Below, piece by piece: positions 1 through 30,133 of a stretch of 30,133 nt of DNA (the stretch's first letter is position 1; every line of letters starts with the position of its first letter). Under the pieces are notes generated by a model. That model did no database searches. It worked only from the letters and a program-made list of their open reading frames with translations, and was not told the origin of the DNA. Made by a program: the position numbers and the translations under genes. Source of the DNA: Vicinamibacteria bacterium (GTDB taxonomy: Bacteria; Acidobacteriota; Vicinamibacteria; Vicinamibacterales; 2-12-FULL-66-21); assembly GCA_025937075.1 (NCBI GenBank), contig JAICSD010000003.1:1-30133 (forward strand), in the 5' to 3' direction.

Positions 1-219
1 ACACGTGCGCTCGCGGGCACCCGCTTCGCGGCCCGCTCCGCTCACGTGGCTCGCTCACTGCGTTCGCTCGCTTCTATCAGGGGCTTTCGCCCCTCGGACT
101 CCTCTACACGTGCGCTCGCGGGCACCCGCTTCGCGGCCCGCTCCGCTCACGTGGCTCGCTCACTACGTTCGCTCGCTTCTATCCGGGGCTTTCGCCCCCC
201 TGACTCCTCTATACGTGCG
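1..219. repeat. Tandem 105-bp repeat, two copies plus a short third start
   Basis: Positions 1-105 and 106-210 are near-identical 105-bp units, and the first bases of a third unit appear at 211-219. Each unit is very GC-rich and built from short imperfect palindromes, including AGGGGCTTTCGCCCCT in the first copy (about 79-94), which can form a hairpin. Short open frames cross the repeat, but they translate the repeat itself and look non-coding. The array may extend beyond the left window edge. It ends directly upstream of the first ABC-transporter gene. Confidence 0.85.
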
Positions 220-263
220 GCTATGAAATGCCTTCATGCCGTCCGACGATCGTAAACTCGGGA

Positions 264-1121
264 ATGGACCGAACCTGGAAATGCCTGCTCATCCCGGGAC
301 TGCTTGCGGTCGCTTTGCCTGCCGCCACGGCGCCGCGCGAGGCCCCGCTGCCCGCCATTCTGGTGTCCAGGCAGCTGGCGGAAAGTCGGGGACTCCATGT
401 GGGTGACATCGTCCACCTCTCGGTCGCGCGAACGGACGCGGACGCGAAGGAATTCCGGGTCGCGGGAATCTATGAGCCGACGCCCGATCCGATGCGCTTC
501 GCGGAGCGGCGGCTCGAAGTGCGGATGCACCTGCCGGACCTCATCACCCTCACGCCGGAGCGCACGGACGACACGTCCGACTCGATCACGTCGATCAACG
601 TCGCGCTGCACCATCCATCCGCCGCGGCGGCGTTCTCACGCGACGTCACAGCGTGGCTGCCCACGCTGACGGCTCGTCCCACAACCGCGCCCGACGAGCG
701 TTCGACGACCTTCCTCGTGCTCGACCGATTCCATTTGGCGATCGCGATTGTCACCGTACTCGGGAGCGCGGTGTTTCTTCTGGCGCTGATGGTGATGGTG
801 GTCGACGAGCGGCGCGCAACGGTCGGTACGCTGCGGCTGATCGGGTTCACCCGCCGGCGGATTCTCGCACAGGTGATGGCCGAAGGCGCCCTCATCGCAC
901 TCGCTGGCGCACTGGGCGGCCTTGCCTTCGCGTTCCTGACACAGGGCATGTTCAATCGCTTCTTCCAGTGGCGGTATGACACGACGCTCGTGTTTCTTCG
1001 ACTCACGTGGAGCGTCGCCGCGCGATCCCTGCTGATCGCCGTGCCGCTCGGCCTCCTCGCGAGCCTCATTGCGTCCTGGACGCTTCTTCGACAGCAGATC
1101 CTGTCGCTCGTCCGCCGATAA
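264..1121 (+). CDS. FtsX/MacB-type ABC transporter permease (short)
   Basis: This is an inner-membrane permease of the MacB/FtsX (ABC3) class. The N-terminus is one hydrophobic signal-anchor-like stretch (about residues 6-22). A periplasmic MacB-like region follows, with the typical 'LHVGDIVHLS' and 'FRVAGIYEP' patterns. Three hydrophobic segments then form the C-terminal FtsX domain, with the conserved 'RRATVGTLRLIGFTRRRI' cytoplasmic loop. At 285 residues it is shorter than the usual 380-420, mainly because the periplasmic domain is reduced and the usual LRSLxRxxLRT lead-in to TM1 is missing. The start is uncertain: ATG 264 gives a better signal sequence, and ATG 228 in the same frame is possible. 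The stop codon abuts the next start (TAA then ATG). The upstream 105-bp repeats may have replaced the original 5' end. The transported substrate is unknown. Confidence 0.8.
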   Translation: MDRTWKCLLIPGLLAVALPAATAPREAPLPAILVSRQLAESRGLHVGDIVHLSVARTDADAKEFRVAGIYEPTPDPMRFAERRLEVRMHLPDLITLTPERTDDTSDSITSINVALHHPSAAAAFSRDVTAWLPTLTARPTTAPDERSTTFLVLDRFHLAIAIVTVLGSAVFLLALMVMVVDERRATVGTLRLIGFTRRRILAQVMAEGALIALAGALGGLAFAFLTQGMFNRFFQWRYDTTLVFLRLTWSVAARSLLIAVPLGLLASLIASWTLLRQQILSLVRR

Positions 1122-2339
1122 ATGCGACGCGCCATCCGCTTCGCCTGGCTGAGCCTCGTCCGGCAGCCCGCCCGCTCGCTGCTGGGAATCCTCGGCATCG
1201 CCGCCATCGGCGCCCTGCTCTTCGACATGCTGCTGCTGTCGCATGGGCTTCTTCTCTCGTTTGGCGACCTGCTCGAACGCTCTGGCTACGACGTGCGCGT
1301 GCTGGCTTCCGAAGCCCCGCCCTTTACCGGACCCCGCCTGACGGGCGCCACAACCCTTGCCGCCGATATCGCCAGCATTCCCGGCGTCGAAGCCGTTCTC
1401 CAAATTCGCGTGCGGGAGGCAGAGAGGGTCACGGACAATCGTGGGGCGGCCCTTTCAGGGCCGCCAATTCACTTCATCGGCGCGGATCCGCGTGTGCGGT
1501 CGATGTGGACGATCGTCGAAGGACAGGATCTGCCGAAGGCCGCCGGGGCGACTTCGGTCGTCGTAGTGAACCGCCAGTTCGCCGCGCGCGACGGTCTCCG
1601 GGTCGGTTCTTCCTTGCTGCTGCGCGGCCGCTGCCGCGAGGGCTCGGATGCACTGCCGCCGGTGGAATTCCTCGTCGGCGGCGTTGCAGACTTTCCACTC
1701 GATTCGGTGACTGCCTCGACTGTCGCTGGAACGCTGGCGGACGTCGACACGCTTTGCGCCGAAGACGTCGGAGATCGCGCCGAGATGCTGCTCGTGCGAT
1801 CGACGCGCGACACCGGATCAGATGGCGCGGCTGCGGCCGTCCGCGCGCGACACCCAGGGCTCTATGTCGTCACGAACCGGGAGCTCGTCGAACGCTTCAG
1901 CCGCGTGGAGTTCTCGTACTTCCGTCAAATCTCCACCGTGCTCGCGACGATTACGTTGTTCTTCGGGTTTCTGCTGATCGCCGTGCTCCTGACCGTGTCG
2001 ATCAACCAGCGGCTCGGGGAAATCGCGGCCCTGAGGGCGCTCGGGTTGTCGCGAGTACGCGTGAATGCCGGCGTCCTCTCGGAGTCCGTCCTGCTCGTCG
2101 GCATCGGCGGATTCCTTGCGGTGCCGCTCGGCCTCGGATTGTCCGTCTGGCTCGACGCCATCTTGCGGACGCTTCCTGGCCTGCCGGCGGATCTTCATTT
2201 CTTCGTCTTCGAGCCGCGGACGCTCGCGTTGTACATCGCGCTGCTGGCAGTCGCGTCGATTGCCGCCGCCGTCTATCCGATTCGCATTGTCTCCGTGCTG
2301 CCGATCGCGGCCACGCTTCGCCGTGAGGTCGTGTCGTGA
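1122..2339 (+). CDS. FtsX/MacB-type ABC transporter permease
   Basis: A 405-residue permease with the full MacB/FtsX plan. The N-terminal TM follows an 'RFAWLSLVRQPARSLLGILGIAAIG' type lead-in. A large periplasmic domain (about residues 45-265) contains the 'VVVNRQFAARDGLRVGSSLLLRG' MacB-like motif. Three C-terminal TM segments (about 280-395) include the coupling loop 'RLGEIAALRALGLSRVRV'. It starts immediately after the stop of the first permease and overlaps the ATPase start by four bases (GTGA), so the genes are co-translated. With the ATPase it should form a MacB/LolCDE-like mechanotransmission transporter that acts on lipids, lipoproteins or a periplasmic ligand rather than importing a solute. 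The substrate is not shown by the sequence. Confidence 0.92.
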   Translation: MRRAIRFAWLSLVRQPARSLLGILGIAAIGALLFDMLLLSHGLLLSFGDLLERSGYDVRVLASEAPPFTGPRLTGATTLAADIASIPGVEAVLQIRVREAERVTDNRGAALSGPPIHFIGADPRVRSMWTIVEGQDLPKAAGATSVVVVNRQFAARDGLRVGSSLLLRGRCREGSDALPPVEFLVGGVADFPLDSVTASTVAGTLADVDTLCAEDVGDRAEMLLVRSTRDTGSDGAAAAVRARHPGLYVVTNRELVERFSRVEFSYFRQISTVLATITLFFGFLLIAVLLTVSINQRLGEIAALRALGLSRVRVNAGVLSESVLLVGIGGFLAVPLGLGLSVWLDAILRTLPGLPADLHFFVFEPRTLALYIALLAVASIAAAVYPIRIVSVLPIAATLRREVVS

Positions 2340-3022
2340 CCTCCTCGATCGTCGAAGCACGGAACGTTTCGAGAGTGTTTCCGATGGCTGGAGGGCCGGT
2401 ATCGGCGCTACGGGACATCTCGCTTCGGATCTCGCCCGGGGAGTACCTGGGGGTCGTCGGGCCCTCGGGTTGCGGCAAGTCCACGCTCCTGCACGTGCTG
2501 GGGGTCGTCGACGTTCCGACGAGCGGCGAAGTCCTGTTCGACGATCGCCGGATCGGATCGCTCTCGGATGCTGAGCGCAGCCGGCTGCGCCTGCGCGAAA
2601 TCGGGTTCGTGTTCCAGCGCTTCTTCCTGCTGCCGATGCTGACGGCATGGGAGAACGTCGAGCTTCCCCAGGCTGAAGCCGGCGCGGGACGCACCGAACG
2701 CCGGGAGCGAACGCGCGAACTGCTGGAATTCGTCGGTCTCGCGGCGCGCGCCGGCCATCGTCCGTCCGAGCTGTCGGGTGGAGAGATGCAGCGGGTCGCG
2801 ATCGCGCGCGCTCTGGCGAACCGCCCGCGGCTGCTGCTCGCCGACGAGCCGACTGGTGAGCTCGATCAGGCCACGGGCGAGCAGATCATCTCGTTGATCG
2901 ATCGTCTGCACTCAGATGGGATGTCCGTGGTCGTCGTGACGCACGATGCAGGCATCGCGGCGCGCTCCCGCCGGCTGCTGCGGATGCGCGACGGCCGGAT
3001 CGTGGAGGAGATGGTCCAGTGA
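2336..3022 (+). CDS. ABC transporter ATP-binding protein, LolD/MacB type
   Basis: A 228-residue cytoplasmic ATPase. Walker A GPSGCGKST is at 42-50, the Q-loop Gln at 94, the signature LSGGEMQRV at 146-154, Walker B LLLADEP at 166-172 with catalytic Glu171, and the switch His at 203. The 'ADEPTGELD' sequence and the length are typical of the LolD/MacB/FtsE branch. The start is GTG 2336, overlapping the upstream stop by four bases, and the gene overlaps the next one the same way at 3019-3022. It energises the two upstream permeases. The family call is firm; the substrate is unknown. Confidence 0.95.
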   Translation: MTSSIVEARNVSRVFPMAGGPVSALRDISLRISPGEYLGVVGPSGCGKSTLLHVLGVVDVPTSGEVLFDDRRIGSLSDAERSRLRLREIGFVFQRFFLLPMLTAWENVELPQAEAGAGRTERRERTRELLEFVGLAARAGHRPSELSGGEMQRVAIARALANRPRLLLADEPTGELDQATGEQIISLIDRLHSDGMSVVVVTHDAGIAARSRRLLRMRDGRIVEEMVQ

Positions 3023-4410
3023 TACTCACGCTGGCGCTGCGCTCGCTACTGTCGAGGCCGATCCGGAGCGCCGTGCTCGCCGGGGGATTCGGCCTCGGCG
3101 TCGCCGTGATGGCTGCGCTGCAGGGTATCGGAGCCGTGATCCTCGAACAGGCACGAACGCCGGCGCTCGTCGGCGGCGGCGACGTCGTCATCGGGAGCGC
3201 AAGCGGTCGAATCGGCAGCGCCAGATTCGTCTTGTCCCATCTACGATCCAGCCCGTCACTCCGATCTCGCATCAGGGTAGCCTCGCCTGCGCGCCTCGCA
3301 AGTATCTACCTGGTTGACGGTCATGCTGCCGTGCCCGTAACAGCACACGGCGGCATCCCGAGCCTCGAACGCGGCCTCGCCGATCCGGAGACACGGGGCA
3401 TCGAGTCCTGGATCGATACCCCGGCGGATGAGGCGTGGGCTGCGCCGGATTACGAGGACGTTCTGCGCGAGATGGATCGGTTTCATGCAATCCCTGACGT
3501 TCCCTCTCGCGCCGCGTCGTGGAGTGAATGGCTGTATTTCAATGGCCGAACGGGCGCAGCGCGCTTCTATCTCACGTTTCTTGCAGGACCCCGGCTCCCG
3601 TCGGGACAGCGGCGACTCGGCGTGCGCCTGCAGCTCGAGCGCGGCGGCACGTTGACCGCATATTCCTCGTCGACCCTCGTCACGGACGAACAACTTGCAT
3701 CGGCACCGGACGTCAATGCGGGAGCGAACAGCGTCCGCGTGAGCGGATCCGAGTATCGGATCCATTTCGATCTTCCCTCGGAGTCGTCAGGCCCACGTGC
3801 CTCCGGCGACATCGTCGTGCATGCCGAACCGGGACGCGCGCTTCCGCCGTTCACGATGCGCGGTGAGGCCGGTTGGGTGTCCGGCTACGTAGTGCCCGTG
3901 ATGGCCGGGGCGCTCGGCGGCACAATCACGATCGGCGGCGACTCGATCGCGCTGGACGGAGGAACCGGCTATCACGACCACAACTGGGGATTCTGGGAAG
4001 GCGTGCGATGGCAATGGGGCCAGGTGCACAGCCAGGATCTGTCGTTCGTGTACGGGCGCGTCTATCCGCCGCCCGATGCGGCGGACAGTACACGTCTACC
4101 CGGATTCCTCGTCGCGGTTGGACCTGACGGGCCGATCGGGTATGCGACCGACGTCACGATCGACGAGACGAACGCGGCGTCCACTTCCGAGCCCCGCAGG
4201 ATAGTCGTGAGCGGTAGGAGCGAATCCGTGGCCGTGACGCTCGACATTGCGGTGCATCACATCACGAGCACTCGCATGAGCGGTCACACATTCGGGAGCG
4301 ATATGGATTTCCTGCAGCTTCGCGGCACGTATCGAGTCGCAGGCCGCGTGGGGACACGAGAAATCAGCTTCACTGGACCGGGGAGTGCCGAGACGTTCCG
4401 CGGCCGCTAG
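3019..4410 (+). CDS. Membrane-anchored AttH/CrtC-like lipocalin protein, ABC-operon partner
   Basis: A 463-residue protein with two parts. Residues about 1-75 look like the beginning of a MacB/FtsX permease (LALRSLLSRPIRSAVLAGGF, one TM, then 'LVGGGDVVIGSASG'). From about residue 170 the sequence matches the AttH/hydroxyneurosporene-synthase-like double-lipocalin fold: 'EWLYFNGRTGAARFYLTF' and the hallmark 'GTGYHDHNWGFWEGVRWQWG' (about 317-336). Carotenoid 1,2-hydratases share this fold, but no carotenoid gene is nearby, so enzymatic hydration is unlikely. AttH-type proteins are known beside FtsX/LolD-like transporters, and a periplasmic lipid or ligand-binding role is inferred. The start GTG 3019 overlaps the ATPase stop by four bases. 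The 3' end overlaps the opposite-strand cytochrome gene by 41 bases. Confidence 0.8.
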   Translation: MILTLALRSLLSRPIRSAVLAGGFGLGVAVMAALQGIGAVILEQARTPALVGGGDVVIGSASGRIGSARFVLSHLRSSPSLRSRIRVASPARLASIYLVDGHAAVPVTAHGGIPSLERGLADPETRGIESWIDTPADEAWAAPDYEDVLREMDRFHAIPDVPSRAASWSEWLYFNGRTGAARFYLTFLAGPRLPSGQRRLGVRLQLERGGTLTAYSSSTLVTDEQLASAPDVNAGANSVRVSGSEYRIHFDLPSESSGPRASGDIVVHAEPGRALPPFTMRGEAGWVSGYVVPVMAGALGGTITIGGDSIALDGGTGYHDHNWGFWEGVRWQWGQVHSQDLSFVYGRVYPPPDAADSTRLPGFLVAVGPDGPIGYATDVTIDETNAASTSEPRRIVVSGRSESVAVTLDIAVHHITSTRMSGHTFGSDMDFLQLRGTYRVAGRVGTREISFTGPGSAETFRGR

Positions 4411-4774
4411 CGCCGAAGTGCTCGGAGAGATACAGGACGAGCGGCTTCTGCTCGTCTTCCTGGATCGGGCTGCCCCATGCGCGCATCTGCGTCACGGTGC
4501 GTTCCCAGGCCGCCGCATCCTTTCGCTGCTGCGTGATGAGACCCGCGCTGTGGCAGAGCAGGCATCGTTCGGTCACGAGAGTCTTCGCCGCGCCGTCTGG
4601 CAACGCGGCGATTTCGGCGGCTTCCGAACGAGCCGAGACCGCTTGCAACCCCGGATCCGCATCGACCGCTCCGCCGCCGGCGCTTCGACATGCGGCGAAC
4701 CCCGCCACAACCACCGACACGATCGCAATCGATGGCAGCCAGCGCCGCACACGCGGCGGCGCTTCAGCAAACAT
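4370..4774 (-). CDS. sorB: Small c-type cytochrome, SorB-like sulfite dehydrogenase subunit
   Basis: A 134-residue exported monohaem cytochrome c. The N-terminus has a basic stretch and a hydrophobic segment ending in a lipobox-like FAAC, so Cys29 may be lipidated. The haem motif CLLCH is at 71-75, and Met98 in 'TQMRAWG' is the probable axial ligand. The start ATG 4774 is chosen because it overlaps the 3' end of the upstream Moco enzyme by 11 bases and directly precedes the signal sequence. A longer frame to 4987 is only a shadow of that gene. With its neighbour it resembles the SorAB pair, in which electrons from sulfite pass from the molybdenum site to this haem. The tail overlaps the AttH-like gene on the other strand by 41 bases. 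Confidence 0.8.
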   Translation of the reverse strand: MFAEAPPRVRRWLPSIAIVSVVVAGFAACRSAGGGAVDADPGLQAVSARSEAAEIAALPDGAAKTLVTERCLLCHSAGLITQQRKDAAAWERTVTQMRAWGSPIQEDEQKPLVLYLSEHFGASGRGTSRHSPVQ

Positions 4775-5900
4775 TGAAGCGGACCTCGTGAATCGAATTG
4801 TTTCCATAGCCGCCCGCGTTTGGCGACGCCCGTTCGGGCTGCGTGTGGCCGGCCGTGTCGGTCGCGCGCGCGCGCAGCCGTTGTTCGCCGGCCGACGAGA
4901 ACGGCACGTCGGCTTCCCACAAGCGCCACGTGCCCGGTCGAGACTCGCTGGTGAAGCGACCCGGCTGCCACGTTCGTCCGCCATCACCCGAGATGTCGAC
5001 CTGCGAAATCGTTCCAGTGCCGGTCCACGCGACCCCGGTCACGCGGGTGGTGCCAACGCTCACCTGCTCGCCGTCAAGGGGCGCCGTGATGAGCGACTTC
5101 ACGCGCATCAGATCCACCGGACCGTCTGGATAGCGGTATCCGCGTGCCATGAAATGATTGTCGGACTCGGTGCGGCGTGCGTGGACGTGCGTGAGCCATT
5201 TCGCCGATGCCATGCCATACCACCGCGGCACGATGAGGCGGAGTGGACCGCCGTGTTCCAGCGGCACCGGCCGTCCGTTCATCTCGTAGGCCACGAACGC
5301 GTCGCTGAGCGCAGTTTCGCGCGGAATGCTGCGCAGAAATTTTGGGGCCGCTGCCATGGGACTACGATCGGCGGCTTCCATCCAGAAGTGCAGCGCCGTT
5401 CCCTGCACACCAGCGCGTTCGAGCAATGCGGTGAGCGGTACGCCGGTCCATGTCGCGTTGCTCACCGCGCCAAGTCCCCACTGCACGCCTGACGTCGCCG
5501 GCAGCTCGAAACGTCCGCGGCCGTTGCCGGCGCACTCGATCGTCGCGGCGCGCCGTTCGGCCGGCATGCGCCGGATCTCCTCGAGGCCGAGCGTCATCGG
5601 ATGCGCGACCTCGCCGTCGATCGTCAGTGTCCACGGCGTGGAGATTCCGGCGGGCACGCCATGATGGCTGCGGACGAAGAAAAGATCGTTGGGCGTCTCG
5701 AATGTCCTCAGCGCGGCGAGCCGCGACTCGGCGTCGAGCGGTCGAGCGTTTCGGACGACGAGCCGCGAGCCATTGGGACCGCCGCCGGACTGCTCGGGAT
5801 CGAAGACGAGCGCTGCGGCGCGACTGGGGCGCACCAGCGTTCCGGCCGCAGCGAGAACGAGGGTGAGCGCTTCACGGCGGTCGATGACTCGGTCGCGCAT
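4764..5900 (-). CDS. sorA: Sulfite oxidase-family molybdopterin enzyme, SorA-like
   Basis: A 378-residue periplasmic Moco enzyme. A Tat-like N-terminus (DRREALTLVLAAAG) ends near residue 30. The oxidoreductase molybdopterin-binding domain spans about 75-255, with Cys123 in 'IECAGNGRGRFE' as the thiolate ligand to Mo and the 'GGPLRLIVPRWYGMASAKW' segment near 235-255. The Mo-cofactor dimerisation domain follows (about 270-375, 'VDISGDGGRTW'). Length and architecture fit sulfite dehydrogenase SorA or SoxC. The downstream overlapping cytochrome favours SorA, which oxidises sulfite to sulfate. moaB and moeA, needed for its cofactor, lie 6-10 kb away. The exact substrate is inferred; other sulfite-oxidase-family substrates are possible. 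Confidence 0.88.
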   Translation of the reverse strand: MRDRVIDRREALTLVLAAAGTLVRPSRAAALVFDPEQSGGGPNGSRLVVRNARPLDAESRLAALRTFETPNDLFFVRSHHGVPAGISTPWTLTIDGEVAHPMTLGLEEIRRMPAERRAATIECAGNGRGRFELPATSGVQWGLGAVSNATWTGVPLTALLERAGVQGTALHFWMEAADRSPMAAAPKFLRSIPRETALSDAFVAYEMNGRPVPLEHGGPLRLIVPRWYGMASAKWLTHVHARRTESDNHFMARGYRYPDGPVDLMRVKSLITAPLDGEQVSVGTTRVTGVAWTGTGTISQVDISGDGGRTWQPGRFTSESRPGTWRLWEADVPFSSAGEQRLRARATDTAGHTQPERASPNAGGYGNNSIHEVRFNVC

Positions 5901-5948
5901 GGGGCGACAGAGTAGCGCAGGTGTGTTCGGGTTCGGAAGATCGGGCTG

Positions 5949-5986
5949 AAGTAGCTATAATCAATGTGAGGTAGCTAATTCAAGGG
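5949..5986 (+). promoter_or_regulatory. Promoter, operator-like repeats and RBS of the TA module
   Basis: A consensus -10 box TATAAT lies at 5956-5961, with a weak -35 near 5932. The octamer (A/G)GTAGCTA occurs as two direct repeats 20 bases apart (about 5950 and 5970), bracketing the -10 and likely start site, as expected for an operator bound by a Phd-type antitoxin. AAGGG at 5982-5986 is the ribosome-binding site, 8 bases before ATG 5995. The operator role is inferred. Confidence 0.6.
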
Positions 5987-5994
5987 TCACACAT

Positions 5995-6255
5995 ATGAAG
6001 CCAATGAGCGCGCGCGAGCTCAAAAACTCTACCGGCGAAGTAGTGCGGACGCTCCGCCGCGGTGAGAGCATCCTGCTCACGTTCCGAGGGAAGGCCGTGG
6101 GGAGAATCGAACCAATCAGGCCCGAAGAGGCGCAGGTGCCGCGCGTTCCCTCGTACGATGAGGCGTGGGCGTCCATCGAATCGGAGCTCGAGGCCTCGAA
6201 GCCGAGATTCGGATCCTGGACAGAGGCGGAGGACGAAAGCCGCGGACGCCCGTGA
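5995..6255 (+). CDS. Type II antitoxin, Phd/YefM (prevent-host-death) family
   Basis: An 86-residue protein. The N-terminal half has the Phd/YefM DNA-binding fold: 'SARELKNSTGEVVRTLRRGE' followed by 'ILLTFRGKAVGRIEPI', the strand pair usual in the family. The C-terminal part (about 45-86) is acidic and charged and would wrap the toxin. It precedes and overlaps a PIN-domain gene by four bases (GTGA at 6252-6255), the usual antitoxin-toxin order. It probably represses its own promoter through the repeats around 5950-5980. ATG 5995 has a good RBS; ATG 6004 is an alternative. Confidence 0.9.
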   Translation: MKPMSARELKNSTGEVVRTLRRGESILLTFRGKAVGRIEPIRPEEAQVPRVPSYDEAWASIESELEASKPRFGSWTEAEDESRGRP

Positions 6256-6722
6256 TCTTCGTCGATTCCAACCTGTTCGTCATCGATCTGCGCTATCGCG
6301 AGGACGCCAATTATCGGCTGAATCGGCGAGCGCTCGACCGGTTGGCGCGGGATGGCACCGGCGTGACGAGCGTTCTCAACGTCCTCGAACTTTGCGGCAT
6401 CCTCAGCTTCAATCTTTCCACCACCGCTCTACATGGTCTGTACGTGCACTTCGCGCAGCGGTATCGGATGACAGTACTCCCGACCGGCGGTCACGAGGCG
6501 CGGCTGCCGGCACCGACAGTCCGTGATGTGCTGATGCAGATGGAAAAGCGAATGGCCTTGAAGGATGCCGAAATTGCGCTCGTCGTCCAGCAGCAGGCCA
6601 CGAGCCTGGACGCATTTGTGAGCTGGAACGCAAAGCACTTCGACGGAAAGCTCCCAATCCGGGCGCTGACGCCGCGCGAATGGCTCGGGACTCTCCGGCG
6701 CCGGAAGCGCCCGCGTTCCTGA
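6252..6722 (+). CDS. PIN-domain toxin (VapC-like ribonuclease)
   Basis: A 156-residue PIN domain. Residues start 'IFVDSNLFVIDLRY' with metal-binding Asp5. Glu46 lies in 'LNVLELCG', Asp105 in 'LKDAEIALV', and the C-terminal 'FVSWNAKHFDGK' (about 122-133) matches the last PIN strand, with Asn in place of the usual Asp. Such toxins cleave tRNA or rRNA with Mg2+. The start GTG 6252 is chosen because it overlaps the antitoxin stop; the same frame extends upstream to 6165 only within the antitoxin gene. The length is slightly above the common 130-140. Target RNA unknown. tRNA-Arg lies 120 bases downstream on the other strand. Confidence 0.88.
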   Translation: MIFVDSNLFVIDLRYREDANYRLNRRALDRLARDGTGVTSVLNVLELCGILSFNLSTTALHGLYVHFAQRYRMTVLPTGGHEARLPAPTVRDVLMQMEKRMALKDAEIALVVQQQATSLDAFVSWNAKHFDGKLPIRALTPREWLGTLRRRKRPRS

Positions 6723-6765
6723 GGTCGCAACGACGCACGTCTGTGAAAATTGCTTCGGCGAGGCA

Positions 6766-6833
6766 GGCTCGTGGGCGCGAGTGAGCGTAGCGACCGAGCC
6801 GCCTTCGCGCGGCGCGCTCCGGCGCCCAAGCCC
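6766..6833. repeat. GC-rich palindromic element next to tRNA-Arg
   Basis: Between the PIN gene and the 3' end of the tRNA gene sits a GC-rich element with inverted arms GGCTCG (6766-6771) and CGAGCC (6795-6800), and further arms GGGCGC/GCGCCC (6773-6778 and 6822-6827). On the minus strand its pattern (GGCTCGGTCGCTACGCTCAC) resembles the middle of the 105-bp repeat at 49-71 (GGCTCGCTCACTGCGTTCGC). It may act as tRNA 3' processing or termination sequence, or be a member of a dispersed repeat family. No coding signal is seen. Confidence 0.5.
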
Positions 6834-6842
6834 AGACAAAAT

Positions 6843-6919
6843 TGGCGCGCCCTGCAGGACTCGAACCTGCGACCTCCTGGTTCGTAGCCAGACGCTCTAT
6901 CCAACTGAGCTAAGGGCGC
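6843..6919 (-). tRNA. tRNA-Arg(ACG)
   Basis: The minus strand folds into a complete cloverleaf. The acceptor stem GCGCCCT/AGGGCGC pairs perfectly, the D arm contains AGCTCAGTTGGATAGAGC, the anticodon loop is CTACGAA with anticodon ACG (plus positions 6883-6885), and the T arm is GCAGG-TTCGAGT-CCTGC. The discriminator base is G, and CCA is encoded in the gene at 6843-6845. The ACG anticodon reads CGU/CGC/CGA after A34 deamination to inosine. Confidence 0.96.
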
Positions 6920-6931
6920 GATGAAACTCCA

Positions 6932-6937
6932 ATTATA
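6932..6937 (-). promoter_or_regulatory. Promoter -10 box of tRNA-Arg
   Basis: A perfect TATAAT on the minus strand ends 12 bases before the mature 5' end of the tRNA at 6919, leaving room for a short leader. A weak -35 (TTCGTG) lies 17 bases upstream at about 6955-6960. Confidence 0.6.
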
Positions 6938-6962
6938 GCAGCCTCTTCCATGCGCACGAAGC

Positions 6963-7736
6963 CTAGCGGGAGCCCGATTGAAGCAGCGCCTTCAGCGTGG
7001 CATCGAACGCGGCGTACGGCTGCGCGCCGACGAGCATGACGCCCTCGATTTCATCGGGCGCCGTCCGGCCGATGACGAATGTCGGCGTGCCGCGGAGGTT
7101 CAGCTTGACCGCTTCGCTGACGTCCGCCTGGATCTCGCCGTCGTGCGTGGTGCTCGCCGCGCACGCCGCGAACGCTTTCGTGTCGAGCTTCAGGCTGTCC
7201 GCGCTCTTCGTGATGAAGTCGGGCGAGAGCAGGTTCGCGTTCTTCATCAGAGTCGTCCGCATCTCCCAGAAGCGGTGCTGATCCCCGGCGCAGCGCGCCG
7301 CGCGTGCGGCCATCAGCGAGTGCGCGTGCGTGTCGAGAGGAACATCGCGCGCGAGGTACCGCAGCCGGCCCGTGTCGATCCACGTCTTCTTGATCTCCTC
7401 GAACCCCGTCGACGCGTATTGACGGCAGAACGGGCACTCCAGGTCCGTGAACTCGATCATCGTCAAGGGCGCATCGGCGCTCCCGAGCACGAGCTGGTCG
7501 GAGTTCCGGACACGCACCACCTGCAGCGACGACGATGTGGAAGACGACGAGGCGGACGTTTGCACCGCGGTCAGCTTCTCGAGCAACTGACGGATCGCCC
7601 GCAGCTCGCTGAGGATCGCCTCGTTCTGGGCGGCGAGCGTGGCGTGTGACGGCTCGGCGTCGTGTGTCTGTGCAAGAACCACGGCCGGTGCACAGACCGA
7701 TACGACGGCAATCGCTGCGGCCACGAATCTCTTCAT
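6963..7736 (-). CDS. DsbA-like thioredoxin-fold protein, exported
   Basis: A 257-residue periplasmic thiol-disulfide protein. The signal peptide (1-22, ending VVLAQ) is followed by a short coiled-coil-like helix 'AILSELRAIRQLLEKL' and a serine-rich linker (60-70). A DsbA/Thioredoxin_4 domain starts near 78, with active-site CPFC at 101-104. The cis-proline loop 'RGTPTFVIG' lies near 215. Two further cysteines (in 'ARCAGD' and 'FAACAA') may form a structural disulfide. It resembles the DsbA/DsbG-like family that acts as oxidant or isomerase for exported proteins. It is the last gene of a three-gene minus-strand operon, six bases after a large cysteine-containing exported protein that is a plausible client. 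Confidence 0.9.
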   Translation of the reverse strand: MKRFVAAAIAVVSVCAPAVVLAQTHDAEPSHATLAAQNEAILSELRAIRQLLEKLTAVQTSASSSSTSSSLQVVRVRNSDQLVLGSADAPLTMIEFTDLECPFCRQYASTGFEEIKKTWIDTGRLRYLARDVPLDTHAHSLMAARAARCAGDQHRFWEMRTTLMKNANLLSPDFITKSADSLKLDTKAFAACAASTTHDGEIQADVSEAVKLNLRGTPTFVIGRTAPDEIEGVMLVGAQPYAAFDATLKALLQSGSR

Positions 7737-7742
7737 CTCACC

Positions 7743-10700
7743 TCACCGTAATCGGTCAAAGACCTCATAGTGTATGCGCGGAACAAGCGTGCCCAGCGGA
7801 TTCACCGGGTTCGAGAAGTCCTGGGGCTTCGGCCACCTGCCGATCGTGACGCCAAACGTGACGGTCCCGACGGTATTCGCGCCGATGAAGCTCTCGTTCA
7901 GATCCAGCTGCGCCATGCCGACGAGCCACGGCATCAGCTGGCGTGACACCCGAACCGCCGCGCCACCAGTGGTGCCAGCGCCCGGCGTGTAACGGTGCAG
8001 GAACGCGGCGTTCGCATCGAGCCACCAGACGCCCGGCACGAGCGCGAACTGCACGGTGCCGCCAAGCGCGTCGACCGTGTGCGCGACGCGCTCGGTGACG
8101 ACGATCGGCAGCCCCAGCCCGGGCGGCGTCTCGCTCGATCCGACGATATCCGTCTCCTTCAAGCCCTTCGCGCCAAACAGGCCGAAGCGAATCGATGGGA
8201 GCAGCCCGTCGATGCTCGCCGTCACGTCGCTGAGCGTTCCGGGAAAGACCTCCGCACGCAGGTTGGCGTCCTTGAAGCTTCCGCCGACGCTCACCTGCCA
8301 GACGCCGCGCCGGTACAGCAGGGCGGTATCGATCTGCCCTTCCTGCCGCCCGGGGTAGAACATGTACTCCCCCTGGACCTGCACGCCGAACCTGCGATTC
8401 GGGCCGAACGAGCCGAGGAATCGGCCGGCGGTGTTCACCGTGTAGTTCCCCGTGCGGCCGGTGCCGAACGTCGGCCCAATCGCGCCGTCGATCGCGGTAA
8501 ATAACGGCGGGCTGCACACGTAAGACGCCGGCGCCGATCCGTTCACGGCAATCACCTTCGGCGACGTGGGATCGTTCGTCGCGACCGTGATGGTCGCCGT
8601 CTTGGCGCCCGCGGTCGTCGGCTGGAACCTCACCGGCAGCTCAATGTTGGCGCCGGGCGCCACCTTGAGCGGGAACGTCAGCACCTGCGGCACCTGGAAG
8701 TCGCCGGACGACGACGTAATCGCGGTGATGAGCAGCGGACACGTGCCCTGATTGTCAATCGTGACGGAGAGATCGCGAAACGCGTTCGGCATGGGACAGA
8801 ACTCGCCGAAGTTGCCCGTGTCCGCGACCACCGCGACCGCCGTGGCCTGACCGACACTTGCCGTCGCCGTCACCGTCAGGGCGGGGAAGTTCGGGTCGTT
8901 GCTGTTGATCGTCAGGTCCGTGGAGCGCGTGCCCGGCGCCGTTGGGGTGAACGCCACCTCGAACGGAAAACAGAAGTCGTGGCTGATCGTCGCGGGGAAT
9001 CCTGCCGACGGTGCCACGACAGCGAACTCCGAATTCGAGGACGTGATTCCGCTGACGACGAGATCGCCTGCGCTCGTGTTGCAGACGTTCAGGGTGGCGA
9101 GCTGCTTGTCTCCCACGCACGCCGGAGTGAACACCGGCGCCGAGGGCACCTGGATCTCCGGCATGTCCACCTTCTTGAAGGTCAACCGCCACGCCCCGCG
9201 GCCGCGAGTCCCGACGAACAGGTTGATGTCGCCGCCGGGCGGATCGTGATCGAAGTGCGCGTAGTACGGGCGCGGAATGTGCGGAGTGCCCGAGGTACCC
9301 GGCGAGAAGGGATCAGTCACGAGCTGCCAGCGAGTGCCGCCGTTGGTGCTCATGAACACGCCCGAGTCAGCGCCTCCCGCGACGACGATGTCCGGATCGG
9401 ACGGATCGATGGCCACGATCGTGGGCTGCGGATATCCGTTGAAGACCATGCCCGCGCCGTTCACGACGAGCGTTGGTCCGGACTGGTTCTGATACTGGAA
9501 CACGCCGGATCCGGTCATCATCGCGTCCAGCGCCGGCAGAGCGCTCCACGTCGTCCCGCCGTTCAGCGTCATGAGCATGCGCGGTCCGCCCGCTCCGCCA
9601 ACCTGCGACGCGATGAGCCGCTGCGGATTGCCGTGATCGACCGCGAACACGCCGAATCCTCCCCCGCCGGCTGGCGCGGGCACCTGCTGCCATGTTCCAC
9701 CGGCTGCCGTCCCTTGATACCGCCATAACGTGGCCGCGCGATCCGCATCGCATCCGCCGCTCTTCACGAAGAACGTCGGCGTCGTCCCGGGCTTCGACAC
9801 CTGCACGCCACACGCGCCGGCCGGAGAATTGCTCGCCCCGAGCTGCGTCCACACGATCGACGCGGCGCCGATGTTCTGTGTGACGAACACTCCGGTCGTC
9901 GTCGCGATGACGTACTGGTCAGCGGCAAACGTCAGGATGCCCTCGAGGTGCTCGAACGAGCGCATGTTCCCTGGTGGGTACGTGTTGATCTGGGGAGGCC
10001 CCGACGTGGTGAGACCCGGCGCACTGTTGAAGAGCAGCGTCGCACGGCCTGGCGAAAAGCAGCAGACCGTCGTGAGCCCGCGCGTGCCGTCGCCGGCAGA
10101 ATCGAAGCCGTCGCAGCACGTCTGACTGTTCCACGTCACGGACGGCGCGCCGGCGTTCGTCGTGCCGAACGTCCCGTTGTCCTGGTTGCCGAGGTACAGA
10201 TCCTCAGGCTGTGCGCCGGCGCGCGGAGCCCCTGACATCGTGAAATTCCACAAGCCGTGCGGCGTGACGGTCGGCTGCGCCCAGGTGGGCGTGTGGCAAC
10301 CGGGGCTCGTGGTCGTGGTGTTCCTGAACACGCCGCCATCCGACGAAAAAAAGCGCGGGCACGCGTTCGACGTCACACCTGTCGCGAACGCGATGTCGCC
10401 CGAGTCGTCGTGCGCACCGGCCGTGCGGGTGAACGGACCCGCCCAGGAGCCCGATGCATTGCAGCGCTGGGCGCCGCCTGTCGTCGCGGGCGACGGCGTC
10501 GTGCACGTGCCACGATGGAGGCGGACATCGCCGAACCAGAGATCGTAGCTCGCCCCGCCTCGTTTGTTGGTCGCGACGAACGGAATGCGGCCCTGCGGCG
10601 ACGGATTCGCATAGGTTCCGGGCCATGTCTGGCCGCCATCGTCGCTCTCGAAGATGGACGTGCCGACGACGGCGAAGAGCACGTACGATTCGTCAGGCGA

Positions 10701-11441
10701 CACGGCGAGCGAGCACCGTCCTGTCGGCAGGGGCGACGTGGTCGCCGTCGTCCACGTGGTGCCGCCGTCGGTCGATCGGAGATGGCCGTCGGCACCGCAG
10801 ACGTCGATGATCCCGCCGTGGTGCACGATCACGTCGCGAATGTCGTTCGCCGCATCCGTGGGCGTTGGATCGACGAACGTCCAGGTCGCGCCAGCGTCGT
10901 TGCTGATCGCGAGACCGCAATTGGTGCCGACGAGGACGTGGTTCGCGTTCGCAGGATCGATGGCGATCCGGAACGCCGCAGGCTCGGATCGACGGGTGGC
11001 CGTCGCGCAGAAGTTGAGCGGTGGCGTGGCGCTTGCCGGATGCGTCCACGTCGTCCCCGCGTCGGTGCTGACGTTGATGCCGGAGCGGCTGTTGACGCGG
11101 CCATCATAGAAGGATGTCGCGTACACGCGATTCGAGTTCGTCGGATCCACCTTGACGTCCGACGTCACGGTCGGGACGTGACCATCGAGGTGCGTCCACG
11201 TGACACCGTTGTCGGTGCTCCTGAAGATGCCGCCCCATTCGCTGGCGGCGTAGACGCGCGCGGGTGTGCTCGCATCGACACCAAGACGATTCACCCGCCC
11301 GCCCGACGCCGCGTCCGCATCGGAAATGGTCGAGCGATCGGGACTGATGTCGGTGACGGTCACTGTGAGCTGCGCATAGGCCGCATCCGCGACGACGACC
11401 CAGCACGCCAGAACACCGACACCCGTTGCAAGGCGGCTCAT
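7743..11441 (-). CDS. Large exported Asp-box (BNR)/HYDIN-type protein with beta-barrel-like C-terminus
   Basis: A 1232-residue exported protein. The signal peptide is 1-24 (ends AAYAQ). About 25-750 is a beta-propeller-like region with many Asp-box motifs (SxDxGx[42 protein letters not shown], and others), as in sialidase/VPS10-type proteins. About 757-970 holds two ASPM/SPD-2/Hydin-like immunoglobulin repeats ('choice-of-anchor D' type, each with conserved NDP motifs). About 975-1232 has alternating strands and many aromatic and Gly residues, like an outer-membrane barrel or a beta-rich anchor, though it lacks a terminal Phe. The start ATG 11441 overlaps the upstream stop by four bases; a start at 11480 is less likely. 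No catalytic site is recognised, so the function is unknown, perhaps surface adhesion or glycan binding. Confidence 0.78.
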
Positions 11442-12043
11442 CGCGGGCCACCCGCGGTTTTCGCGATGTCGGCCGGACACACGGGCGCCTCGCAGGTGAT
11501 CGGCGCGGAGACGATTCGACCCGCTGCCGTCTCGATCGCCACGCGCCAGGTGTAGTTGACGCCCGGTTCGAGGTTCTCGATCACCGCGCTCATCTGATCC
11601 CCCGAAGCTCCCGCTTCAGTCGGGGGCGATTCGATGGAGATCACCTGAATCTGGAACGCGCGCAGGCGCGCCTGCGCAGGTTGAGCAATCTGTGGCGCGA
11701 TCGCCCGCGCAGGTGTGGCTGCGCCTATCGGGAACGCCACCAGCAGGCCTTTATCGAAGCCGTTCTTGTAGACGGTGGCCTCGAGCGTCTGCCGTGCGCC
11801 CGCGAGAGTCGCGATCCGATTCGCGTCGAGAGCGGCTCTCGAGAGGCTCCAGCGGATCCGCGCGTTGCTGGTCCGCAGCTTCGTCGTACTGCAGAACACC
11901 TCGCACGTGACCGTGAGACCTGTCTCGATGCGTGGCGTCTGCTGTGCGGGCGTTTGCCGTTCGCCGCGTGCCTCGATGCCCACATACAGGGCAACGACAG
12001 CGAGGAGCGTGACAGAACCCAGTCGCCAAAACGTCAACAGCAT
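11438..12043 (-). CDS. Membrane-anchored hypothetical protein with fibronectin-III-like end
   Basis: A 201-residue protein not recognised as a named family. An N-terminal hydrophobic segment (about 5-21, 'RLGSVTLLAVVALYVGI') is a signal anchor or signal peptide. The C-terminal part has a fibronectin-III-like strand pattern ('ENLEPGVNYTWRVAIET'). Cysteine pairs (CEVFC near 45 and CEAPVC near 185) suggest disulfides in the periplasm. ATG 12043 is chosen over 12130 because GAGGAG lies just upstream and the hydrophobic segment follows at once. It overlaps the 1232-residue gene by ATGA, so it likely helps export, anchor or present that protein. This is inference from context. Confidence 0.7.
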   Translation of the reverse strand: MLLTFWRLGSVTLLAVVALYVGIEARGERQTPAQQTPRIETGLTVTCEVFCSTTKLRTSNARIRWSLSRAALDANRIATLAGARQTLEATVYKNGFDKGLLVAFPIGAATPARAIAPQIAQPAQARLRAFQIQVISIESPPTEAGASGDQMSAVIENLEPGVNYTWRVAIETAAGRIVSAPITCEAPVCPADIAKTAGGPR

Positions 12044-12139
12044 GCTGGCTCCTCGTTCAATTGGGAATGAGCACGTACCTTCGCACAGGCCTGCACGCCG
12101 ATCAACGACGGGAAAGTGCTTTTTGAACACACGCGGCGA

Positions 12140-12191
12140 GGGTAGGACCTACCCATTTGATGAGCTGCGAGCGCCCCCTATAATCAGCGGC
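12140..12191 (+). promoter_or_regulatory. moaB promoter with perfect palindromic operator candidate
   Basis: TTGATG (12157-12162), a 16-base spacer and a perfect TATAAT (12179-12184) make a strong sigma-70 promoter. The GTG start codon at 12192 lies 8 bases after the -10, just where transcription should begin, so the mRNA may be leaderless. Directly upstream, GGGTAGGACCTACCC at 12140-12154 is a perfect 15-base palindrome that could bind a regulator. Its function is inferred. The 148-base divergent gap (12044-12191) holds no gene. Confidence 0.6.
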
Positions 12192-12689
12192 GTGAGCGTT
12201 TCAGAACACCGCCGCACCGCGCCGCAGGAGGTGCGTTGCCTCGTGCTCACGATTAGCGACACGCGAACGGTCGAGTCCGACGCGAGCGGACGCGCGATCG
12301 CGGAGCTGCTCGAAGGCGCCGGGCACATTGTCGCCGGACGCCAGATCGTCCGCGACGAACCTGCTGAGGTCTCAACAGCGATCGACGCGCTCGCGGGAAC
12401 GGTCGATGTGATTGTGACGACGGGCGGCACGGGTATCACGTCGCGCGACAGCACGTACGAAGCGATCCAGGGGCTGCTCGAGAAGCGCCTCGACGGCTTC
12501 GGCGAGCTGTTCCGTATGCTGAGCTACGAGGAAATCGGCAGCGCCGCGATGCTCACGCGCGCTGCGGCAGGCATCATGCGCGGCACGGCCATCTTCATGC
12601 TGCCCGGATCGGAACACGCCGCGCGTCTCGGCATGACGAAGCTGATCCTGCCGGAGATCGGGCACGTCGTCAGGGAGCTGCGGCGTTAA
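12192..12689 (+). CDS. moaB: Molybdopterin biosynthesis protein MoaB/MogA
   Basis: A 165-residue cytoplasmic protein of the MoaB/MogA family, which adenylylates molybdopterin or acts at that step of Moco assembly. Landmarks are 'LVLTISDTRT' near the N-terminus, the nucleotide-binding 'TTGGTGIT' loop (about 76-83), 'DGFGELFRMLSYEEIG', and 'IFMLPGSEHAARLGMTKLILPEIGH'. The start is GTG 12192, close behind a TATAAT box and without an RBS, so leaderless initiation is likely; longer frames upstream only overlap the opposite gene. moeA, the next step of the pathway, lies about 1.2 kb downstream, and the Moco enzyme SorA is in the same window. Confidence 0.92.
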   Translation: MSVSEHRRTAPQEVRCLVLTISDTRTVESDASGRAIAELLEGAGHIVAGRQIVRDEPAEVSTAIDALAGTVDVIVTTGGTGITSRDSTYEAIQGLLEKRLDGFGELFRMLSYEEIGSAAMLTRAAAGIMRGTAIFMLPGSEHAARLGMTKLILPEIGHVVRELRR

Positions 12690-12694
12690 GCCTG

Positions 12695-12713
12695 GCGGGC
12701 CTTTCAGGCCCGC
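12695..12713. terminator. Hairpin between convergent moaB and asparaginase genes
   Basis: GCGGGCCT (12695-12702) and AGGCCCGC (12706-12713) form an 8-bp GC-rich stem with a TTC loop, 5 bases after the moaB stop and just before the stop of the opposite gene. No long T-run follows, so it is a weak or bidirectional terminator candidate. Confidence 0.55.
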
Positions 12714-12718
12714 GTTCA

Positions 12719-13882
12719 TCAAGACGACGCCGTGCCCGGCAGGAGTCCCTCTATCGGGACCGTGTGCGCGCCGCTCTCGTCGCAGTACGCGTATCGGATC
12801 GCGCGTCCGTTCGCCTGCCCCGCATAGCCGCGTTCGCCATCGTCCTCTCCGTACATCCCCACACCGGCGTGTTCGCCGCGCGCGTTGAGCACGTAGAAGA
12901 CGAGCCCGAAGTTCGGATCGCCGTTCGGCTTCTGCAGCCGCTTTTCGATCGTGTTCGCCTTCACGCGTTTGAGCGCGGCCATCCCCGCGTCCTTCGGGTG
13001 CGCGCCGCGCCGAAGCTCCTCGACGATGAAGAAGGAGCACAGGTTGAAGAGATTGGCTTCGCCGCGCCCCGTCGACCCCGCGGCCCCTACGGCGTTGTCG
13101 ACATACAAGCCCGCACCGAGAATCGGCGAATCCCCGACGCGGCCGGGAATCTTGAACGCCAGTCCGCTGGTGGTGGTCACGCCGCAGATCTCCCCGCGCG
13201 CGTTGATCGCGTCGCAGTTGATCGTCCCGTGGATCGGGCCCGGCGCGAGCACGCCATCGGCGCGCATCTGCCGGATGACTCCCTCCTCTGCGACACGGCG
13301 GTCTTCCGGCTTGAGGTAATGAAGCGGATCGGTGCGGCGCTTCCATTCGAGCCACGCCCTGCGCGAGTAGTCGGTGTTCAGATCGTCCTCGATCGTGAAG
13401 CCCACGTTGCGCGCGAAATCCTGAGCGCCCTTGCCGACAATCAGGTGATGATCCGTGCTGCTCGCCACCGTCTGCGCGACGCGCGACGGCGTGCGCACAC
13501 CCTCCAGCGCGGCCACGCCGCCCGCCCACTTCTTCGGACCGTGCATGCAGCACGAATCGAGCTGAACGATGCCGTTCGCGTTCGGCAGGCCGCCATACCC
13601 GACGCTGGGCTCCGTGGGATCGAGCTCGACGATGTTCACCCCGGCGATGATTGCGTCGAGCACGTCCTTGCCGGCGGTGATCATCTCGAACGCCGTCTCG
13701 ACGCCCGTTTTCGACCCGCCGTTCTTGAAAAAGTTGCCGTTTGCCGCGGAGATGACGACCGGTTTGACGCCGCTCGTTCGAACGGCGGGTGCCTGGCCGA
13801 ATGCGGTCGAGGCGACCGCGCCGCTGACGCCGGCCGCGACGCTCGTCCGCACGAACTCCCGTCTGTTGATGCGTTTCGCCAT
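12719..13882 (-). CDS. Glycosylasparaginase (N4-(beta-N-acetylglucosaminyl)-L-asparaginase), Tat-exported
   Basis: A 387-residue Ntn-hydrolase of the aspartylglucosaminidase family, which cleaves the GlcNAc-Asn bond of glycoasparagines. The N-terminus has a Tat signal, 'INRREFVRTSVAAG', ending about residue 30. The catalytic Thr is T220 in 'PIHGTINCDA', where autoproteolysis would create the beta subunit; 'GVTTTSGLAFKIPGRVGDSP' and 'AGSTGRGEANL' are the family's substrate-binding stretches. Start ATG 13882 (MAKRIN) is chosen for the Tat motif. It is divergent from moeA with a 33-base gap and convergent with moaB, so it probably forms its own transcription unit. Confidence 0.93.
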   Translation of the reverse strand: MAKRINRREFVRTSVAAGVSGAVASTAFGQAPAVRTSGVKPVVISAANGNFFKNGGSKTGVETAFEMITAGKDVLDAIIAGVNIVELDPTEPSVGYGGLPNANGIVQLDSCCMHGPKKWAGGVAALEGVRTPSRVAQTVASSTDHHLIVGKGAQDFARNVGFTIEDDLNTDYSRRAWLEWKRRTDPLHYLKPEDRRVAEEGVIRQMRADGVLAPGPIHGTINCDAINARGEICGVTTTSGLAFKIPGRVGDSPILGAGLYVDNAVGAAGSTGRGEANLFNLCSFFIVEELRRGAHPKDAGMAALKRVKANTIEKRLQKPNGDPNFGLVFYVLNARGEHAGVGMYGEDDGERGYAGQANGRAIRYAYCDESGAHTVPIEGLLPGTASS

Positions 13883-13894
13883 TTGGTGTCGGAT

Positions 13895-13913
13895 GATAAT
13901 TGGAGACGGCTCC
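13895..13913 (+). promoter_or_regulatory. moeA promoter -10 and start-proximal hairpin
   Basis: GATAAT at 13895-13900 is a -10 candidate in the 33-base divergent gap; the short inverted repeat GGAG-ACGG-CTCC (13902-13913) contains the ribosome-binding GGAG just before ATG 13916, so it could modulate initiation. Weak evidence beyond the motifs. Confidence 0.4.
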
Positions 13914-13915
13914 TC

Positions 13916-15136
13916 ATGACAACGATGCGGCCCATCCGTCACACGATCCCGCTTCAGGAAGCACTTGCGCTCGTGCTACAGGCCGCGCGGCCGATCGAAC
14001 GCACCGAACGGGTGCCGCTGCCCGAGGCATCGGGTCGCGTCAGTGCGGGTGCGGTCGTTGCCGCGATCGATGTCCCTCCGTTCGATCGCGCCGCGATGGA
14101 CGGCTACGCCGTGCGCGCCGAGGACACCTTCGGCGCAAGCCGCGACGATCCCCGCGTGCTCCGCTCGATTGCGAAAGTCTTCACCGGCGAATCATCGTCC
14201 TTGGCCGTCGGGGCCGGTGAGTGCATCGAGATCGCAACGGGTGCGCCGCTTCCCGCGGGAGCCGACGCCGTGGTGATGGTCGAAGAGACCGATCGCGCGG
14301 ACGGCAGTGACGAGGTGCGCATCTTCACGCCCGTGTATCCGCGGCAGCACGTCGGCCTTCGCGGTGCCGACATGGCTGCGGGCCACACGGTACTGCAGCC
14401 GGGCGAGGTGCTGAACCCGAGCCGGATCGGCGCGCTCGCCGCAATCGGGACGCGACACGTCGACGTCTACGCGCGGCCGTCCGTCGCGATCGTCTCCACC
14501 GGGAACGAAGTCGCGGAGCCGGGGACGCCGCTCCGTCCGGGGCAGATCTACGACATCAATCGGTACACCCTGTCGTCAATCGTCGGCGCGCACGGCGGCG
14601 ACGCGGCGCCCGCATCGACGGTGTCCGATGATCTCGCCAGCCTCGACGCCGCGCTCGACAGCGCCCTCGCACGCGACATTCTGGTGTTCTCCGGCGGCAG
14701 CTCGGTTGGCGAACGGGACCTCATCCTCGACGTGCTCATGACCCGCGGCGAGGTGTTGTTTCACGGCGTGGCGGTCAAGCCTGGCAAGCCCACCACGTTC
14801 GCGATCGTGCAGGGAAAGCCGGTGCTCGGCATGCCGGGTTATCCGACGTCGTGTCTCTCCAACGCCTACATCCTGCTCGTCCCGATGCTGCGGAAGATTG
14901 CACGGCTCACCGAGTTCCAGCCACATACGCGTCGTCTGCCGCTCGCCAAGCGCATCGTCTCCACGACAGGACGTCATCAGTTCTACACCGTGCGGATCGC
15001 GGACGACACCGCTGTGCCCGCATTCAAAGCGTCCGGCGACATCACGAGCATGTCGCTGGCCGACGGCTACATCGAAATTCCCGCGGCCGTCGACATCGTC
15101 GAAGCGGGCGAGATGGTCGTCGTCAATCTGTTCTGA
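13916..15136 (+). CDS. moeA: Molybdopterin molybdenumtransferase MoeA
   Basis: A 406-residue enzyme that inserts molybdate into adenylylated molybdopterin. The family landmarks are 'PPFDRAAMDGYAVRA' near 55-70, 'IATGAPLPAGADAVV' near 105, the central 'STGNEVAEPGTPLRPGQIYD' near 195, 'FSGGSSVGERD' near 260, 'VKPGKPTTFA' and 'GMPGYPTSCLSN' near 305-320, and the C-terminal domain IV. ATG 13916 follows a GGAG motif. Upstream frame extension is only the shadow of the asparaginase. The stop overlaps the ATG of the next gene (TGATG at 15134-15138), so the two are translationally coupled. Confidence 0.95.
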   Translation: MTTMRPIRHTIPLQEALALVLQAARPIERTERVPLPEASGRVSAGAVVAAIDVPPFDRAAMDGYAVRAEDTFGASRDDPRVLRSIAKVFTGESSSLAVGAGECIEIATGAPLPAGADAVVMVEETDRADGSDEVRIFTPVYPRQHVGLRGADMAAGHTVLQPGEVLNPSRIGALAAIGTRHVDVYARPSVAIVSTGNEVAEPGTPLRPGQIYDINRYTLSSIVGAHGGDAAPASTVSDDLASLDAALDSALARDILVFSGGSSVGERDLILDVLMTRGEVLFHGVAVKPGKPTTFAIVQGKPVLGMPGYPTSCLSNAYILLVPMLRKIARLTEFQPHTRRLPLAKRIVSTTGRHQFYTVRIADDTAVPAFKASGDITSMSLADGYIEIPAAVDIVEAGEMVVVNLF

Positions 15137-15606
15137 TGCACGCGTCGCCGCTTTCCCACGCGCCGGACTTCGCGCTGCCGGATCAAAAGGGGCGGACGCG
15201 GACGCTGCAGGAGCTCCTGGCGCCCGGTCCGCTGCTGCTCGCGTTCCATCGCGGCACCTGGTGACCGAACTGCCGCCACCAGTTTGGTGAGCTGTCGGCG
15301 CACGCGGCGGATTACAGAAACGAAGGCGCGCACGTGGTGGGCGTCGTCGCGCAGCGGCCGGAGGCCGTTCGACGATTCATCGAGGAGACCGGGCTCGCAT
15401 TCGACGTGTTGATCGACGAACGCCGCGACGTGCTGCGCGCGTACGGCGTCTGGCACCGCATCGGCCTCGACGCCTGGAACATCGCTCGTCCGGCCCTGTT
15501 CCTGATCGACCCCGATCGAACCATCCGTTATGCGAGGATTGGGGATGCCCAGAGTGAATTTCCGGCGCACGACGAGATCCTGCGGGCGGTCCGGATGAAA
15601 GGCTGA
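15136..15606 (+). CDS. Peroxiredoxin-like (AhpC/TSA) selenoprotein with in-frame TGA at the active-site Cys
   Basis: Reading one frame from ATG 15136 to TGA 15604-15606 gives 156 residues, interrupted only by TGA at 15262-15264 (codon 43). Before it: 'HAPDFALPDQKGRTRTLQEL' and 'LLLAFHRGTW'. After it: 'PNCRHQFGELSAHAADY', then 'GVVAQRPEAVRRFIEETGLA', 'DERRDVLRAYGVWH' and 'PALFLIDPDRTIRYARIGD'. This is a complete AhpC/TSA-redoxin fold, and the TGA falls exactly where this family has the first Cys of its W-C-P-x-C active site. The predicted active site is therefore Sec43-P-N-Cys46. A SECIS-like hairpin follows. There is no frameshift, and both halves keep coding character. It overlaps the moeA stop (TGATG). 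Likely role: thiol-dependent reduction of peroxides or disulfides. Sec machinery is not in the window; a nonsense mutation of a Cys codon is the alternative. Confidence 0.85.
15272..15295 (+). promoter_or_regulatory. Candidate bacterial SECIS hairpin
   Basis: The RNA just downstream of the TGA folds with stem pairs C15277-C15280/G15286-G15289 (CACC with GGUG), extended by A15281-U15285, leaving apical loop GUU. Below, C15276-G15291, G15275-C15292, C15273-G15294 and G15272-U15295 continue the stem with one bulged A and one mismatch. The apical-loop G15282 lies 17 nucleotides after the UGA, within the spacing known for bacterial SECIS elements that recruit SelB. The fold was worked out by eye. 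Confidence 0.65.
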
Positions 15607-15685
15607 CGGCGATTCGCGTTTTGCCGCGGGACGCTGCATAATTGTCGCGACCCCAACAACAGCGGCAGCCTTCAGGAGTCCGCGC

Positions 15686-16351
15686 ATGCAGCGACGGCCG
15701 TACCACGTGCTCGTGGCGGAGGATCACGGACCGAAACGGCAGGAAATCGTGTCCGTCCTGCGCCGCCGCGAATACTCCGTGGTCGCCTCTTCCTCGCCTA
15801 CGGAAGTCGCCGAAACACTGCGGCGATGGCCGGTGGACCTCCTCATCACGGGCAGCCGGCTCGGGTCCTGGTACGGCCTGCAGATCATCCTGACCAGCCG
15901 CGCGTCACAGCCCGATCTCGCCGCGATCATTGTCAGTGACGGCGACGCGCAGCAGCTCGATGCGGGACGGCATCACGTCGCCGTCGCCGATCGGCCGCTC
16001 ATTCCCGAAGCTTTTCTCGCGCTCGTCGCCGAGCGGCTGGCGGCAATCAACCGCCGGCAGCGATGGCCGCGCAAGCCGGTCACGTCCTATGTCGGCGTCT
16101 CGGTCGCCGGCCTCCCTGCTCGGCTGGTGGACGTGAGCTACGGCGGATGCCGTCTGCAAGTCGGCAGCGTTCAAGAGGTGCTCCCGCCGACGCTGCTGAT
16201 GTCCTTTCCGGAGCCGCCCATCGAGGTGAGCGCGGAGCTGATCTGGTCGGCCCTGACCGCCGACGGCGCATCGTGCGTCGCCGGCGTCTCGGTTTCTGGT
16301 GATCTCGAGTGGGAGCCAATCTGGCGGGATTTTGTCGATCAGATCCACTGA
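15686..16351 (+). CDS. Degenerate receiver domain-PilZ protein
   Basis: A 221-residue cytoplasmic protein. Residues about 5-120 have a CheY-like receiver fold starting 'YHVLVAEDHGPKRQEI', keeping the acidic pair Glu-Asp. At the phosphorylation position the sequence is 'DLLITGSRLGSWYGL', where Gly replaces the phosphoacceptor Asp, and the conserved Lys-Pro becomes Arg-Pro ('ADRPLIPEAF'). Residues about 125-220 look like a PilZ domain, with a basic 'RRQRWPRK' segment and 'VDVSYGGCRLQV' matching the D-x-S-x-x-G motif that binds cyclic di-GMP. It is probably a c-di-GMP-linked adaptor that does not need phosphorylation. AGGAG at 15675-15679 supports the start. A weak -10 (CATAAT) lies at 15637-15642. 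Confidence 0.78.
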   Translation: MQRRPYHVLVAEDHGPKRQEIVSVLRRREYSVVASSSPTEVAETLRRWPVDLLITGSRLGSWYGLQIILTSRASQPDLAAIIVSDGDAQQLDAGRHHVAVADRPLIPEAFLALVAERLAAINRRQRWPRKPVTSYVGVSVAGLPARLVDVSYGGCRLQVGSVQEVLPPTLLMSFPEPPIEVSAELIWSALTADGASCVAGVSVSGDLEWEPIWRDFVDQIH

Positions 16352-16369
16352 GCCGCTGGACTGAAGTCC

Positions 16370-16398
16370 CGCGCTACGACGAGCGTCTTCGTAGCGCG
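16370..16398. terminator. 10-bp hairpin between convergent receiver-PilZ and sodA genes
   Basis: CGCGCTACGA (16370-16379) and TCGTAGCGCG (16389-16398) form a perfect 10-bp stem with a 9-base loop. It lies 19 bases after the PilZ gene stop and about 33 bases from the sodA stop. There is no clear T-run, so it is a bidirectional terminator or mRNA-end stabiliser candidate. Confidence 0.6.
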
Positions 16399-16406
16399 AA
16401 CCTTTA

Positions 16407-16435
16407 GTTGCGCGACTATATCGTTGCGCGACTAT
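16407..16435. repeat. 13-bp direct repeat overlapping the sodA stop
   Basis: GTTGCGCGACTAT occurs at 16407-16419 and again at 16423-16435, a 16-base period. The second copy includes the sodA stop codon and last codons, so the first copy looks like a tandem duplication of the gene's tail. Confidence 0.75.
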
Positions 16436-17031
16436 TTGAAGCGCTTGTTCACCGCATCCCAGTTGACGACGTTCCACCATGCATTGACGTAGTCCGGCCG
16501 GCGGTTCTGATATTTCAGATAGTACGCGTGCTCCCAGACATCGATTCCGAGCACCGGCTTCTTGCCTTCCATAAGAGGACTGTCCTGGTTCGCGGTGCTC
16601 TCGATCGTCAGCTTGCCGCCGGCATCGATGAGCCACGCCCAGCCGCTGCCGAAGCGCTTCGCCGCCGCGTCCGCGAACTGCGTCTTGAACGTGTCGAAGC
16701 TGCCGAACGATGACTTGATCGCATCGGCGATCGCGCCACTCGGCGCGCCACCCTTGCCCGGACCCATGATCTCCCAGAACATCGTGTGGTTCACGTGGCC
16801 GCCGCCGTTGTTGCGGACGGCCGTCCTGATGTCCTCAGGGACGGTGTTGATGCCGCGAATCAGATCCTCGACGCTCTTGTTCTGAAGCTCCGGATGCTTC
16901 TCGAGGGCGGCGTTGAGGTTGTTCACGTACGCTCCGTGATGCGTGTCGTGGTGGATCCGCATCGTCTGTTCGTCGATGTGCGGCTCGAGAGCGTTGTAGT
17001 CGTACGGGAGGGGTGGAACTGAATGCGCCAT
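16432..17031 (-). CDS. sodA: Superoxide dismutase, Mn/Fe type
   Basis: A 199-residue cytoplasmic enzyme converting superoxide to H2O2 and O2. Predicted metal ligands are His27 ('[15 protein letters not shown]'), His82 ('[11 protein letters not shown]'), Asp164 and His168 ('[18 protein letters not shown]'). Gln149 in '[10 protein letters not shown]' is the C-terminal outer-sphere Gln typical of Mn-type enzymes, so Mn is favoured, though cambialistic use is possible. There is no signal peptide. AAGGAG (complement of 17038-17043) gives a strong RBS 6 bases before ATG 17031. It lies 29 bases after nadA on the same strand and is probably co-transcribed with it. Confidence 0.96.
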
Positions 17032-17060
17032 CTACGTCTCCTTCACGAAAGTGTCACGCG

Positions 17061-18191
17061 CTACCGGATCTCGAGCATGCGATCGAGCGCGAGCTTCGCC
17101 CAGCGCTTCGTCTCGTCCGGCACGATGATCTGATTGTGAATCGTTCCTTCGAGGAGCCCTTCGAGTACCCAGAGCAGGTGGTTCGGCGAGACCCGGAACA
17201 TCGTCGAGCACAGACAACCAAACGGATCGAGCGTGACGACCGTCCTGTGCGGGGCCAGCTCGTGTGCCAGTCGATTGACCAGGTGAATCTCCGTTGCGAC
17301 CGCCCACACGGATCCGGGCGGGCTGTTCCGAAGCGTCTGGATGATGAACTCGGTGGACCCGCTCAGATCGGCCGCCTGCACGACGTCGAACGTGCACTCC
17401 GGATGCGCGATCACCTTGCCGTCCGGATACTTCTTCCGAAACGCGTCAATCTGCGCAACGGTGAAGCGTGTGTGAACCGAACAATGTCCCTTCCACAGAA
17501 TGAGCTTCGCCTGTCTCGCCTGTTCAGCCGTGAGGCCTCCCCACAGCTCATGCGGATCCCAGACGACCATCCGATCGAGCGGCACGCCCAGCTTGTACGC
17601 CGTGTTGCGTCCGAGATGCTGATCCGGAAGCATGAGGAGGCGTTCGCCGCGCGTCCACGCCCACTGCATGACCGCTGCCGCGTTCGTCGACGTGCAGACG
17701 ATGCCGCCGTGCTCGCCGCAGAACGCCTTGATCGCCGCGGACGAATTGATGTACGTGACGGGCACAATCGAGTCGACGCCCATCTCCGTGAGCTCCCGGC
17801 ACGCGATCTCGAGCTGTTCGCCTTCGGCCATATCCGCCATGGAGCAGCCGGCCGCAAGATCCGGAAGGATGACCTTCTGGTTGGCGCCGCGCAGGATGTC
17901 TGCGCTTTCCGCCATGAAATGGACGCCGCAGAACACGATGAACTCGGCTGCGCCGCGGCTCGCCGCCGCGCGCGCGAGCTTCAGTGAATCGCCGGTGAAG
18001 TCCGCGAACTTGATGACCTCGTCGCGCTGGTAGTGGTGCCCGAGGATGACGAGCCGCCCGTCGAGCTCGCCCTTCGCCGCCGCAATCCGCTCGTCCATTT
18101 CATCGTCGGACAGACGCAGATACCGCTCGGGAAGCGGCTGCCGCTCGCCGATGCTTTGCTTCTCGACGTCTGTAAGCAGATGGATATCCAT
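17061..18191 (-). CDS. nadA: Quinolinate synthase NadA
   Basis: A 376-residue [4Fe-4S] enzyme that condenses iminoaspartate with dihydroxyacetone phosphate to quinolinate in de novo NAD synthesis. 'ILGHHYQRDEVIKFADFTGDSL' (about 50-70) is the family signature. Probable cluster ligands are Cys116 ('GCSMAD'), Cys237 ('GHCSVHTRF') and Cys326 or Cys328 ('GCLCSTM'). 'YINSSAAIKAFC' and 'HPEC' are further conserved sites. The sequence beginning MDIHLL suits the 5' end; a weak -10 (TACAAT) lies at 18214-18219. The enzyme's oxygen-sensitive cluster fits the downstream superoxide dismutase. nadB and nadC are not in the window. Confidence 0.96.
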   Translation of the reverse strand: MDIHLLTDVEKQSIGERQPLPERYLRLSDDEMDERIAAAKGELDGRLVILGHHYQRDEVIKFADFTGDSLKLARAAASRGAAEFIVFCGVHFMAESADILRGANQKVILPDLAAGCSMADMAEGEQLEIACRELTEMGVDSIVPVTYINSSAAIKAFCGEHGGIVCTSTNAAAVMQWAWTRGERLLMLPDQHLGRNTAYKLGVPLDRMVVWDPHELWGGLTAEQARQAKLILWKGHCSVHTRFTVAQIDAFRKKYPDGKVIAHPECTFDVVQAADLSGSTEFIIQTLRNSPPGSVWAVATEIHLVNRLAHELAPHRTVVTLDPFGCLCSTMFRVSPNHLLWVLEGLLEGTIHNQIIVPDETKRWAKLALDRMLEIR

Positions 18192-18291
18192 ACGCTCGGA
18201 TGGTCAACTAGCAATTGTACTACCGGGTTCGGTGAGACGGTGTCTCGGGCGCGGAGAGCGCGTTGGGGGCCCGGCGACGCGAAGCCCCGGT
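18192..18291 (-). promoter_or_regulatory. Intergenic region with nadA promoter candidate
   Basis: A 100-base gap between mqnE and nadA, both on the minus strand. TACAAT at 18214-18219 (minus) is a -10 candidate placed 22 bases before nadA; no convincing -35 is seen. No hairpin with a T-run and no gene is seen. Confidence 0.4.
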
Positions 18292-19410
18292 CTAGACTGC
18301 GCAGGCGTCGGCTTCTGGACCGGTGATTACGTTGTACAGCGTATCGCGCTCGACCGGCTCCCGTCCGGCCGTCCGGATCAGCCGGCGGATGTCTGTGGTG
18401 GACATCGCTTCGGGCGTGCGCGACCCGGCCATGTGGTAGATGCGCTCTTCCTGCACGGTGCCGTCCAGGTCGTCGGCGCCAAACCACAGCGCGAGCTGCG
18501 CGGTCTCCACGCCGGTGGCAATCCAGAACGCCTTGATGTGTGGAATGTTGTCCAGCATCAGCCGAGAGACCGCGTGGACGCGGAGGGTCTCGACCGCGCT
18601 CGGCGCCGGGAGCTTGCGCATCTGATTGTTGTCGGGATGAAACGCAAGCGGGATGAACGCCTGGAGCCCGCCCGTCTCGTCCTGGAGCGCGCGCGCCCGG
18701 AGCATGTGATCGACGCGTTCTTCCGGCGTCTCGATGTGCCCGTACAGCATGGTCACGTTCGAGCGCATACCGAGCCGATGCGCGGTGCGGTGGATCTCGA
18801 GATAGCGCTCGGCTCCGCACTTGTCCGCGCAGATCTTCTTTCGCACGCGTTCCGCGAAGATCTCCGCTCCTCCGCCCGGGAGTGAGTCCAGGCCAGCGTC
18901 CTGCAGCTCCCGAAGGATCTGCTCGTCCGTGCGGCCGTACAGATCCGCGAAGAACGCAATCTCGACGGCCGTGAAGCATTTCAAATGAATGTCGGGCCGG
19001 ATCCGTTTGAACCCGCGCAGCAGCTCCGTGTAGTAGTCGAACGGCAGGTCGGGATGGAGACCGTTCACGACGTGGATTTCGGTGAGGGGCTGACCGGCGC
19101 GCCGGCGCAGCTTGTCCCAGGCCTGCTCGAGCGACATGGTGTACGAGCCGGGATCCTGAGGCTGCAACCGTGCGAACGAGCAGAACAGGCAATTGGCCAC
19201 GCACACGTTCGTGGCCTCGAGGCGGATGTTGAAGTTGTAGTAGGTGCGCGCGCCGTGGCGGCGTTCACGCTCGCGGTTTGCGAGCCAGCCGAGCGCCAGC
19301 GTATCGGGGCACGCGAACAGCCGAACGCCCTCGTCGAACGACAGCCGTTCGCGCTTGTCCAGCTTCTCCGCGATATCCGCGAGCCCTGCGGCATGGACCC
19401 TGCTCAGCAC
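18292..19410 (-). CDS. mqnE: Aminofutalosine synthase MqnE
   Basis: A 372-residue radical SAM enzyme of the futalosine menaquinone pathway, joining a chorismate-derived enolpyruvylbenzoate with SAM to form aminofutalosine. The cluster ligands are Cys70, Cys74 and Cys77 in 'NVCVANCLFCSFARL'. 'EIHVVNGLHPDLPFDYY', 'SLPGGGAEIF', 'TMLYGHIETPEERVDH' and 'LQDETGGLQAFIPLAFHPDNNQM' distinguish MqnE from MqnC. No ATG exists near the N-terminus; GTG 19410 matches the usual family start, and the frame upstream runs into the opposite-strand riboswitch. It starts divergently from the B12 operon. mqnD is also in this window; mqnA, mqnB and mqnC are not. Confidence 0.94.
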   Translation of the reverse strand: MLSRVHAAGLADIAEKLDKRERLSFDEGVRLFACPDTLALGWLANRERERRHGARTYYNFNIRLEATNVCVANCLFCSFARLQPQDPGSYTMSLEQAWDKLRRRAGQPLTEIHVVNGLHPDLPFDYYTELLRGFKRIRPDIHLKCFTAVEIAFFADLYGRTDEQILRELQDAGLDSLPGGGAEIFAERVRKKICADKCGAERYLEIHRTAHRLGMRSNVTMLYGHIETPEERVDHMLRARALQDETGGLQAFIPLAFHPDNNQMRKLPAPSAVETLRVHAVSRLMLDNIPHIKAFWIATGVETAQLALWFGADDLDGTVQEERIYHMAGSRTPEAMSTTDIRRLIRTAGREPVERDTLYNVITGPEADACAV

Positions 19411-19444
19411 GTCTTTCGATGTTACTACGAGTGATATGATTGCA

Positions 19445-19632
19445 GATTGCCGGGCGGTCAAGCGAAGTGGGTGCGAAGCCCACGCGGTGCCGCCACTGTA
19501 AGCGGGGAGCATCATCTCCATGCCGGCTCGATGCCGGCGCCACTGTCCCGCCGACGCTCGCGCAGCGAGCGAAGGCGGATGGGAAGGTGGGGTTGATCGC
19601 GACGATCCGCGAGCCAGGATACCTGGCTGCCC
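19445..19632 (+). promoter_or_regulatory. Cobalamin (B12) riboswitch
   Basis: The btuB leader carries the cobalamin-riboswitch core in order: GTGGGTGCGAAGCCCAC with GGTGCCGCCACTG (about 19467-19497), AAGCGGGGAGC, then GCCACTGTCCCG (about 19539-19550), GGGAAGG (about 19580), and the B12 box with GAGCCAGGATACCTGGC (about 19610-19626). It would hide the ribosome-binding site or terminate transcription when adenosylcobalamin is bound. TATGAT at 19435-19440 is a possible -10. The RBS AAGGAGG at 19671-19677 directly follows a small stem (TCGGCG/CGCCGA at 19651-19670). Confidence 0.93.
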
Positions 19633-19681
19633 GGGCCCATTACTTCTGCCTCGGCGCGAGAGCACGCCGAAAGGAGGCCCG

Positions 19682-21934
19682 GTGCCGCGTTTTTCTGTCA
19701 CGCGTTTTCTCCCTCTCATCCTTCTCATCGCCGCGGCGCGCGCCGACGCGGCAGCCGTGATCGGACGCGTGGTCGATCCCGCTGAGCGTCCGGTACCCGG
19801 CGCGTCCGTTCTGATCGTGTGCGCATCCACTGTTTCTGCCGTTGCGATCACGGATCGTGACGGCAGGTTCAGGACACCCGACGTCGAGGGACGCTGCGAG
19901 CTGCGCGTGGCCCTGCAGGGGTTCGCCGCCGCGCCACTCGCGCTGGATCTCGATCACGGCCACGAGGTCCACGACGCCGGCGTCGTCCGTCTGGAGGTGA
20001 GCGCCGTTTCCGAATCGCTCGTCGTCTCGGCTGCGAATGTGGATGTGCCGCTGTCGCAGGCGTCCGCGGCGGTGACCGTGATCACCGGAGATGAGCTTCG
20101 CGCGCGACAGATCACGACGGTCGCCGATGCGCTCCGGATCGTGCCGGGTCTCACCGTCGTCCGCGCCGGCAGCGCAGGGGCGGTGACGAGCGTGTTTCCA
20201 CGCGGTGGCGAGTCGGACTATTCGCTCGTGCTGATCGATGGCATCCAGGCGAACGCGTTCGGCGGAGGCTTCGATTTCTCTCACCTGCCCGTCGAGAACA
20301 TCGATCGCATCGAGGTGGTACGCGGGCCGCAAAGCGCGCTGTTCGGATCGAACGCGATCGGGTCGGTCGTCCGCATCATCACGCGTGACGCCGGGCCCAT
20401 CCGCGGCAACGCCGCTCTCGACGCCGGAAGCTTCGGAACGCGGCGTGCGTCCGCGGAGTCATCGGGTACGGCGGGCCGATGGTTCTGGGGCGCTGGCACC
20501 GAATGGCTCACCAGCGATGGCTGGAACGGTCAGCCGTCGCCGTCGGGCGAGATCGTCGACAACGACGATTACACGCGAACCGAAGCCGGAGCCGCGGGCG
20601 GCTGGCGCGACGACCGCGGCGCCACGCTGCACGGAGAGGTGCGGTTCGAGCGCGACGACCGCGGGTTTCCCGGCCCGTTCGGATCGAATCCCGTTGGGGC
20701 GTATGAAGGGATCGATCTCGTGTCGCGCGGCGTCGACGATCGCTGGCTCGCGTCCGTTTCAGGCGCGATCCCGTCCGGACGCCGCGTGCGGACGCAAGCA
20801 CAGGCGACGTGGAACACGATTGGCGGTGATTTCACGAGCCCGTTCGGACCATCGGAATCGGGCTCCAGGCGAGCGGCGATCCGCGCGCAGACGGACGTCC
20901 GCGTGCGCGAAGGCCTCGACGTCTCGGCTGGAATCGAAATTCAGCGCGAGCGCGCGACCAGCACGTTCATCACGGACGACTCCCTCTCGCCCATTCCCGT
21001 CGATCGGAGCGCCGCCGGGTATTTCGGCGAGCTGCGCTGGAGCGCGCGCGCTCGGCTGTTCGTCACGAGCGGCGTGCGGGTGGACGACATCAGGCGCGAC
21101 GCGCTTGCCGGCTTCAGCGATCCATTCAGCCCCCGTCCCGACTTCCCCAGCGATCGCGTCGTCTCGACGAACCCGCGTCTGGCCGCGGCATGGCTGGCGC
21201 GCCCTGGAACCGCATCGTCGACGAAGCTGCGCGCGGCGGCCGGCACCGGCATACGCCCGCCGGACGGATTCGAGATCGCGTTCACCGACAATCCGTCGCT
21301 GAAGCCCGAGCGCAGCCGCAGCATCGAAGCGGGCGTCGATCAGACGATGTTCTCCTCGCACGCGCTCGTGCAGGCGACCATCTTCGACAATCATTTCGAC
21401 GATCTGATCATCGCGGTCGGTCCATTCCGCGAGTCGAGCCGCTACCGGACGGACAACATTTCCAATGCGCTCGCGCGAGGTCTCGAGCTGGCGTCCGTGC
21501 TCCGCGGCCGCGCCGCCGGATTCGATGTCCAATCGCAGATCGCCTACACGTTCATGCATACGGAGATCCTCGCGGTCGACGGCTCGCGGCTAGCGCCGGC
21601 ACCGTTCACGCCGGGCGATCCGCTGCTGCGCCGTCCGCGGCACCAGTGGTCGGCGGACGTCTCCGCGGTACGCGGACGCTTGACCGCGTGGGTACGCGGC
21701 GGCGGCCGCGGACGCGTGCTCGACGTGGAGCCGACGCTGGGGACGTTCGGCGGCCTGTTTACTGCGCCCGGGTACGCCGTCTGGAACGCCGGCGGTGCAT
21801 GGAAGCTGGCGAAAGGCGTCGAGCTGTTTGCTCGCGTGGAGAACCTGTTCGATCGCGGCTACGAGGAGGCGTTCGGGTTCCCGGCACTCGGCCGCGGCGC
21901 GTTCGCTGGCATCCGGGTCGCCGGCAGCCGCTAG
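19682..21934 (+). CDS. btuB: TonB-dependent cobalamin receptor BtuB-like
   Basis: A 750-residue outer-membrane receptor. Residues 1-24 form a signal peptide. A carboxypeptidase-regulatory-like domain (about 25-110, 'VVDPAERPVPGASV', 'DRDGRFRTPDV') precedes the plug, with 'LSQASAAVTVITGDELRARQ', 'ADALRIVPGLTV', 'DGIQANAFGGG' and 'VEVVRGPQSALFGSNAIG'-type motifs. The remainder is the TonB barrel, with 'NPSLKPERSRSIEAGVDQ' and C-terminal 'VENLFDRGYEEAFGFPALGR'. Start GTG 19682 has a strong AAGGAGG RBS; the longer frame upstream lies inside the riboswitch. The riboswitch and the btuD-btuC-btuF genes support cobalamin as ligand. The extra N-terminal domain is unlike E. coli BtuB. Confidence 0.92.
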   Translation: MPRFSVTRFLPLILLIAAARADAAAVIGRVVDPAERPVPGASVLIVCASTVSAVAITDRDGRFRTPDVEGRCELRVALQGFAAAPLALDLDHGHEVHDAGVVRLEVSAVSESLVVSAANVDVPLSQASAAVTVITGDELRARQITTVADALRIVPGLTVVRAGSAGAVTSVFPRGGESDYSLVLIDGIQANAFGGGFDFSHLPVENIDRIEVVRGPQSALFGSNAIGSVVRIITRDAGPIRGNAALDAGSFGTRRASAESSGTAGRWFWGAGTEWLTSDGWNGQPSPSGEIVDNDDYTRTEAGAAGGWRDDRGATLHGEVRFERDDRGFPGPFGSNPVGAYEGIDLVSRGVDDRWLASVSGAIPSGRRVRTQAQATWNTIGGDFTSPFGPSESGSRRAAIRAQTDVRVREGLDVSAGIEIQRERATSTFITDDSLSPIPVDRSAAGYFGELRWSARARLFVTSGVRVDDIRRDALAGFSDPFSPRPDFPSDRVVSTNPRLAAAWLARPGTASSTKLRAAAGTGIRPPDGFEIAFTDNPSLKPERSRSIEAGVDQTMFSSHALVQATIFDNHFDDLIIAVGPFRESSRYRTDNISNALARGLELASVLRGRAAGFDVQSQIAYTFMHTEILAVDGSRLAPAPFTPGDPLLRRPRHQWSADVSAVRGRLTAWVRGGGRGRVLDVEPTLGTFGGLFTAPGYAVWNAGGAWKLAKGVELFARVENLFDRGYEEAFGFPALGRGAFAGIRVAGSR

Positions 21935-21976
21935 CCGCCCAAACGGGGTCCAGCCGCTAGCCGCCCAAACGGGGTC
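21925..21976. repeat. 26-bp tandem duplication spanning the btuB stop
   Basis: Positions 21925-21950 are repeated exactly at 21951-21976. The unit contains the last btuB codons and its TAG stop, so the second copy repeats the gene tail and stop in non-coding sequence. Confidence 0.85.
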
Positions 21977-22048
21977 TGACCCCGGTCCCTGGCACTCCGG
22001 GGTCAGACCCCACTGGCGGAGTTACACGGCTCTGACCCCGCAGTGGGG
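21971..22048. repeat. REP-like nested inverted repeats between btuB and btuD
   Basis: GGGGTCTGACCCCGG (21971-21985) and CCGGGGTCAGACCCC (21997-22011) form a perfect 15-bp stem with an 11-base loop. A second pair, CCCCACTGGCGG (22008-22019) and CCGCAGTGGGG (22038-22048), makes an imperfect stem that shares the 3' arm. GTTTTGATC follows, a weak T-run. It may stabilise btuB mRNA or attenuate read-through into btuDCF. The GGGGTCAGACCCC core resembles dispersed palindromes seen in many soil bacterial genomes. Confidence 0.75.
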
Positions 22049-22084
22049 CAGTTTTGATCGCAGGAACTGTGTACGTACGCAGAA

Positions 22085-22936
22085 ATGCTCACAGCCACAG
22101 ACGTCTGGTTCGGATATGGAGCGACGCCGGTCCTGCGCGGCGTCTCGCTGACGGTCCCCTCGGACGGCTTCGTCGGAATCCTCGGCCCGAACGGCGCGGG
22201 CAAGACGACGCTGCTCAGGATGCTCGCGGGTGTCAGGCGCCCGCAGCGCGGCCGGATCGAGCTCGACGGCGTTCCGCTCGCGCAGCATTCGCGCACGGCG
22301 CTCGCGCAGCGCATGGCCGTCGTGCCGCAAGAGACGCAGCTCGCTTTCGACTACTCCGTGGCGGAAATCGCGCTGATGGGCCGGTATCCGCATCTCGGCG
22401 CCTTCGAGATCGAAGGCCCGGCGGATCTCTCGATCGTCGACAACGCGCTTCGGTCGACGGGTACGGCGCATCTGCGCGACCGGCCCTTCAGGAGTCTCAG
22501 CGGAGGAGAAAAGCAGCGCGTGATCATCGCGTCGGCGCTGGCGCAAATCTTCCATCGCAGGCCGGATGACTTCCGCCTGAAGGCGGAAGCTACAGGAGAG
22601 GACGCGGCGGAAGGCATCCTCCTGCTCGATGAGCCGACCGCCTCGCTGGATCTCGCGTATCAATTGGAAGTCTCCGCGCTGCTGCAGTCGCTGCACGCGC
22701 GCGAGCGGATTGCGGTGATCCTCTCCACGCACGACCTCAACCTGGCCGCCCAATTGTGCCGGACGGTGATCCTCCTTCGCGACGGTGCCGTCGTCGCCGC
22801 CGGCGCAACGCGAGACATCCTCACGGCACCGCACATCCGCGGGCTGTACGGCGTCGACGCGGACGTGCTCGACCACCCATCGGGCCGCCGTATCATCGTG
22901 CCGCTGGCGCGCGCGTCCGGGGGATCGAGCCTGTGA
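22085..22936 (+). CDS. btuD: Cobalamin ABC transporter ATPase BtuD-like, with in-frame repeat insertion
   Basis: A 283-residue ATPase of the FecE/BtuD type. Walker A GPNGAGKTT is at 34-42, Q-loop 'VVPQETQ' near 79-85, signature LSGGEKQRV at 138-146, Walker B ILLLDEP at 178-184, and H-loop His216. About 20 extra residues (about 155-177) separate the signature helix from Walker B, where relatives have only a few. They are encoded around a palindrome at 22570-22589 and read 'RRPDDFRLKAEATGEDAAEG'. All catalytic motifs remain, so activity is plausible. The GTGA overlap with btuC (22933-22936) couples them. It powers cobalamin import across the inner membrane. Confidence 0.93.
   Translation: MLTATDVWFGYGATPVLRGVSLTVPSDGFVGILGPNGAGKTTLLRMLAGVRRPQRGRIELDGVPLAQHSRTALAQRMAVVPQETQLAFDYSVAEIALMGRYPHLGAFEIEGPADLSIVDNALRSTGTAHLRDRPFRSLSGGEKQRVIIASALAQIFHRRPDDFRLKAEATGEDAAEGILLLDEPTASLDLAYQLEVSALLQSLHARERIAVILSTHDLNLAAQLCRTVILLRDGAVVAAGATRDILTAPHIRGLYGVDADVLDHPSGRRIIVPLARASGGSSL
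22570..22589. repeat. 20-bp palindrome inserted in frame in btuD
   Basis: CTTCCGCCT-GA-AGGCGGAAG is a near-perfect 9-bp inverted repeat with a two-base centre. It encodes the 'FRLKAEA' core of the extra segment in BtuD, between its signature and Walker B motifs. It looks like a small palindromic mobile repeat that landed in frame. Confidence 0.85.
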
Positions 22937-23934
22937 CGCTGCGCGGGCGCCTCGTTCGAACGTTGTTCGTATTCGGCGCGTTCGCGATCGGCGCGATGGT
23001 CCTCGCGCCGCTCATCGGCTCGACGCCGATCAGCCTTCGGCGCGTATTCAACCCGTCGGTGCCGTTCAGGGACAACACGGACGCGCAGATTTTTTTCGTG
23101 GCGCGGCTGCCGCGGACGCTGGCGGGTGCGTGCGTGGGCGCGAGCCTCGCAGCGTCCGGCGTCGTCTTTCAAGGGCTGCTCCGCAATCCTTTGGCGACGC
23201 CGTTCACGCTCGGCGTCTCCGCCGGCGCGGCACTCGGCGCCATGCTCGCCATCACCTTCGACTGGTCGCTGGCCGCCGCCGGTGTCTCAGCGGTGCCGCT
23301 TGCCTCCTTCGTCGGCTCGTTTACGGCGGTCGCAATCGTGTACGCCCTCTCGCGGGCAAGGCACAGGGGCCTGTCCACGAACGTGCTGCTCCTCGCCGGC
23401 GTGACGCTCAACGCGTTCTTCTCCGCGCTGATCCTCTTCGTCCAGTACTTCGCGGACTACACCGACACGTACCGGACGCTTCGCTGGCTGATGGGAGATC
23501 TGGACGTCAGCAGCTACGGACCACTCCTCGCGGCTGCGCCGCTCCTGGTGATTTCATTCGTCGTCTTCGCATGGCTCGCGCGCCCGCTGAATCTGCTGTC
23601 GATTGGCGACGACAGCGCGGAATCGCGCGGCCTGAACGTCGCGGCCGCACAGCGGGCCGCGTTTCTCAGCGCCTCGCTCGCGACGGGGGCGGCGGTCTCG
23701 GTAGGAGGGCCCATCGGGTTCGTCGGCATCATCGTGCCGCATCTCGTCCGCCTGATGGTCGGCCCGGATCACCGTCTGGTGTTGCCGGCAGCGGCGCTGT
23801 TCGGCGCGGCCTTTCTCGTCGGCTGCGACGTGCTCTCGCGAACGCTCGTCGCGCCGGTCACGGTCCCGGTCGGCGTCATCGATACGATCATCGGAGGTCC
23901 CTTCTTCATATGGCTGCTCATAAGAAGGCGCTGA
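22933..23934 (+). CDS. btuC: Cobalamin ABC transporter permease BtuC-like (FecCD family)
   Basis: A 333-residue inner-membrane permease with about 10 hydrophobic segments, the FecCD/BtuC length and order. Landmarks: 'RLPRTLAGACVGASLAASG' (about 56-74) and 'FQGLLRNPLATPFTLGVSAG' (about 78-97), 'WLMGDLD', and the C-terminal cytoplasmic coupling region 'VGGPIGFVGIIVPHLVRLMVG' (about 257-277), which contacts BtuD. The start is GTG 22933, within the btuD stop. The 3' end overlaps the next gene by 25 bases. It forms the channel for cobalamin with BtuD and receives it from BtuF. Confidence 0.94.
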   Translation: MTLRGRLVRTLFVFGAFAIGAMVLAPLIGSTPISLRRVFNPSVPFRDNTDAQIFFVARLPRTLAGACVGASLAASGVVFQGLLRNPLATPFTLGVSAGAALGAMLAITFDWSLAAAGVSAVPLASFVGSFTAVAIVYALSRARHRGLSTNVLLLAGVTLNAFFSALILFVQYFADYTDTYRTLRWLMGDLDVSSYGPLLAAAPLLVISFVVFAWLARPLNLLSIGDDSAESRGLNVAAAQRAAFLSASLATGAAVSVGGPIGFVGIIVPHLVRLMVGPDHRLVLPAAALFGAAFLVGCDVLSRTLVAPVTVPVGVIDTIIGGPFFIWLLIRRR

Positions 23935-24791
23935 GCCTCGCGTGCATCGCGCTGCTCGCGATCGCGCACAGCGTCGTGGAGACACAGGCTGTTCCGCGCA
24001 GGATCGTCTCGCTGATTCCCGCCGCGACGGAGATGCTGTTCGCGTTCGGCGGCGGTTCGCAGGTGGTGGCCGTGAGCAGCTTCGATACGTACCCGCCGGA
24101 GGCGAAGAAACTGCCGAGCGTTGGCGCGTTGCTCGACCCCGACGTCGAGAGGATTCTCGCGTTGAAGCCGGATCTCGTGATCCTCTACGGGAGCCAGACG
24201 GATCTGCGGCAGCAACTGACCCGAGCGGGCATCGCGTACTACTCGTACCGCCATGCGGGTCTCGCGGACATCATGACGACGATTCGTACGCTCGGAACGC
24301 GCACTGGCCACGATCGCCAGGCGGCGGAGCTCGCGAGCGGGATCGAGCGCGGGCTGGATGCGATCCGCCATCGCGTCAGCGGGCATGCACGGCCGCGCAC
24401 GCTCCTCGTGTTCGGACGCGAGCGGCTCTCGTTGCGTGGCATCTACGCCAGCGGAGGCATCGGCTTCCTCGACGACATGCTGCGTGCAGCGGGCGGGGAA
24501 AACGTGTTCGCGGACGTCAAGAAAGAAGCCGTCGAAGCCACGACGGAAGTAATCCTGAGCCGCAGGCCGGAGGTGATTCTCGAGATCCGCGCCGCGAACA
24601 GCGCGCTTGCCGCCGGTCATGCCGACGCGGAGCGCGCCGTCTGGCGCACGCTGGCGTCCATTCCCGCGGTGCGCAGCGATCGCATCTACTTCCTCAGCGA
24701 CGATCGCCTGGTGATTCCAGGCCCGCGCGTCGTCGAAGGCACCCGCCTGATTGCGGCGGCCCTGCACCCGGATCTCTTCGAGGCGCGCTAA
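23910..24791 (+). CDS. btuF: Periplasmic cobalamin-binding protein BtuF-like
   Basis: A 293-residue substrate-binding protein (Peripla_BP_2 fold). The signal peptide is 1-27 ('LACIALLAIAHSVVETQA'). 'RRIVSLIPAATEMLFAFGGG' and 'VVAVSSFDTYPPEA' open the first lobe, and 'DVERILALKPDLVILYGSQT' and 'GGIGFLDDMLRAAGGENVFAD' are typical BtuF/FhuD stretches. ATG 23910 has GGAGGT upstream at 23893-23898 and overlaps btuC by 25 bases; a longer frame reading through btuD and btuC is spurious. With BtuB, BtuC and BtuD it completes a vitamin B12 uptake route. Confidence 0.92.
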   Translation: MAAHKKALSLACIALLAIAHSVVETQAVPRRIVSLIPAATEMLFAFGGGSQVVAVSSFDTYPPEAKKLPSVGALLDPDVERILALKPDLVILYGSQTDLRQQLTRAGIAYYSYRHAGLADIMTTIRTLGTRTGHDRQAAELASGIERGLDAIRHRVSGHARPRTLLVFGRERLSLRGIYASGGIGFLDDMLRAAGGENVFADVKKEAVEATTEVILSRRPEVILEIRAANSALAAGHADAERAVWRTLASIPAVRSDRIYFLSDDRLVIPGPRVVEGTRLIAAALHPDLFEAR

Positions 24792-24863
24792 TCGCGCGCT
24801 ATCTCGGCACGATCTGAATGCCGTTGATCGGCGCGCGCAGTACGATGGGCGTGAGAAGAGTTG

Positions 24864-26384
24864 ATGCCCAAGAAGTTTGCCGGCTCCGCACTATATGGCC
24901 TCGCCGCAGCGCTCCTGCTCGCGTTCATCTTCAGCACTGCGTGGGCGTGCGACGACGCGTACATCACGATTCGAACGATCGACAACTGGCGGGCAGGCCA
25001 TGGGCTGCGCTGGAATATCGATGAGCGCGTACAGGCGTACACGCATCCCCTGTGGCTTCTTGCGGAGGCCGGAGCATGGGGAATCACCGGCGAACCCTAC
25101 TTTTCATCGATGGCGCTGTCGATCGCGTGTGCAGTCGCGGGCGCGCTTCTGCTGACATCGATCTCGCCGTCGCGCGTCGCCGGGGCCGCCGGACTCTTCG
25201 TGCTCGCCGCGTCGACGGCGTTCGTCGACTTCTCCACGTCAGGTCTCGAAACGCCGCTCACGTATCTGCTCCTCGCCGCGTTCCTCGTCTCCTACTGGCA
25301 GAAGACAGCGCTGCGGACGCGGATACTCCGGACGTCCGCGTTTGCCGCGCTGCTCGCGGCAAACCGCCTCGATCTCGCCCTCGTCGCCGCGCCTGCGATG
25401 GTGGACGTCGCGTGGCAATCCCGCCGCGACGCGAAGCGGTGGCTCCTCCTGGGCCTGATGCCAATCGCCGCGTGGGAGCTGTTCTCGATCGTGTATTACG
25501 GCTCTCCCGTTCCGAACACCGCATACGCGAAGCTCGCGACGGGCATTCCCCAACCCGAGCTCACGCATCAGGGACTGCTCTATCTCGCGAACTCGTGGCA
25601 GGTCGATCGGCTCACCCTCATGACGATTGCCGCGGCTATCGCAGTCGTCTTGTGGCGCGCGAGACGGGAGACCGCGGTGATTGCCGCCGGCATCGTGCTC
25701 ACGCTCGCGTACATCGTGCGCGTCGGCGGGGACTTCATGAGCGGCCGGTTCCTCGTACCGCCGCTCGTCGCGGCCGTTGGCGTTCTCCTTCGGCATCCGG
25801 CAGGTCGGCGGCTGCGCGGCGTGATCGCTTCAGCCATGTTCGCCGGCGCGGCGCTTTACATGCCGCACGCGATTGCACGGGCGCTGGACCGCGGGCCCTA
25901 TCCGTCGATCGACGTGCTCATCGGCGAGCACGGCGTCGCGGACGAACGCTTCGTCTACGCGAGAGCGACGTCGCTCGTGGATGCAATCCGCCATCGCACG
26001 GCGCCCGATCACGAGTGGGAGCGCGCCGGCCGGCAGACCCGCGCGGCCGGACTCCGTGTGGTCGCGCAGGATTCAGTCGGCTTCTTCGGATACGGCGCCG
26101 GACCGGACGTCCACGTCGTCGACACGCTTGCGCTCTGCGATCCGCTGCTGGCGCGCCTGCCGGCGCTGGCGCCATGGCGCATCGGCCACTTCTATCGCGA
26201 TATTCCGGCGGGATACCTGGAGATGCTCCGCGGCGAGCGGGATCACCTGGAGGATCCAGCGGTCGACGCGTACTACGCGAAGATTCGGCTGGCGACCCGG
26301 GGACCGCTGTGGTCCTGGAGCAGGTGGTCGGCCATTGCCGACCTCAATCTGCGCGAGCGAGTGTTCAGACAGACGGGCGGCTAA
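24864..26384 (+). CDS. GT-C type membrane glycosyltransferase-like protein (AftB/ZomB-related)
   Basis: A 506-residue multi-pass protein. Its N-terminal 'DDAYITIRTIDNWRAGHGLRWN' (about 30-51) and 'ERVQAYTHPLW' (about 54-64) match the acidic first-loop motif of polyprenyl-phosphate-dependent GT-C glycosyltransferases, closest in style to mycobacterial AftB and the ZomB-annotated relatives; the Asp pair 30-31 is the likely catalytic or metal site. About eight hydrophobic segments span 70-340, and a soluble C-terminal part follows. ATG 24864 follows GAGAAGAG; TTG 24861 is an alternative. The sugar donor and acceptor are unknown. It sits 72 bases after btuF and its stop overlaps the mqnD stop on the other strand by four bases. 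Confidence 0.75.
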   Translation: MPKKFAGSALYGLAAALLLAFIFSTAWACDDAYITIRTIDNWRAGHGLRWNIDERVQAYTHPLWLLAEAGAWGITGEPYFSSMALSIACAVAGALLLTSISPSRVAGAAGLFVLAASTAFVDFSTSGLETPLTYLLLAAFLVSYWQKTALRTRILRTSAFAALLAANRLDLALVAAPAMVDVAWQSRRDAKRWLLLGLMPIAAWELFSIVYYGSPVPNTAYAKLATGIPQPELTHQGLLYLANSWQVDRLTLMTIAAAIAVVLWRARRETAVIAAGIVLTLAYIVRVGGDFMSGRFLVPPLVAAVGVLLRHPAGRRLRGVIASAMFAGAALYMPHAIARALDRGPYPSIDVLIGEHGVADERFVYARATSLVDAIRHRTAPDHEWERAGRQTRAAGLRVVAQDSVGFFGYGAGPDVHVVDTLALCDPLLARLPALAPWRIGHFYRDIPAGYLEMLRGERDHLEDPAVDAYYAKIRLATRGPLWSWSRWSAIADLNLRERVFRQTGG

Positions 26385-27208
26385 GCCGCGAACTCGATCG
26401 GGACGCGGTGCGGAATGAGGCCCTTCTCGAACGCCTCGGACATCAGGCGCTCGACGCCGCGGCGGCCCCGCTCGCCGTAGCCGAGCGTCAGGTCGTTCAC
26501 GTACATCCCGACGAATCGATCCGTACGGGCGGCGTCGAGGCCGCGCCCGAACTGCTGCGCGTACTCGACCGCCTCGCGGCGGTGCGACAGCGCATACGCG
26601 ATGCTGTCGTGCAGCAGTCGCGAGACCATGCCGATCATCTCCGGCCCGAGATCACGCCGGATGATGTTGCCGCCGAGCGGCAGCGGCAGCCCTCCCGTGT
26701 GATCCGCCCACCACTCCCCGAGATCGACGACCTTCCGCAGCCCCTCGTCAGCGTAGGTGAGCTGCCCTTCATGAATAAGCAGCCCGGCGTCCGCCTGCCG
26801 ATCGAGCACGGCCTGCTGAATGCGATCGAACGGCACCACCACGTACTCGAAGTCCGGTTCGTACAAACGCAGCGCCAGGTACGCCGTCGTCAAGGTTCCA
26901 GGGATGGCGACCTTGCGCCCCTTCACCACGGCGACGCCGTCCGTCGGGCTCACGACAATCGGCCCGTACCGATCGCCCATGCTCGCGCCGTGCGGCAGCA
27001 GCGCGTACTTGTCCGCGAGGTGCGCGAACGCATGGAAGGACACCGCGGTGACTTCGTACTTGCCATCGAACGCCGCGCGGTTCAGCGTCTCGATGTCGGA
27101 CAGGACCTGATCGACGACGATGCCTCCGGTATCGATCTGGCCGCTCGCCAGACCGTAGAACATGAAGGCATCGTCGGAATCGGGGCTATGAGCGACGGTA
27201 ATGCGCAT
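26381..27208 (-). CDS. mqnD: 1,4-dihydroxy-6-naphthoate synthase MqnD
   Basis: A 275-residue enzyme of the futalosine menaquinone pathway that turns cyclic dehypoxanthinylfutalosine into 1,4-dihydroxy-6-naphthoate. The periplasmic-binding-like fold opens with 'AHSPDSDDAFMFYGLASGQI', followed by 'EVTAVSFHAFAHLADKYALL', 'IPGTLTTAYLALRLY', 'DAGLLIHEGQLTYAD' and 'LPLPLGGNIIRRDLG', all MqnD-like. There is no signal peptide. It is the last minus-strand gene of the suf block, 50 bases after the IscS gene, with a small direct repeat in the gap. It overlaps the glycosyltransferase gene tail-to-tail by four bases. Confidence 0.93.
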   Translation of the reverse strand: MRITVAHSPDSDDAFMFYGLASGQIDTGGIVVDQVLSDIETLNRAAFDGKYEVTAVSFHAFAHLADKYALLPHGASMGDRYGPIVVSPTDGVAVVKGRKVAIPGTLTTAYLALRLYEPDFEYVVVPFDRIQQAVLDRQADAGLLIHEGQLTYADEGLRKVVDLGEWWADHTGGLPLPLGGNIIRRDLGPEMIGMVSRLLHDSIAYALSHRREAVEYAQQFGRGLDAARTDRFVGMYVNDLTLGYGERGRRGVERLMSEAFEKGLIPHRVPIEFAA

Positions 27209-27217
27209 CGGGGATCA

Positions 27218-27246
27218 GAGTTCGGAAGTCGCGAGTCGGAAGTCGG
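27218..27246. repeat. Short direct repeat between iscS-like gene and mqnD
   Basis: GAGTTCGGAAGTCG (27218-27231) is followed by GAGTCGGAAGTCGG (27233-27246). These are near-identical short units of a kind that is often tandem in intergenic DNA. They fill most of the 50-base gap; no terminator is visible. Confidence 0.6.
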
Positions 27247-27258
27247 GCACGCCGATCG

Positions 27259-28428
27259 TCAGGCACCGATCTGATGACGGGCGCGCAGCGCGCCGATGAC
27301 GGTGGCGAGGCGATCGATCGCGTAGTCGATGTCGTCGGCTGTCGTCCGCCGGCCGAGGCCGAATCGGATCGATGCGCCCGCATTCGGTCCGACGGCGCCG
27401 ATGGCCTGGAGAACGTGTGACGGCTTCTGGCTTCCTGAACTGCAGGCGGACCCTGTAGAGACCGCAAGATCGCCAATCGCCATCAGCAGGGCCTCGCCTT
27501 CGACCCCTTCGAAGCTGACGTGCAGGTTGTGCGGCAGGCGGCGTTCGAGGGTTCCGTTGACGCGGACGCCGTCGATCTTCGCGGACAGTCCCGTCAGCAG
27601 GCGATCCCGCAACGACGCAAGCCGCGCGCTCTCATCGCGCATCTCGAGCCGGCAAATCTCGGCGGCGCGGCCGAGCCCGACGATGCCGGGCACGTTCAAC
27701 GTCCCGGACCGCAGGCCGTTTTCCTGACCTCCGCCATCGATCTGCGCAGCCAGCGGCAGCCTCGGCTTCGCCCGGCGGACGTAGAGCGCACCGGAGCCCT
27801 TCGGCCCGTACATCTTGTGCGCCGTCAGCGACAACAAGTCGATGTGCATCGCCTGGACGTCGATCGGGATCTTGCCCGCACCCTGCGCGGCATCCGTGTG
27901 CAGCAGCGCGCCGTGGTCGTGCGCCAGCGCGCCGATCTCACCGAGCGGCTGCAGCGTGCCAATCTCGTTGTTGGCAGCCATCACGGACACGAGGATCGTC
28001 GACGCCGTGATCGCCCTCTGCAGCTCGTCGAGATCCACGAGACCGTCCGGGCGGACGCCAAGGACGGTCACGTCGAACCCGCGCGCCCCGAGGCACCGGC
28101 AGCTGTCGAGCACCGACTTGTGCTCGGTCGCAACGGTGACGATGTGCGCGCCCTTCTCGCGGAGGCACTCGGCCGCGCTCTTCAGCGCGAGGTTGTTCGA
28201 TTCGCTCGCGCCACTCGTGAACGTGATCTCCTGTGCGCTCGCGTTGATGAGCGCCGCCACACGGCTGCGCGCCGTGTCGATGGCCTTCGCGGCATCCCAA
28301 CCCCACGCGTGCTGCTTGCTATGCGGGTTCCCGAACTGTTCGCTGAAGTACGGGAGCATCTCCTCGAGCACGCGAGGATCGACCGGCGTCGTCGCGTGAT
28401 AGTCGAGATAGATGGGGCGGCGCGCCAT
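27259..28428 (-). CDS. iscS: Cysteine desulfurase, IscS/NifS type
   Basis: A 389-residue PLP enzyme releasing sulfur from cysteine. The PLP lysine is Lys205 in 'SLTAHKMYGPKGSGALYV', and the catalytic Cys is Cys329 in 'STGSACSSGS', within the class I loop. 'YLDYHATTPVDPRV', 'FTSGASESNNLALK' and 'ATEHKSVLDSC' are family landmarks. It lies six bases after the Rrf2 regulator gene in the suf operon, so the operon carries two desulfurases of different classes (IscS-like and SufS). It could serve tRNA thiolation or Fe-S repair; the sequence does not tell which. Confidence 0.94.
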   Translation of the reverse strand: MARRPIYLDYHATTPVDPRVLEEMLPYFSEQFGNPHSKQHAWGWDAAKAIDTARSRVAALINASAQEITFTSGASESNNLALKSAAECLREKGAHIVTVATEHKSVLDSCRCLGARGFDVTVLGVRPDGLVDLDELQRAITASTILVSVMAANNEIGTLQPLGEIGALAHDHGALLHTDAAQGAGKIPIDVQAMHIDLLSLTAHKMYGPKGSGALYVRRAKPRLPLAAQIDGGGQENGLRSGTLNVPGIVGLGRAAEICRLEMRDESARLASLRDRLLTGLSAKIDGVRVNGTLERRLPHNLHVSFEGVEGEALLMAIGDLAVSTGSACSSGSQKPSHVLQAIGAVGPNAGASIRFGLGRRTTADDIDYAIDRLATVIGALRARHQIGA

Positions 28429-28434
28429 TCGCGT

Positions 28435-28920
28435 CTACTGCCGCCGTGCGTGGCTGGAGGCCGCGCGCGAGCTGCTGCGCGTCAGCGGCAACGGCATCAC
28501 CGCTTCATCGACAGGCGTGTCGGCGGCAATCTCCGCAAGCGTACACGTCGCGAGAGCGGCGACGATGCGGTCCTTGATGCGCCAGAGCGGATCGCGGATG
28601 TTGCACTTCGCGAACTGGCCGCACTGATCGTCCTCGGACGAGCACGCCGTGACCGTCAGCGGCCCGTCAATCGCCTGAATGACGTCTGCGACCGAGATCG
28701 CCGTCGTCGGCTTCGAGAGCGTGTAGCCGCCGCGCGTGCCCTGATGGGAGATGAGCAGGCCACGCTGGACGAGCCGCTGAAGGACCTTCGCCATCAGCTC
28801 GATCGGGATGTCGTACTGCTCGGCGATCTCGCGCGCGCTGATCGAGCCGGTGTCCGACTTCAGCGCGAGGTGCTTCATCGCCATCAGCGCGTAATCCGCC
28901 TTTTTCGAAAGTCGCAGCAT
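28435..28920 (-). CDS. Rrf2-family transcriptional regulator, IscR/SufR-like
   Basis: A 161-residue DNA-binding protein. The N-terminal Rrf2 winged helix starts 'MLRLSKKADYALMAMKHLAL' and contains 'SAREIAEQYDIPIELMAKVLQRLVQRGLL' as the HTH. Three cysteines in 'CSSEDDQCGQFAKC' (about 93-106; C-x6-C-x5-C) would bind an Fe-S cluster; E. coli IscR has C-x5-C-x5-C. It likely senses Fe-S status and regulates this operon. Its place inside the operon, between sufT and iscS, differs from the usual first position. The C-terminal tail (about 145-161) is basic and serine-rich. Confidence 0.93.
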   Translation of the reverse strand: MLRLSKKADYALMAMKHLALKSDTGSISAREIAEQYDIPIELMAKVLQRLVQRGLLISHQGTRGGYTLSKPTTAISVADVIQAIDGPLTVTACSSEDDQCGQFAKCNIRDPLWRIKDRIVAALATCTLAEIAADTPVDEAVMPLPLTRSSSRAASSHARRQ

Positions 28921-28926
28921 GGTAGT

Positions 28927-29322
28927 TCACCAGAGACCGAGTTGCAGCTTGGCGACGTCCGACATCCTATCTTTGGTCCACCCAGGTTCCCAGACCACAT
29001 CGACCCTCGCGTCGGTGACGCCCGGAACGGCGCGCACCACATCCCCAACCTGCGACGGCAGTACTTGCGCCGCGGGGCAGCCAGGCGCGGTCAGCGTCAT
29101 CTTGATGGCCGCGATGCCATCGGCGGTGACGAAGACGTCGTAGATCAATCCGAGCTCCCAGATGTCGACGGGGATCTCGGGGTCGTACACGGCCTTGATC
29201 GCGCGTTGAATCTCGTCGCGGAGCGCATCCGTCTTCGCCGGGTCGGGGACGAGCGCATCGGTCTCCTGCGTGGCATCAGGCGGCGGGGGTGCGTCCGGCG
29301 GAATCAAGGGTAGAGGTCTCAT
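28927..29322 (-). CDS. sufT: SufT/MIP18-family Fe-S assembly protein
   Basis: A 131-residue protein of the DUF59/MIP18 family, which aids Fe-S cluster maturation. The motif 'VYDPEIPVDIWELGLIYDV' (about 45-63) and 'MTLTAPGCPAAQVLPSQVGD' with conserved Cys (about 75-95) are typical, as is the C-terminal 'VDVVWEPGWTKDRMSD'. A Pro-rich N-terminal tail (about 1-25) has no assigned role. It is spaced 3 bases after sufU and 6 before the Rrf2 gene, in the usual suf order. Confidence 0.92.
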   Translation of the reverse strand: MRPLPLIPPDAPPPPDATQETDALVPDPAKTDALRDEIQRAIKAVYDPEIPVDIWELGLIYDVFVTADGIAAIKMTLTAPGCPAAQVLPSQVGDVVRAVPGVTDARVDVVWEPGWTKDRMSDVAKLQLGLW

Positions 29323-29325
29323 TTC

Positions 29326-29772
29326 CTATTCAGTACTCACCGAGACCTGACGATTCATCGCGGCCTTGAGTGTGTGCCAGGCCAGCGATGCGCATTTCAC
29401 ACGAACCGGAAACTCCCGGACGCCGGCGAGCACGGATAACTTGCCGAGATCCTCGACCTGCTGCTCCGGGGGAGTCGTGACCATGCGCTGAAAACGATCG
29501 ACGAGGGACCGCGCGTCGGCCGTCGACCGGCCTTTCACGGCATCCGTCATCAACGACGCGGACGCCTTCGAGATCGCGCAGCCGGATCCTTCGAATGCCG
29601 CCTCCCGGATGACCCCGCAGTCAATCTTCAAATAGAGCGTCAGGCGATCGCCGCACAACGGATTGTACCCCTCCGCCCTGTGGCTGGCGTCCTGCAGCAC
29701 ATGAAAGTTCCTGGGCCGGCGGTTATGGTCGAGGATGACTTCCTGATACAGGTCGTTCAGATCGGCGCTCAC
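29326..29772 (-). CDS. sufU: SufU-type Fe-S scaffold/sulfur-transfer protein
   Basis: A 148-residue protein. The three conserved Cys are Cys40 ('NPLCGDRL', with Asp42), Cys65 ('GSGCAISKASASLM') and Cys127 ('VKCASLAWHTLK'), which bind zinc in SufU. The N-terminus 'DLYQEVILDHNRRPRN' is the family hallmark. The 18-residue insertion between the second and third Cys, typical of SufU rather than IscU, is present. Its start overlaps the sufS stop by ATGA (29769-29772), fitting its known role as sulfur acceptor from SufS. Confidence 0.95.
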   Translation of the reverse strand: MSADLNDLYQEVILDHNRRPRNFHVLQDASHRAEGYNPLCGDRLTLYLKIDCGVIREAAFEGSGCAISKASASLMTDAVKGRSTADARSLVDRFQRMVTTPPEQQVEDLGKLSVLAGVREFPVRVKCASLAWHTLKAAMNRQVSVSTE

Positions 29773-30133
29773 CCGAACACCTCGCGAACGCGCGTGAGCG
29801 CGCGCCCGAGCGCTTCCAGCTCCTCGACGGTGTTGTACATGGCCAGCGACGCGCGGGCCGTTGCCGGAATGCCGAACCGATCCATGACGGGCTGCGCGCA
29901 GTGATGGCCGGTCCGTATGGCGATCCCCTCACGGTCCACGATCGTGCCGATGTCGTGCGGGTGCACGCCGTCCATGACGAACGAGAGAATGCTCGACTTC
30001 TCGGGCGCCGTGCCGATGATGCGAAGCCCGGGAACGTCTTCCAGGATCTGCGTCCCGTACGCGAGCAGCGCGCGCTCGTGCCGGGCCGCGTGTTCGAGCC
30101 CGACGCACTCGAGATAATCGAGCGCGGCGTGCA
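29769..30133 (-). CDS. sufS: Cysteine desulfurase SufS, C-terminal part (partial at window edge)
   Basis: The frame enters from the right edge and gives about 121 C-terminal residues: 'HAALDYLECVGLEHAARHER', 'ILEDVPGLRIIGTAPEKSSI', 'HDIGTIVDREGIAIRTGHHC', then 'PVMDRFGIPATARASLAMYN'. The catalytic Cys in 'RTGHHCAQP' is the class II desulfurase (SufS/CsdA) signature. The N-terminal part with the PLP lysine lies beyond the window. It is the most upstream suf gene visible, overlapping sufU by four bases; sufB, sufC and sufD are probably further upstream. Confidence 0.95.
   Translation of the reverse strand, partial: HAALDYLECVGLEHAARHERALLAYGTQILEDVPGLRIIGTAPEKSSILSFVMDGVHPHDIGTIVDREGIAIRTGHHCAQPVMDRFGIPATARASLAMYNTVEELEALGRALTRVREVFG

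Follow-up and report, generated by a model that had tools for sequence, protein, structure and literature searches.

A peroxiredoxin-like gene behind moeA in Acidobacteriota with an in-frame TGA very probably read as selenocysteine

Introduction

What does a TGA codon signify when it stands at the active site of an otherwise intact redox gene? The question arises at a locus within a 30,133-nucleotide stretch of DNA from a Vicinamibacteria bacterium, the whole of which was analyzed here and is called the window. Working from the letters alone, the initial annotation read this locus as an overlooked peroxiredoxin-like selenoprotein whose TGA encodes selenocysteine (Sec). That interpretation is supported by the relatives of the gene, in what they carry at codon 43, in their Sec machinery and in the spacing of a SECIS-like hairpin. 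We conclude, with little doubt, that the product of the gene is a selenoprotein of the peroxiredoxin-like (AhpC/TSA) type whose active site is UxxC and in which UGA is read as Sec by means of a hairpin. Most probably, this is a real gene of an already known kind, fitting the Prx-like UxxC selenoproteins, with a TGA whose presence is unusually consistent in the genomes searched.

A peroxiredoxin-like frame with one internal stop

The frame lies on the forward strand at 15136–15606, running from an ATG at 15136 to a terminal TGA at 15604–15606, and its identity as a UxxC peroxiredoxin-like selenoprotein gene draws on an AhpC-TSA match and on orthologues. It spells 156 residues and is open, as first described, except for a forward-strand TGA at 15262–15264, which falls at codon 43 and is the only internal stop (translated context ...FHRGTW[U]PNCRHQF...). 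This TGA is the putative Sec codon; orthologues have TGA at this position and protein homologues have Cys. With Cys written for U, the read-through product matches Pfam AhpC-TSA (PF00578; E 1.7e-30, 105.9 bits against a cut-off of 26) over residues 8–132, and Redoxin (PF08534; E 5.5e-21, 75.3 bits against a cut-off of 26.6). Because the AhpC-TSA match spans residues 8–132, both flanks of the TGA are family sequence in one frame, which bears out the earlier claim of a full AhpC/TSA protein.

Under the standard code, an ORF list searched at 80 aa or more holds two ORFs in the frame of the selenoprotein gene: one of 90 aa with a GTG start at 15334–15606, precisely the fragment that gene calling had been predicted to produce, and another that starts at 14851 and ends with the TGA at 15264. 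Truncation or loss of the Sec enzyme is thus to be expected from standard gene calling. A scan of the window for further frames broken by a TGA yielded too many GC-rich open frames to be informative.

Directly upstream on the forward strand is moeA (13925–15136, with the start read by eye), for which a scan from 13931 gives the Pfam domains MoeA_N, MoCF_biosynth and MoeA_C. Its TGA stop overlaps the ATG of the selenoprotein gene (TGATG) in the window and in 7 of 19 loci from relatives, and moeA stands directly upstream of the orthologue in 19 of 20 genome loci. A convergent neighbor at 16432–17031 on the reverse strand encodes an Fe/Mn superoxide dismutase by family match; a gene of this type also lies downstream in 10 of the 20 relatives' loci, for which flanks of up to 1.5 kb were available. 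Identity to the relatives' copies reaches 73% for the moeA of the window and 88% for its sodA. This conserved moeA/sodA neighborhood marks true orthologues, and the arrangement suggests co-expression of the selenoprotein gene with molybdenum cofactor synthesis.

Active site and function

The motif, GTW-U-PN-C, places UxxC where a classical Sec peroxiredoxin has TxxU. In an alignment with Aeropyrum PrxQ (2cx3), residue 43 is opposite the Ser of PxxxSxxC, and Cys46 (forward strand, codon at 15271–15273), the second residue of UxxC, is opposite the Cys of this PrxQ/BCP motif, which we take to be the peroxidatic Cys of PrxQ. This refines the initial proposal that Sec occupies the active-site Cys position: Sec43 is the first residue of UxxC, and the position of the peroxidatic Cys of PrxQ belongs to Cys46. 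Judged from sequence, Sec43-x-x-Cys46 resembles a thioredoxin-type motif set in a peroxiredoxin frame. Most likely, Sec43 would attack as a low-pKa selenolate, with a peroxide or a disulfide as its target, and Cys46 would resolve the Sec43 intermediate as a selenenylsulfide; thioredoxin or a similar reductant would then reset the enzyme.

An AF2 model built with Cys at position 43 from 28 rows (pLDDT 87.4, pTM 0.86) has Bcp4, PrxQ and BcpB as its top PDB fold matches, with ResA appearing from rank 8. PrxQ/BCP peroxidases are also the best sequence matches, and ResA is again among the matches. These comparisons bear on whether the selenoprotein acts as a thiol-disulfide oxidoreductase of the ResA/TlpA type and not as a peroxidase, a possibility that would narrow the main reading, is compatible with it and stands only a little short of an even chance. 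Several features would fit such an activity, including UxxC in place of TxxU, the alignment of residue 43 with Ser in 2cx3, the recurrence of ResA in both sequence and fold searches, and the description of Prx-like UXXC proteins as thioredoxin-like in an excerpt of PMC1088965. By contrast, the highest-ranking matches by sequence and by fold are peroxidases, and the neighboring superoxide dismutase is a producer of H2O2. Because of the fold and this neighbor, we lean slightly toward a peroxide rather than a disulfide as substrate, at nearly even odds.

Codon 43 in homologues and orthologues

The read-through product has 1033 protein matches. Among the best 120 of these 1033, Cys occupies residue 43 in 118, the other two having Trp, and residue 46 in all 120, so the assertion that relatives have Cys at the position of the TGA holds for nearly all of these proteins. 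This Cys majority is biased, because standard gene calling is not expected to give full-length TGA forms. The two Trp rows (P0021 and P0119) are encoded on contigs 1038 and 706 bases long, and their Trp is probably a TGA that a table-4 gene call wrote as Trp.

At the level of DNA, three genome-contig loci included one close relative, L001 (Acidobacteria MAG Bin1.33, 64% identity), with TGA at the same codon. Orthologue searches that read through stops were made first in 12 genomes of the family to which its genome belongs and then in 193 genomes of the class. An orthologue was found in 20 of the 193 class genomes (E up to 1e-20); codon 43 is an in-frame TGA in 20 of 20 and Cys in none of these copies. 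Nineteen orthologues are full-length copies that contain a single in-frame TGA each, in the motif GTW-TGA-PNC, and the half downstream of the TGA is intact in all 19. The remaining one, in G009, is split over two contigs, and the piece that covers the site has TGA followed by Arg and not Pro. Two points on which the initial annotation had staked its reading thus came out in its favor: relatives have either Cys or TGA at codon 43, bar the two Trp protein rows, and their downstream halves are undecayed.

More distant matches extend the pattern. Five of the 162 genomes of a second class match (E up to 1e-20, 37–41% identity), all five with TGA and with the motif RGYW-U-PSC or similar. A phylum sample of 396 genomes, queried with P0072 (E up to 1e-25), gave six matches, four of them already seen and every one with TGA. 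A search of viral contigs for DNA of the Cys form gave no relative. In the family of the L001 genome, the weaker matches are paralogues, of which some contain a TGA and others do not. Further TGA-containing peroxiredoxin homologues of the UxxC type, with DW-TGA-PYC, occur in the relatives' genomes (L032 around 1869–1504 and L034 around 1504–1857).

The UGA could instead serve mainly as a stop, with a functional 42-residue product or a regulatory termination coupled to moeA, and with read-through as a minor event. Sec recoding faces competition from termination by release factor 2, according to an excerpt of PMC4513850, and the overlap of start and moeA stop in the window and some of its relatives would suit such regulation. 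However, the sequence after the TGA is conserved, with invariant columns up to residue 148 in 28 aligned proteins, and has escaped decay in every one of the 19 full-length TGA copies. We therefore regard a predominant stop function as very improbable.

A decayed gene or a sequencing error, with the TGA as a nonsense mutation or a miscalled TGC, is more improbable still. TGA is one base away from TGC, and the Cys form is in the majority among the best 120 listed proteins, but chance is excluded as the source of the TGA because it recurs at the same codon in all 20 orthologue-bearing genomes; the intact downstream halves and the moeA synteny kept in 19 of 20 loci likewise speak against decay. 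By these sequence comparisons, decay or error can be considered refuted at the level of the family. A frameshift was set aside together with the nonsense mutation, given family sequence in one frame on both flanks.

Selenocysteine machinery in relatives

Machinery for Sec insertion was counted in the genomes of the 20 TGA-bearing relatives of the class, the window itself covering 30,133 nt, in which the single tRNA is an Arg tRNA and no tRNA-Sec was found. SelB is over its cut-off in 19 of 20 genomes (all except G072), SelA in 18 (G072 has a partial match and G007 none) and SelD in 17 (not G073, G078 or G082). Each of the 17 selD genes contains one in-frame TGA, as expected because SelD is itself a selenoprotein, listed as such in an excerpt of PMC13188914. 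A tRNA-Sec scoring above 56 bits is present in 16 genomes (not G007, G078, G088 or G089), and ARAGORN reads all 16 as tRNA-SeC (tca), with anticodon UCA. Thirteen of the 20 genomes have all four parts over cut-off; the other seven miss one or two, every genome has at least two, and the missing parts may be assembly losses, given the many contigs of these assemblies.

In the class as a whole, 140 of 193 genomes have a SelB over cut-off and 150 of 193 have a tRNA-Sec match; among the latter, some that score about 50 bits may be tRNA-Ser, as was the case for L006. SelB accompanies the orthologue in 19 of 20 genomes, against 121 of the other 173 (Fisher p 0.016), and the corresponding counts for tRNA-Sec in the class-wide search are 17 of 20 against 133 of 173 (Fisher p 0.57). 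Because SelB and tRNA-Sec are common in the class, co-occurrence discriminates weakly. With SelB over cut-off in 140 genomes, Sec decoding looks common in this Acidobacteriota class, and more of its selenoproteins may have gone unnoticed.

A genome-wide reassignment of TGA to Trp, Cys or Gly, for which Trp at column 43 in P0021 and P0119 (2 of the best 120 homologues) would speak, as a table-4 call would write it, is next to impossible, since TGA ends 17 of 29 window ORFs picked by hand, including moeA and the selenoprotein gene, relatives have a tRNA-Sec with a UCA anticodon along with SelA, SelB and SelD, and the Trp rows, which lie on short contigs, are best explained as gene-caller artefacts.

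Several genomes have, in addition to a longer SelB, a second, short SelB-like frame of about 400 aa (model positions 1 to about 264–344, below cut-off). Examples are G018:C73:105659-106795, G016:C24:14-1186, G170:C1:5141502-5142665 and G178:C66:1269-2135, and the short frames of G016 and G170 have a stop inside (TAA, TAG).

SECIS-like hairpins downstream of the UGA

The bacterial SECIS model, as given in an excerpt of PMC13188914, combines an apical loop of 3–9 nt, a stem of 4–16 bp, a G in the first two loop positions, a spacing of 16–37 nt and a minimum free energy (MFE) of at most -7.5 kcal/mol. Three hairpins on the forward strand can be compared with it. Hairpin I (15277–15289) has a 5-bp stem and the 3-nt loop GUU at 15282–15284, 17 nt from the UGA. 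Its core alone has -4.9 to -5.3 kcal/mol, and the threshold is reached only through a bulged extension: the stretch 15274–15297 folds at -8.1 kcal/mol, with the same GUU loop and 17-nt spacing and with 7 bp interrupted by one bulge. This stretch agrees with the excerpted model in every respect, and competing folds exist. The alternative hairpin II (15280–15294) has the loop GGU at 15286–15288, 21 nt after the UGA, and is strong in many relatives and weak in the window (-3.7 kcal/mol). Hairpin III, in which 15264–15272 pairs with 15280–15288, contains the A of the UGA, is the most stable of the three taken alone (-10.9 kcal/mol) and is the fold of the 60-nt stretch; shorter stretches fold with the stem of hairpin I and not with hairpin III. 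Compared with dinucleotide shuffles, the stretch made up of UGA and the next 57 nt has no unusual stability (z -0.71).

Synonymous variation points to the same region. The comparison used 20 TGA genes, those of the window and 19 relatives, with L001 dropped as the same gene as L023 and the split G009 copy omitted. Relative to expectation, and in sequence pairs that are not independent, variation is 1.00 at codons -34 to -13, 0.94 at -12 to -1 and 0.96 at +1 to +4, falls to 0.39 at +5 to +8, is still somewhat low, near 0.8, from +12 to +60 and is back at 0.98 from +61 to +100. Codons +5 and +6 have zero synonymous differences in 222 pairs (126 expected). The block from +5 to +8 is the meaningful unit, because single low codons also occur outside the hairpin (for example, -3, +21 and +29), and this block is the stem of the overlapping hairpins I and II. 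Relatives differ in which hairpin they keep: those with Asp at +9 (L050, L054, L055 and L058) retain only hairpin I of the two, hairpin II is retained by five that have CAG at +6, and several can form both.

Covariation gives a less decisive picture. In alignment A2, hairpin I has 74.3% of cells paired and two two-sided changes, a count reached by 6 of 500 shuffles; one of these changes, A-U for G-C, is that of the window itself. Hairpin I surpasses all 500 shuffles in paired cells and in covariation score, but a control slid by -3 gives 0.143 against 0.137, and related sequences can exceed column shuffles without any structure, so that we regard the covariation as weak. Hairpins II and III, with 91.9% and 92.8% of cells paired, have no covariation beyond column shuffles. 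Codon randomization gives no set as high (0 of 300) for any of the three hairpins or for the MFE, and therefore supports structure with no choice among them. When only the window is considered, hairpin I is paired just as fully in 2 of 300 synonymous random sequences, and 5 of 300 reach an equally good fold.

Hairpin III was rejected as the SECIS. It includes the A of the UGA and lacks covariation beyond shuffles, its 5' half lies at codons +1 to +3, where synonymous variation is not clearly reduced (0.79, 1.38 and 1.09), and it would presumably be opened inside the ribosome. On these sequence data, the case for a SECIS as such is good, with either hairpin I or hairpin II as the candidate.

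Discussion

For the source cell, we infer recoding, translational coupling and the catalytic cycle set out above. Translation, probably coupled to that of moeA through the overlapping TGATG, would arrive at the UGA of codon 43. There, a hairpin with its apical loop beginning 17 nt further on would recruit SelB together with Sec-tRNA-Sec (anticodon UCA), and Sec would be inserted, whereas the TGA at the end of the gene would act as an ordinary stop.

How does this selenoprotein relate to known ones? Prx-like UxxC selenoproteins are described in excerpts of PMC1088965 and PMC2398784, and a Prx-like thiol:disulfide oxidoreductase (PF00578, UxxC) is predicted with high confidence in the excerpt of PMC13188914. 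Our gene resembles the latter in its PF00578 domain, UxxC motif, downstream SECIS-like hairpin and Cys homologues, a likeness judged by the published description of that family, whose type sequence is WP_010940744.1, and differs in that the orthologue group found here sits behind moeA in Acidobacteriota. Two further entries in the same excerpt are similar, again by description. The Redoxin family protein (PF08534, UxxC) shares a PF08534 match and a motif that starts with Sec, and might be the same family; the Peroxiredoxin-like family protein (cd02970, UxxS) also has a motif that starts with Sec but differs in the second residue. The classical Sec peroxiredoxin (TxxU) has the same fold and Pfam family, and genes of this type, with TGG-TGA-T (TGGU), occur in the same genomes (L042 around 1371–994 and L045 around 1881–1510). 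In contrast to that enzyme, Sec here is at the Thr/Ser position and Cys46 is at the Sec position, so that Sec is not at the peroxidatic position. No NCBIfam model reaches its cut-off for the read-through product; the best, the SelL-related redox protein NF040769, scores 61 bits, far under its cut-off of 120.

Excerpts of earlier surveys list four selenoproteins of three families in Acidobacteria (PMC1794560) and three selenoproteins in one Acidobacteriota genome (PMC12013277). An excerpt of PMC5029168 mentions Prx-like selenoproteins and not Acidobacteria, and the string 'acidobacteri' is absent from the excerpt of PMC13188914, where a groundwater MAG study is cited. In the excerpts available from open-access papers on Acidobacteriota selenoproteins or Prx-like UxxC selenoproteins, we found no account of this gene.

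A quick tree of 140 rows (the window, 19 TGA genes and the best 120 of the 1033 protein matches) interleaves TGA and Cys forms. If the two Trp rows are taken as TGA, it contains 10 Cys/TGA changes, with no readable direction; many rows have long branches, and 66 of the 137 inner branches are shown as open because their support is weak. Starred branches, for the Cys group and for the Sec group, force at least four changes. The window belongs to a starred set of 10 rows, 4 with TGA and 6 with Cys. Because Sec and Cys forms are interleaved, this family is a good one in which to ask what drives Sec/Cys exchange. Moreover, the contrast between Cys in 118 of the 120 listed proteins and TGA in 20 of 20 class genome copies suggests that databases hide the frequency of selenium use in this lineage. 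A bolder idea, which we consider rather unlikely, is that these genes form an unrecorded moeA-linked subfamily, present only in the Sec form in the searched Acidobacteriota genomes, whose database relatives have repeatedly switched between Sec and Cys; it is called unrecorded because searches of open-access papers only gave no description. Its SECIS could then be two-state, with mutually exclusive hairpins (loops GUU and GGU), of which some lineages keep one.

Elsewhere in the window, a cobalamin riboswitch (Rfam RF00174, 59.3 bits) at 19427–19644 on the forward strand overlaps the listed start of an ORF at 19520–21934, which by eye is TonB-dependent receptor-like and is followed by ORFs that resemble a BtuCD-type transporter. 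By eye, a pair of small ORFs at 5995–6722 on the forward strand resembles a Phd-type antitoxin with a PIN-type toxin.
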